48,498 nt of DNA, taken from assembly GCA_017561835.1 (NCBI GenBank), contig JAFZBJ010000025.1:1-48498 (forward strand), written 5' to 3'. Of the stretch, positions 1 through 48,498 are shown in pieces. Source of the stretch: Candidatus Saccharimonadota bacterium (lineage in GTDB: Bacteria > Patescibacteriota > Saccharimonadia > Saccharimonadales > Saccharimonadaceae). The position numbers and the translations under genes are program-made. Below the pieces are notes generated by a model. That model was not told where the DNA came from and did no database searches. It was given only the letters and a program-made list of their open reading frames with translations. How positions within the stretch are numbered: the stretch's first letter is position 1; each line of letters begins with the position of its first letter.

Positions 1-303
1 AAAGGCTTGAATAAGTAGAAAATCTGCATCTCTTGAATTGCCATCCATTGCGGACTTAAATTTATTAAATAGCATTTGGTCTAATACGGTTTTGTCTGTA
101 TCTTTAATTTTTTTAAGACTATTAAACTCTGCCATAGTCATCTTAAATATGTCAATTATGGCGGCTTTACCATGTTCTTTGTAACGCCAATAACCACCAC
201 TAGCAATATTCTTTGGGTTCTTATCAAAGCCATTAGTGGGCTTATTACCTTTAACAAATCTACCACGCTTATCTCGTTTTACCGTTTGGTCTGTATTGGG
301 CAT
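1..303 (-). CDS. Phage-type protein with DUF5681-like N-terminus, cut by window edge
   Basis: The minus-strand reading frame is open from ATG at 303 to base 1, giving 101 residues with no stop, so the C-terminus lies outside the window. It begins MPNTDQTVKRDKRGRFVKGN and continues with a PTNGFDKNPKN segment. A basic 'GRFVKGN..nPkn' opening is typical of DUF5681-like small proteins encoded next to phage terminase genes; that link is by resemblance only. An AGAAGG Shine-Dalgarno lies about 8 bases before the ATG. The start overlaps the stop of a small upstream ORF in a TAATG junction, so translation is probably coupled. It may mark the edge of a prophage or remnant. Function not established. 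Confidence 0.6.
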   Translation of the reverse strand, partial: MPNTDQTVKRDKRGRFVKGNKPTNGFDKNPKNIASGGYWRYKEHGKAAIIDIFKMTMAEFNSLKKIKDTDKTVLDQMLFNKFKSAMDGNSRDADFLLIQAF

Positions 304-398
304 TATGAGCCTTCTTTCTGTTTTATAGAGTTTCCCACAGGGCCTTGCTTTGGGATAGCTGGCCCTGATGGAAAACTCTTTGGGTTGCTAATACACAT
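303..398 (-). CDS. Small ORF coupled to the DUF5681-like gene
   Basis: This 31-residue ORF (MCISNPKSFPSGPAIPKQG...) starts at ATG 398, preceded by GGGAG at a good distance, and ends in a TAA that overlaps the next gene's ATG (TAATG). It is Pro/Gly/Lys-rich with no recognisable domain. The DNA also folds: arms at 327-344 and 361-379 are imperfect inverted repeats, so the ORF could be a leader or attenuator for the phage-like gene. Coding status rests on the ribosome site and the overlap only. Confidence 0.35.
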   Translation of the reverse strand: MCISNPKSFPSGPAIPKQGPVGNSIKQKEGS

Positions 399-540
399 TA
401 ATAACTCCCTGTTCTACTAACGCTAGGGATATAGCTTGTAGGATATAAAACCGTAGCTATACCCTTAATACGATAGAAGTCCGATACGAAGTAGTTCCAA
501 TTCGTATAGACAAGGTTCACCAAGTTTCGAAAAAACAAAA

Positions 541-560
541 GAAGCCGCGAGGCTTATTTT
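541..560. terminator. Small hairpin terminator
   Basis: The stem AAGCC/GGCTT has a GCGA loop on the plus strand. It is followed by ATTTTTG on the plus strand and CTTTTGTTTTTT on the minus strand. The minus reading fits a stop for transcripts running leftward past 661. Confidence 0.4.
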
Positions 561-578
561 TGTTGTTGAGAAACGCCG

Positions 579-659
579 GTGATCTGTAGCGTGCGAAGCA
601 CGCGTCGATCACTAAAGGAGTTCGCCCGCCGAAGGCGGATAGCGAGCGTCCTCTCCTTT
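579..659. repeat. Two adjacent palindromes with C-GAA-G tips
   Basis: The first palindrome has an outer stem GTGATC/GATCAC (579-584, 607-612) and an inner stem GCGTGC/GCACGC (589-594, 598-603) closed by GAA. The second has an outer stem AAAGGAG/CTCCTTT (614-620, 653-659) and an inner stem CCGCC/GGCGG (626-630, 634-638), again closed by GAA. The same tip recurs in the tRNA-linked repeats near 10.7 kb, 30.4 kb and 36.2 kb. Confidence 0.7.
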
Positions 660-660
660 T

Positions 661-690
661 GCAAGAAAAAGCCCCGCATTTCGCGGGGCT
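661..690 (-). terminator. Intrinsic terminator after the 695-997 gene
   Basis: The stem AGCCCCGC/GCGGGGCT (670-677, 683-690) is followed on the minus strand by TTTTTC. It lies five bases beyond the gene's stop. Confidence 0.85.
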
Positions 691-694
691 AAAT

Positions 695-997
695 CTATAT
701 TCCGTAGTATACCAGCGTGACGACGTTGACATACTCGGTTTCATACCGGACTACTCTGTAACTGCCGATGACGTGGTCGTGCTCCGTGTAGACCAATTTG
801 GTCCCAGATTCGAAGCGGAGTTCACCATCGGGAGCGTCAAGTTTCCACAGGCTCATGTTTTCGACATCGCTAGTCATCTCGTCGATAACTTTGCAATTCT
901 CCATCTGTGAGTCTTTTGCGAGCTTCAGCCCGTTGCGCTCGGCAAGCCGGGGAACCTCACAAGGATACAAGTTTCTGCAGTTAAGGTACGCTGTCAA
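695..997 (-). CDS. Hypothetical 100-residue protein, TTG start
   Basis: I do not recognise this protein (TTG-initiated, starting MTAYLNCRNLYPCEVPRLAE). It has no signal peptide or membrane segment and is mixed-charge and soluble-looking. The start is set by a near-perfect Shine-Dalgarno, GGGAGGTGAT, with 9 bases between GGAGG and TTG. A stop lies just upstream in frame, and the ATG inside the Shine-Dalgarno leads to a stop after seven codons, so TTG 997 is preferred. It follows the 1017-1469 gene with a 19-base gap and probably shares its promoter; a strong terminator follows. Both are short accessory genes with strong ribosome sites, unlike most genes here. Confidence 0.65.
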   Translation of the reverse strand: MTAYLNCRNLYPCEVPRLAERNGLKLAKDSQMENCKVIDEMTSDVENMSLWKLDAPDGELRFESGTKLVYTEHDHVIGSYRVVRYETEYVNVVTLVYYGI

Positions 998-1016
998 GGT
1001 GCATCACCTCCCTCTT

Positions 1017-1469
1017 TTAATCTTCCTCCTGCGGGCGCTTTTTGCGCCACTTCTTGCTAGAGGACTTAGGGTTGGAATTGTGCTTCGCCTTTGCCTTTTT
1101 GTGGCTGATCGGGCGAATGTGGGTTGGGTCGATCTTGACATGACCGACCGCCCTTTTGTCTTTGCGAGTGTCATACTCCGTGAACGTCATGTGGCGTTTC
1201 GGCCACGGCTTGCCCATTTCGTGGAACACTCCTTCGACGTTAATCACGGCCGTCCCTTCAGGGTCAACAATCTTCTTGTTAGCGGCTTTAACGCCGGTAA
1301 CGTGACCAATGTAGGTCACTTTCTCACCCTTAGAAGAAATGAGAGTAAAACTTACTTCATCTCTGGCGCCAGTGGCGAGAACTTTTGCTTTACCAATGCC
1401 GATGGTCTTGTGTAAAGATTCCATCACAGCTTTGGAACTCGGTCCCTTCAGTATTCGAAGTTCTTCCAT
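1017..1469 (-). CDS. Hypothetical basic protein with Lys/Arg-rich tail
   Basis: This 150-residue protein starts MEELRILKGPSSKAVMESLH and ends in a very basic stretch (KKWRKKRPQEED) after several His/Lys-rich segments, suggesting a nucleic-acid-binding tail (inference). I recognise no family. The frame is open to 1544, but ATG 1469 is chosen because AAGGAGGT sits ten bases upstream and the promoter -10 lies at 1516-1521, downstream of the longer start. It is first in a two-gene unit with 695-997. The start of the plus-strand TRIC-like gene is divergent, and their promoters lie within 60 bases of each other. Confidence 0.7.
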   Translation of the reverse strand: MEELRILKGPSSKAVMESLHKTIGIGKAKVLATGARDEVSFTLISSKGEKVTYIGHVTGVKAANKKIVDPEGTAVINVEGVFHEMGKPWPKRHMTFTEYDTRKDKRAVGHVKIDPTHIRPISHKKAKAKHNSNPKSSSKKWRKKRPQEED

Positions 1470-1515
1470 ATTTTTATGTACCTCCTTCTTTCGAAAATGC
1501 AGGGCCTGTTCTTTA

Positions 1516-1544
1516 ATTATATCACACTTATGCTTAGAAGTCAA
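1516..1544 (-). promoter_or_regulatory. Sigma-70-type promoter for 1017-1469
   Basis: TTGACT (1539-1544), a 17-base spacer and TATAAT (1516-1521), with TG upstream of the -10 (TGATATAAT). The leader is about 40 bases long and carries AAGGAGGT. Confidence 0.85.
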
Positions 1545-1567
1545 GAATTTAAGAGAGTGACAAGATG

Positions 1568-1582
1568 TGCTATTCTTAGGTT
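1568..1582 (+). promoter_or_regulatory. Extended -10, predicted leaderless start of the TRIC-like gene
   Basis: TGC-TATTCT (1568-1576) ends six bases before ATG 1583. No Shine-Dalgarno fits in between. Confidence 0.55.
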
Positions 1583-5260
<3,678 letters not shown>

Positions 5261-5280
<20 letters not shown>

Positions 5281-6139
5281 GTTCGAGCCTTTCGATGCGT
5301 TTTTCAATTGGTGGGTGGGTGCTGAACAAATTGCTTAGGAAACCTTTGCGCAAAGGATTATTGATATACATTTGCGCCATGGCAGAGTTTTGGCTCTTCA
5401 TTGGTTGCGAATGTGATTGTAATTTTTTAAGAGCATTAATCATACCTTCTGGGTAACGGGTAATATTAACCGCGGAAGCATCGGCCAAATATTCACGCTG
5501 GCGAGAAACGGCCATTTGGGCCATGGCGGCAAAAATTGGCGCGAGAATTGCAGTGACAATCATAAGAATGGCACCTACTGGGCTGCGCTCTTCATTGCGG
5601 CGGCGGCTACCATAAAATAGGAAGCGCGAAGAGATATCAGCGAGTAAACCAACCCCACAAACCAAACCAAACACGATGGTAGAAACGCGAATGTCGTAGT
5701 TTTTGACGTGCGACATTTCATGCGCCATCACGGCAGTGAGCTCATTGTCGTCCATAATGTCGAGAAGACCAGTCGTGGCGGCCACGATGGCAGTTTTTGG
5801 ATTGCGACCAGTCGCAAAAGCGTTTGGCGCAGAATCATTAACGATGTAGACTTTCGGCATCGGCAAGCCGGTGGTAATACTCAAATTTTCTACGGCATTA
5901 TAGAGACGCGGGCAATCCTTTTTTTCAATTTCTTTAGCGCCAGCCATGGCAGTAGCTAGAGAACTTGAAAGAAAATACTGCAAAACCGCGTAACCAATGG
6001 AAATTAGGAGCGTCCAAAGGGCGATCGTCCAATCTCTAAAATACCAAGCAAAGAAACAAGAAATCGCCGCAATGAAAGCAACAAAACCAACCATTAAATA
6101 GACGGTCTTTCGTTTGTTTGCGGCGATTTGCTTGTACAT
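5261..6139 (-). CDS. htpX: HtpX-type M48 membrane metalloprotease
   Basis: The 292-residue protein has two N-terminal transmembrane segments (about 13-33 and 38-60), the zinc motif HEMSH (140-144) and the downstream zinc ligand region REYLADASA. Further hydrophobic segments lie between motif and ligand. The organisation and length match HtpX, which degrades misfolded membrane proteins from the cytoplasmic side. AAGGAGCAAA precedes the ATG. It lies eight bases after lemA, a pairing common in bacteria, and shares its promoter. Confidence 0.95.
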
Positions 6140-6147
6140 TTTGCTCC

Positions 6148-6717
6148 TTAGAATTTGATGTCTGGAGCTTTTTCGATGCGATCGAACTCTTTTTCGTCTA
6201 CGTTGTAGTATTCGCGTACTTTGAAGCTGTGGAAAAGAATGTTGAATGGGAAGATTTTGATCTTGGTGTTGAGATCTTTGGCGCCAGCGTTGTAGAAGCG
6301 GCGAGAAGCACCAACCTTATCCTCGGTGTCGCGGATTTCGCTCATGAGGGATTGGAAGTTCTTATCGGCTTTGAGTTCTGGGTAGTTCTCGGCGATAGCC
6401 ATGATGCGGGAGAGAGTACCGAGCATTGAGCGATCGGCTTCAGCCACGCTTTGGACGGTGCGAGCACCCATCATCTTGGAACGAGACTCAGCGAGATTTT
6501 CAAAAATCTCTTTCTCGTGTTTGGCATAACCTTTGACGGTTTCGGCAAGGTTTGGCAACATGTCGGCGCGGCGTTTGAGTTGGACGGTGATATCAGACCA
6601 AGCTTCTTCGACGCGTTCGTTAAGTTTAACTAAGCTATTGTACATACCTGCGATAATGACGGCGAAAAGTAGGATCGCGCCTAATACTATCAACAGGACA
6701 ATTAGCCATACTGGCAT
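6148..6717 (-). CDS. lemA: LemA family protein
   Basis: The 189-residue protein has an N-terminal transmembrane anchor (residues 3-25) and then the all-helical LemA domain: YNSLVKLNERVEEAWSDI, RRADMLPNLAETVKGYAKHE, and a C-terminal NPAxxF-like segment here replaced by FPFNILFHSFKVREYYNVDE. Length is typical. Its molecular role is not well defined in any species. It leads the lemA-htpX operon, supporting an envelope quality-control role (inference). AAGGAGAAA precedes ATG 6717, and a good promoter lies at 6745-6773. Confidence 0.93.
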   Translation of the reverse strand: MPVWLIVLLIVLGAILLFAVIIAGMYNSLVKLNERVEEAWSDITVQLKRRADMLPNLAETVKGYAKHEKEIFENLAESRSKMMGARTVQSVAEADRSMLGTLSRIMAIAENYPELKADKNFQSLMSEIRDTEDKVGASRRFYNAGAKDLNTKIKIFPFNILFHSFKVREYYNVDEKEFDRIEKAPDIKF

Positions 6718-6744
6718 TTTGATTTCTCCTTATTTATACTAATA

Positions 6745-6773
6745 ATTATACGCTATTTTTAGCACAAGTTCAA
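6745..6773 (-). promoter_or_regulatory. Promoter of the lemA-htpX run
   Basis: TTGAAC (6768-6773), 17-base spacer, TATAAT (6745-6750). The transcript would have a leader of about 20 bases with AAGGAG. Confidence 0.8.
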
Positions 6774-6784
6774 CTTTAATGACC

Positions 6785-6816
6785 ATGAAAAACCGGCCCC
6801 AAAGGGCCGGCTGGTT
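6785..6816 (-). terminator. Intrinsic terminator after the 6817-7350 gene
   Basis: Stem CCGGCCC/GGGCCGG (6793-6799, 6804-6810), loop CAAA, then TTTTTC on the minus strand directly beyond the stop codon. Confidence 0.85.
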
Positions 6817-7350
6817 TTAGGATTTTAACAGGTTACAAATATAATTTTCAAAACATTGTTCTCTGTCGGATTCGGGCGGATTTTCAACGAACCGCTTAAC
6901 TTCTGTAATGGCATGATCCGCGTCGCTGTCTTTTCGATAAAAATACGCAAATAACAACATGATTCGCATGCCAAGGTTAAACTGCCTAGCGTCATTATCC
7001 TCCACGAATATGTCGTTGGCGCGCATTAACACTTTACCATTGGCTATGCTTTCTTCCATTGCTTCTTTTCTCGGATCATCCTTACGTATGTGCGAGCAAT
7101 TTATTCGCTCGGCGTTGATATAACGTAATATGTCAAGAGATGCGAGCAGGTCTGACGCTTCTTGGATGCTGAAAGCATCATAATAAACATACTCGCGGCC
7201 ATAATAACAATGACGTTCTCTTCGAATTAACACCTTCTCGAGTTGTTCAATTCTAACTTTGCCGCTTTTGAGGTCGGACATTAGCTGCTGAGCATAACTA
7301 AATAGCTCATCGTACGCTGCGTTGTTTTGTATGGGTGAATTCTGGCCCAA
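6817..7350 (-). CDS. Hypothetical 177-residue soluble protein, TTG start
   Basis: I do not recognise this protein. It is acidic to neutral and predicted mostly helical, with an N-terminal heptad-like stretch (YDELFSYAQQLMSDLKSGKV) and a C-terminal RFVENPPESDREQCF segment; it has no signal or membrane segment. TTG 7350 is chosen because AAGGAAGGTGG lies just upstream and no ATG is near. It is a single-gene unit with a consensus promoter at 7398-7426 and its own terminator, an expression style shared with the other small orphan genes at 1017, 14104 and 35087. Confidence 0.65.
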   Translation of the reverse strand: MGQNSPIQNNAAYDELFSYAQQLMSDLKSGKVRIEQLEKVLIRRERHCYYGREYVYYDAFSIQEASDLLASLDILRYINAERINCSHIRKDDPRKEAMEESIANGKVLMRANDIFVEDNDARQFNLGMRIMLLFAYFYRKDSDADHAITEVKRFVENPPESDREQCFENYICNLLKS

Positions 7351-7397
7351 TAAAAACCACCTTCCTTTCTAAAAATGTACTCCCTAAAACCATTCAT

Positions 7398-7426
7398 ATA
7401 ATATCATATTTTCCAAGATTAGTCAA
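7398..7426 (-). promoter_or_regulatory. Promoter of the 6817-7350 gene
   Basis: TTGACT (7421-7426), 17-base spacer, TATTAT (7398-7403) with an upstream TG (TGATATTAT). Confidence 0.8.
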
Positions 7427-7440
7427 AGGCGCGAAAGCCA

Positions 7441-7465
7441 ACAAAAAAGCCCCTATTGGGCGATA
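7441..7465 (-). terminator. Terminator of tRNA-Gly
   Basis: On the minus strand GCCC-AATA-GGGGC is followed by TTTTTTG, seven bases after the tRNA's CCA end. Confidence 0.65.
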
Positions 7466-7471
7466 CAAAAA

Positions 7472-7548
7472 TGGTGCGAATGAAGAGACTCTAACTCTCG
7501 ACCTCTTCCTTGGCAAGGAAGCGCTCTAAACAACTGAGCTACATTCGC
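7472..7548 (-). tRNA. tRNA-Gly(GCC)
   Basis: The full cloverleaf has acceptor GCGAATG/CATTCGC, D stem GCTC/GAGC, anticodon stem CTTCC/GGAAG with loop TTGCCAA (anticodon GCC), T stem GAGAG/CTCTT, and an encoded CCA. The D loop reads AGTTGTTTA, so the usual G19 is U. The T loop reads TTAGAGT, so the usual C56 is A. The two changes together would keep a Watson-Crick 19-56 pair. Confidence 0.95.
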
Positions 7549-7558
7549 ATGTGGTCTT

Positions 7559-7588
7559 ATTATATCATAGTTTTCGGTTTTTGGGCAA
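7559..7588 (-). promoter_or_regulatory. Promoter of tRNA-Gly
   Basis: TTGCCC (7583-7588), 18-base spacer, TATAAT (7559-7564) with an upstream TG. Confidence 0.65.
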
Positions 7589-7665
7589 AAATCTTTGTCG
7601 CCTCTAGACAGATTAGCATAAGTGTGATACAGTTAAAGAGTAAAAGCTAAAAAACAAACACGAAA

Positions 7666-8646
7666 ATGGACATTGTTCTGCAAATTCTGATACTCGTCGT
7701 GGGGTTTATCCTCCTTATTAAAGGGGCAGACATTTTGATTTCGGGTGCATCGTCGATTGCGGCAAATTTTAAAGTGTCCAAAATGTTGATTGGTCTTACA
7801 ATTATCGCCTTCGGAACTAGCGCGCCAGAGCTCGCAATCTCGATCAGTTCCCTTGCCTCTGGCAGTACCGACATGTTGATTGGTAACGTAGTCGGTAGCA
7901 ACATCATGAATATTCTACTTCTGATCGGCATCGGCGCGATTATTTGCCCGATTGTGGTTAAAAAGAACACCGTTATTAAAGAAATTCCGATTTTACTTTT
8001 GATTTCAACCGGGCTTGCGGTGCTATTCCTTGATACCTCGCTGAGCAATGCCATTATTAACCAAATTTCTCGCGCAGATGCTTTGATTTGTTTCCTATTC
8101 TTTAGTATTTTCCTCTATTATTTGATTGCTCTGGCACGACAAAACCGCGACGCCAAGGCCAAAAAACCAGAAAAACCACAGTATAAACTCGGTAAATCTT
8201 TCCTTCTCACTTTGCTTGGCCTTGCCGGAATCATTGGCGGCAGCCAGCTCGTGGTAAACGGTGCGACTTCCATCGCGACTAGCGTCGGAATTTCGGAACG
8301 TTTGATTTCGCTTACCGTGGTGGCGCTCGGCACATCGCTTCCTGAGCTCGTGACCACAATCACGGCGGCCCGCCGCAAAGAAACCGACCTCATCGTCGGC
8401 AACATTATCGGTAGCAACATCTTTAATATCTGTGTGGTGCTCAGTGTGCCAGTAATCATGTTCGGCGCCGTCACACCAGGCAGCTTCCAGTTAATTGACC
8501 TTGTTATGATGGTTGGCTCCGCAGCCCTACTCTTTATCATGACGCGCAAGGACCGCAAAATTTCACGCCTTGAGGGCACTTTGATGCTGTTGACCTTTGC
8601 TATTTATTATGGGTTCATCATATTCCAGGGGGTGACGGGCGCATGA
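7666..8646 (+). CDS. Calcium/sodium antiporter (CaCA family, YrbG type)
   Basis: The 326-residue, ten-helix membrane protein carries both alpha repeats of the CaCA superfamily: GTSAPELA with GNVVGSNI in the first half, and GTSLPELVT with GNIIGSNIFN in the second. The acidic residues in these motifs bind the cations. The two halves are inverted copies joined by a Lys-rich cytoplasmic loop (about residues 158-178). It probably extrudes calcium in exchange for sodium across the cytoplasmic membrane. No clear Shine-Dalgarno precedes ATG 7666. The next gene starts within its stop (ATGA), so the two transporters are translationally coupled. Confidence 0.93.
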   Translation: MDIVLQILILVVGFILLIKGADILISGASSIAANFKVSKMLIGLTIIAFGTSAPELAISISSLASGSTDMLIGNVVGSNIMNILLLIGIGAIICPIVVKKNTVIKEIPILLLISTGLAVLFLDTSLSNAIINQISRADALICFLFFSIFLYYLIALARQNRDAKAKKPEKPQYKLGKSFLLTLLGLAGIIGGSQLVVNGATSIATSVGISERLISLTVVALGTSLPELVTTITAARRKETDLIVGNIIGSNIFNICVVLSVPVIMFGAVTPGSFQLIDLVMMVGSAALLFIMTRKDRKISRLEGTLMLLTFAIYYGFIIFQGVTGA

Positions 8647-9569
8647 TTTGGTTGATTTTAACTTGTATCGCTACGGTGCTTTCGGCATTTTATGGCTTTA
8701 TTGATAACTTTATTACGGATACGATTTTTAAAGGCCGCCATGCGCAGGCGCAAAAAGTTTTCTTTGGTGGTGCCTATCTTTTGACAGCGCTTCTAATTTT
8801 CTTGCTGTTTGAAGTGCAGGCTACGCCGGTTTTGGTTGCAGTTTTACTTGTAGTGTCTGGCCTCATCGCTTCGCTTGCGACTATTCCGTATTATTTGGCA
8901 CTAAGTAAAGACGATACGACCAACGTAACTTTGCTCGAGCAATTTTCGCCGCTTTTCTATTTGATTTTTGGCCGATTTATTTTGGGTGAACACATTGGCG
9001 GTGCGCAGCTTGCGGCGTTTTTGGTCGTATTGTCTGCTCCGCTACTCATCATTTTGTCTTCCAAAAGGCGCAGCAAAGGCAACCTCATTAAAACCGCCGG
9101 GTTTGTATTGGTGCAGGTAACCGTGGGCGCTTTTGCACACACGCTCTCGACCAAATTTGGCGCCGGCGTTTCACCAGAAACCATGCTTTTCTATCTGTTT
9201 ATTGGTAAAGGTATCGGCGACATTGTGGCCGTGGTGGCGGTGAAAAAATGGCGCCAGCGCTGGCTACATGTGTGGCGCAAAAATCATACCAGCCCAAAGT
9301 TTTGGCTAACCATGGTAATTGACCACTTGCTTTATGTTGGCCACGACGCTTGCTATTTCACGGCTCTCATTTTGGCACCATCCATCGCTCTGGCGCCGGC
9401 AATTATTAAAACAGCAAAACCAATTATCGTGTTTATCTTTGGCGTGATTTTCTCGATTTTGTGGCCGAATTTTGGACGCGAAAAAATCAACCGCCGCGCC
9501 GTGTCGATTCGTTTGATTGCCACTACCCTCGCCGCCGTGGGCGTGGTTTTGATGCAGGTTTTGAAATAG
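8643..9569 (+). CDS. EamA/DMT-type membrane transporter
   Basis: The 308-residue protein has about ten transmembrane helices in two halves with EamA-like spacing. A motif near residues 93-120 (LLEQFSPLFYLIFGRFILGE) matches the conserved end of the first EamA domain, and the second half has the matching PAIIKTAKPIIVFIFGVIF. The substrate cannot be told from sequence; drug/metabolite transporters move small organic solutes. Its ATG overlaps the preceding antiporter stop by four bases. It converges on the YgjV-type gene, with a 47-base overlap at the 3' ends. Confidence 0.8.
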   Translation: MIWLILTCIATVLSAFYGFIDNFITDTIFKGRHAQAQKVFFGGAYLLTALLIFLLFEVQATPVLVAVLLVVSGLIASLATIPYYLALSKDDTTNVTLLEQFSPLFYLIFGRFILGEHIGGAQLAAFLVVLSAPLLIILSSKRRSKGNLIKTAGFVLVQVTVGAFAHTLSTKFGAGVSPETMLFYLFIGKGIGDIVAVVAVKKWRQRWLHVWRKNHTSPKFWLTMVIDHLLYVGHDACYFTALILAPSIALAPAIIKTAKPIIVFIFGVIFSILWPNFGREKINRRAVSIRLIATTLAAVGVVLMQVLK

Positions 9570-10074
9570 ATTTTCTTGCTGGTTTCTTAAGATTTTTGAA
9601 ACTAATTGATACAAAAACAATGTCGATGGCGCAAACCGCCATGCCAACATAGGCGCCCACCACGTAGTCGTAGATGATTTCGAGAGCACACACCACAATG
9701 ACGGCGATTTTGATCCAAAAAACGTTGCCAATGTAGAGCGCGGTGCTGTAAATTACGACAAACAGAATCGGCAGCATGGCGATCCAAGAGTCCACCGAGC
9801 CAAGGTTGATCGCTATCACGATGATGAAAAATACGAGCAACACTGCGAGCGGCGCGCGCTTTTTGTAACGATAAAAAATCACGTTACGAAGCACCGTGAT
9901 AAACGAGCTAATGGCGCCGGAAATTGCGCCGAGCAACAAATACTGCACACCGTTTAGCAGATTGTAAATCGCATTAAAAACTAGCATCGTTTTGCGGTTG
10001 CTGGAGCGGTCTGCGATAATCAAAAAAATCGCCGAAATAGCCCTCACGACCTGCGCAATGATAAGCGTTAGCAT
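9523..10074 (-). CDS. YgjV-family inner membrane protein (first of two)
   Basis: The 183-residue protein has five or six transmembrane helices and a basic C-terminal tail rich in Lys, Pro and Arg. It resembles the Imp-YgjV family of small membrane proteins of unknown function. The 13502-14023 gene encodes a second member with similar order of segments (IIAQV at the start, a basic linker, then paired helices). The frame extends upstream to 10167, but ATG 10074 (MLTLIIAQVV) is chosen because it lies six bases after an extended -10 box; the longer start would be upstream of that promoter. It is a single-gene, probably leaderless unit, divergent from the Nudix gene. Confidence 0.75.
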   Translation of the reverse strand: MLTLIIAQVVRAISAIFLIIADRSSNRKTMLVFNAIYNLLNGVQYLLLGAISGAISSFITVLRNVIFYRYKKRAPLAVLLVFFIIVIAINLGSVDSWIAMLPILFVVIYSTALYIGNVFWIKIAVIVVCALEIIYDYVVGAYVGMAVCAIDIVFVSISFKNLKKPARKSISKPASKPRPRRRG

Positions 10075-10113
10075 AATTACATTATAACACTTAAAAAATA
10101 GTATAATTAGGGT
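10075..10113. promoter_or_regulatory. Divergent pair of leaderless promoters
   Basis: On the minus strand TGT-TATAAT (10081-10089) ends six bases before ATG 10074. On the plus strand TATAAT (10102-10107) ends six bases before ATG 10114. Only 39 bases separate the two start codons, so the two -35 regions must overlap the opposite promoter. Confidence 0.7.
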
Positions 10114-10674
10114 ATGTACAAGAAGATGCGAGAATATTCCCACGAAGAATTTGTGAATTTGATTCAAAATTCGAGTGAAGAAGAAGTTTTGAATTTGAGC
10201 GCTAACTACGGCGGCTATCCGGTGCTTTTTCGGATGGCGCTGGACGAAAGAATTTCACACATTCCGTTTATTCAGACTGGTTCATCCGTAGTTGTGCGAA
10301 ACGAAAACGGTGAAATATTGTTGCAAAAACGCACCGACAACAGCGAATGGTGCTTGCCGGGTGGCTGCCAAGAGCTGGGTGAAGATTTGCGCGACACCGC
10401 CGTGCGCGAACTGTTTGAAGAAACCGGCATCAAGGTTTTGCCAGGCGACTTGAAGTTGATTGACGTGGTCTCCGGCCAAGGTCGCCGCCGCATTTATCCA
10501 AATGGTGATGTTTGTTACAATAATTCGAATTTGTATTTGGTTTTGGTTGATACAAAAGATTTGGATTTAAAAACCAATTCCGAAAGTTCCGAGCTCAAAT
10601 TCTTTAGCTTGAACAACTTGCCTGAGCCGCTTTGCGATGACGATTTAGTTGCTGCATACGCGAATTGGCTATAA
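10114..10674 (+). CDS. Nudix hydrolase
   Basis: The 186-residue protein has a complete Nudix box at residues 83-106 (GX5EX7REUXEEXGU: G..QELGEDLRDTAVRELFEETGI), giving the catalytic glutamates that bind the divalent metal. An N-terminal 50-residue helical extension precedes the core. The family hydrolyses nucleoside diphosphates linked to another group; the substrate here cannot be assigned, though the extension resembles ADP-ribose/NTP-type Nudix enzymes that carry a helper domain (inference). ATG 10114 lies six bases after TATAAT, so no Shine-Dalgarno is available. Confidence 0.92.
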   Translation: MYKKMREYSHEEFVNLIQNSSEEEVLNLSANYGGYPVLFRMALDERISHIPFIQTGSSVVVRNENGEILLQKRTDNSEWCLPGGCQELGEDLRDTAVRELFEETGIKVLPGDLKLIDVVSGQGRRRIYPNGDVCYNNSNLYLVLVDTKDLDLKTNSESSELKFFSLNNLPEPLCDDDLVAAYANWL

Positions 10675-10675
10675 A

Positions 10676-10821
10676 TGGAGGCGCCGTTGGCGAAGCCCGG
10701 TGACTGTTTTTCAGAGCGGAGGCACCGTTGGCGAAGCCCGTTGCCTACAAATTTTTTTGCAAAAAAAATTGGAGGCCCGTTGGCGAAGCCCGGTGCCGAA
10801 CATTTTTTGTGAAACAAAAAA
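10676..10821. repeat. Three palindromic copies of the tRNA-Cys 3' end
   Basis: Copies at 10676-10702, 10717-10745 and 10770-10796 each begin with GGAGGC.CCG, as the tRNA-Cys 3' end does on this strand (10822-10832), and continue TTGGCGAAGCCCGG/T so that the unit folds back on itself with a GGC-GAA-GCC tip. Next to the tRNA a perfect 10-base palindrome with a GAA centre (10801-10810, 10814-10823) overlaps the CCA end. No coding potential is seen. Confidence 0.8.
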
Positions 10822-10895
10822 TGGAGGCACCGACCGGAATTGAACCGGTGTACGCGGTTTTGCAGACCGCTGCGTAACCACTCCGCCACAGTGCC
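10822..10895 (-). tRNA. tRNA-Cys(GCA)
   Basis: Acceptor GGCACTG against CGGTGCC, anticodon loop CTGCAAA (anticodon GCA), T loop TTCAATT and an encoded CCA. Its 3' terminal 11 bases are the ones repeated three times downstream. Confidence 0.95.
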
Positions 10896-10907
10896 GTACC
10901 TTGTTTT

Positions 10908-10916
10908 ATTTTATCA
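10908..10916 (-). promoter_or_regulatory. Promoter of tRNA-Cys
   Basis: TGA-TAAAAT, 12 bases before the tRNA. The TGA is also the stop codon of the GT8 gene. Confidence 0.45.
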
Positions 10917-11897
10917 TAGATCATCGTTTTTGATGAGAGGTTCTTTGGTTTTTGCGAGAGTTGCCGCCTTCTTAATCAAAGCCTCAAGCTGCGCTTCATT
11001 CAAACGCTTGTCTTCAACCGAATAGTTTTCTTTGCGGCGCAAGAGTTCATTATGGAAACCGGAGCGCCTAGCCGCTTCCCAGAAAATATCTTCACAATCT
11101 ACATCGTCATAATTCCACGGCTTCTTAAACAAGTTGAAGTGAATGAGCTTGGTGTCTTCCGGCAAATCGCCACGCACTGGTTGCATGTTCCATTTGGATT
11201 CGAGATGCAAAATTTTGCCGCGACAAATCACGTTCAAATAATCTTGGTCAGGAGCCACTAGATCCGCATCATATTTGTTGATCATGTTAACCATGCGTGA
11301 AAGGTAGTGCTCTTTGCGAAGGCCTTTAAGGTCTAGAAGTAGCACGCCCGAGTTAACGTATTCTTTGTATGGCACGCCCACGGCCTTGTTGACATATTCG
11401 CGGAACTCTGGTACCATTTCAACTTTTGGATCAACCAAAGCGCCCACGAGATTCCCCTTCAAATCTTTGTCATAAAGCTCGGCGATATCATCGAGCAAAA
11501 TTACATCACTATCGATGTAAATCGCTTTATTGTATTGTGGGAAAAGGCGCGCGATAAACGAGCGATAGTAGTAGACCGCGGACGAAAAGAAGTCGCCGCT
11601 GCCGGTACGAGTTGAACAATAACGAATAATCGCGCGTAGATACACGCTGTGGGTAATGCGGCGGAATTGAATTTCGCAGTTTCTAGTAACGAGATTGCGA
11701 AGTTTGTAGTAATTACGAAAACTAATGCCGTCGTGCAAAATAATGATGCGATAACGACGCTTTGGATTAGTATGGCGCGTGAGTGAGGCAATCGCACAAG
11801 CCGCATATGGCACAAAATCGTTATTGATGGTAATAAAAATCGGGACGACTTTGGCGTTTCTATTTAGTAGACTTTTTCCGGTATTGAAAATACTCAT
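10914..11897 (-). CDS. Family 8 glycosyltransferase (GT8)
   Basis: The 327-residue enzyme has a GT-A fold with the metal-binding DXD in AIYIDSDVILLDD, the GT8 acceptor-region motif YVNSGVLLLDL and PDQDYLN, followed by the distal KWNMQP/LIHFN elements. GT8 enzymes transfer galactose or glucose from UDP-sugars with retention, in bacteria usually onto lipopolysaccharide or other surface glycans. It has no signal peptide and probably works at the cytoplasmic membrane face. The basic, Arg-rich middle may contact phospholipid (inference). It is the last gene of a run with an acyltransferase-like protein and a second GT8, whose coding region it overlaps by 38 bases. Confidence 0.9.
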   Translation of the reverse strand: MSIFNTGKSLLNRNAKVVPIFITINNDFVPYAACAIASLTRHTNPKRRYRIIILHDGISFRNYYKLRNLVTRNCEIQFRRITHSVYLRAIIRYCSTRTGSGDFFSSAVYYYRSFIARLFPQYNKAIYIDSDVILLDDIAELYDKDLKGNLVGALVDPKVEMVPEFREYVNKAVGVPYKEYVNSGVLLLDLKGLRKEHYLSRMVNMINKYDADLVAPDQDYLNVICRGKILHLESKWNMQPVRGDLPEDTKLIHFNLFKKPWNYDDVDCEDIFWEAARRSGFHNELLRRKENYSVEDKRLNEAQLEALIKKAATLAKTKEPLIKNDDL

Positions 11898-12690
11898 AAC
11901 TGTTCTTCTTAGAATATTTTACCATAGAATCGTAAGCTTCTTTGGCTAACTTAGCGCGGTTTTCGTCATCTGAAAGTTTTGGATCTGGATAGAATGGGCC
12001 ATCAATATAAACCGTCATGTCTGGGCGAGCTTGGCCTTTTTTCTTGGACTTGTGATAGGTGGTCGTCATCGTGAAAACTGGCACATTGTTGCGGACTGGG
12101 TAGACGAACGAGCGGTCGCCCTGCGGGAACTGGCGAATCTTGGTAGCATATGGCCAAACGTGGGCCTCTGGATAAATCACCAGACACTTCTTTTGTTTGC
12201 CGATGCGGTAGTCAATGGCGGCGTGGAATTGCTCTTTTTGCTCCGGCGTAGAACCGAGCGGCATGATGCCAAGATATGGCAAAAACTTACCAACGCCCGG
12301 GATAAAGAGGTTGGCCGGGATTGAAATCGTGTAGATGTGGCGATCTGCAATGATGGCCGGCGAAAACGCATCATGAAATGGATTGGTATGGTTGGCGTAA
12401 ATCACATAGCCAGACTTCTTTACTTTTTTTAGTAGCTTGCGATTTTCAACCTTCATGTGCAAATAAAAGCGTGCATAATAACGAGCGAAAAGTTTGAACC
12501 CGCGATAGATAATTGCGGAATATAGTCTTACGAATGGATTTTTGTGGACATAAACGTATCCCTCTGGCAACTCAACGCGGCCAGATTTTTCCTGCTCTTT
12601 AGTTTTGATTGGATCGTCTTTTTCGGATTCGTAGTAAAAAACACGTTCAGACTCTGGAATATCCCCCTGGAACAACATGGCTTTGGCCAT
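11860..12690 (-). CDS. PlsC-like acyltransferase with altered catalytic motif
   Basis: The 276-residue protein matches lysophospholipid acyltransferases: NHTNPFHD (residues 100-107), a central GIMPLG and YPEAHVWPY (about 173-181). The family motif is NHX4D, but here five residues separate H101 and D107. The third motif is YPEAH rather than FPEGT, a variant I associate with some Firmicute-type enzymes. It would transfer an acyl chain to a glycerol- or sugar-linked phospholipid. The surrounding GT8 genes suggest the product is an acylated glycolipid for the envelope (inference). It overlaps the upstream GT8 stop by one base. Confidence 0.82.
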   Translation of the reverse strand: MAKAMLFQGDIPESERVFYYESEKDDPIKTKEQEKSGRVELPEGYVYVHKNPFVRLYSAIIYRGFKLFARYYARFYLHMKVENRKLLKKVKKSGYVIYANHTNPFHDAFSPAIIADRHIYTISIPANLFIPGVGKFLPYLGIMPLGSTPEQKEQFHAAIDYRIGKQKKCLVIYPEAHVWPYATKIRQFPQGDRSFVYPVRNNVPVFTMTTTYHKSKKKGQARPDMTVYIDGPFYPDPKLSDDENRAKLAKEAYDSMVKYSKKNSYEYFQYRKKSTK

Positions 12691-13505
12691 TAAAGATTCT
12701 CCTTTATTTTTTCGTACTCTTTAATTATATCATCATATTCGGTGAGCTTAAGGACTTTGTGGACCTTTTCAATCTGGTGCGGCTTAACTTTTTGAATATG
12801 AAAAACCGGGAAAAACTTGAAGTTGTTGGAAAAATGATGAAATACAGTGTCTTTCTTTGGTTTATCTTGTTGCTCGTTGTATTTGCGCGGCATTAGTTTA
12901 CGCTTTTTAATGACCTTGTTGAGTGCCGCTTGGTCTGCCAGCATCATACGACGTTTAGTGCAGAGTTCCACCGCACGTGGGAAGATGTGCGACTTTTCAC
13001 ACTCGGCCATATTAAACAGCAATACGCCGGAATTCATGTAGTCCTTTTTCGGGAAGTTGTAGCGATAAAAATGTTTGCCATAAATATCGAGCACGCCGGC
13101 CGCTTCGATACCGTCTAGATTCATGTTATAAAACTCCGCCGGATCTTTGCGGCAAAGCACATCGTAATCTAGGTAGAGTAAGCGATCTTTTGGCAGCTCT
13201 GGGATTTCATCAAGATAAAGCCTGAGCATCGAGCACGGCGTAAAATAAGATTTCATGTTGGCTTTAGGAAGACGGCGTTTAAAAATCTCCGTGGCATCAA
13301 TCATGCGTACAAAACTTGTTTTCGCGCCTTCTTTTACGATTTTGTCGAGAGTATTTATGGTTTTGCTAGTTAGCGGCTTGGAGTTTTGATAATTAATTGT
13401 GAGCACATAAATATGCAGCGGCTCTTTGACGTGCTTTACTAGCGACAGAATCGCCATCGCCAGACCATCCTTAATCCCCTCATCACCACAGAATAATATA
13501 TTCAT
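12690..13505 (-). CDS. Second family 8 glycosyltransferase
   Basis: The 271-residue protein has the GT8 layout: an N-terminal MNILFCGDEG nucleotide-sugar region, a DXD in LLYLDYDVLCRKDP, YMNSGVLLFNM and a distal HHFSNNFKFF. It differs clearly from the GT8 at 10914 (shorter, acidic linker, Lys-rich C-terminus), so it probably adds a different sugar or acts at a different step. Its start overlaps the YgjV-type stop by four bases, giving a tightly packed four-gene operon: YgjV, GT8, acyltransferase, GT8. Confidence 0.88.
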   Translation of the reverse strand: MNILFCGDEGIKDGLAMAILSLVKHVKEPLHIYVLTINYQNSKPLTSKTINTLDKIVKEGAKTSFVRMIDATEIFKRRLPKANMKSYFTPCSMLRLYLDEIPELPKDRLLYLDYDVLCRKDPAEFYNMNLDGIEAAGVLDIYGKHFYRYNFPKKDYMNSGVLLFNMAECEKSHIFPRAVELCTKRRMMLADQAALNKVIKKRKLMPRKYNEQQDKPKKDTVFHHFSNNFKFFPVFHIQKVKPHQIEKVHKVLKLTEYDDIIKEYEKIKENL

Positions 13506-14023
13506 TTTGCCTTCTTTTTTATGATGTCATATTTGATAATCGCCGCGGCGTTGATCACTGAAAAAACTATGCAGCTAATCGCTCCCACATATTGTCCAAA
13601 GTGAAAATTGTATGGGATCCAAACCATCACAGCTGCGAGATTAAGCAGGCGTAACCAAAACCCTTTAGACACTAGTGCAAGCGGGAATAATATACCTGCT
13701 GCAATCGGCAAAATATCCCAAGCGAACGTGGCAGTAATGATTAGAATGGTACATGGGATTATAGTATATAGTGCGATCAGCCAGATTGGATACTTATCGG
13801 ACTTCTTCTCCCAGAAGTAGTTGATAATAGTTTCAATTACAAAAACGACAAGAATGATCGTTCCCGCAACGGCACCAAGTAAGCCTGTGGCGACAGCACA
13901 AAGAATATTGCCAGCGATAAAAAATAATAGGGTTTTTCTTTTGTCTTTTGAAACAATACCAAACGAATTAACCAGTGTGCCAAAGCCGTTAATAACTTGA
14001 GCGATAATGGCTATAATACTCAT
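13502..14023 (-). CDS. YgjV-family inner membrane protein (second)
   Basis: The 173-residue protein has about five transmembrane helices. IIAQVINGFGTLVNSFGIVSKDKRKTLLFFIAGNILCAV fits the Imp-YgjV family, whose function is unknown. It is the first gene of the glycolipid-type operon, so it might help move or present a lipid or sugar intermediate (inference from position only). ATG 14023 lies seven bases after TGT-TATACT. Confidence 0.8.
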   Translation of the reverse strand: MSIIAIIAQVINGFGTLVNSFGIVSKDKRKTLLFFIAGNILCAVATGLLGAVAGTIILVVFVIETIINYFWEKKSDKYPIWLIALYTIIPCTILIITATFAWDILPIAAGILFPLALVSKGFWLRLLNLAAVMVWIPYNFHFGQYVGAISCIVFSVINAAAIIKYDIIKKKAK

Positions 14024-14039
14024 ATTTTTAAGTATAACA
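14024..14039 (-). promoter_or_regulatory. Extended -10, predicted leaderless start of YgjV-GT8 operon
   Basis: TGT-TATACT (14031-14039) ends seven bases before ATG 14023. Confidence 0.55.
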
Positions 14040-14069
14040 AAAAAGAGCGAGCTTTGCTACTCGCCCCAG

Positions 14070-14100
14070 TAAAAACCCCTCGCCATTGGCGAGGGGTGCG
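14070..14100 (-). terminator. Intrinsic terminator after the 14104-14706 gene
   Basis: Stem ACCCCTCGCC/GGCGAGGGGT (14075-14084, 14088-14097) followed on the minus strand by TTTTTAC. Confidence 0.88.
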
Positions 14101-14103
14101 TGA

Positions 14104-14706
14104 CTAGAGCTCTCTTGTATCATAGGCGTCAAATGACGTGATTTCGCCGCCAGTACAATCCCATCGAATCCTGAGATTCCCCTCCTGGAGAGCATCAAAG
14201 ACAACGATGTCTTCCTTATTCTTGAGCAGCGGTTCAACGTCTTCCTTTGACTTGAATACCCAGTGCCCATCAGAGATCTTCACCGCATATTCCGGCCGAA
14301 CAAACTGCTTTACGATGCTGTCCAGATCCTTGTCGTAGGTGATATTGCGCGGATTGCACAATTCATACCAGGTTTCGCGCGGTATCACTCGCTCGAGGCA
14401 CGGGTCGTAGACATACTCTTCCCCCTGATAGGGGAACACTATCCACGAACTCATTTGGTTATTTTTCACATCGAAGCCATCAAGCGGTAACGTATTAATC
14501 GTGCCGCATACCCGACGGCTTGCCGGGAACAGGGCCAACACCGCTAAAGCGGTAACGTAATTTGCATTTGTCCAATGCTTGCGCAGATAATTCTGCTTCA
14601 GATTGGATTGTCTGCCGTTCTTATTGGTAAGACGTATTCTTTCAATCCTACCCCAAAAGAAGGATTCTGCCAGAACTATTTTTGACTTCATGCTGAGATC
14701 GGTCAT
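14104..14706 (-). CDS. Hypothetical 200-residue protein
   Basis: I do not recognise this protein (MTDLSMKSKIVLAESFFWGR...). A central segment, YPYQGEEYVYDPC-like with preceding SSWIVF, and an early N..YVTALAVLALFP helix faintly suggest a transglutaminase/NlpC-like fold; no catalytic triad can be assigned with confidence. The frame is open upstream, but ATG 14706 is set by AGGAGGT seven bases before it. The leader AGGAGGTACCTTACATG matches that of the frameshifted gene at 35280 almost base for base. It has its own consensus promoter and terminator, so it is a single-gene unit. Confidence 0.65.
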   Translation of the reverse strand: MTDLSMKSKIVLAESFFWGRIERIRLTNKNGRQSNLKQNYLRKHWTNANYVTALAVLALFPASRRVCGTINTLPLDGFDVKNNQMSSWIVFPYQGEEYVYDPCLERVIPRETWYELCNPRNITYDKDLDSIVKQFVRPEYAVKISDGHWVFKSKEDVEPLLKNKEDIVVFDALQEGNLRIRWDCTGGEITSFDAYDTREL

Positions 14707-14752
14707 GTAAGGTACCTCCTGAAAATGTAGCTCGGTATAAACCGGCACATAT

Positions 14753-14781
14753 ATTATAACACATTCTCTGTAAAATATCAA
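14753..14781 (-). promoter_or_regulatory. Promoter of the 14104-14706 gene
   Basis: TTGATA (14776-14781), 17-base spacer, TATAAT (14753-14758) with upstream TG. Confidence 0.8.
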
Positions 14782-14801
14782 TACTAATCTAGTTGAAACC
14801 A

Positions 14802-14825
14802 CAAAAAATGACCCTTAGGTCATTT
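14802..14825 (-). terminator. Terminator of tRNA-Leu
   Basis: Stem AAATGACC/GGTCATTT (14806-14813, 14818-14825) then TTTTTTGTGG on the minus strand. Confidence 0.75.
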
Positions 14826-14828
14826 CGT

Positions 14829-14913
14829 TGGTGCCCCGGATGAGACTTGAACTCATATGGATTTCTCCATTCGATTTTAAGTCGAACGCGTATACCAATT
14901 CCGCCACCGGGGC
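14829..14913 (-). tRNA. tRNA-Leu(TAA)
   Basis: An 85-base class II tRNA with acceptor GCCCCGG/CCGGGGC, anticodon loop CTTAAAA (anticodon TAA), a long variable arm, T loop TTCAAGT and an encoded CCA. Confidence 0.95.
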
Positions 14914-14922
14914 TCGGAATAT

Positions 14923-14931
14923 ATTATACCA
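14923..14931 (-). promoter_or_regulatory. Promoter -10 of tRNA-Leu
   Basis: TGG-TATAAT, nine bases before the tRNA, immediately after the RNase J terminator. Confidence 0.55.
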
Positions 14932-14933
14932 CA

Positions 14934-14962
14934 AAAAGAGCCCCTCTAGGGGGCGCTTTTTA
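14934..14962 (-). terminator. Terminator of the RNase J gene
   Basis: On the minus strand AGCGCCCCCTAGAGGGGCTC is followed by TTTTTG. The stem begins at the gene's stop codon. Confidence 0.75.
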
Positions 14963-17089
14963 GACTTTATTGATGACCGGAATCACGATCGGCGTGTGGC
15001 CAGTCGCATCAAAGAGGATGTGCGTAATATCTTCCTTGATTTCCTCTTTTAAGACCTTCATTTCTGGGTCGGTAGAGATCGACTTGTCGGTCTTTTGGCG
15101 AAGATAATGACGAATCTTGCCAATCAACTCCTCGGAGTTATCGAGATAAATAAACGCACGCGATACGATGTCTGGCGTCTTGAGAAGGTGGCCAGTTTTC
15201 TTGTTCAAAGTGAGGACGATTACGAAAATACCTTCGCGTGAAATATGGATACGATCTTTAATCACGGCTTCGTGCACTGGTTGGTCGGCATCGTCGTATA
15301 GCTTGTTGCCAACGTGAATGCGGCCGGCTTTGCGAAGTTTTTTCTCTTTGGTGAATTCCACCACGTCGCCATCGTCAGCGATCAAAATGTTGTCTTTTGG
15401 AATACCAATCACATTTTCGGCCATCTCGGCGTTGTGCTGAAGCATGTAAAACTCGCCGTGGTATGGCATATAGGTGGTCGGGTGAAGACGAGTGACAAAA
15501 TCTACATGGTCTTCGTAGTAGGCGTGGCCAGAAAGGTGAAGCGGGCCAATGTTGGTGAGGTGGGTTTTGCCGTTTTGAATCACCTGGGCACCCTCACGAA
15601 GCAGGCCATCCACAGTAGAAACCACGTGCGGCTCGTTGCCTGGAATTGGGTTAGATGAGAACACAATAGTATCAGTAGATTTGATTTTGATGAACTTGTG
15701 CGCGCCGGTCACCATGCGGTTTAATACAGCGTTAAGCTCGCCTTGAGAACCGGTACAAACGATACAAACTTTTTCGTCTGGCAACTTGATGATGTCTTCC
15801 ATCTTCATAATGGTGTCTTTTGGCACCTTGATGGACTTAGCGCGGAGTGCGACTTCTACGTTGTTAATCATCGAGAAACCAGAGAATGCAACCTTGCGGC
15901 CGCGAGCGGCGGCTTCTTTCAAAATCAATTCAATACGTGAAATCTGTGACGAAAAACAGGAGATAATCACACGACCATTGGCGTAGTGATCCATCACTTT
16001 GCCGAGACTGTCGCCGACGTCAAATTCGGAGTGTGGGTGGCGGCCTGGCGAGTCGATATTAGTGGACTCGTTGAGCATGAGATCAATTCCCTCATTTTTG
16101 ACGATTTCATCAATGCGCTCGTAGTCGGTTTGGCGGCCCATTGGGTTTTCCTCATGGCGCCAGTCGCCAGAAAGATAAATCAAACCGTTTGGCGTGCGTA
16201 CCACAATAGCGGTATTGCCCGGAATGGAGTGCAAGGTATGGATAAATTCAACGGAAAGATGCTCGGAAACCTGGAATTTTTCGTGTTTAAACGGATCGAC
16301 AACTTGATAGTTTAAATCTGGCACATCTTCGAGCTCAGACATTTGTTTTTTAATCATACCAATCGTAAAATCGGTGCCATAAATTGGGATCAAAGGATTA
16401 AATTGTGGCAGCAAATGGCGGCAGGCGCCGATGTGGTCAAGGTGAGCGTGGGTGAACAAAATCGCCTTCACGTTTTTCATGTTGTCTTCAAGATATTTAA
16501 TATCTGGGATCATGTAGTTAACGCCAGGATAATCCTCACCGGCAAAGAGTACGCCCATATCGATCACTATCATTTCGGATTTGTACTCGATGATGGTCAT
16601 ATTTTTACCAATGCCGAACTCGCCGAGACCGCCGATTGGGATAATGCGGACAGCGTCTGGATCAGGACGGGCGGATTTAAGCTTGGCGTTTGTGACTTGT
16701 TCGCCATTATAGCCATTGTAACGAGATTTGTTTACTGGCACACCGATAATGTGTTGCGTAGCCTGCGCGTTAACATCTTGGCTAAGCATGCGCTGGTGGT
16801 GCACCATCTCGCCTTTTTTGGTGCTCACAGAAAGATTAACCTTACGAGCTTCGGCTTCGCTTTTGGCTTTGGATTTCGCAGTTTCTTTGACGGTTTTAGT
16901 GGCCTTTGTGGCTTTTGCGGCAGCTTTTTTGGCTGGTTTTGCCACGAGTTTAGCATCTTTGCCACCCGGCGCGAAATTTGAATTAAAATTGCGTTTTTGT
17001 GCCTCTTCAAATTGTTTTTTGATGTCCGGCAACCTCTCAGCACGCATCTTTAAAAGACGCGCACGGCGTTCTTCTTCTTTTAAGTTCAT
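14960..17089 (-). CDS. rnj: Ribonuclease J with long basic leader
   Basis: The 709-residue metallo-beta-lactamase/beta-CASP ribonuclease carries the metal motif THAHLDHIG, SGDWRHE, LNESTN, HPHSE, a beta-CASP core and PYHGEFYML, then the C-terminal domain. RNase J degrades and matures RNA by endonucleolytic cutting and 5'-3' exonuclease action. Usual length is about 550-560 residues; the extra ~145 at the N-terminus are Lys/Ala-rich (AKPAKKAAAKATKATKT region) and low in complexity, as in actinobacterial and CPR homologues, probably an RNA-binding or disordered tail. AAAGGAACTTA precedes ATG 17089. It is a single-gene unit. Confidence 0.95.
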   Translation of the reverse strand: MNLKEEERRARLLKMRAERLPDIKKQFEEAQKRNFNSNFAPGGKDAKLVAKPAKKAAAKATKATKTVKETAKSKAKSEAEARKVNLSVSTKKGEMVHHQRMLSQDVNAQATQHIIGVPVNKSRYNGYNGEQVTNAKLKSARPDPDAVRIIPIGGLGEFGIGKNMTIIEYKSEMIVIDMGVLFAGEDYPGVNYMIPDIKYLEDNMKNVKAILFTHAHLDHIGACRHLLPQFNPLIPIYGTDFTIGMIKKQMSELEDVPDLNYQVVDPFKHEKFQVSEHLSVEFIHTLHSIPGNTAIVVRTPNGLIYLSGDWRHEENPMGRQTDYERIDEIVKNEGIDLMLNESTNIDSPGRHPHSEFDVGDSLGKVMDHYANGRVIISCFSSQISRIELILKEAAARGRKVAFSGFSMINNVEVALRAKSIKVPKDTIMKMEDIIKLPDEKVCIVCTGSQGELNAVLNRMVTGAHKFIKIKSTDTIVFSSNPIPGNEPHVVSTVDGLLREGAQVIQNGKTHLTNIGPLHLSGHAYYEDHVDFVTRLHPTTYMPYHGEFYMLQHNAEMAENVIGIPKDNILIADDGDVVEFTKEKKLRKAGRIHVGNKLYDDADQPVHEAVIKDRIHISREGIFVIVLTLNKKTGHLLKTPDIVSRAFIYLDNSEELIGKIRHYLRQKTDKSISTDPEMKVLKEEIKEDITHILFDATGHTPIVIPVINKV

Positions 17090-17128
17090 TAAGTTCCTTT
17101 TTTATTACAAGTAGAAAATAGTAACCTA

Positions 17129-17157
17129 ATTATACCAAAACCTGGCCAAAAGCGCAA
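17129..17157 (-). promoter_or_regulatory. Promoter of the RNase J gene
   Basis: TTGCGC (17152-17157), 17-base spacer, TATAAT (17129-17134) with TGG upstream. The leader is about 30 bases. Confidence 0.7.
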
Positions 17158-17160
17158 CGA

Positions 17161-18474
17161 TTATTCGCCGCCTTCGTGAGTCGTGATGATATTTTTGTCG
17201 AGAGAAACACCACTGCCCTTCAAGAGTTGAATGGCATATTCTGGGTACGGGAAGTAGATATCTTTTTGTTCAACACGCACTTCTACGCGGCGATATAGCT
17301 CGTTGGCTCTACCGGTAGAATCGATGCTGGTTTGAACATTTTTAAGCTGGAGTTTGTCATTGGTGGCTTCGTCTTGTGCAGAGTACGATTCGGTGCTACA
17401 AACCTCGTCGCTACAAACTTCAAGAGCGAAGTCGGTATCTGGTTTTTGATATGGCAAAGAAACGACAAAGATGAATGTGTCTTCATTACGTTCGCCGCCG
17501 ACTGGTTGCGGAATCTCGATTGATACGGAACAAGCAAACTCGGTGTTAGCGTTTTCTGGACAATACACAGCATATGGTACGTTCTTAACGGTTTTGTCGT
17601 TGGATTTTACGAAGCCTTCTGCTGCAGTAATTGCGTTATCAGATGTTACGTCAATGTGGCTAGAATTGCTGTTGTCGTGGCCGCCTTCAGTTCTTTGAAT
17701 GGTGGTTGGTACTAGGAACAAAGTGCCGCGGTTCGTGGCGTTCCCTACGGATTGTTCAAATTGTTCTAGCGTGAAGTTTTCTGCGGTTTGCAACATTTGA
17801 ATTGAGATGACTGGTGGAACCGGGATCACATTGCTTTGTAGCTCTGGGAACAAAAGATTTGAACCACTTTCCGAGAATAGCGTCTTAGTGGCAGTGTTAC
17901 CGTCTTTATCTGAATACCAGCTCAATCTGATAGATTTAACGTCCTTAACGCTGGCGTTTTCAAGGTGAACTTGAATCACGCGCGACGAGCTTGCTGACGT
18001 CATGTTCGAACGATAATCATCGAGCACTGAATTGGTTTTTACACACGTGTAGGCTTGTTGCATATTGTTTTTGGAGCCACCACTACTTTCAGTGGTTTCT
18101 TCCACTAGGACCTCGCCAGACTCGCCTTTGCCAATACGTGACAAAATATGTGCAACCGTATCGCAGCCGCTAAAATCTGGGTGATTAATATAATAAATAA
18201 TCTCTGGGCAAGTCACAGGGCCGGATGCGCTAGGAATTTGTTCGGTGTAGCCCTGAGCGATACATTTTTGATAGTTCAGAATAGCAGCCTTGGCATCTTC
18301 AACACCGGCGAGTGCGGAGTCATAGGCGGATTGCGAAAGATCATTGTTGGCTGTGCGAGCCATCTCGGTAAGGATAATCGTCACGAAACTCACCACGATA
18401 ACGCTAAGTAAGAGCGTGGTGAATGCCACAATGTAGAATGATGCGGCGCCGGTCTTAGTATGAATCTTTTGCAT
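17161..18474 (-). CDS. PilX-like type IV pilus assembly protein
   Basis: The 437-residue protein begins MQKIHTKTGAASFYIVAFTT, with one long hydrophobic N-terminal helix (about 8-36) followed by the TARTANNDLSQSAYDSALAGVEDA segment typical of PilX-like N-terminal domains. A large extracytoplasmic region follows with about nine cysteines that could form disulphides. Such proteins act with minor pseudopilins at the pilus tip in assembly, adhesion or DNA uptake. ATG 18474 is chosen: GGAG lies before it and it starts two bases after the previous gene's stop. It is the third pilus-type gene in a row. Confidence 0.78.
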   Translation of the reverse strand: MQKIHTKTGAASFYIVAFTTLLLSVIVVSFVTIILTEMARTANNDLSQSAYDSALAGVEDAKAAILNYQKCIAQGYTEQIPSASGPVTCPEIIYYINHPDFSGCDTVAHILSRIGKGESGEVLVEETTESSGGSKNNMQQAYTCVKTNSVLDDYRSNMTSASSSRVIQVHLENASVKDVKSIRLSWYSDKDGNTATKTLFSESGSNLLFPELQSNVIPVPPVISIQMLQTAENFTLEQFEQSVGNATNRGTLFLVPTTIQRTEGGHDNSNSSHIDVTSDNAITAAEGFVKSNDKTVKNVPYAVYCPENANTEFACSVSIEIPQPVGGERNEDTFIFVVSLPYQKPDTDFALEVCSDEVCSTESYSAQDEATNDKLQLKNVQTSIDSTGRANELYRRVEVRVEQKDIYFPYPEYAIQLLKGSGVSLDKNIITTHEGGE

Positions 18475-18475
18475 T

Positions 18476-19378
18476 TTATTCTCCGCTTGCCTGAATGGCA
18501 AAGTTAAATTTATTTATAGCACAATAATCCGTTGTCGTAGAAGTGTATTCGCTTGGTGGCGCGCAATAATCGCCATCCGCATTAATATTGATGCCTCCGC
18601 GCACGGTGGCTAGGATGAAGTACCCGGAATACAATACGTTGCGCGTAAGCCTGTCTTGCGCTGGGCGAGCTACCGCTAGGCCATAAATCGCGAGATCGAA
18701 TTCGTTGCCCGGGTTTAATAATTCCACTGGCACATCCGTTACAAGGCCATAGCTGGATATATCAATCTCGTTTGAGAACTGCGTAAGCCCAACACTATAA
18801 TTACTGTCGCCAACTCCATCCGAACTTCCGCTTAAAGTCATCGCCACACAAACCGAGCGCGATGGGTCGTTCAGCTTAAGAAAACGAAAATTATCAATCG
18901 ATTTTTGTGCGCCGCTGCTATCCTTATAAATCAGTTTAATTGACGGTAGGCTGACGCCGTGTTCGCCACTAAAATAATATCCGCTATTCCAAATATACGA
19001 GTAGGTACCCGTACAAAACGCGCCTTGTACCGGCATCGTACCAATAGCTTCGCTATTTAAAGTAATCTCTGCGCTGCGGCTAAGCGACACGAAATTTTGC
19101 GCCTTGTCGTTTTCGCAGCTTTCGCGAATTGCCCCATCGCTGTAGGTCGATCCGCAAAGGTCGGTAAGACTTTTTGCCGACGAGTTAGTGATGGAGCTTT
19201 TGATGTCGCTAATCAAATTCATGCCGATAGTATTAACTTGTTTGATGGTGAGACCGCGTTGATAGGCTGCAATAATATTGGTGGTGAGTACGGTAATTGT
19301 AATCGACAAAATCGCAATAAAAGCAATCGAAATAGATAACTCGACAAGTGTAAAACCAGCCTTAAAACGCTTAAGCAT
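18476..19378 (-). CDS. Minor pseudopilin (PilW-like)
   Basis: The 300-residue protein starts MLKRFKAGFTLVELSISIAF, a class III prepilin signal: basic leader, Gly before the cleavage point, F+1 and E+5, then a ~20-residue hydrophobic helix. The long C-terminal region has paired cysteines (CGSTYSDG...SCENDK; YCAPPSEY...YCAINK). The size and gene order (short pseudopilin, PilW-like, PilX-like) match minor pilin clusters. It is processed by prepilin peptidase, whose gene is not in this window. It starts six bases after TGC-TATAAT. Confidence 0.85.
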   Translation of the reverse strand: MLKRFKAGFTLVELSISIAFIAILSITITVLTTNIIAAYQRGLTIKQVNTIGMNLISDIKSSITNSSAKSLTDLCGSTYSDGAIRESCENDKAQNFVSLSRSAEITLNSEAIGTMPVQGAFCTGTYSYIWNSGYYFSGEHGVSLPSIKLIYKDSSGAQKSIDNFRFLKLNDPSRSVCVAMTLSGSSDGVGDSNYSVGLTQFSNEIDISSYGLVTDVPVELLNPGNEFDLAIYGLAVARPAQDRLTRNVLYSGYFILATVRGGININADGDYCAPPSEYTSTTTDYCAINKFNFAIQASGE

Positions 19379-19393
19379 AAGCTTATTATAGCA
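19379..19393 (-). promoter_or_regulatory. Extended -10, predicted leaderless start of the PilW-like gene
   Basis: TGC-TATAAT (19385-19393) ends six bases before ATG 19378. It lies next to the end of the upstream pseudopilin gene. Confidence 0.65.
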
Positions 19394-19397
19394 TAAC

Positions 19398-20195
19398 CTA
19401 TAATTTTTTGCAGGCGTTGGCGCTCAAATCATCGAGCGGCATCACCTCGACGCCGGACGAGTTTCTGGCGTTAGCATTGACACGGATATCGCGGCGGTAG
19501 CCATTATAAATATTGCCGTCGTCACTGTATAGACAAAAGTCGGCGTTCGTAGTGTTAGAAAACTTGTCTAGAGCGTTCGTAAAGACTGGCTCCGTGGAAT
19601 TAGCCTTAACTGCTTGGTTAACTTCAATGGTCCTGGTGTGATCGTCTGGCTCACCTTTAAGAACATAAGTATTGATAAGGCCGGTGGATGCTGAGCGCAC
19701 CACAATTATGGCGCCTTTGTAGAGCTCGTGATCGTCGGTACGTTCAATGCGCACTGCCCAGCGCGGCGAATAGCTTTCGGCGATACCGGCATATTTTATG
19801 GTGCCACCTTCGTTTTTTAGTACGTTGATATTAAGCTTTTTTAGTACGCTTAAGATATCGTCGCCACTAATTGCGCCGCTGACGTCACCGATAATGTCAT
19901 ACATAAAGACTTCGTTGTAAATATTTTCTTCGCCGGCTAGATTATATCTCTCGCCAAAGGTGATGAGTTTGCCGTAAATGGCTTTTTCCGAACGTCCATC
20001 TCCGTGGTTTTCGATGCTGGTAAGTTTGGAGTAAGCTCCGCGCAAGAATTCGGCAAAGTTTTGCGTTGATTCGTTGTAGCGCTGGCGCGACATAACATTG
20101 CTCGTGCCCAGCACGATAGCCATAAAAATAACGCTAGTAATAGCCAAAAAGATAACTACTTCAATAATGGTAAAACCTTGGCGGTTTTTGCTCAT
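19398..20195 (-). CDS. Minor pseudopilin (GspH/PilV-like)
   Basis: The 265-residue protein has a prepilin leader, MSKNRQG|FTIIEVVIFLAITSV, with the expected Gly-Phe cleavage site and E+5, then a single hydrophobic helix. The rest is an extracytoplasmic domain of no recognised type, with few cysteines (DFCLYSDDG, NACKKL). It comes first among the three pilus genes. ATG 20195 lies six bases after TGA-TATAAT, so it has its own promoter although the genes are nearly contiguous. Confidence 0.85.
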   Translation of the reverse strand: MSKNRQGFTIIEVVIFLAITSVIFMAIVLGTSNVMSRQRYNESTQNFAEFLRGAYSKLTSIENHGDGRSEKAIYGKLITFGERYNLAGEENIYNEVFMYDIIGDVSGAISGDDILSVLKKLNINVLKNEGGTIKYAGIAESYSPRWAVRIERTDDHELYKGAIIVVRSASTGLINTYVLKGEPDDHTRTIEVNQAVKANSTEPVFTNALDKFSNTTNADFCLYSDDGNIYNGYRRDIRVNANARNSSGVEVMPLDDLSANACKKL

Positions 20196-20210
20196 GCTTA
20201 TATTATATCA
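20196..20210 (-). promoter_or_regulatory. Extended -10, predicted leaderless start of the first pseudopilin
   Basis: TGA-TATAAT (20202-20210) ends six bases before ATG 20195 and directly abuts the stop codon of the FtsB-like gene. Confidence 0.65.
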
Positions 20211-20642
20211 TTAAAATTTATCTGGAAACAGAAAGTGGATCCACTTATCAAAGTTGGAATATGTCTTCTCAACAGTTTTAGTAGCGACCGACTGATGTTT
20301 AGTTTTGGCAACTTCAGAGTTTGCTGGTAGATATACCATCTTTTCGCCCGGCAGCTGTTTCCCCGCTAAGCGCCTGGCTGCTAACTCTTGATATTCTTCG
20401 GTTTGATAATAGGCATTTTCGAGTTCTAATGTATCAATCTCGACCTCTAGCAGTTCTAATGATTTTTTTTCTGTGCTAAGGCGCTCCGAAAGCGTCCAGT
20501 TGCGCGACATCGCCGTGATTGATTGATAGGTCCAAAGTAGGCATAAGATAATGGCGATAACTAGCACGATATTTTCGACTGCCAAAAAATCTCGCTTGAG
20601 GCGATAGGTGGTTTGACGGATTTTGGTTTTGATATCGCTCAC
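20211..20642 (-). CDS. FtsB/DivIC-like septum-formation protein, GTG start
   Basis: The 143-residue bitopic protein has a basic N-terminus, one transmembrane helix (about 23-43), a coiled coil (LERLSTEKKSLELLEVEIDTL region) and the DivIC-type end YQTEEYQELAARR followed by PGEKMVYLP. This order is that of FtsB/DivIC, which bridges FtsL and FtsQ at the division septum. GTG 20642 is preferred over the upstream ATG 20651 because that ATG overlaps the -10 box itself (TATAATG), while GTG lies seven bases after it. A ~45-residue C-terminal tail beyond the usual end is of unknown role. Confidence 0.78.
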   Translation of the reverse strand: MSDIKTKIRQTTYRLKRDFLAVENIVLVIAIILCLLWTYQSITAMSRNWTLSERLSTEKKSLELLEVEIDTLELENAYYQTEEYQELAARRLAGKQLPGEKMVYLPANSEVAKTKHQSVATKTVEKTYSNFDKWIHFLFPDKF

Positions 20643-20658
20643 GCTTATCATTATACCA
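20643..20658 (-). promoter_or_regulatory. Extended -10 of the FtsB-like gene
   Basis: TGG-TATAAT (20650-20658) ends seven bases before GTG 20642. Confidence 0.6.
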
Positions 20659-20663
20659 TTTTG

Positions 20664-20672
20664 TGCTAGAAT
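20664..20672 (+). promoter_or_regulatory. Promoter -10 of tRNA-Ile
   Basis: TGC-TAGAAT, ten bases before the tRNA, back to back with the FtsB-like promoter. Confidence 0.5.
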
Positions 20673-20682
20673 AAGATAGTAC

Positions 20683-20759
20683 GGGGGCGTAGCTCAGCTG
20701 GTTAGAGCATGCGTCTTATACACGCAGCGTCATAGGTTCGAGTCCTATCGCCCCTACCA
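20683..20759 (+). tRNA. tRNA-Ile(TAT)
   Basis: A complete cloverleaf: acceptor GGGGGCG/CGCCCCT (G1-U72 wobble), D stem GCTC/GAGC, anticodon stem TGCGT/ACGCA with loop CTTATAC (anticodon TAT), T loop TTCGAGT and an encoded CCA. The anticodon reads AUA directly. Most bacteria instead read AUA with a CAU tRNA modified to lysidine by TilS. Confidence 0.93.
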
Positions 20760-20791
20760 GGTTTTATAAATACTAATCTCTGAATATCGAA

Positions 20792-21676
20792 ATGCGAACA
20801 AGAGGAAACTCACCAAATATCTACGTAATAGGATTTGTTTGCGTAGTTATTTTTATAGTTTTAATATTTATTATTTATAAAATATTGTCCGCCGTTGCCT
20901 TAAACTATGCCGCAAAAAACCGCAAGAAGCTCTTATCTGCAGACGAAAAACTTTCTAAGAAGCTCATCAAGGAAGGTGATTTCATAAAAAAGTGCTATAA
21001 AACCTATAGCATGGCCATAGAGGCCTATGGGCTAGATAAAACTATTCAGTGTTCAAGCTCGGTTGTTTCTAATGCAAGCATAAACCAGGTTAAATACGCC
21101 ATAAAATACTCTAATATCGGTGGTGGTACAAAGGATCTTGAAGTGCTAGAGTTTATGAAAGACTACCTGCATAGGTATGGTGTCTTCCTTTCGGGCATGG
21201 GTGAATTAGGCACAATGGTGCGAAACCAACTGCCACCAATATATAGGCTATTCGTAAGTAAAAAACGTTTACCGTATGTTGTATGCGATGTCGATTACCT
21301 ATTGTCGAAAATGGATGTATTACCACAATTATGTTTCTCTTATACAAGCCCAGCAGGAAGGTCTGGACGCGAATATACGATAGATATAGACGAACATATG
21401 TTGTCTTCATTAGTATCCGAGATAAGCAAAACAATAACAAAAAAAGGCCATAAGCAGGCACAAAGAGCCGCTATGACAAATGATTTACGAGAAGCCATTA
21501 AGAAAAGAGATAATTACACATGCTGCAAATGCGGCAACAGTGTCTATAAAGAGCCAAATCTTTTATTAGAGGTTGACCATATCATTCCGGTTTCTAAAGG
21601 TGGAAAAACTGAGGCCGACAATCTACAAACTTTGTGTTGGCGCTGCAATAGACTTAAGGGTAACAAAGAAGAATAA
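20792..21676 (+). CDS. HNH endonuclease-domain protein with N-terminal membrane anchor
   Basis: The 294-residue protein has a hydrophobic N-terminal segment (about residues 9-37), a 190-residue middle of no known fold, and a C-terminal HNH/McrA-like domain: CCKCG...EVDHIIPVSKGG....NLQTLCWRCNRLKGNK. Both zinc CxxC pairs and the DH active-site pair are present. HNH domains cut DNA or RNA in restriction, homing or phage-defence systems; a membrane-anchored one is uncommon. It starts 33 bases after tRNA-Ile, a usual entry point for mobile DNA, and has no clear Shine-Dalgarno. It may be a cargo gene or defence factor (inference). Confidence 0.82.
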   Translation: MRTRGNSPNIYVIGFVCVVIFIVLIFIIYKILSAVALNYAAKNRKKLLSADEKLSKKLIKEGDFIKKCYKTYSMAIEAYGLDKTIQCSSSVVSNASINQVKYAIKYSNIGGGTKDLEVLEFMKDYLHRYGVFLSGMGELGTMVRNQLPPIYRLFVSKKRLPYVVCDVDYLLSKMDVLPQLCFSYTSPAGRSGREYTIDIDEHMLSSLVSEISKTITKKGHKQAQRAAMTNDLREAIKKRDNYTCCKCGNSVYKEPNLLLEVDHIIPVSKGGKTEADNLQTLCWRCNRLKGNKEE

Positions 21677-21686
21677 AAACCGACAA

Positions 21687-21720
21687 AAAAATGGTGCCGC
21701 ATTGCTGCGGACACCATTTT
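21687..21720. terminator. Bidirectional terminator
   Basis: Stem AAAATGGTG..CCGCA/TGCGG..CACCATTTT separates the HNH gene from the opposing 67-residue gene and has A/T tracts on both sides. Confidence 0.75.
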
Positions 21721-21748
21721 GCACCTAATTAACTTTTGCGCGCAATGA

Positions 21749-21952
21749 TTATTTTTTCTTGAGGGTCAAGAAACCATTGCGAGGATTCTCGCAAACCATA
21801 CGGTCAGCAGGAAGGTCGCATGGGGTACCCTTGCCACCTTTTTCATCTTTAGTGAAGAAATAGATAGTTTGAGGTTTGCCACCGCGAAGAGTAACTTCTG
21901 ATTTGTGCAAGAAGTACTTAACTCCCTTGCCATTAGTATGTTCGTAAGCCAT
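21749..21952 (-). CDS. Small conserved-looking protein, 67 residues
   Basis: The protein starts MAYEHTNGKGVKYFLHKSEV and ends NPRNGFLTLKKK. A compact basic beta-type sequence (VTLRGGKPQTIYFFTKDE) with two cysteines (PCDLPADRMVCENP) suggests a small folded domain; I recall similar short proteins in other Saccharibacteria, without a function. AAGGAGG sits nine bases before ATG 21952 and a strong promoter lies upstream, so it is probably well expressed. Confidence 0.8.
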   Translation of the reverse strand: MAYEHTNGKGVKYFLHKSEVTLRGGKPQTIYFFTKDEKGGKGTPCDLPADRMVCENPRNGFLTLKKK

Positions 21953-21984
21953 TTAAGCTTTCCTCCTTAAGTTAATATACTCTT

Positions 21985-22013
21985 ATCTTATGACCCCGAG
22001 AGACTTCTGTCAA
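21985..22013 (-). promoter_or_regulatory. Promoter of the 67-residue protein gene
   Basis: TTGACA (22008-22013), 17-base spacer, TAAGAT (21985-21990). Confidence 0.8.
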
Positions 22014-22029
22014 GGGGTATTTTGGGATA

Positions 22030-22063
22030 AAATAGGGTTTTTATGCACAAAAATACCCTATTT
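22030..22063 (-). terminator. Terminator-like hairpin after 22077-22766
   Basis: Arms AATAGGGT (22031-22038) and ACCCTATT (22055-22062), extended by A/T pairs, followed by TTATCCC on the minus strand. Confidence 0.5.
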
Positions 22064-22076
22064 ATAGAGGTAATGC

Positions 22077-22766
22077 TTACACGAAACGAATTGCAATTTT
22101 GAGGAAAATCCAGACAAAAATTCGTATAAAAATTACAACAATTATGATCAGATCAAGTAAGAGAACGAAACCAGTTAACGTTGGGGCCCAGATTGGCGAT
22201 GCGAAGTCGTACCTATAAAGCTCCGTGGATGGAATCTTTGCGATTATATTATCTTTGATTTCGTCGTCCATGCTTGGATACTTCGCAATCTCGTCTAGCA
22301 TGCAGTTTACGTAATTAGGATTATTCCAGCTCCAGCCGTTTTGGATTGCTAGGGGTTGACAAATAGCCGAAGCGGCGCCATATACGTTGCCGTTAGGATT
22401 AGTGTCTGAATCAAAGCTCAGCTCAGCTTCGGAGAGCGCCGTCAGTGCTGCGCGGATATAGAGATGTTCAAGATAAAACGGGCCGGTGCCAAAGGTAATA
22501 CATTGGCCGCCGTTATCATCCACGACGTTAATTACGACGTTTGAAAAGGTAAAATCTCTTAGAGCTTCAAGATTACTGGTGATTTTCTCCGTATCTTCAT
22601 CTTCGTCGGCTGCGAGCACCGCATCGCGTAGCTCTACCATTCTTATATGGTCGCGACGAAGAAGCTCTACACTCACAAATAGTAGCGGCACGAGAATCAA
22701 AAACAGCTGCCAGTTCTTGAGTGGGCGTAGTTTCTTGAGCCATTTTTTGATTTCGTATTTTTTCAT
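22077..22766 (-). CDS. Bitopic membrane protein with extracytoplasmic domain
   Basis: The 229-residue protein has a basic N-terminus, a transmembrane helix at about 20-36, an extracytoplasmic region (about 38-185) with four cysteines (QCITFG, ICQPLA, NCMLDE) and a second helix at about 195-222. I do not recognise the family. ATG 22766 (MKKYEIKK) is chosen; AGGGTGG lies just before it, and a GTG two codons upstream is the alternative. It follows aspS by 20 bases and is probably co-transcribed with it. Confidence 0.7.
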   Translation of the reverse strand: MKKYEIKKWLKKLRPLKNWQLFLILVPLLFVSVELLRRDHIRMVELRDAVLAADEDEDTEKITSNLEALRDFTFSNVVINVVDDNGGQCITFGTGPFYLEHLYIRAALTALSEAELSFDSDTNPNGNVYGAASAICQPLAIQNGWSWNNPNYVNCMLDEIAKYPSMDDEIKDNIIAKIPSTELYRYDFASPIWAPTLTGFVLLLDLIIIVVIFIRIFVWIFLKIAIRFV

Positions 22767-22785
22767 TGCCACCCTAGTTTTTTTA

Positions 22786-24549
22786 TTAATCCTCTTCCGG
22801 AATAATTGCGATATGTGATTCGTCGAGCTGAGATTGATCTACAGAAGAAGGAGAGTCCATCATAAGGTCTACACCGTTGCCGTTCTTTGGGAAGGCCACG
22901 ATGTCGCGGATGTTTTCGGCGTTTTCGAGTACCATAAAGATACGCTCTAGACCAAAGGCACAACCGGCGTGCGGAGGCGCACCAAATTTAAAGGCGTTAA
23001 GCATACCAGAGAAGCGAGCTTCAACGTATTCGTTGCTGTAACCGAGAATATTAAACACTTTGTACATAATTTCTGGGTTGTAGTTGCGCACAGCACCAGA
23101 ACAGATTTCGTTACCGTTCATGACCATATCGAATTGGTCTGCTACAATAGCGAGTTTTTCTTCGTTGGTCTCGGCACTCTCAAGTGCTTTGATGCCACCT
23201 TTTGGCATACTGAATGGGTTGTGGCCAAAGTCTAGTTTGTTACGCTTGTCGTCCCATTCGTAGAATGGAAAGTCAACAATCCAACAAAGAGCTACTTCGT
23301 TTGGATCTTTGAGGCCAAAGTGATCAGCAAAAGCAATACGAAGTTGACCCAAGACTTTGTTCACTAGGTCACGTTCGTCTGCGCCAAAGAATACAGCATC
23401 GCCATCTTCAGCACCAGTGCGTTTTTTAACGGCAGCGATTTCCTGCTCGGTCATGAATTTAAGGATTGGGGATTTAGCTTCGCCATCACTATATAATATA
23501 TAGGCTAAGCCACCGGCGCCAAGTTTTTTGGCTTGCTCGGTGAAATCATCGATTTGGGAACGAGTGAGGCTAGCACCACCTTTTACGCAAAGAGCTTTAA
23601 CGCATGGAGCTTTAAAAACTTTGAAATCAGTATTTGCAAATACATCGGTGAGTTCAATCATTTCCATGCCATAGCGAAGGTCTGGCTTATCAACGCCGTA
23701 TTTTTCCATGGCTTCTTTGTATGGAATGCGTGGAACTTCTTCGCTAAGCAACTTTTTGCCAGCAAAGTCAGTAGCAAGAGATTTAATCAAAGGCTCCATC
23801 GTGGTACGGATGGTTTCGCCGTTGTCCACGAAGGCCATCTCGAGGTCGAGCTGGTAAAAGTCGCCATACAAGCGGTCGGCACGTGGGTCCTCATCGCGGA
23901 AACATGGAGCGATTTGGAAGTAACGTGGCACGCCACCAACCATCAAAAGTTGTTTGAACTGTTGTGGAGCTTGTGGCAAGGCGTAAAACTTGCCTGGGTG
24001 CAAACGGGATGGAATCAGAAAGTCGCGGGCGCCTTCTGGAGATGAGTTAGCCAGAATTGGCGTAGTGACTTCAATAAAATCGTTCTTATACATAAAGCTG
24101 CGGAGGAAAGCGTAAAAGCGGGAGCGCTCGCTCAAAATCTTTTGCATCGATGGGCGGCGCAAATCGAGATAGCGATATTTAAGACGCATTTCCTCACCAG
24201 ATTTTTCACCATCATCGTGAGTATTAACTGGTAATGGCTCGCATTTGTTTAAAAGCGTGAGTTCCGAAACAACGAGCTCGATATCGCCGGTAGCGATATT
24301 CGGATTCTTAAGCTCTGGATCACGCTCGCGCATGGTGCCAGTAGCAGTTAAAACATATTCATCACGTACGGTTTCAGCTAAATTAAAGGCGGCGGTATTC
24401 TCTGGAGTAACAACTAGCTGGATAATTCCCTCGTGGTCGCGGAGGTCAATAAAAATCAGTCCACCGTGGTCGCGGCGCGAATTTACCCAACCAGACACAG
24501 TAACAGTTTGGCCTAGATAGTTTTTTAGTTCGTTGGTTAGAATTCTCAT
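22786..24549 (-). CDS. aspS: Aspartyl-tRNA synthetase, probably non-discriminating
   Basis: The 587-residue class IIb synthetase has the N-terminal OB anticodon-binding domain (1-105), motif 2 in FRDEDPRADR, a GAD insertion domain and motif 3 in GCAFGLERIFMVL. It charges tRNA-Asp. RRDHGG (residues 25-30) carries His where discriminating enzymes have Leu. In Pseudomonas AspRS this His is linked to charging tRNA-Asn as well, so the enzyme may feed a GatCAB amidation route to Asn-tRNA (inference). ATG 24549 lies seven bases after TGG-TATAAT. It leads a two-gene unit. Confidence 0.96.
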   Translation of the reverse strand: MRILTNELKNYLGQTVTVSGWVNSRRDHGGLIFIDLRDHEGIIQLVVTPENTAAFNLAETVRDEYVLTATGTMRERDPELKNPNIATGDIELVVSELTLLNKCEPLPVNTHDDGEKSGEEMRLKYRYLDLRRPSMQKILSERSRFYAFLRSFMYKNDFIEVTTPILANSSPEGARDFLIPSRLHPGKFYALPQAPQQFKQLLMVGGVPRYFQIAPCFRDEDPRADRLYGDFYQLDLEMAFVDNGETIRTTMEPLIKSLATDFAGKKLLSEEVPRIPYKEAMEKYGVDKPDLRYGMEMIELTDVFANTDFKVFKAPCVKALCVKGGASLTRSQIDDFTEQAKKLGAGGLAYILYSDGEAKSPILKFMTEQEIAAVKKRTGAEDGDAVFFGADERDLVNKVLGQLRIAFADHFGLKDPNEVALCWIVDFPFYEWDDKRNKLDFGHNPFSMPKGGIKALESAETNEEKLAIVADQFDMVMNGNEICSGAVRNYNPEIMYKVFNILGYSNEYVEARFSGMLNAFKFGAPPHAGCAFGLERIFMVLENAENIRDIVAFPKNGNGVDLMMDSPSSVDQSQLDESHIAIIPEED

Positions 24550-24565
24550 ACGAGATATTATACCA
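24550..24565 (-). promoter_or_regulatory. Extended -10, predicted leaderless start of aspS
   Basis: TGG-TATAAT (24557-24565) ends seven bases before ATG 24549. Confidence 0.65.
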
Positions 24566-24569
24566 CATT

Positions 24570-25130
24570 TTACCCGAGAAGGTAACGCAGTAGCGTCTCT
24601 ACAGTCAGAAAGCCTGCTAGTTCGTCTTTATCATTCAAAATCAAGAAATAAAAACTACTAGTGCGATCAATTTCTTCTACCACGAATTCCAGAGTGTCGT
24701 TTTCGTGTAGATAAGACGTTTCTTTGACCATATATTTGCTGGCACGGTCAGTCTTTTTGATTTCGAGCGCATTTAAAGCTTCAGTATGAATAATACCAAC
24801 TACGTGTTCTTTGCTATCTACTACTGGAAAATGCGTAAAGCCGGATTTGTAAAGTTTATCGAGCATGAGGGGGCCAAGAAAATCTTTGTCGTGCACGAAA
24901 ACCATATCGTCTTTTTTGATCATCAGGTCTTTGACCTTTTTGCTATCAAAGCTCATCACGGCCGCAATCTTGTTGCGGTCTTTGTCGCTTAAGACTTCTT
25001 TTGGTGTGCGACGCAAAACACCAACAAATTCTTCGAGAGTTTTCGGAGTAAACTTAGGCGCCTTCTTGCGATACTTGTCGAACTTCGGATCGAGCCAGGC
25101 TACCAACTTTCTCATAAAACGATTGAACAT
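24570..25130 (-). CDS. CBS-pair protein related to CorC/CNNM without its membrane domain
   Basis: The 186-residue protein has a basic N-terminal region and a tandem CBS pair (about 58-186): VMSFDSKKVKDLMIKKDDMVFVHDKD, FTHFPVVDSKEHVVGIIH, then a second CBS ending ELAGFLTVETLLRYLLG. In CorC/CNNM proteins this module follows a DUF21 membrane domain and binds adenine nucleotides to gate magnesium export. Here neither DUF21 nor a CorC-HlyC tail is present, so it may be a stand-alone regulator or a remnant. The ATG lies nine bases after TATAAT, so any leader is very short. Confidence 0.75.
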   Translation of the reverse strand: MFNRFMRKLVAWLDPKFDKYRKKAPKFTPKTLEEFVGVLRRTPKEVLSDKDRNKIAAVMSFDSKKVKDLMIKKDDMVFVHDKDFLGPLMLDKLYKSGFTHFPVVDSKEHVVGIIHTEALNALEIKKTDRASKYMVKETSYLHENDTLEFVVEEIDRTSSFYFLILNDKDELAGFLTVETLLRYLLG

Positions 25131-25145
25131 GTTATAATAATTATA
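25131..25145. promoter_or_regulatory. Overlapping divergent -10 boxes
   Basis: TATAAT on the plus strand (25133-25138) and on the minus strand (25140-25145) lie back to back within 13 bases, serving the DsbA-like and CBS genes. Confidence 0.55.
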
Positions 25146-25161
25146 TCATTAAAGGAGTGTT

Positions 25162-25908
25162 ATGAACAAAGTTATTAAGATTACTCTAGGTGTTCTTGCT
25201 GTCGCTATCGTAGCTCTCATTGCCAAGTTCATCATGGATGGAAATTCCAATATTACTAATTATGCCGATTATGATTTGCATTCTATCATTGGCCCAACCA
25301 AAGACAACGGCAACATTGGCGACCACATTAAAGGTTCAGCTGATGCGCCTGTAGTCATTTTTGAATATGCCGACTACCAATGTTCAGTGTGTGCCGTATT
25401 TAGCTCTCGCGTTAACGAATTGATCAAAAAATATGATGGCAAGCTCGCCGTAGTTTATCGCAACTTCTTGCTTTCTTACCACCAAAACGGTACCGCCGCA
25501 GCGTCTTCCGCTGAAGCTGCCAGCTTGCAAGGTTATTGGAACGAATATGCTGATGCCCTTTTCGACAACCAAGCCGAATGGGAATACGCTTCTTCATCAG
25601 AACGTACCAGACTCTTCGAAAGATATTTTACTGAAGTAACTGGTGGTAAAGGTGATCTTGATAAATTCAAAAAAGACGTCGCCAGTAAAGAAGTTTCAAA
25701 GAAGCTCAGCTTTGATGCTGGTATTGGACGCCGCCTTACCGAAATCACCGGCACCCCTTCTTTCTTTATTGATGGCCAATTAATCGATCGCAGCGGCGCA
25801 AGCTATATTGTGATTGATGGCGAAATTGTCTCCTGGGATGAAGATATCGACTTTATCGATTTGATGTCTAGAATCATTGACACAAAATTGGCACACGCTA
25901 ATAAATAA
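25162..25908 (+). CDS. DsbA-family thioredoxin-fold oxidoreductase
   Basis: The 248-residue protein has an N-terminal signal anchor (residues 5-26), then a thioredoxin fold with active site CSVC in DYQCSVCAVF, an inserted helical domain and the cis-proline motif GTPSFFIDG. It is of the DsbA/ScoI-like 'Thioredoxin_4' type. It would form or shuffle disulphides in proteins outside the membrane; the cysteine-rich pilin-like and surface proteins nearby are natural clients (inference). AAAGGAG lies before ATG 25162. It is a single-gene unit followed by a terminator. Confidence 0.9.
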   Translation: MNKVIKITLGVLAVAIVALIAKFIMDGNSNITNYADYDLHSIIGPTKDNGNIGDHIKGSADAPVVIFEYADYQCSVCAVFSSRVNELIKKYDGKLAVVYRNFLLSYHQNGTAAASSAEAASLQGYWNEYADALFDNQAEWEYASSSERTRLFERYFTEVTGGKGDLDKFKKDVASKEVSKKLSFDAGIGRRLTEITGTPSFFIDGQLIDRSGASYIVIDGEIVSWDEDIDFIDLMSRIIDTKLAHANK

Positions 25909-25915
25909 AATTGCA

Positions 25916-25949
25916 AAAAAATATTCCCCTTCGCGGGGATATTTTTTTC
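25916..25949. terminator. Bidirectional terminator after the DsbA-like gene
   Basis: ATATTCCCC (25921-25929) pairs with GGGGATAT (25935-25942) around TTCGC, with A and T tracts on the flanks. It probably also stops the small opposing ORF at 25960. Confidence 0.85.
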
Positions 25950-25959
25950 GCTTGACGTT

Positions 25960-26046
25960 TTAGATTTCAATAAATTCTTGCCAAGCGGCAGGGGGAATTT
26001 TTGACTTTTGACGTTCTTCCGAACGCTTTTGTCGTTTGATACGCAT
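25960..26046 (-). CDS. Possible 28-residue basic peptide
   Basis: The ORF reads MRIKRQKRSEERQKSKIPPA then AWQEFIEI. TATAAT and AAGGAG lie upstream on the same strand, but AAGGAG is 12 bases from this ATG. A TTG five bases closer opens a different 28-residue frame. The highly basic first half resembles short nucleic-acid-binding peptides; no family is recognised. The upstream DNA (26047-26190) holds no gene. Confidence 0.35.
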   Translation of the reverse strand: MRIKRQKRSEERQKSKIPPAAWQEFIEI

Positions 26047-26191
26047 GTATCAATATTTCTCCTTAATTATATCGCTCTAACGACCGACCCACCTCCGGAA
26101 TAAGATCAACCACCGATCTAGTTGGGAAAAATAAATGAGCGACTTTTCTAGTTTAACAAAGCCCGCAAAATTATGCAAGCATAATTTTAAT
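26047..26191. other. Intergenic stretch with hairpin
   Basis: It carries the promoter and ribosome site of the small ORF and, at about 26166-26190, the A/T-rich inverted repeat AAAATTATGC/GCATAATTTT, which may end the deacetylase transcript. Nothing else is seen. Confidence 0.45.
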
Positions 26192-27628
26192 CTAGTTATT
26201 AACGCCGTGGTGCGCCGTAAAGGAGCTCGCGGTGAGCGGCGCAAAGGTGTAGCCGCGGTTTAGAGCGTACTGGATAATTCGTTCCACGGCATCCACTGAA
26301 AACCCTTTAATGTCGTGTTGCAAGACTACTGATGAGCCGCCATTTTTAAGTGCGTTGACTACATTATTGAATACTGCGTCTGATGTCGTGGCACCACCCG
26401 CATCGCCGGATGAAACATTCCAGTCAAAATAGGTAAAGCCTTTTTCTTGCACGGATTTAACAAGCTTAGACATGATTCTCTGTCCGCCGTCATAGTTGGC
26501 GCTAATCGTATTCGAGCTACCGCCCGGAAAACGAATTAATGTTGGTGCCACGCCCGTAATATTTTTTACGCGGTTTTGGATGCGGTATAGATCTTCAAAG
26601 AAATTTTCTTCGCTTTGGTAAACGTAGGCGTAGTCGTGCGAAAAAGTATGCAAGGCCACCGTGTGACCTTCGTTGTGCTCGCGCAATATCAAACTATCGT
26701 CGCCTCTGCCCGTGACAAAGAAAGTCGCCTTCACATTATACTTTTTCAATATATCCAGTAGTCTTGCCGTATACTGGCTTGGGCCATCATCAAAAGTAAG
26801 ATAAATTGTGCCGCTGGCTCGCTGTGGCTGTTTAACTTCCACAGTGCGCTTTACACTTGCAACGTTGCCGGAATTATCCGTAGCGGAGTATGTAATCTCG
26901 TAGGCGCCCACAGCGTTTGTATTCACGGATCCGGTGGTTTTTAGTTCTACTTCGTCACAGTTATCGACGACCGTAGCGCCTGCATCGCTATACCAATTGT
27001 TTTGATAAATCGAAATATGCTCATCGCCGTTTAACGTAATCACTGGTGATTCCGTGTCACCAAGCTCGGCTGGCAAAATATAAGTAGCTAAGTTCTCATT
27101 ACTATCTTTTACATCAATAACGACTTTTTGATCTTCTTCGCGATATTTAATTGTGGCTTTTTCGGTTAATTCGCCGTCGTAATTATCTTCAACTTTAAGG
27201 CCAAAATTTGCGATTTTGTCGTTCAAACAAATCGTGGCTTTTTCTTTTTCGACCGTAATAACTGGCGGAGTTTTATCAACCACAAAAACCGTTTGTTTCA
27301 ATTCGACTACTTCATTGTTGTGTTTGAAAATATATTTTATTTCCTGCTGGCCAAGCGTTTTAGTATCTACTGCCGCGTCGATATTTTCTGGAGTTAAAAC
27401 CTCACAACCAAAAACCGTACCGTAACAAACTTTGCCATAGTCAGTCTGGTATTCGGAATCGTAATCAACAAAACGCGTCAGCAAAAAACCGAGCGTATCA
27501 AATTCTGGCCTTAAAGCAAAGATCGTTGCGCATACTAAACTTGCTACGATTGTAATGGCTAAAAAAATCGCCAGAAAAATCTCTGACTTTTTTGAACCGC
27601 CCTTTGCTTTTTCCTGCTGTTTTTTCAT
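26192..27628 (-). CDS. Secreted polysaccharide deacetylase with Ig-like domains
   Basis: The 478-residue protein has a basic N-terminus and signal anchor (about 18-42), two Ig-like DUF5011-type domains (about 85-265, each starting near DKTPPVI/DTESPVI), and a C-terminal NodB (CE4) domain. The latter has TFDDGPS (metal Asp), HTFSHDY (metal His) and RFPGGS. CE4 enzymes remove N-acetyl groups from peptidoglycan GlcNAc or chitin-like chains; outside the cell here the likely substrate is peptidoglycan, its own or a host's (inference). ATG 27628 is chosen over a GTG two codons upstream. It is downstream of tRNA-Arg(TCT) by 24 bases. Confidence 0.9.
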   Translation of the reverse strand: MKKQQEKAKGGSKKSEIFLAIFLAITIVASLVCATIFALRPEFDTLGFLLTRFVDYDSEYQTDYGKVCYGTVFGCEVLTPENIDAAVDTKTLGQQEIKYIFKHNNEVVELKQTVFVVDKTPPVITVEKEKATICLNDKIANFGLKVEDNYDGELTEKATIKYREEDQKVVIDVKDSNENLATYILPAELGDTESPVITLNGDEHISIYQNNWYSDAGATVVDNCDEVELKTTGSVNTNAVGAYEITYSATDNSGNVASVKRTVEVKQPQRASGTIYLTFDDGPSQYTARLLDILKKYNVKATFFVTGRGDDSLILREHNEGHTVALHTFSHDYAYVYQSEENFFEDLYRIQNRVKNITGVAPTLIRFPGGSSNTISANYDGGQRIMSKLVKSVQEKGFTYFDWNVSSGDAGGATTSDAVFNNVVNALKNGGSSVVLQHDIKGFSVDAVERIIQYALNRGYTFAPLTASSFTAHHGVNN

Positions 27629-27652
27629 TTCCACCTAAATAAAAATAACTTG

Positions 27653-27727
27653 TGGCAGGGCCAGTTGGAATCGAACCAGCATTGTACCCTTAGAGGGGGT
27701 ATGTCCTATCCGTTGAACGATGGCCCC
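27653..27727 (-). tRNA. tRNA-Arg(TCT), irregular
   Basis: Acceptor GGGGCCA/TGGCCCT (G1-U72), D stem GTTC/GGAC, anticodon stem TACCC/GGGTA with loop CCTCTAA (anticodon TCT), T loop TTCGATT, discriminator G and encoded CCA. Position 33 is C rather than the near-universal U, and the T stem has a C50-A64 mismatch. Confidence 0.85.
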
Positions 27728-27737
27728 AGCCATCATA

Positions 27738-27743
27738 ATTATA
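27738..27743 (-). promoter_or_regulatory. Promoter -10 of tRNA-Arg(TCT)
   Basis: TATAAT, ten bases before the tRNA, preceded by AAGA. Confidence 0.4.
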
Positions 27744-27748
27744 TCTTA

Positions 27749-28495
27749 TTATTCAGGTTTTCTCAACTTGTAGTAGATGGATGGCGCAAAGCGAATTGGC
27801 GCTAAAGTAGATTGCGCAACTTTTTCCATCTTAATCAGGTTTTTGGTTTTGAAAAGTTTTTTCAGCGCGCGGCTTCGGAAGTTCGAAACAGAAAGCACTT
27901 TTTCGGTTTTGAAACCGGTCTTTTTAAAGATTTCTTCCACGTATTTTGGATGGTAATTATAAAAACCGTCTTTGGAAATATCGGTGTAGTTAGCAACTTT
28001 TTTATCAAATGGATTAACTTTGGAGCGACGAAAAACGAAGCGAGCCATTTTTGGCAAAGTACGCTTGTTCGCAACTTCAATGATTGCCATACCACCTGGT
28101 TTCAACACGCGATAAAGCTCATTAATAGCTTTTGGCATATCTTTAAGGTGGTGAGTAACACGAATCATCATTAAGCCGTCTAATTCAGCATCTTTAAATG
28201 GAAGTTCATAAATGTCGCCGGAACGAGTTTCAACTTTGTCGCCAAAGGTTTCTTTGGCTTGCTTTAATTCGGTCTTGGAATAATCAAAGATAATTGGTTT
28301 TTTGGCGTGCTTCAAATATTCGTTGGCAAGACGGCCGTAACCACCGCCAATGTCGGCGAATTTTTCCATGCGTTTTGGAATTAATTTGCGAATGGCCATG
28401 CGGTCTGCGAGGTCTTCGTATTCACGGTCGGCATCTTCCCAGAAGATTTTTTTGTAATCGTAGCCGTTGTAATCTGAAATAACTTTTTCACTCAT
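27749..28495 (-). CDS. Class I SAM-dependent methyltransferase
   Basis: The 248-residue protein has the Rossmann SAM-binding fold of Methyltransf_11: motif I FADIGGGYGRLA (about 46-57), an acidic strand end IIFDYS, motif SGDIYELPF, and ELYRVLKPGGMAIIEVANK. The order matches UbiE/menaquinone-type and related small-molecule methyltransferases. The substrate cannot be assigned. It starts six bases after TGC-TATAAT and runs toward the tRNA-Arg(TCT)/deacetylase unit. Confidence 0.88.
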   Translation of the reverse strand: MSEKVISDYNGYDYKKIFWEDADREYEDLADRMAIRKLIPKRMEKFADIGGGYGRLANEYLKHAKKPIIFDYSKTELKQAKETFGDKVETRSGDIYELPFKDAELDGLMMIRVTHHLKDMPKAINELYRVLKPGGMAIIEVANKRTLPKMARFVFRRSKVNPFDKKVANYTDISKDGFYNYHPKYVEEIFKKTGFKTEKVLSVSNFRSRALKKLFKTKNLIKMEKVAQSTLAPIRFAPSIYYKLRKPE

Positions 28496-28510
28496 GCGAT
28501 TATTATAGCA
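28496..28510 (-). promoter_or_regulatory. Extended -10, predicted leaderless start of the methyltransferase gene
   Basis: TGC-TATAAT (28502-28510) ends six bases before ATG 28495. Confidence 0.65.
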
Positions 28511-28512
28511 TA

Positions 28513-30135
28513 TTATATGACACGCATAACTTCTTCGAGCGTAGTAATGCCCTTAAGCGCCGCAATGATACCTTTTTGCTCGAGCGTGAGCATGCCGTTT
28601 TTCTTAGCGGTTTCTTCAATAACTTTGGCGTTAGTGTCTTTGACGCTGCCGCGAATGAAGGCCTGAATTTCGTCGGTAACTACGAGTTGTTCCATAAGAA
28701 TAGTACGGCCCGAAAAGCCAAACGGTTCTTCTTCGGTTTTAACTGGATCATACAAAGTAATGTCGTCGAGATTAATTCCCTCTAGCGCCTCCATCGGAAC
28801 GCCGTCTAGTACTCTTCTAATGTAGTCTGCTTCCTCGGCGGTAGCTGGGCGTGAGGCTTTACTGTCTGAGAGTTTACGCACCAAGCGCTGCGCCATCACG
28901 AGGCGAATTGATGTAGCAAAAATTGGATTAATACCAATGAGATCAATCATACGTGAAAATGCGGCCGAGGCAGACGATGCATGGAACGAGCTTAGTACTA
29001 GGTGACCGGTGATTGAAGTTTGGATGGCCGTTCTAGCAGTGTCAGTGTCACGAATCTCACCCACCATTACGACATCTGGATCAAGACGCAAAACCGAGCG
29101 CAAACCCGTAGCAAACGAACCACCATTGTTGGTGTCGATTGGGATTTGTTCGATACCAGTAATACTGTACTCGATCGGGTCCTCGAGAGTAATAATTTTT
29201 CGGCTAGTTTCGTTTAATGCATTCAACATCGAGTAAAGTGTCGTGGATTTACCAGAGCCAGTAGGGCCAACAATCAAAACTAGGCCATGCGGGCGCGCAA
29301 CAATTTTCTTAATTTCCTCAAGCTCTTCTTTTGATAGGCCGAGCAAATCAAGATTGAGCAGCGACTCATCAAAGTTGAATAGGCGCATCACAGCATCTTG
29401 GCCATACATGGTCGGCACAGTTTCAACGCGGATATTCAAGATGTGAGTTGCGCCATCACGGGTGATTTCCTTTTGCATATGTCCGGACTGTGGCTTATTA
29501 GAAGCCGTTGACACGTTGGCGCGAGAGCTGAGCTCGCCCATCAAAATGCGATAGCGGTCTTTGTCGATATTAGCTACAGCGTGCATAATGCCGTCGACGC
29601 GCATGCGAATGCGAATACTGCCGCGCATGTTTTCGATATGAATATCGGAAGCACCAAGTTTGTCGGCTTGGTCTAGCAAAAAGTCAAAAACTTCTTCGGT
29701 GGAAACACTGTTTAAAGTGTTCGAAACCGAGTCAAAGGTTTCAGAATCACCCTCGGCGGCGATCTTAATATCGTCATAATGGCGCACAACCGGCGGATCA
29801 TGACGCAACATAAATACTTTGAAGGCGGAGTTTGAAACTAGGAAGAACCGAATACGTTCACCGTTATCGGTATATTCTTGGGTCATTTTTTGAATGAGCG
29901 TACGCGGAGTTTGACTTGTCACGATAAATTGGAATTCATTTTCGCCCTCGCCTTTTTGCAACGGAATAATAAATCCTTTGCGCATTTCACTAACTGAAAG
30001 CACGTCCTTAACGAGTGGAAGATCGTTTTCAAAATCCCTGGTATCAAGATAGTGGAGGCCCAAAATTCTCGCCCGGCTAGCGGTGGCTAGCTCTTCGTTC
30101 TCGCGACGCTTTCTTTGGAGCTCTTCCTCGTTCAT
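28513..30135 (-). CDS. pilB: PilB/GspE-type pilus assembly ATPase lacking the zinc motif
   Basis: The 540-residue hexameric ATPase drives pilus extension. Visible are the N2 domain, Walker A GPTGSGKST (290-298), the Asp box (ITLEDPIEY), Walker B LDPDVVMVGEIRD (351-363) and the His box GHLVLSSFHA. PilB/GspE proteins usually have a CxxC...CxxC zinc site in the C-terminal region; here the corresponding stretch (420-480) has no cysteine. ATG 30135 (MNEEELQ) is chosen: it lies seven bases after TGC-TATAAT, whereas the longer frame starts beyond the promoter. It is the motor for the pseudopilins at 17-20 kb and the pilin at 36.4 kb. Confidence 0.93.
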   Translation of the reverse strand: MNEEELQRKRRENEELATASRARILGLHYLDTRDFENDLPLVKDVLSVSEMRKGFIIPLQKGEGENEFQFIVTSQTPRTLIQKMTQEYTDNGERIRFFLVSNSAFKVFMLRHDPPVVRHYDDIKIAAEGDSETFDSVSNTLNSVSTEEVFDFLLDQADKLGASDIHIENMRGSIRIRMRVDGIMHAVANIDKDRYRILMGELSSRANVSTASNKPQSGHMQKEITRDGATHILNIRVETVPTMYGQDAVMRLFNFDESLLNLDLLGLSKEELEEIKKIVARPHGLVLIVGPTGSGKSTTLYSMLNALNETSRKIITLEDPIEYSITGIEQIPIDTNNGGSFATGLRSVLRLDPDVVMVGEIRDTDTARTAIQTSITGHLVLSSFHASSASAAFSRMIDLIGINPIFATSIRLVMAQRLVRKLSDSKASRPATAEEADYIRRVLDGVPMEALEGINLDDITLYDPVKTEEEPFGFSGRTILMEQLVVTDEIQAFIRGSVKDTNAKVIEETAKKNGMLTLEQKGIIAALKGITTLEEVMRVI

Positions 30136-30151
30136 AATTTGGATTATAGCA
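30136..30151 (-). promoter_or_regulatory. Extended -10, predicted leaderless start of pilB
   Basis: TGC-TATAAT (30143-30151) ends seven bases before ATG 30135. Confidence 0.6.
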
Positions 30152-30207
30152 TAAGCATTTAGATTTGGGTAGGGCCGGCGGGTGAGTCTTGCCATTTAGC
30201 CGCGATA

Positions 30208-30222
30208 TGGTATAATTTTCGC
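30208..30222 (+). promoter_or_regulatory. Extended -10, predicted leaderless start of the 34-residue peptide
   Basis: TGG-TATAAT (30208-30216) ends six bases before ATG 30223. Confidence 0.65.
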
Positions 30223-30327
30223 ATGGCAAGAAAAATTACTTTAAAACCAGTTGCAAAACAAAATCGCAACAACAACCACAAGCACAGCGACAAGCGCAAG
30301 CACCCAATCTTGAAAAATGGTCGCTAA
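30223..30327 (+). CDS. 34-residue basic peptide, leaderless
   Basis: The ORF encodes MARKITLKPVAKQNRNNNHK and ends HSDKRKHPILKNGR. It is strongly basic, rich in Asn, His and Lys, with no hydrophobic helix. The dedicated promoter, a start six bases downstream of it and a terminator right after the stop make it a complete small gene. The composition resembles small ribosomal or RNA-binding proteins (inference); it does not match L34, L36 or Thx as I know them. Confidence 0.7.
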   Translation: MARKITLKPVAKQNRNNNHKHSDKRKHPILKNGR

Positions 30328-30328
30328 A

Positions 30329-30357
30329 AAATAATCCCCTGAGGGATTATTTTTTTA
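30329..30357 (+). terminator. Terminator of the 34-residue peptide gene
   Basis: ATAATCCC (30331-30338), loop CTGA, GGGATTAT (30343-30350), then TTTTTT. Confidence 0.9.
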
Positions 30358-30366
30358 TCCTAACTT

Positions 30367-30405
30367 ATGGTACCTCCGATAGGACTCGCGCGAAAGCCCG
30401 AGTCC
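30367..30405. repeat. Copy of the tRNA-Arg(TCG) 3' end with added palindrome
   Basis: The 22 bases 30367-30388 repeat exactly those at 30429-30450, which are the CCA end, acceptor strand and T-arm part of tRNA-Arg(TCG). After them ggactcg (30382-30388) pairs with cgagtcc (30399-30405) around a GC-GAAA-GC tip. The unit sits downstream of the tRNA in its direction of transcription. Confidence 0.85.
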
Positions 30406-30429
30406 GTACTGAGAGCTTTTCTCAAAAAA

Positions 30430-30506
30430 TGGTACCTCCGATAGGACTCGAACCTACGACCCTCTGTTCCGAAGACAGATGCTCTAGTCCACTGAGCTAC
30501 GGAGGC
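30430..30506 (-). tRNA. tRNA-Arg(TCG)
   Basis: Acceptor GCCTCCG/CGGAGGT (G1-U72), anticodon stem TCTGT/ACAGA, loop CTTCGGA (anticodon TCG), T loop TTCGAGT, CCA encoded. It is 16 bases downstream of tRNA-Arg(CCG) on the same strand, so the two are probably one transcript. Confidence 0.95.
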
Positions 30507-30522
30507 ATATTCTTTCGTAATT

Positions 30523-30599
30523 TGGTACACCCAGGAGGACTCGAACCTCTAGCCTTCAGCTCCGGAAGCTGACGCTCTATCCAGTTGAGCTATGGGTGC
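30523..30599 (-). tRNA. tRNA-Arg(CCG)
   Basis: Acceptor GCACCCA/TGGGTGT (G1-U72), anticodon stem TCAGC/GCTGA, loop TTCCGGA (anticodon CCG), T loop TTCGAGT, CCA encoded. Confidence 0.95.
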
Positions 30600-30615
30600 A
30601 AAAACTACCAAGAAT

Positions 30616-30624
30616 ATTATACCA
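30616..30624 (-). promoter_or_regulatory. Promoter -10 of the tRNA-Arg pair
   Basis: TGG-TATAAT, 16 bases before tRNA-Arg(CCG). Confidence 0.5.
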
Positions 30625-30643
30625 CAGTACCCCTGGCGTCTGG

Positions 30644-33076
30644 CTAATCCCAGACAGCGTAGACGTCGGTGTTGTCTCCGTATACACCGTTTTCCGTATC
30701 AAGCACCCAATCTGGGGTAGACGCATTTGGATCGGTGGACCAACCGAGGAAGTTGTGACCTTCTCTGGTTGGAGTCTTGATTTCGCCACCCAAAATATAT
30801 ACACCACGGTCGCTTGGCGATATAAAGTCTATCCAATACCCATACGCAGTAACCGAACTATCGCTATAGAAAGTTACTCCTACACTAGCTCCCGGCGCAA
30901 GCTCTATGTTAGCAGTGCCCTGGCCTTTGTAGCGTGTGCCACCGACAGAGACATAATCACAGCACGACTCAGTATCGTATGTCAAAGAGATTGTGACTTT
31001 GCGATCACCGAAGTAAAAGGCATCAGTATAACTTTGGCTGTTGCCATATCTGGTTTGATCATTTTTGCTACTCTTTCTTACGCCGGAAGAGCTCTTACTG
31101 GACGTGGTTCCTAGTATTTCGTCAACGCCAGTAAATATAATCGGGTTATCAGTGGATCCGTCATTAAACGCTCCTCCGTTAGCGTGATAATCCAGTCTCT
31201 TACCAGTTTCTACATTTGCAATAACGTAAACATTGTTGCCGTCAATAGTTAGAGTATCTCCAGGCTGAATAGCTACCGCGTCATAGGTCGAACAGCCCCT
31301 ATCGTTATAGTATGAGGTACACCAGCCGATAATGTGTTTATTGCCAACAATATTATTGCTAGGCAAACCAATATCCTTGTTTGGGTCAAATTGCACGCTG
31401 GCCGTTGGAGTCGAATTCTGTACTGTTTTAACGGCAACGGTTACGCCATCAATCAAATACGTTATCTTGTGTTCACGAGTTGGCCTAAACACACAACGTA
31501 TCGAACGCCCAACACCTAGATCCTCGTATACATTACTGACATCTGGATAATAGTTTGAGTTGATAATCTGGCTAGAGTCACCAACGGTTGCAAATTGTAT
31601 ACGGTCTACGTTCGGAGAATTGTGTATAGTTGCGGTCCAGTAAGACCCGTATGCATGTTCGATGCTAGTAACTCCAGTTGTCTTAACGCCTGCGTTAGCC
31701 AAAAATAGTGGGCTTGCCATTATAGTGTTAGCATTATTAGAATTAATATAACTAGAAGTAGTTTTGCCAGATGTAGAAGTAGTTGACTCTGCAATGCCAG
31801 CGTGGCTCAGGAGCGTTGCGAATTCGCCTTTTTCTCTATCGCTTGTGTAACCAATAGGCAGGCGCCATCCCGCCGGACAAATACTTTGATCAACGGTTGT
31901 AGTTTCGCCGTTTTCCGCCAATGTCGTAGTATTATTCATTGCAACCGCTGCGGCCCAGTTATAGTATTTGCCAACCTTATAGTGTTCACAATAGCCTGGG
32001 TTGGTCAATTCGTTTGAGCTAGCGCAAGATTCCCTATCGGTATAGGTACCATACGGGAAAGCATATCTGCTGTCAACATCAGATGGCGTAGTAGTGCTGC
32101 TGATATATCCTTTAGCAACAGCGCGACTATTCTTATCAATCGCGCCATAAGAATATGGCGACGAGCCATCATTCACCCATTCGTCTGAAAGGGCAACGCT
32201 TTCCTCAATAGTGTCGCGAAGTGGTGTCCAGCTTGTCCGAACATCCGTGTCATCAGGAGTTAACGTGATATCTCTAGAAAGCGCAAGGTCAAGGTTTTGA
32301 GTCATCCAGACATTGCCATCATCAAGCTTTGCTACCCAGTATTTTTGATTGTCCCGGGCGTCTACCAATTGATATTGATAATTGAGACCCATAGAATCAA
32401 TTACTTCCTCATCAAGCTCCTGCATATAAATGATGTCGTTCATGGTTTTTGGCGAATATGTCGCTACCGCCGTAAATAGAATGGTGTTTTCATAATAATC
32501 ACTGAGTAGTTCCTCAGTAGCTTTGGCGCCAATGCGCACAGTTGCAGTGCCGGTTGAGCCGCTACCACCAACTTCAGCAATAGGGTTCATATATTGTGGA
32601 TCGACGTTTTTTCCGTAAACTGGGTCCCAAGTTGCGCCACCATCAGTGGAGACCCCCCAGTAACCGCCCGGAAATTCTGCCGCCGGAATGTTCCCGTTAT
32701 AAAGTGTACTGATAATTTCATTAGTATTACGACCGACTAATGCTGCAGCCGGGAAAAAATATGGAGCGACGTTGGTGTTTTCATATCTGGAATTCGGCGT
32801 ACTATAGTTTTTATTAGTAGTCAGATAAATCGCTGCGCCATTTTTGTTGTTAGTGCGAACTTCAATATCAACATCCTTATAGACAATTTCATCGCTTTCT
32901 GGATTGAGAGCAAGATAAATATCTTGGCGTGGCACGATCAACGACAACGTTCTTTTTACGCGTACAACAAAATCGGTACGCTGCTGAACAGCGGAGGCGC
33001 GGTCACAGATGGCACCCAAAATCAAAACAGCAAGTATTGCCACCACAGGAATAGATCGTTTGATGACCTTAAGCAT
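30644..33076 (-). CDS. Secreted FISUMP-domain surface protein
   Basis: The 810-residue protein has a signal peptide (MLKVIKRSIPVVAILAVLIL region, A-x-A end DRASA), an N-terminal beta domain, a FISUMP-type C-type-lectin-like domain (VWMTQNLDLALS ... CPAGWRLPI ... YWTATIHNS ... RSIRCVF) and two InlB/Listeria-Bacteroides-type repeats (..IIGWCTSY.., ..NFLGWSTDP...VYAVWD). No LPXTG or other anchor is visible. Such proteins are surface-exposed and probably adhesive (inference). ATG 33076 lies six bases after an extended -10; the frame upstream of it is before the promoter. Paralogues lie at 38428 and 44646. Confidence 0.85.
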   Translation of the reverse strand: MLKVIKRSIPVVAILAVLILGAICDRASAVQQRTDFVVRVKRTLSLIVPRQDIYLALNPESDEIVYKDVDIEVRTNNKNGAAIYLTTNKNYSTPNSRYENTNVAPYFFPAAALVGRNTNEIISTLYNGNIPAAEFPGGYWGVSTDGGATWDPVYGKNVDPQYMNPIAEVGGSGSTGTATVRIGAKATEELLSDYYENTILFTAVATYSPKTMNDIIYMQELDEEVIDSMGLNYQYQLVDARDNQKYWVAKLDDGNVWMTQNLDLALSRDITLTPDDTDVRTSWTPLRDTIEESVALSDEWVNDGSSPYSYGAIDKNSRAVAKGYISSTTTPSDVDSRYAFPYGTYTDRESCASSNELTNPGYCEHYKVGKYYNWAAAVAMNNTTTLAENGETTTVDQSICPAGWRLPIGYTSDREKGEFATLLSHAGIAESTTSTSGKTTSSYINSNNANTIMASPLFLANAGVKTTGVTSIEHAYGSYWTATIHNSPNVDRIQFATVGDSSQIINSNYYPDVSNVYEDLGVGRSIRCVFRPTREHKITYLIDGVTVAVKTVQNSTPTASVQFDPNKDIGLPSNNIVGNKHIIGWCTSYYNDRGCSTYDAVAIQPGDTLTIDGNNVYVIANVETGKRLDYHANGGAFNDGSTDNPIIFTGVDEILGTTSSKSSSGVRKSSKNDQTRYGNSQSYTDAFYFGDRKVTISLTYDTESCCDYVSVGGTRYKGQGTANIELAPGASVGVTFYSDSSVTAYGYWIDFISPSDRGVYILGGEIKTPTREGHNFLGWSTDPNASTPDWVLDTENGVYGDNTDVYAVWD

Positions 33077-33091
33077 AATATTATTATAGCA
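33077..33091 (-). promoter_or_regulatory. Extended -10, predicted leaderless start of the first FISUMP gene
   Basis: TGC-TATAAT (33083-33091) ends six bases before ATG 33076. Confidence 0.65.
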
Positions 33092-33151
33092 TATGCTTAT
33101 TATTTGTGCCGATTTTTGTTTTATTCTTGTGGTTAGTTTTGGTGGGGTGGG

Positions 33152-33186
33152 TTGTAAAAACAATAGAAAATAGTATTAGTAAAATT
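33152..33186 (+). promoter_or_regulatory. Possible promoter of comEC
   Basis: TTGTAA (33152-33157), 16-base spacer, TATTAG (33174-33179), seven bases before ATG 33187. Confidence 0.4.
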
Positions 33187-34503
33187 ATGAGGAGGTTTTT
33201 GCATCAATCTTTTATTTTTGCGGCCCTGTGCGGCGGGATCGTGGCCGGAGTTGTTTTGGGACCTATGATAGGCCACATATCACCTTATTGGCTGGTTGGC
33301 TCTGGGCTAATCGTTGCCTACGCTTTTTTCAGGTCTACTATTATCAGCGTGGTTCTGACGTTCGCTGCGGGAATAATCGTCGGCGCAGTGCGAGCCGCTG
33401 CGGCGCAAAATTTTGCGCCAGAAATCGAGCCGGCAATCGAGGTGCGCGATTATTTCGCCACAAGAATTAATAGTTTATTGCCAACCGAAGAAGCAAGTCT
33501 TGGCATGGCATACTTGATGGGCATAAAGTCTGGACTCTCTAAAAGTTTTACCGAGAGTTTACGCGTAGCCGGACTCACCCACGTAGTAGTGGCGTCCGGC
33601 ACACATCTTTCGATTTTGATTAGTGCCACGCGAAAAGTATTTGGCAAAATCTCACGACGCGCCGGTTCAATATTTGCCCTGATATTCATATTCAGTTTTA
33701 TGGCGATTGTAGGCTTTTCGCCGTCCATCATGCGCGCCGGGTTAGTATCAGCAATGTCGCTCATCGCCTGGTATACCGGACGCAAGTTTGCACCGTGGCG
33801 AATCATTTTAATTGCAGCCACCATCACCTTGTTAATCGAACCGGCATTTTTAAATAATCTCGGCTGGCAACTTTCGTTCGCGTCGTTTGGCGGCATCATG
33901 GTAATTGCACCACTACTCACTAAATACTTATATGGTTCGAAAAAGCCGGGATTCTTGGCGCAAACCCTCATTGCCACAGCCGCCGCCACCTTAATGACGG
34001 CGCCAATTTCGCTCTACCATTTTGGCGCGTTATCCATTATCGCCTTTGCGGCAAATCTAATTATTTTGCCAACGCTGCCATACGTGATGGGTTTAACTTT
34101 TGTCACCGGAATAATCGGCGGCATGCCAATTATCGGTAGTATAGTATGCTTTATCACAGAATTCTCCTTAAGATTTCATGATGCCGTGATAAAGTTTTTC
34201 GGCAGCCAAGAAATTTTTCTAATCGAAATACCAAAGAATCAACCGCAGGTTTTTATATTATATATACCGCTGGTTGTCGGGCTACTTTGGATTAGACAAA
34301 AACAGCGAAAAATGATAAAATTAGAAAAATTAACTGGAGAAAATAATGTCAGGACACAGCAAGTGGGCCACCACCAAACGTCAGAAAGCCGTCGTCGACG
34401 CAAAGCGCGGCGCGTTGTTTACAAAAATTGGCAACCAAATTGCCATCGCAGCGCGTGGCGGTACCGATCCAAACATGAACCCTTCCCTTGCCATGGTGCT
34501 TGA
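33187..34503 (+). CDS. comEC: ComEC/Rec2 DNA-uptake channel core
   Basis: The 438-residue protein has about ten transmembrane helices and the Competence-domain signature SGLSKSFTESLRVAGLTHVVVASGTHLSI. ComEC passes single-stranded DNA across the cytoplasmic membrane. The usual C-terminal metallo-beta-lactamase domain is absent and the N-terminal soluble OB part is short. ATG 33187 (MRRFLHQSF) is preferred to an upstream GTG that overlaps a -10-like box. The last ~50 residues are Arg/His/Pro-rich and overlap the YebC gene by 158 bases in another frame; an indel in the A5 run near 34311 would end the protein just before that gene. Confidence 0.85.
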   Translation: MRRFLHQSFIFAALCGGIVAGVVLGPMIGHISPYWLVGSGLIVAYAFFRSTIISVVLTFAAGIIVGAVRAAAAQNFAPEIEPAIEVRDYFATRINSLLPTEEASLGMAYLMGIKSGLSKSFTESLRVAGLTHVVVASGTHLSILISATRKVFGKISRRAGSIFALIFIFSFMAIVGFSPSIMRAGLVSAMSLIAWYTGRKFAPWRIILIAATITLLIEPAFLNNLGWQLSFASFGGIMVIAPLLTKYLYGSKKPGFLAQTLIATAAATLMTAPISLYHFGALSIIAFAANLIILPTLPYVMGLTFVTGIIGGMPIIGSIVCFITEFSLRFHDAVIKFFGSQEIFLIEIPKNQPQVFILYIPLVVGLLWIRQKQRKMIKLEKLTGENNVRTQQVGHHQTSESRRRRKARRVVYKNWQPNCHRSAWRYRSKHEPFPCHGA

Positions 34504-35047
34504 AAAAGCCCGCCTGGCTAACATGCCAAAAGCCAACATCGAACGCGCAATTGCTCGCGTGGCTGATAAATCCGCTGCGGCTCTTATTGAGGAAGTTTAT
34601 GAAGCCTACGGCCCTGGCGGCGTTGGTATTATTATTGAAATTGCTACCGACAACAAAAACCGCACAATGCCAGAGGTACGCCATACGCTCGACAAAAACG
34701 GCGGCCGCATGGCTGATCCTGGTTCAGTGATGTTCCAATTCACCCGCAAAGGCGTGATTATGATTTCCGAAAAAGGCGAAGATGCTTTGATGGCCGCGCT
34801 TGAAGCTGGTGCCGAGGACGCTTCTGAAGAAGAAGATGGTATCGAAATTTATACCGCCGCTTCCGACTTAATGAAAGTCCGTGCTGCTTTGATTGAAGCT
34901 GGCCTCACTATTACTTCTGCCGAGCTTTCTTATGTACCAAATAATTACATTCCAGTAGATGGCGAAAACGCTGAAAAACTTGAAAAATTGCTCGACGCCG
35001 TAGACGATCTTGATGACGTGGTGGCAGTCCACACAAACGCAGAATAA
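34346..35047 (+). CDS. YebC/PmpR/TACO1-family protein
   Basis: The 233-residue protein starts MSGHSKWATTKRQKAVVDAK and contains GGTDPNMNPSLAMVLEKARLANMPKANIERAI, the family core, with YEAYGPGGVGIIIE and RHTLDKNGGRM in the second domain. It is full length. Members bind DNA as transcriptional regulators or assist translation of polyproline stretches; the sequence does not decide between these. ACTGGAG lies seven bases before the ATG. It overlaps the comEC reading frame. Confidence 0.95.
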   Translation: MSGHSKWATTKRQKAVVDAKRGALFTKIGNQIAIAARGGTDPNMNPSLAMVLEKARLANMPKANIERAIARVADKSAAALIEEVYEAYGPGGVGIIIEIATDNKNRTMPEVRHTLDKNGGRMADPGSVMFQFTRKGVIMISEKGEDALMAALEAGAEDASEEEDGIEIYTAASDLMKVRAALIEAGLTITSAELSYVPNNYIPVDGENAEKLEKLLDAVDDLDDVVAVHTNAE

Positions 35048-35088
35048 AAAAAAGCGGGCGACCAAAGAATAGGTCGCCCAATTTTTTT
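35047..35088. terminator. Bidirectional terminator
   Basis: GGGCGACC (35056-35063) pairs with GGTCGCCC (35072-35079). T runs follow on both strands (TTTTTTT on plus, TTTTTTTT on minus). It ends the YebC gene and the opposing frameshifted gene. Confidence 0.9.
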
Positions 35089-35280
35089 AGCCGAGGCCGA
35101 GCTGTTTTTTGATTCCCGGTGGACTGGGATCTTCAACATGGTGCGCGTAGGATTGTGCAAGCATTTTGCGGTCTCCGGCTTCGCTCTTGGGGAGAGTGGC
35201 GTCTAGCCACCATACTGGTGCTTTTTTGCCGATGAAAATTTCGGTGGGCTCCTCTTGTCTATAACGATCTACTACCCCAT
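35087..35280 (-). pseudogene. Small gene with frameshift right after the start codon
   Basis: AGGAGGT and ATG 35280 match the leader of the intact 14706 gene almost exactly, and a consensus promoter lies upstream. But ATG GGG is followed by TAG TAG. In the next frame an uninterrupted 62-codon stretch runs to TAA 35087: VVDRYRQEEPTEIFIGKKAP, then WWLDATLPKSEAGDRK and an end in KKQLGLG. One extra G in the G4 run would join ATG to this frame and give a 64-residue protein. It may be a pseudogene, a phase-variable gene or a sequencing error. The protein is not recognised. Confidence 0.65.
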
Positions 35281-35325
35281 ATAAGGTACCTCCTACAAAG
35301 TATTTGCACTTAAAGCGCTTTTTTG

Positions 35326-35354
35326 ATTATACTGCGTCTTTCCCTGTTTTACAA
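35326..35354 (-). promoter_or_regulatory. Promoter of the frameshifted gene
   Basis: TTGTAA (35349-35354), 17-base spacer, TATAAT (35326-35331). Confidence 0.75.
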
Positions 35355-35399
35355 GGCGATTACCTCTTAAAATAATGGCTTTTACGGAAGCGCTTTTTA

Positions 35400-35408
35400 T
35401 GCTATAAT
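35400..35408 (+). promoter_or_regulatory. Promoter -10 of tRNA-Ser
   Basis: TGC-TATAAT, seven bases before the tRNA. Confidence 0.6.
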
Positions 35409-35415
35409 AATATAT

Positions 35416-35502
35416 GGAAGGGTGGCCGAGTGGTTGATGGCACTGGTCTTGAAAACCAGCAAGTTAATAGCTTCGCAGGTTCGAATCCTGTCCCTTCCGC
35501 CA
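35416..35502 (+). tRNA. tRNA-Ser(TGA)
   Basis: An 87-base class II tRNA with acceptor GGAAGGG/CCCTTCC, anticodon loop CTTGAAA (anticodon TGA), a long variable arm, T loop TTCGAAT, discriminator G and encoded CCA. Confidence 0.95.
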
Positions 35503-35517
35503 AGCCTAAAGCAGCAG

Positions 35518-35580
35518 AAAAGCGTAGCTTTTCAGCAGGCCGAGAGGCAATAAAAATAGAGAGCTTGCTCTCTTATTTTG
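35518..35580. terminator. Hairpins between tRNA-Ser and the DUF6512-like gene
   Basis: GAAAAGC/GCTTTTC near 35518-35533 and AGAGAGC/GCTCTCT (35558-35564, 35567-35573) with A/T tracts on both sides. The second probably ends both the tRNA-Ser transcript and the opposing membrane protein gene. Confidence 0.6.
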
Positions 35581-36130
35581 TTTTCTTCTTTTTGAAAATA
35601 TTAAACGTTTCTGTATGCGCCTGGTATCCGTATTTTTTGGAAATTGGGTCTTTGAAAATCAGCATCTCAAGTGGCATCAATGTTAGAACTGCATAGGCGC
35701 CAAAGAGCGCAAACGTGCCAGCACAAGCTAGGTATCCGCAAATATAAGGAGCCTCTGGCAACGTGACAATTGTTTTAAATACGAATTGGCCGAGGAAAAT
35801 CGCAACGTAAAAAGTTAAGATGTCGATTATAAGAATCGGCTTTCTGAATATGGCTTTATAAGAATAGAAAATGAGCGGAATAAAAACAATCGGAACCATC
35901 AATGAGGCAAATTTCGCTAGAAAATAGTTTGGGTTTTCGCCCCATACAAACCCGTCATAGAGTCCCCATAGCAGCATCGGCGTGAGCGCGATTTTGATGT
36001 GCTCCCAGGTGCTTTCATTGACGGCTGCAAAAATACCGATGAATTTATTGTGGTTGGTGAGGTCGTAAAGGAAATGAGCGAGCGTACCAATCGCTGCAAT
36101 AATAATAGTGCTAATAAATATTTCTGCCAT
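35573..36130 (-). CDS. DUF6512-like membrane protein
   Basis: The 185-residue protein has about five transmembrane helices. HFLYDLTNHNKFIGIFAAVN followed by ESTWEHIKI near the N-terminus resembles the signature of the DUF6512 family of small membrane proteins without assigned role. The C-terminus is Lys-rich (FNIFKKKKTK). ATG 36130 lies six bases after TGC-TATAGT; a single-gene unit is likely. Confidence 0.75.
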   Translation of the reverse strand: MAEIFISTIIIAAIGTLAHFLYDLTNHNKFIGIFAAVNESTWEHIKIALTPMLLWGLYDGFVWGENPNYFLAKFASLMVPIVFIPLIFYSYKAIFRKPILIIDILTFYVAIFLGQFVFKTIVTLPEAPYICGYLACAGTFALFGAYAVLTLMPLEMLIFKDPISKKYGYQAHTETFNIFKKKKTK

Positions 36131-36145
36131 GCTTTTACTATAGCA
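36131..36145 (-). promoter_or_regulatory. Extended -10, predicted leaderless start of the DUF6512-like gene
   Basis: TGC-TATAGT (36137-36145) ends six bases before ATG 36130. Confidence 0.55.
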
Positions 36146-36159
36146 TGTAGCTTTAAAAA

Positions 36160-36245
36160 TGGTAGTCCGGCTGTAGCGATTTCGTGGTAGTACCGTTTAC
36201 GAAGTTCCGCGTACTACCATTTTTGTGAAACAAAAATGGTAGTAC
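36160..36245. repeat. Tandem copies of the tRNA-Met 3' end and a perfect 16-base palindrome
   Basis: tggtagtaccg, the last 11 bases of the CAU tRNA on this strand (36237-36247), recurs exactly at 36185-36195 and nearly at 36160-36170. GTACTACCATTTTTGT (36211-36226) and its exact reverse complement (36230-36245) flank GAA. The second arm includes the tRNA acceptor strand and CCA, so the tRNA's own 3' end could pair with downstream RNA. Confidence 0.9.
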
Positions 36246-36313
36246 CGACTGGGATCGAACCAGTGACCTTGGGCTTATGAGTCCCACGCTCTAACCATCT
36301 GAGCTACGGTACC
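36237..36313 (-). tRNA. tRNA with CAT anticodon (elongator Met likely)
   Basis: Acceptor GGTACCG/CGGTACT (G1-U72), D stem GCTC/GAGC, loop CTCATAA (anticodon CAT), T loop TTCGATC, CCA encoded. It lacks the unpaired 1-72 and GGG/CCC features of initiator tRNA. Because a tRNA-Ile(TAT) is present, Met elongator is more likely than lysidine-type Ile2. The top of the anticodon stem has an A31-G39 mismatch. Confidence 0.88.
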
Positions 36314-36323
36314 ACGTTGTTTT

Positions 36324-36355
36324 ATTATACCACATCTTTGTGCTATAATAAAGGC
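36324..36355. promoter_or_regulatory. Divergent promoters of tRNA-Met and the pilin gene
   Basis: Minus strand: TGG-TATAAT (36324-36332), ten bases before the tRNA. Plus strand: TGC-TATAAT (36341-36349), ending six bases before ATG 36356. Confidence 0.65.
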
Positions 36356-36745
36356 ATGAAAAAGAAAAGTGGTTTTACAGTTTTAGAAATTATAATTGTG
36401 GCAGTTTTTGCCAGCCTTCTCTTTATTATTTTCTTCATCCAGAAGGCTAACGTTGACGCGATGGAGCGCGATGACGATCGCAAAACCGCCATCAACGCTA
36501 TGTATTATGCGCTCGAAGAAAGTTTCTACAAAACCCACGGCTACTACCCAGAAACCATTTCCGAGGAAAACATCACCGTCATCGACCCTGCCCTCTGGAC
36601 CGACCCATTCGGCGTTAACCTCGGCTACGAAGACAGCTCTTATTCTTACGAAGCCGCCAACTGTGAGGATGGCAAATGTAAAGAGTATATCTTGAAAGCT
36701 GAGCTCGAAAAAGAAGACGCCTACGTCAAACGAAATCGCAATTAA
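36356..36745 (+). CDS. Type IV pilin-like protein
   Basis: The 129-residue protein starts MKKKSGFTVLEIIIVAVFAS, a class III prepilin signal with Gly before F+1 and E at +5, then one hydrophobic helix. A small C-terminal domain has a cysteine pair (NCEDGKC) and the YYPETIS...WTDPFGVNLGY segment that resembles major pilins and GspG-type pseudopilins. Size suits a major pilin subunit. It starts six bases after an extended -10 and is followed by a strong terminator, so it is a single-gene, possibly highly expressed unit away from the minor pilin cluster. Confidence 0.85.
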   Translation: MKKKSGFTVLEIIIVAVFASLLFIIFFIQKANVDAMERDDDRKTAINAMYYALEESFYKTHGYYPETISEENITVIDPALWTDPFGVNLGYEDSSYSYEAANCEDGKCKEYILKAELEKEDAYVKRNRN

Positions 36746-36775
36746 AAAACGCCCCTTCAAGGGGCGCTTTTTTAT
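36743..36775. terminator. Bidirectional terminator
   Basis: GCCCC/GGGGC stem around TTCAA (36751-36766), with AAAAAA before and TTTTTT after. It ends the pilin and the opposing PH-domain gene. Confidence 0.9.
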
Positions 36776-37356
36776 TCTTCGTGTTTTGGTGGGTGCGCCT
36801 GTTTTTTGGCGTTTGATACCAAGTAGGCAATAGTCTTAAGTTCTTCACCAGAGATATCTGAAAATGGGAAGGTATAGGTAGTTTCGTCGCCAACCGTTGA
36901 TAGGCGCAAAGTACCATATTTGAATACTTTTTGGAAAATACTGTTTTGGTGGAAGCTGGCATCTTCAATGGATTTGAGATCAATGATATTTACAGAGGAA
37001 GACACGAGCGATGTCATCGAAAATTGCATCACGCGTTTGTTAGTGATAAACAGTTTGTTGCCGCGATAAATGCGGAGCGAAATTAAGCCGGCCAGAAAAA
37101 TCACCACCATCACCACGAGGAAAACTGTGGCAAGGAAGTTGCGGCCCATATCGGTAGCAAAGCTGCCGCTGCTCATAACAATAATAAATACTAGAAATAG
37201 AATTACAAAGCTAGCAATTGCGCCGCCAAGAATGGCCATCAAATAAATTCTGGCGCGAGAAAAGGCGAGCTCAACGTATTCACCATCCTCAAGCTTTAGA
37301 TGAGGAAAGTCTTTTTTACTACGCTCGTGGCGAATATTAGTGAAAGATTCGTTCAT
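36772..37356 (-). CDS. Membrane protein with bacterial PH-like (bPH2) domain
   Basis: The 194-residue protein has two transmembrane helices (about 39-62 and 73-95) followed by a DUF304/bPH2-type domain: YRGNKLFITNKRVMQFSMTS, IIDLKSIEDASFHQN and YGTLRLSTVGDETTYTFPF. Such proteins are common in Gram-positive and CPR membranes; their role is not settled. AAAGGAAT precedes ATG 37356 and TGG-TATAAT (37377-37385) lies upstream, giving a short leader. It overlaps the end of ruvB with its promoter. Confidence 0.85.
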   Translation of the reverse strand: MNESFTNIRHERSKKDFPHLKLEDGEYVELAFSRARIYLMAILGGAIASFVILFLVFIIVMSSGSFATDMGRNFLATVFLVVMVVIFLAGLISLRIYRGNKLFITNKRVMQFSMTSLVSSSVNIIDLKSIEDASFHQNSIFQKVFKYGTLRLSTVGDETTYTFPFSDISGEELKTIAYLVSNAKKQAHPPKHEE

Positions 37357-37376
37357 AATATTCCTTTCTTTTCTAT

Positions 37377-37385
37377 ATTATACCA
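37377..37385 (-). promoter_or_regulatory. Promoter -10 of the PH-domain gene
   Basis: TGG-TATAAT overlapping the ruvB stop codon. The transcript has a short leader with AAAGGAAT. Confidence 0.55.
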
Positions 37386-38412
37386 TATTTTGATTATTTT
37401 TTAAATGCTCCTGCCCTTTTTTCGTAACTACGCGACCGCGCGGCGTGCGCTCTAAAAGCCCGAGTTGCAAAAGATAAGGCTCGTAATAATCTTCGATTGT
37501 GGTTGGCTCGTCGCCGGTGAGAGCGGCAATCGTAGCAAGGCCCACCGGGCGGTCACCATAATTCGAAACCATGAGAGATAGCATATTGCGGTCGGCCGGG
37601 TCGAGGCCAAGGTAATCAATTTCCATCATTTTAAGAGCATCTTCGGCAATTCTTAGATCAATAATACCGTCGCCATTGACGTCGGCATAGTCGCGGACGC
37701 GTTTAAAAATGCGGTTAGCGATGCGCGGTGTGAGACGTGAGCGGGTAGCGAGCAATTTGGTGGCTTCTGGTTCGATTTTAGTATTCAAAATTCCAGAGGT
37801 GCGGTTAATAATTTGCTCAATTTCCGGTTCTTTATAATATTCTAGGCGGTGAATAATTCCGAAGCGATCGCGGAGAGGCCCGGCCAGAGAGCCGGTGCGC
37901 GTAGTGGCACCAATTACGGTGATTTTAGGAAGGTCTAGTCGCACCGAGCGCGCGGCTGGCCCCTTACCAATCACGATATCTAGCTTGTAATCCTCCATTG
38001 CGGAGTACAAAACTTCTTCCACCGCGCGACGCAGGCGATGAATTTCATCAATAAATAACACGTCACCGTCTTTTAAATTAGTCAAAATACTAGCCAGATC
38101 ACCCGCGCGCTCGATCGCCGGGCCGGAAGTCACGCGGATATTCGCGCCGAGCTCGTGCGCGATCACATTTGCCATCGTAGTTTTCCCTAGCCCCGGCGGA
38201 CCATATAATAATATATGGTCTAACGTAGTGCCATCGTTTCGTTTTTTGACGGCGTCGATTGCAAGTTTAAGATTATTTTTGAGGCGCTCCTGGCCGATGT
38301 ATTCTTTAAAGTTAGTCGGACGCAAGCTAATCTCAATTTTGTCTTCATCAACACTAACGACTGGCTCAACGATGCGGTCTGGTCTTGGGTCTGTCTGTCT
38401 CTCTATTGCCAT
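37378..38412 (-). CDS. ruvB: Holliday junction helicase RuvB
   Basis: The 344-residue AAA+ motor has Walker [10 protein letters not shown], Walker [10 protein letters not shown], sensor 1 GATTRTG, the arginine-finger region LRDRFG and the winged-helix C-terminus ending RTPRGRVVT. With RuvA it drives branch migration in recombination repair; ruvA is not in this window. Length is typical. ATG 38412 lies six bases after TGG-TATAAT. Recombination of DNA brought in by ComEC would need this step (inference). Confidence 0.97.
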
Positions 38413-38427
38413 AGCCTGATTATACCA
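38413..38427 (-). promoter_or_regulatory. Extended -10, predicted leaderless start of ruvB
   Basis: TGG-TATAAT (38419-38427) ends six bases before ATG 38412. It overlaps the stop region of the surface protein gene. Confidence 0.65.
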
Positions 38428-41400
38428 TTAATACTCTTCGTAGGTGCCGAGTTTGATATACATATTCGAAAGTTTACCGGTGAGCCAACGTTGAGCCACG
38501 CTCGCATCGGCATTTTTCGGCGCCGCGCCAAACCAAACGTTAAGGTCGAAGGTTGGGTTATATGAGCTAAGATTATTTACGAGAGTTAATTCCCCACCGT
38601 TAACTGAATATCTAATTTCCCATACATTTTGAGCATTCTTGCGACGCACGATGCGCACCGTGAGGTCATTGTAATCATAATCCGTAGGTTCGAAGTAGGC
38701 AAAGGAGTTCGCGCCCGAGGTGCGTCTAGAGGCAAGCTCGAGTCTATCGCCGTTACGTCTAAAGACTAGGCCAGGGTAGCCAGTACCTTCAAGTTTGGTA
38801 TTCATAATGGTTTCCTGCCCACCACTGTTTTGAGCGCCGGCGCTATATTGTTCAATCTTGAAACCAATTTCGTAATCCAGATCATGATTGGTTGTGTTGT
38901 AGAGCGCAACACCAGTGTCAATATATTTGCGACCGGCATAATCACTACAGTCGGCACCAGCAATTACACCGTTTTTGCCATTAAATTCACAGGTGCCATC
39001 CTGGTGCCAGATGGTCGGGAAGGTAGTGTTGCGCCATTGGGCATAATAGACGTCGCCGTTTGTCGCGAGCGTATTAGCATCTACCGTTGTACCGCTGCCA
39101 TCTGCCGCCGTATTCCAGCCAAGGAAGACTTTGTTGAATTGTTTCATGCTGGTATATTCTGGGACAAGATTGCCCAACGCTTGATTTGCATCCGCTTCAA
39201 ATTGTTTAGTAGCATCACCGTCAATAGTGCCGCCGTTGCCATCAAAAGTAATCTCAGCATAATTAGCCATACAACGCACCGCGCGACCTTCGTATCTATA
39301 ACCGCCAGTGTTAGTACCTGGGTAAACAAGACCACCTGCAAGGTAAAGTATGAACGTAGAGTTTGAAGTGCTTGTAGGTGATGATGTATAGTAAAAGCCT
39401 CCTGAGCCACGCCCTTCCGCAGTGGTTCCCTCATAATAACCCGAGCTAATAAAGTTGTTCGGATAAGAATGCAAGATTCGCAACATTTCGGCGCCCGTTG
39501 GGGTGGTAGCTGCGCTCATGTATTCAGCAAAACCATTGTTATTGTAACCACCAAGGGAGTTGCTAAGATTGCCGTATTCGCCATAGCCGATACCAGTAGG
39601 CAAGTGCCAACCAGCTGGGCAGATGTCACCGTCTGCCTTAGTAGTGCTGCTGCGCAGACCATTACCGGCAGTAGCAGTGTACCAGTTATACATCACGCCA
39701 TAGGAATACCAAGAAACGTCTTGGGCTCCTCTGTTTCTGTGGGCCGTGGCAGGATCACGATTGATGTTGCCAATACCAAAGGAAACCTGGTCGTCACATG
39801 CAGCATCATTAGTAGTACAATTTTTCCAAAGAGTGGCGCTCGTGTTCCCTTTGTAGTTGTTGGCGATATCGTCGACGAACGTACTGGTTGGATTGTTGGT
39901 ATTGGCGGAAGTAATCGTGGTGTTACTGTCGGCTGGGTTGAGGCGAAGGTTTTCAATCATCCAGCAGCGACCATCCGCGAGTTTGGATACCGCATAGGTT
40001 TGGCTATCGCGCGTATCGGTGAGAGCAGTTACCTCGCCGGCGCCAAGTGAATTACATGAGAAGCCTTGCAAATTGCCGGCTGATTGAACCCAGTTAGCAT
40101 AAAGCCAGAGTTTGCCAGAAGCCGGCATCGTGATGGTTTCGTTCGGGCCATAAGTGGTGCCGGTGCCATCAGCCTTAGTATTCCAACCGGCAAAGCCGTA
40201 ACCGTCGCGATAATAATCAGAAGCCCAAAGCTCAACTTCGGTAACGCCAGAAGCGACAGTTTGAACAAGATCGCTTGGGCCATTGCCGCCGTTAGCGTCG
40301 TAACAAATACCCGTACAATCTGCTTCCCAGACTGCGTAGAGATTGGTCACCGGTCTCGTGGTAGTGATGGTGTCGCCCGCTTGATATTCTGGCTCGGTAG
40401 CGTTGGCCGTGGTAGCCCAACCTATGAAATTATAGCCGTAGTTATCTGGGGTGCCAGAAGCGACCGTAAAGGTGACCCGCGTGTTTGAACTGATGCTATC
40501 TTGAGCCGGCACGTTAGAGCCGCCGTTGCCGTTGTAGTACAAAGTGTGGCTAGTAGCACCGTTAGCGATACAACGCACAGCCGAACCGATATACTTACCG
40601 TGAGTAGCGTTGCCTGGAACTACGCTAGTAGTTCCCCCAACATTAAAGCGATAGGCGTTATTGTTGTCTATGGCAGTGGATGTCCAATAGCTAGCATCGC
40701 CGTTAGTACCACGTCTGCTAATTGCTGAGCCCTGTTGAAAGCCAGCATAGACCATGTTTTCAGTAGATTTTCTGAAGGCGTTTGAAATTTCAGCAGCAGC
40801 TGGGTTAGTGGAAGTGCTCATGGTCTGAGCAACACCGTTTAGTTGTAAGCCACCTAGCGCATTGCTAAGCTCACCAAATTCACCAGAGCCAGTGCCAGAA
40901 GGTAGGTGCCAGCCGGCCGGACAGATATCGCCAGTTACATTGCCACTGGCTGTATCGTGAACACCATTACCGGCGGTGGCGGTGTACCAGTTGTAATAGT
41001 GGCCATAACCGTAACGAGTGTTATTCTGACCGGTTGTGCCATGAGTGGTATTGTCAGCATTAAAGAGAATTTGGTCATTGCACGCTGCGGTGTTATCAGT
41101 ACACCAAGAGTTTGTGCTGGCCGGCTTGGTAGCGGCAGCTGTGACAAATGCATTGGTTGGATTATTGGTGTTGGTGATGTCGATCGTGGTATTAGCCTCT
41201 CCAAGATTGAGGCGTAAGTTTTCGACTATCCACCATTCGCCATCTTCAAGTTTGGACACGGCATAGACTTGGCCGTCGCGCTCATCAGTGAGGGCTATGA
41301 CGGTACCAACAGCGGCATTGGCATAAGGTGCACTATTTTTGTTAAAGGTTTGTAGAGTAACTCCCTGCTCCGGAGCAATCCAGTGGGCATAAAGTCTCAG

Positions 41401-42411
41401 GCTGCCCGTATCTGGCATCGTGATAGTTTCGTTCAAGCCATAACTGGTGCCGGCACCGTTTGGAAGAGTATTCCAGCCAGCAAAGCCATAGCCCTCGCGT
41501 CTGAATTTGGAAGTCCAAAGTAAGACTTGGCTGCCGGCCGTGGCGTTAGCATTTCTATCCGTTCCACCCTGCCCGCCGTTGGCATCATAGCAGATACCGA
41601 CACAAGATTCGATCCAGGCGGCATACAAAGCGATAGTGTTGTTGGTGGTATCCGAAAGCACAATTATATCGGATGGGCTATACAAATTGTTACTGCTGCT
41701 CGGGTTTAAGCTCCAGCCGAGGAAATCATAGCCGTCACGCACTGGAACTTTATCAGAAAGAGTGAGACTGTTGCCAGAAATCTGCGCTTCGTCGGTAGCT
41801 GGCATGTTGGTGACCGTGTCGGTGGTGTTTTCATCATAAGTAAGACTGAAAGATGCTGGGTTTGCCACCACGGCCAAGGTGAAGGTTTGCTCGTAAGTAC
41901 CGGCCTCTACGCCTGGCTCGACCAGAGCGCCAACGTAAAGATTGAAAACATCTGCGTTTTGACCAGAAGTCGCGGCGTTGGTGGAACGAATTACGATATG
42001 GTTTGCGAGTGGCACGAAGTTTGTGTTGTCTATGCTAAGACCCCAAGCAGTATCGTCAAATCCAGAAGAAGTGATGGAATTTTGACCTGCCGGTAAGGTG
42101 ATAGCCGGGATGTAAGCTTGGCTGCCCTCAGTGGTGTTAAACAAAGAAGTTGAGCTACCAACAGCAGTAGTCATCGTGTAGCCCGTGTAGTTATCGGTAT
42201 CTACAGTGATTGTGTTGTAATCAGAGTTAAAGACGCCAGGAAGAACGTCGACTTCAATCGCGCCGGATTGAGAAATCGTCAAAGTAGCGGCAAAGGTGTT
42301 TGTCTCGCCCAAAACGGCTGGTGCCAAGCTAAAAAGAAAAACAAAAACCCCAGCTACGAGTAGCCTTTTCACCTCCGTTTTCCAAAAACAAAATATTTTA
42401 GGGCTTTTCAT
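38428..42411 (-). CDS. Giant surface protein with two FISUMP domains and InlB-type repeats
   Basis: The 1327-residue protein has a signal peptide (VKRLLVAGVFVFLFSLAPA region), an N-terminal beta domain, then two similar blocks. Each block holds an InlB/Flg_new-type repeat beginning CYDANGG (GFAGWNT....LYA-W) and a FISUMP domain (ENLRLN ... CPAGWHLP ... RAVRC). Five GW..AW repeats are visible, so an internal duplication is clear. A C-terminal LamG-like beta-sandwich domain (KYIDTGVALYNTTNHDLDYEI) follows. No membrane anchor is evident. Carbohydrate or host-surface binding is plausible (inference). The start has only a weak ribosome site; a short ORF ends right at the ATG. Confidence 0.87.
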   Translation of the reverse strand: MKSPKIFCFWKTEVKRLLVAGVFVFLFSLAPAVLGETNTFAATLTISQSGAIEVDVLPGVFNSDYNTITVDTDNYTGYTMTTAVGSSTSLFNTTEGSQAYIPAITLPAGQNSITSSGFDDTAWGLSIDNTNFVPLANHIVIRSTNAATSGQNADVFNLYVGALVEPGVEAGTYEQTFTLAVVANPASFSLTYDENTTDTVTNMPATDEAQISGNSLTLSDKVPVRDGYDFLGWSLNPSSSNNLYSPSDIIVLSDTTNNTIALYAAWIESCVGICYDANGGQGGTDRNANATAGSQVLLWTSKFRREGYGFAGWNTLPNGAGTSYGLNETITMPDTGSLRLYAHWIAPEQGVTLQTFNKNSAPYANAAVGTVIALTDERDGQVYAVSKLEDGEWWIVENLRLNLGEANTTIDITNTNNPTNAFVTAAATKPASTNSWCTDNTAACNDQILFNADNTTHGTTGQNNTRYGYGHYYNWYTATAGNGVHDTASGNVTGDICPAGWHLPSGTGSGEFGELSNALGGLQLNGVAQTMSTSTNPAAAEISNAFRKSTENMVYAGFQQGSAISRRGTNGDASYWTSTAIDNNNAYRFNVGGTTSVVPGNATHGKYIGSAVRCIANGATSHTLYYNGNGGSNVPAQDSISSNTRVTFTVASGTPDNYGYNFIGWATTANATEPEYQAGDTITTTRPVTNLYAVWEADCTGICYDANGGNGPSDLVQTVASGVTEVELWASDYYRDGYGFAGWNTKADGTGTTYGPNETITMPASGKLWLYANWVQSAGNLQGFSCNSLGAGEVTALTDTRDSQTYAVSKLADGRCWMIENLRLNPADSNTTITSANTNNPTSTFVDDIANNYKGNTSATLWKNCTTNDAACDDQVSFGIGNINRDPATAHRNRGAQDVSWYSYGVMYNWYTATAGNGLRSSTTKADGDICPAGWHLPTGIGYGEYGNLSNSLGGYNNNGFAEYMSAATTPTGAEMLRILHSYPNNFISSGYYEGTTAEGRGSGGFYYTSSPTSTSNSTFILYLAGGLVYPGTNTGGYRYEGRAVRCMANYAEITFDGNGGTIDGDATKQFEADANQALGNLVPEYTSMKQFNKVFLGWNTAADGSGTTVDANTLATNGDVYYAQWRNTTFPTIWHQDGTCEFNGKNGVIAGADCSDYAGRKYIDTGVALYNTTNHDLDYEIGFKIEQYSAGAQNSGGQETIMNTKLEGTGYPGLVFRRNGDRLELASRRTSGANSFAYFEPTDYDYNDLTVRIVRRKNAQNVWEIRYSVNGGELTLVNNLSSYNPTFDLNVWFGAAPKNADASVAQRWLTGKLSNMYIKLGTYEEY

Positions 42412-42474
42412 CTATTCCCAATTTAAATTTGCTTTGTTTTTGCCCCTAGCATTTAAAACTCTAAACACTACCAT
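42412..42474 (-). CDS. Possible leader peptide abutting the giant surface protein
   Basis: The ORF encodes MVVFRVLNARGKNKANLNWE with its TAG immediately before the ATG at 42411, a layout typical of translational coupling. TGC-TATACT (42479-42487) lies upstream, but only four bases separate it from this ATG, so transcription may begin inside the codon. It could simply be untranslated leader. Confidence 0.3.
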   Translation of the reverse strand: MVVFRVLNARGKNKANLNWE

Positions 42475-42478
42475 TTTT

Positions 42479-42487
42479 AGTATAGCA
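42479..42487 (-). promoter_or_regulatory. Promoter -10 of the giant surface protein gene
   Basis: TGC-TATACT, about 67 bases before the ATG at 42411. Confidence 0.5.
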
Positions 42488-42571
42488 TTATCTCTGTAAA
42501 ACCGCAATAAAATTATGCTTAATTTTGGCCCGAAAATCGCACTTTTTTGGCCGATTTTTGCACAATTTTAG

Positions 42572-42618
42572 CTAGCACTATTGCTTGCCCCTTGGGCCGC
42601 AACAATAGTGCTAATTTT
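42572..42618. promoter_or_regulatory. Extra inverted half-sites upstream of dnaK
   Basis: CTAGCACTATTG (42572-42583) and CAATAGTGCTA (42603-42613) are inverted copies. AATAGTGCTAATTTT (42604-42618) is also inverted with AAAAATTAGCACTATT (42621-42636), which overlaps the first CIRCE element. The shared core is TAGCACT. Confidence 0.75.
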
Positions 42619-42625
42619 GTAAAAA

Positions 42626-42652
42626 TTAGCACTATTGACAATGGAGTGCTAA
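42626..42652 (+). promoter_or_regulatory. CIRCE operator 1 overlapping the dnaK -35
   Basis: TTAGCACTA-N9-GAGTGCTAA, one mismatch from the HrcA consensus TTAGCACTC-N9-GAGTGCTAA. The promoter's TTGACA lies in the spacer. Confidence 0.92.
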
Positions 42653-42663
42653 TTTGCTAATAT
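42635..42663 (+). promoter_or_regulatory. dnaK promoter
   Basis: TTGACA (42635-42640), 17-base spacer, TAATAT (42658-42663) preceded by TGC. Confidence 0.85.
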
Positions 42664-42672
42664 AGAGACAGG

Positions 42673-42699
42673 TTGGCACTCACCTCACACGAGTGCTAG
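42673..42699 (+). promoter_or_regulatory. CIRCE operator 2 in the dnaK leader
   Basis: TTGGCACTC-N9-GAGTGCTAG keeps the nine-base spacing and all GCACTC/GAGTGC positions. It lies between the transcription start and AAGGAG. Confidence 0.85.
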
Positions 42700-42715
42700 A
42701 AAAGGAGTAAAAAAT

Positions 42716-44605
<1,890 letters not shown>

Positions 44606-44613
44606 TCTACCAA

Positions 44614-44648
44614 CAAAAATAACCCCCTTAAACGGGGGTTATTTTTTA
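44614..44648. terminator. Bidirectional terminator after dnaK
   Basis: AATAACCCCC (44618-44627), loop TTAAAC, GGGGGTTATT (44634-44643), then TTTT. The opposing FISUMP gene ends in the same hairpin. Confidence 0.92.
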
Positions 44649-46052
44649 TTCTTGTGGAGTTTTAAATACGCAGCGAACAGCAAATCCGGAGCCAATAGCC
44701 GCCGTAGCGTTTGGATGAACTTCGTTGACAGAGTCAAATGTAGCAATCAATGCATAGGCCTGCGAGCTTGCAGCTGCACGAGATGACCAATAAGCCGCCG
44801 TGGTTGGCGTGGTGGTCCAGTCATGCGTGCCGTCAACTTGCCTAGCGTAGTTAAACCAAAGTGGCGTGGCAGTAAGCGTAGTTTCTAGCCCAGATTGCGC
44901 CGTAGTTGGGAAATTATATGTCGCAGCTAGAGTATTGAAGCTGTAATCCTCTTGCGTGTTGAGATTAGAGTTGGATGTTGGGAGGCGCCAACCGGCCGGA
45001 CAGATCGATTCTTCAGCGTCTTCGTCGGCGCTAAGTCCATCACCGGAGCCTGCAGTAGCGGCATACCAGGAATAATACGAGCCAATGTGATAATGGAGGT
45101 CATCACTCTTGTGGTCTAGGCTGGACGCGTCAACCGCGGTATCTGTACCATTCGGGAAATAGAGCTCGCCGCCATCTTTGAAGTAGGCAGTGGTGTTGCT
45201 TTGGCCCCAGTTTGTGGTATCCGTAACAGCAGTAATAGTCTTCGTGGTTTGGACATCAGAAGTAGCCGGATCCAGCTCGGTGCCTTCAGCCGAAAGCGTG
45301 AAGTCGAGGTTCTGCGTCATCCAGACTTTGCCATCGGCGAGCTTTGATACGAAGTAGCCTTTTTCGTCGCGCTTATCATAAAGCATATACTGCGTGCCTG
45401 TAGTCATACTAGCGATTACGTCACTATCAACATCTTGGAGATAGTCGATACTATCAATCGTAGACGGGACACGGTTGGCAATAGCTACGATCCTAATAGT
45501 TCTTTCATAGGAACCAGATGGTTGGGAAATATCTACGTTAGAACAAAAGGCAATCGATGCGCCACTGCCGAGGGTTGAAGCATTACTATAGGCGAGAATG
45601 TGGCCATTTCGAATTGGAGCGACCCCATCGCTCTCTGAGTAGCCATTTAATGATTTCTGATCACCATACAAATAAATACCCCAAGAATTCCTAGGAACCT
45701 GACCAGTATTTTCAACAGCCTGCGTTATAGAAGGAATCGTGTAGTCTGGATTAGATTTATTAACAAGATCGGTACCATCTACAACCATGTAAGCAGTGAA
45801 GCCGGTGCTGTTATTGGTGACAACCATTATACCGGTACCGGTGCCATTAGTAGTACTAGAATTACCACTCGGGTCAAACCCGGTATAGTGCATATTGAAT
45901 CCAGAGCCGTAAACCGTCAGTTGCATAGTTGGCTCAACTTTAATATTTAGCCTAGTGATGGCCGAAGTATCAGATTGAGAAAGCGAGCCAATAGCGCACG
46001 CAACAATAAGCGAGGCAAGTATGACCATAGGTAAGCGAAAATGCTTAAACAT
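44646..46052 (-). CDS. Third FISUMP-domain surface protein
   Basis: The 468-residue protein has an N-terminal hydrophobic signal (about 7-25), a beta domain like that of its two paralogues (KVEPTMQLTVYGSGF, FTAYMVVDG), and one FISUMP domain (KVWMTQNLDFTLS ... CPAGWRLPT ... AAYWSSRAA ... GFAVRCVF). It has no InlB-type repeats. It is the smallest of the three and may show the basic layout from which the larger ones grew. ATG 46052 lies six bases after TGG-TATAAT. It is separated from the polysaccharide genes upstream by about 30 bases. Confidence 0.87.
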   Translation of the reverse strand: MFKHFRLPMVILASLIVACAIGSLSQSDTSAITRLNIKVEPTMQLTVYGSGFNMHYTGFDPSGNSSTTNGTGTGIMVVTNNSTGFTAYMVVDGTDLVNKSNPDYTIPSITQAVENTGQVPRNSWGIYLYGDQKSLNGYSESDGVAPIRNGHILAYSNASTLGSGASIAFCSNVDISQPSGSYERTIRIVAIANRVPSTIDSIDYLQDVDSDVIASMTTGTQYMLYDKRDEKGYFVSKLADGKVWMTQNLDFTLSAEGTELDPATSDVQTTKTITAVTDTTNWGQSNTTAYFKDGGELYFPNGTDTAVDASSLDHKSDDLHYHIGSYYSWYAATAGSGDGLSADEDAEESICPAGWRLPTSNSNLNTQEDYSFNTLAATYNFPTTAQSGLETTLTATPLWFNYARQVDGTHDWTTTPTTAAYWSSRAAASSQAYALIATFDSVNEVHPNATAAIGSGFAVRCVFKTPQE

Positions 46053-46067
46053 ACTTTCATTATACCA
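46053..46067 (-). promoter_or_regulatory. Extended -10, predicted leaderless start of the third FISUMP gene
   Basis: TGG-TATAAT (46059-46067) ends six bases before ATG 46052. Confidence 0.65.
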
Positions 46068-46085
46068 TAATGGTTGTGTTTTATG

Positions 46086-47471
46086 TTATTTTTTGAGTTT
46101 TTTTGGCTCTTGTTCAGACATTATCAGAACCAGTAGGGCTGGTGACAAATAAATCTGCAAAGCGTTCGGAAGCCCGGCAAAGAAACAAAGCGTCACGCCG
46201 TAGGCAATGAATAGTGCATAAAACAAGATTCTGGCTGGATTATTTTTGAAAGCCCTAACAATGAGGACGCACGCGATCAGGAAGAATGCAAAGCCTATTA
46301 GGCCGAGTTCAAGCAAGATGCTAAAGTATTCGTTTTGAACGATTTCCTTCGTGCTGCCAGTGTCACCGTGGTTGTAGAGCGCCATGCCTGCGCCACCTAG
46401 GCCAACACCGCGAATTGTCACGGCTTTGTTTTCCTGCCAGATTTTTCCGGCAGCCTTTGAAAGCATCAAACGAATCTCCGTGGATTCCGTGACGTAGCCG
46501 TCATAGTCCGATGTTTCGGGTGATGTCGATTCGTTTTCCGGCATTTCGTTTGAAGTAACATGAAAATCGATAATTCCAAGCGACAATTGGCTGACGACTT
46601 TATTGACGCCAGAAAGATAAGTATCGTTAGTGCGCGAAACGGCGGCGAAAATACCTTGCAAGTTTAGAGTGAACAAAAACGCGACAATCAACACCATTAG
46701 CGATTTTAATGGTGTAGCTTTTTTCTGCTTAATAATTTCAAAAATCAACATGAAAACTGTGGCTGCAGCAAATGCATAAATTGCGCCGCGCGAAAATGTC
46801 AAAAACAAAGTCGCGGCAAATAATCCAAGCAACAACGTATTTTTTAAGTTGCGTTTTTTAATGAACTCATAAAGCATATAAAGCGTTGGCGCAAGCAGTA
46901 GGTTGCCCATAAATTGCGGTTCGATCGAAAAACCGTTTGGGTGCGGAAAACCGAATGATTGCACGGTGCAACCACGGCAAAGTAAGGTCGCATCGCGGCC
47001 AACATTTAAAACATCTAGGATGCATTGCACAAAACACCAAACACAAATCACACACGACGAAATCAAAAAACTTTTAATGAGTTTTTCTTTATTAAAATCT
47101 TCTACAAAATATTTCGTTAAAAAGATGAGCGCAAAAATTGCAAAGAAAACTAACCACAAAATTCCTGCCGTCAAAATGCCGCGCGTTGGATTTAATGACC
47201 AAAAAATTGAAGCCGTTGCAAAAAGTGGTAGCCATGAAAATGCAAAGAACTTGCGGTCTGTGATGCCCGGATATTTTTTACCAAATTTGATTTTTGCGAA
47301 AAGTAAAACTGCGGCTAGCACGTCGAACAAGACTAACCAAATTAGCGGCAACGATAATTCAAAATTCATTGATTCGTTGGAACCAATTGCAATGATTGGA
47401 AAATACGAAAAGAACAAAACTGCTGGCAAAACGTAAATAAAATATTCGTAAATTTTAGCGAGTTTTTTCAT
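46086..47471 (-). CDS. O-antigen ligase/polymerase-like membrane protein (Wzy_C type)
   Basis: The 461-residue protein has about ten to twelve transmembrane helices with a large extracytoplasmic loop (about 275-365) before the last pair. LTFSRGAIYAF and a loop ending GVGLGGAG...HNEYF-like QNEYFSILLELGLIG match the Wzy_C/WaaL family that joins or polymerises surface glycans outside the membrane. The loop has the conserved H-rich context only partly, so ligase versus polymerase is undecided. ATG 47471 is preferred to the TTG just upstream; GGAG precedes it. It overlaps the GT4 gene end by 17 bases. Confidence 0.8.
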   Translation of the reverse strand: MKKLAKIYEYFIYVLPAVLFFSYFPIIAIGSNESMNFELSLPLIWLVLFDVLAAVLLFAKIKFGKKYPGITDRKFFAFSWLPLFATASIFWSLNPTRGILTAGILWLVFFAIFALIFLTKYFVEDFNKEKLIKSFLISSCVICVWCFVQCILDVLNVGRDATLLCRGCTVQSFGFPHPNGFSIEPQFMGNLLLAPTLYMLYEFIKKRNLKNTLLLGLFAATLFLTFSRGAIYAFAAATVFMLIFEIIKQKKATPLKSLMVLIVAFLFTLNLQGIFAAVSRTNDTYLSGVNKVVSQLSLGIIDFHVTSNEMPENESTSPETSDYDGYVTESTEIRLMLSKAAGKIWQENKAVTIRGVGLGGAGMALYNHGDTGSTKEIVQNEYFSILLELGLIGFAFFLIACVLIVRAFKNNPARILFYALFIAYGVTLCFFAGLPNALQIYLSPALLVLIMSEQEPKKLKK

Positions 47472-48498
47472 CAACGAACTCCGTTAATTCTTTATTAAAA
47501 CGTGCGACCGAAAACTTGTTGGCTGATGCGGAAATCTTTTGCGAATCAAATGACATTTTTTCGAGTTTTTCAATTGCTTCCGTTAGCGCACCAACATTTT
47601 GTTTATCAAACAAAACTCCATTTTCGCCATCTTTAATGTAGTCGAGGGAACCGCCCTCAGCAAAGGCAACTACCGGGCAGCCGGCAGCCAGGGCTTCAAC
47701 TGGCGCAATACCAAATGGCTCTAAACTAGGGAACAAGAACCCCTTCGCGTTCACAAGATGTTTTTTGATGTTTTCCCTGTCTGTTGGCGGTACAAATTTA
47801 ATGAGCGGTGAGCCGCCAGCTAACTTTACTAGGCGTTCGTGTTCTGGTCCTTCGCCGATTAATGTCAAAGGTTTTTTGAGTTTCAAACAGGCCTTAACGC
47901 AAAGATCCAAGCGCTTCCAGTTAACTTGGCGCGCAATAACGACGTATGGTTTTTCCAAATTTAAATCGGCAATTTCCTGGTCTAGTTTGGTTTTAAAATC
48001 TTCAACTTCAACTGGTGGATGAACCACAATCGCATCGCGTTGATAGTATTTTTCGATTTGCGCTTTGGCGTGTTCAGAAATTGTAATAAAATAATCCGGG
48101 CGCTGAGCCGCTTTAAAATCGGCTTTTCTTAAAGGCCTGACAAAAAGTTTGAAGAAAAATCTCACGATTGGGTTCAGAATTCCAAAGCCGGGATTTTTGA
48201 CGTAGTCGTCATACATTTGCCAATAATATTGCGTCGGCACGTGGCAGTAGCAAAAGTGAACTGCGTTGCCTTTTTTCACGGACTTGGCCTCGGCGCCAGT
48301 CACAGAAATAATGATGTCGTAATCGGACAAATCTAGATGATTAAAATAGCGTTGGCGAAGTGGGCCGAGGAATCGGCGCATTTTGGCAGGGAATATTTGC
48401 AGCCAGCCGGTACGTACATCGGCATCATTAAACCAATCAATTCCCTTTTTGCTATATTTTGAGGTATATATCGGCGCATCCGGATAGAGCTGATGGAC
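47455..48498 (-). CDS. GT4 glycosyltransferase, 5' end beyond the window
   Basis: The frame stays open to base 48498 (VHQLYPDAPIYTSKYSKKGI onwards), so the start lies outside; 347 residues are present. It has the GT-B fold of family 4: CYCHVPTQYYWQMY, YFITISEHAKAQIEKYY, VIARQVNWKRLDL, LIGEGPEHERL and the sugar-nucleotide-binding PSLEPFGIAPVEALAAGCPVVAFAEGG with its E-X7-E pair. It transfers a sugar, probably to a lipid-linked or surface glycan built with the adjoining Wzy-like protein. The gene is the upstream partner in that operon. Confidence 0.88.
   Translation of the reverse strand, partial: VHQLYPDAPIYTSKYSKKGIDWFNDADVRTGWLQIFPAKMRRFLGPLRQRYFNHLDLSDYDIIISVTGAEAKSVKKGNAVHFCYCHVPTQYYWQMYDDYVKNPGFGILNPIVRFFFKLFVRPLRKADFKAAQRPDYFITISEHAKAQIEKYYQRDAIVVHPPVEVEDFKTKLDQEIADLNLEKPYVVIARQVNWKRLDLCVKACLKLKKPLTLIGEGPEHERLVKLAGGSPLIKFVPPTDRENIKKHLVNAKGFLFPSLEPFGIAPVEALAAGCPVVAFAEGGSLDYIKDGENGVLFDKQNVGALTEAIEKLEKMSFDSQKISASANKFSVARFNKELTEFVDEKTR

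Follow-up and report, generated by a model that had tools for sequence, protein, structure and literature searches.

Folded modules that repeat the tRNA 3' tail downstream of Saccharimonadia tRNA genes

Many tRNA genes of the Saccharimonadia, tiny parasitic bacteria, are followed by a module in which the 3' tail of the same tRNA recurs according to one plan: direct tail (D), terminator-like hairpin (t), inverted tail (I), core (c) and again direct tail (D). The tRNA-Met(CAT) locus of the window, by which we mean the whole stretch of 48,498 nucleotides analysed here, is one short case of this module. The window is part of a draft Saccharibacteria genome of 625 kb, from a genus in which Candidatus Nanosyncoccus alces is also placed. 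On the available evidence, tRNA-tail modules are the outcome of a recurrent rearrangement or of miniature insertion, and not a tRNA-finishing device. We found no account of such tail copies in Saccharibacteria in the literature, which was searched largely outside subscription papers.

At tRNA-Met, the first direct element, the terminator-like hairpin and the inverted copy together form a perfect 16-bp palindrome (36211-36245). A preliminary description of this DNA had reported the arms 36211-36226 and 36230-36245 as exact reverse complements around GAA, and so they are, the second arm holding GTACTACCA; the two further tail copies that it placed downstream are there as well, one exact over 11 nt and the other with one base lost. 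Read in sense, the parts follow one another in the order in which Table 1 lists them, with 15 nt between the two downstream copies. One segment thus stands in the direct-inverted-direct order by which a fold-back triplication is recognized; 36185-36245 is the clearest example that the window offers. Perfect hairpins with arms of at least 16 and loops of 3-10 occur twice in the window and never in 20 shuffles, indicating that the palindrome at tRNA-Met is not a product of chance. The short core/loop is found in identical sequence in two other species (L228 and L234; G, C and L are our handles for genomes, contigs and loci). The other perfect 16-bp short-loop hairpin of the window, CAATAGTGCTAATTTTGTAAAAATTAGCACTATTG at 42603-42637, has no tRNA close by. 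Another palindromic region, at 570-660, contains GTGATCTGTAGCGTGCGAAGCACGCGTCGATCAC and GGAGTTCGCCCGCCGAAGGCGGATAGCGAGCGTCCTCTCC and resembles the T-loop insert hairpins of tRNA modules, with no tRNA near it in the window. The trailer of tRNA-Ser(TGA), at 35503-35580, is like the longer, hairpin-rich tRNA-Ser modules seen elsewhere (L267, L293, L295) and is devoid of a tail copy.

Table 1. tRNA genes of the window and the parts of the modules that follow them
Feature	Position	Strand	Sequence or remark
tRNA-Met(CAT)	36237..36313	-	ARAGORN and Rfam
First direct element D0, last 9 nt of the tRNA-Met 3' end	36245-36237	-	GTACTACCA
A/T terminator-like hairpin between D0 and I	36220..36236	-	TTTTTGT-TTC-ACAAAAA
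Inverted copy I of the tRNA-Met tail	36211..36219	-	TGGTAGTAC
Short core/loop preceding D1	36196..36210	-	GCGGAACTTCGTAAA
Direct copy D1, exact last 11 nt of tRNA-Met	36185..36195	-	CGGTACTACCA
Second direct copy D2, decayed, one base lost, with T-run	36155..36169	-	CGGACTACCATTTTT
Three tandem decayed modules after tRNA-Cys(GCA) (10822-10895)	10676..10821	-	GGCACCG-GGCTTCGCCAA-CGGTGCC-TCCA type
Module after tRNA-Arg(TCG) (30430-30506)	30368..30405	-	hairpin GGACTCG-G-GCTTTCGC-G-CGAGTCC, then exact copy of the last 21 nt

To see how widespread such copies are, the last 30 nt of each tRNA were compared with its own downstream 250 nt at a score of at least 11, with the upstream sequence and the 5' end of the tRNA as controls. 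In five genomes of the genus, a downstream own-tail copy was present at 49/220 tRNAs, one of these positives being a spurious low-complexity 'tRNA' (L111), compared with 1/219 in the upstream control and 1/220 for the 5' end; at 78 further species loci, the corresponding counts were 30/185, 0/181 and 0/185. This search, of the kind that the preliminary description had proposed, turned up recurrent copies against at most one in any control, in genomes that, except for E. coli, are all drafts or MAGs, and with presence counts that vary with the score threshold. Exact copies of 14 nt number 60, and every one is downstream and in sense, with no upstream or antisense case; 51 of them fall within 120 nt. 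The distribution is patchy: a tail copy is present at 8/50 tRNA-Met loci, so that filled and empty sites can be set side by side (for example L007 and L006). At the tRNA-Tyr of G003 (L106:10025-12294), a second tail copy lies 2.25 kb downstream, with one 566-aa ORF, to which no function was assigned, in between.

The copies have defined boundaries. Their starts cluster at tRNA positions 59 (the commonest), 56 and 66 and their ends coincide with CCA, the homology reaching at least 5 nt further in only 12/60. In 97/108 modules, the inverted copy in the spacer is a better match to the tail of its own tRNA than to those of other tRNAs (p=5e-17). It mainly covers the T-arm part of the tail; for the acceptor part the signal is weak overall (p=0.03), and in the F2 class of the window's own genus it was not seen. 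CCA is drawn into a downstream hairpin more often in module-bearing tRNAs (p=1e-11), and in 51/69 cases the own copy is the best pairing partner of the flank when compared with swapped pairs (p=4e-7). Modules of the own genus are short and comprise F1, with the copy at +59 to +66 behind a symmetric terminator and with acceptor/T-stem-like helices with NCCA; F2, with the copy at about +41 to +68 after a hairpin with a TTC-type loop; and F3, with an 11-nt copy, to which tRNA-Met of the window belongs. Across Saccharimonadia, copy lengths fall into classes of 18, 19 and 21 nt, the tRNA-Met class being shorter. The module is usually placed after the tRNA's own terminator, which at some loci is duplicated too (L253, L068, L374, L411); it forms tandem arrays at L224, L294 and the tRNA-Gln of G190, and several modules lie kilobases from their tRNA. 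The copies are often perfect to the tRNA although the hairpin arms have drifted, which could reflect conversion or selection. Most likely, modules expand in tandem, decay and get lost.

Longer modules, with a core of 50 nt that reads roughly RCGCRCAG-hairpin-CGAGCAYG, are found in other families of the order. A covariance model of this core, R1, built from ten examples and yielding rough E-values, detected it in 37/195 genomes of the class, with up to 25 copies per genome. Among 58 hits examined, 43 have a tRNA on the same strand no more than 400 nt upstream, and a tail copy accompanies 31 of them. Over 69 sequences, 92% of the cells are paired, with 188 double-change cells compared to 54 +/- 7 after shuffling; the 758 pairs comprise 680 Watson-Crick, 20 GT and 12 AC, so wobble is rare, and one C-A mismatch is retained in 65/69 sequences. 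Covarying helices, as expected of a structured RNA, were found in the core of these other families only, and the folded strand could be DNA or RNA. A perfect 18-nt copy is kept in 20/48 core-anchored modules; identity to the tRNA is high at positions 59-65, partly by construction since these positions anchored the alignment, and drops to about 0.7 toward CCA, the acceptor/CCA part having decayed in about 30% of these modules. A class-wide search with strict filters, by which absence is not certain, gave no R1 core in the own genus. The link between the short module of the window and the long modules is thus one of architecture, without sequence homology. In four genomes, the single Xer-type recombinase gene and a core module are separated by about 1-4.5 kb (G190:C3:13028/14268, G149:C2:24210/27356, G119:C4:57747/60951, G030:C5:9281/4496), which may reflect shared gene order.

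Because the terminator and the T-arm, both natural hairpins, are the points at which the D-t-I-c-D order turns, we infer two successive fold-back template switches. That the modules are fold-back duplications, or inverted triplications, turning at terminator and T-loop, with a structured core, which may be mobile, where the T-loop turn is made, is a reading to which we give about even chances. DNA synthesis would turn at the terminator hairpin and copy the tail backwards; it would turn a second time, at the palindromic T-arm or, for the 11-nt class, at the acceptor stem, copy the tail forwards to CCA, and then resume. The core would be located at this second turn; in other families it is the conserved folded 50-nt motif, spread among tRNA loci and probably a miniature mobile element. 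A fold-back origin would explain why each copy matches its own tRNA, why it lies downstream in sense, why its boundary falls in the T-loop and why the terminators are symmetric. Fold-back alone is insufficient for a homologous core at different tRNAs, which requires mobility or gene conversion; no enzyme mobilising the core was found. It is conceivable, if somewhat doubtful, that the folded core is itself a minimal mobile or replicating palindrome, one that would target the near-universal T-loop of tRNAs, duplicate the tail on insertion, encode no enzyme, and count the rtT repeats of E. coli among its products.

Plain tandem duplication of tail and trailer by replication slippage, with hairpins added later, would be in line with the tandem units and duplicated terminators at a few loci and with the tandem 178-bp repeat of E. 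coli rtT, but slippage yields neither an inverted copy nor a conserved core, and the homology mostly ends at CCA; we consider it decidedly unlikely. Still further from our expectation, and highly improbable, is reverse transcription of tRNA 3' ends, with the cDNA stopping at modified A58 and being re-inserted at the locus: the commonest copy does span exactly positions 59-76, yet copies also start at 56 and 66, the inverted copy is not predicted, and no RVT_1 domain (reverse transcriptase) was detected in G000, G002, G003, G004 and G030. The modules might instead act as functional structured RNAs, tRNA-like or minihelix, in 3' processing, in termination or as RNase P substrates. The strong covariation in the core, the tRNA-like helices of class F1 and the pairing of flank and own copy are compatible with such a function, as is the ability of the precursor to refold. 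Here the preliminary description was right, in thermodynamic terms, in supposing that the tail could pair with its downstream copy in RNA: on folding the precursor, the palindrome is predicted to beat an enforced cloverleaf by 7 kcal/mol (117-nt precursor) and 13 kcal/mol (181-nt precursor). Nonetheless, the usual position of the module beyond the tRNA's own terminator, the decay of the acceptor/CCA part, the patchiness across species and the paucity of wobble pairs (20 GT against 12 AC), fewer than RNA would lead us to expect, make a functional RNA an unlikely candidate. The associated suggestion of a role in 3' maturation fared less well, as a T-run directly follows CCA and the copy is missing at most tRNA-Met loci, an absence among relatives that the preliminary description itself had named as evidence to the contrary. 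With only 8/50 such loci carrying a copy, the modules are not a conserved maturation signal, and together with their position mostly past the terminator and the CCA end being least conserved in long modules, this leads us to disfavour a maturation role. A CCA-dependent function was rejected, the CCA end being the decaying part of the copy in long modules. A known RNA family was likewise discarded: when the window and six long-module loci were scanned against Rfam, only tRNA was reported at curated cut-offs.

The preliminary description had also proposed repeated insertion by an element targeting the tRNA end. Recurrence at many tRNAs, variation between species, tandem arrays and the conserved core of other families agree with that idea. 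The copies are not integrase junctions, however: the serine-recombinase elements that do target these tRNAs join 6-8 nt from the CCA end, upstream of existing modules. Large serine recombinases are abundant. In the genome of the window, a 532-aa enzyme with Resolvase, Recombinase and zinc-ribbon domains, encoded opposite to tRNA-Glu(TTC), ends inside this gene with an overlap of about 40 bp (L475:490-2122, G000:C8:17990-19622), and of 30 PF07508 loci sampled, 20 are convergent with a tRNA 3' end and mostly extend tens of bases into it. The same arrangement exists in relatives at Asn, Gly, Lys, Met, Pro, Trp, Arg, Leu, Gln and Val tRNAs, and in one genome the DNA between tRNA-Gly or tRNA-Pro and its distant module encodes a large serine recombinase that faces the tRNA. 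Core and copy are found at the far end of islands of 5-16 kb, and some gaps between modules bear genes, so that copies as attR junctions of integrative elements targeting tRNA 3' ends, for example by large serine recombinases, were favoured until the true junctions were read. In six recombinase-bearing islands, the distal junction consists only of CGCACCA, GCACCA, GGAGCCA, GGGAGCCA or CGACCA, followed directly by the native terminator and only after that by the module; the copy was in no case exactly at the island end. As the junction keeps 6-8 nt and terminator and module lie beyond it, the copies are not serine-recombinase attachment sites, and the islands split pre-existing tRNA-module pairs. 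Moreover, the pairing of the core covaries, unlike a duplex binding site, and G004, a 96%-complete genome, has 10 copies but no PF07508 hit. We therefore judge an attR origin very unlikely. Other enzymes were absent or did not match: there was no dedicated tyrosine integrase in module-rich genomes, with just one Xer-type hit each in G000, G004, G190, G030 and others, no Y1 transposase (HUH; REP, IS200/605) in 12 genus genomes, and no TnpB-type nuclease domain PF07282 (OMEGA guide RNA) in 6 genomes; reverse transcriptase was set aside with them. A phage origin was dropped after two exact hairpin motifs, the only ones tried, were not found in IMG/VR.

The rtT repeats of E. coli have long been without explanation. 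On direct reading of tyrV/rttR, the last 19 nt of tRNA-Tyr recur in sense at +160, +338 and +516, a spacing of 178 bp, and each unit has palindromic hairpins directly ahead of AATCC..CCA, besides an inverted tail (GGGGAAGGAT) and a GACC..GGTT hairpin. As in the Saccharimonadia modules, the tail from T-loop to CCA (18-19 nt) is repeated downstream in sense at the tyrT/tyrV tRNA-Tyr operon, and inverted tail and hairpins precede the copy. rtT differs in occupying one locus in E. coli K-12 as examined, in its 178-bp units and in another core sequence; Rfam cmscan of the window and the six long-module loci returned no rtT match. Inverted triplications (DUP-TRP/INV-DUP, ODIRA model), in which a direct-inverted-direct order comes with palindromic junctions, have been described as a class of rearrangement and proposed for large eukaryotic copy-number variants (PMC10766186). 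The modules share this order and the palindromic junctions, but are 20-150 bp long, involve bacterial tRNA tails and have a conserved core in some families.

Like elements integrated at tRNAs by tyrosine or serine integrases, the modules show tRNA 3'-end direct repeats flanking an insert downstream of an intact tRNA; however, these copies are not serine-island junctions, and the short modules are without enzyme or cargo. Integron attC/cassette arrays, too, consist of short folded units that are repeated and share few conserved bases, in some cases with genes in between. In G190, the tRNA-Gln and tRNA-Met arrays have genes between modules in the absence of a recombinase; at tRNA-Gln (L402:2689-10010), tail copies at +161, +331, +4600 and +7230 are separated by accessory genes for secreted proteins with Ig domains. 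In contrast to integrons, G190 has no additional integron integrase-like recombinase (a single Xer-type hit), and the modules possess long tRNA-specific direct repeats. REP/BIME, the Rickettsia palindromic elements and other bacterial palindromic repeats are short dispersed palindromes with stem covariation; the modules differ in that they are found at tRNA tails and include the tail sequence of their host tRNA, and no Y1/RAYT transposase was found in the genus genomes checked.

An odd single locus of E. coli thus has counterparts in Saccharimonadia, where in some genomes they occur at a fifth or more of the tRNA genes. The counterparts follow a stereotyped direct-inverted-direct plan and in several families have a covarying core, providing a comparative dataset on how rtT-like repeats arise. 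The pattern suggests that fold-back replication errors turn at tRNA terminators and T-arms or that these are targets of miniature elements, and cautions that tRNA 3'-end direct repeats alone are no proof of an integrated element.

Two further observations concern large serine recombinases. Paired genes for these enzymes also occur away from tRNAs (G001:C3:72091-73774, G003:C4:57914-59727, G012:C33:17402-19088). In G009, the tail of tRNA-Lys (L479:14576-14836) differs at two bases from a 34-nt downstream copy beside a serine recombinase gene, and looks as if the 3' end of the tRNA had been replaced.
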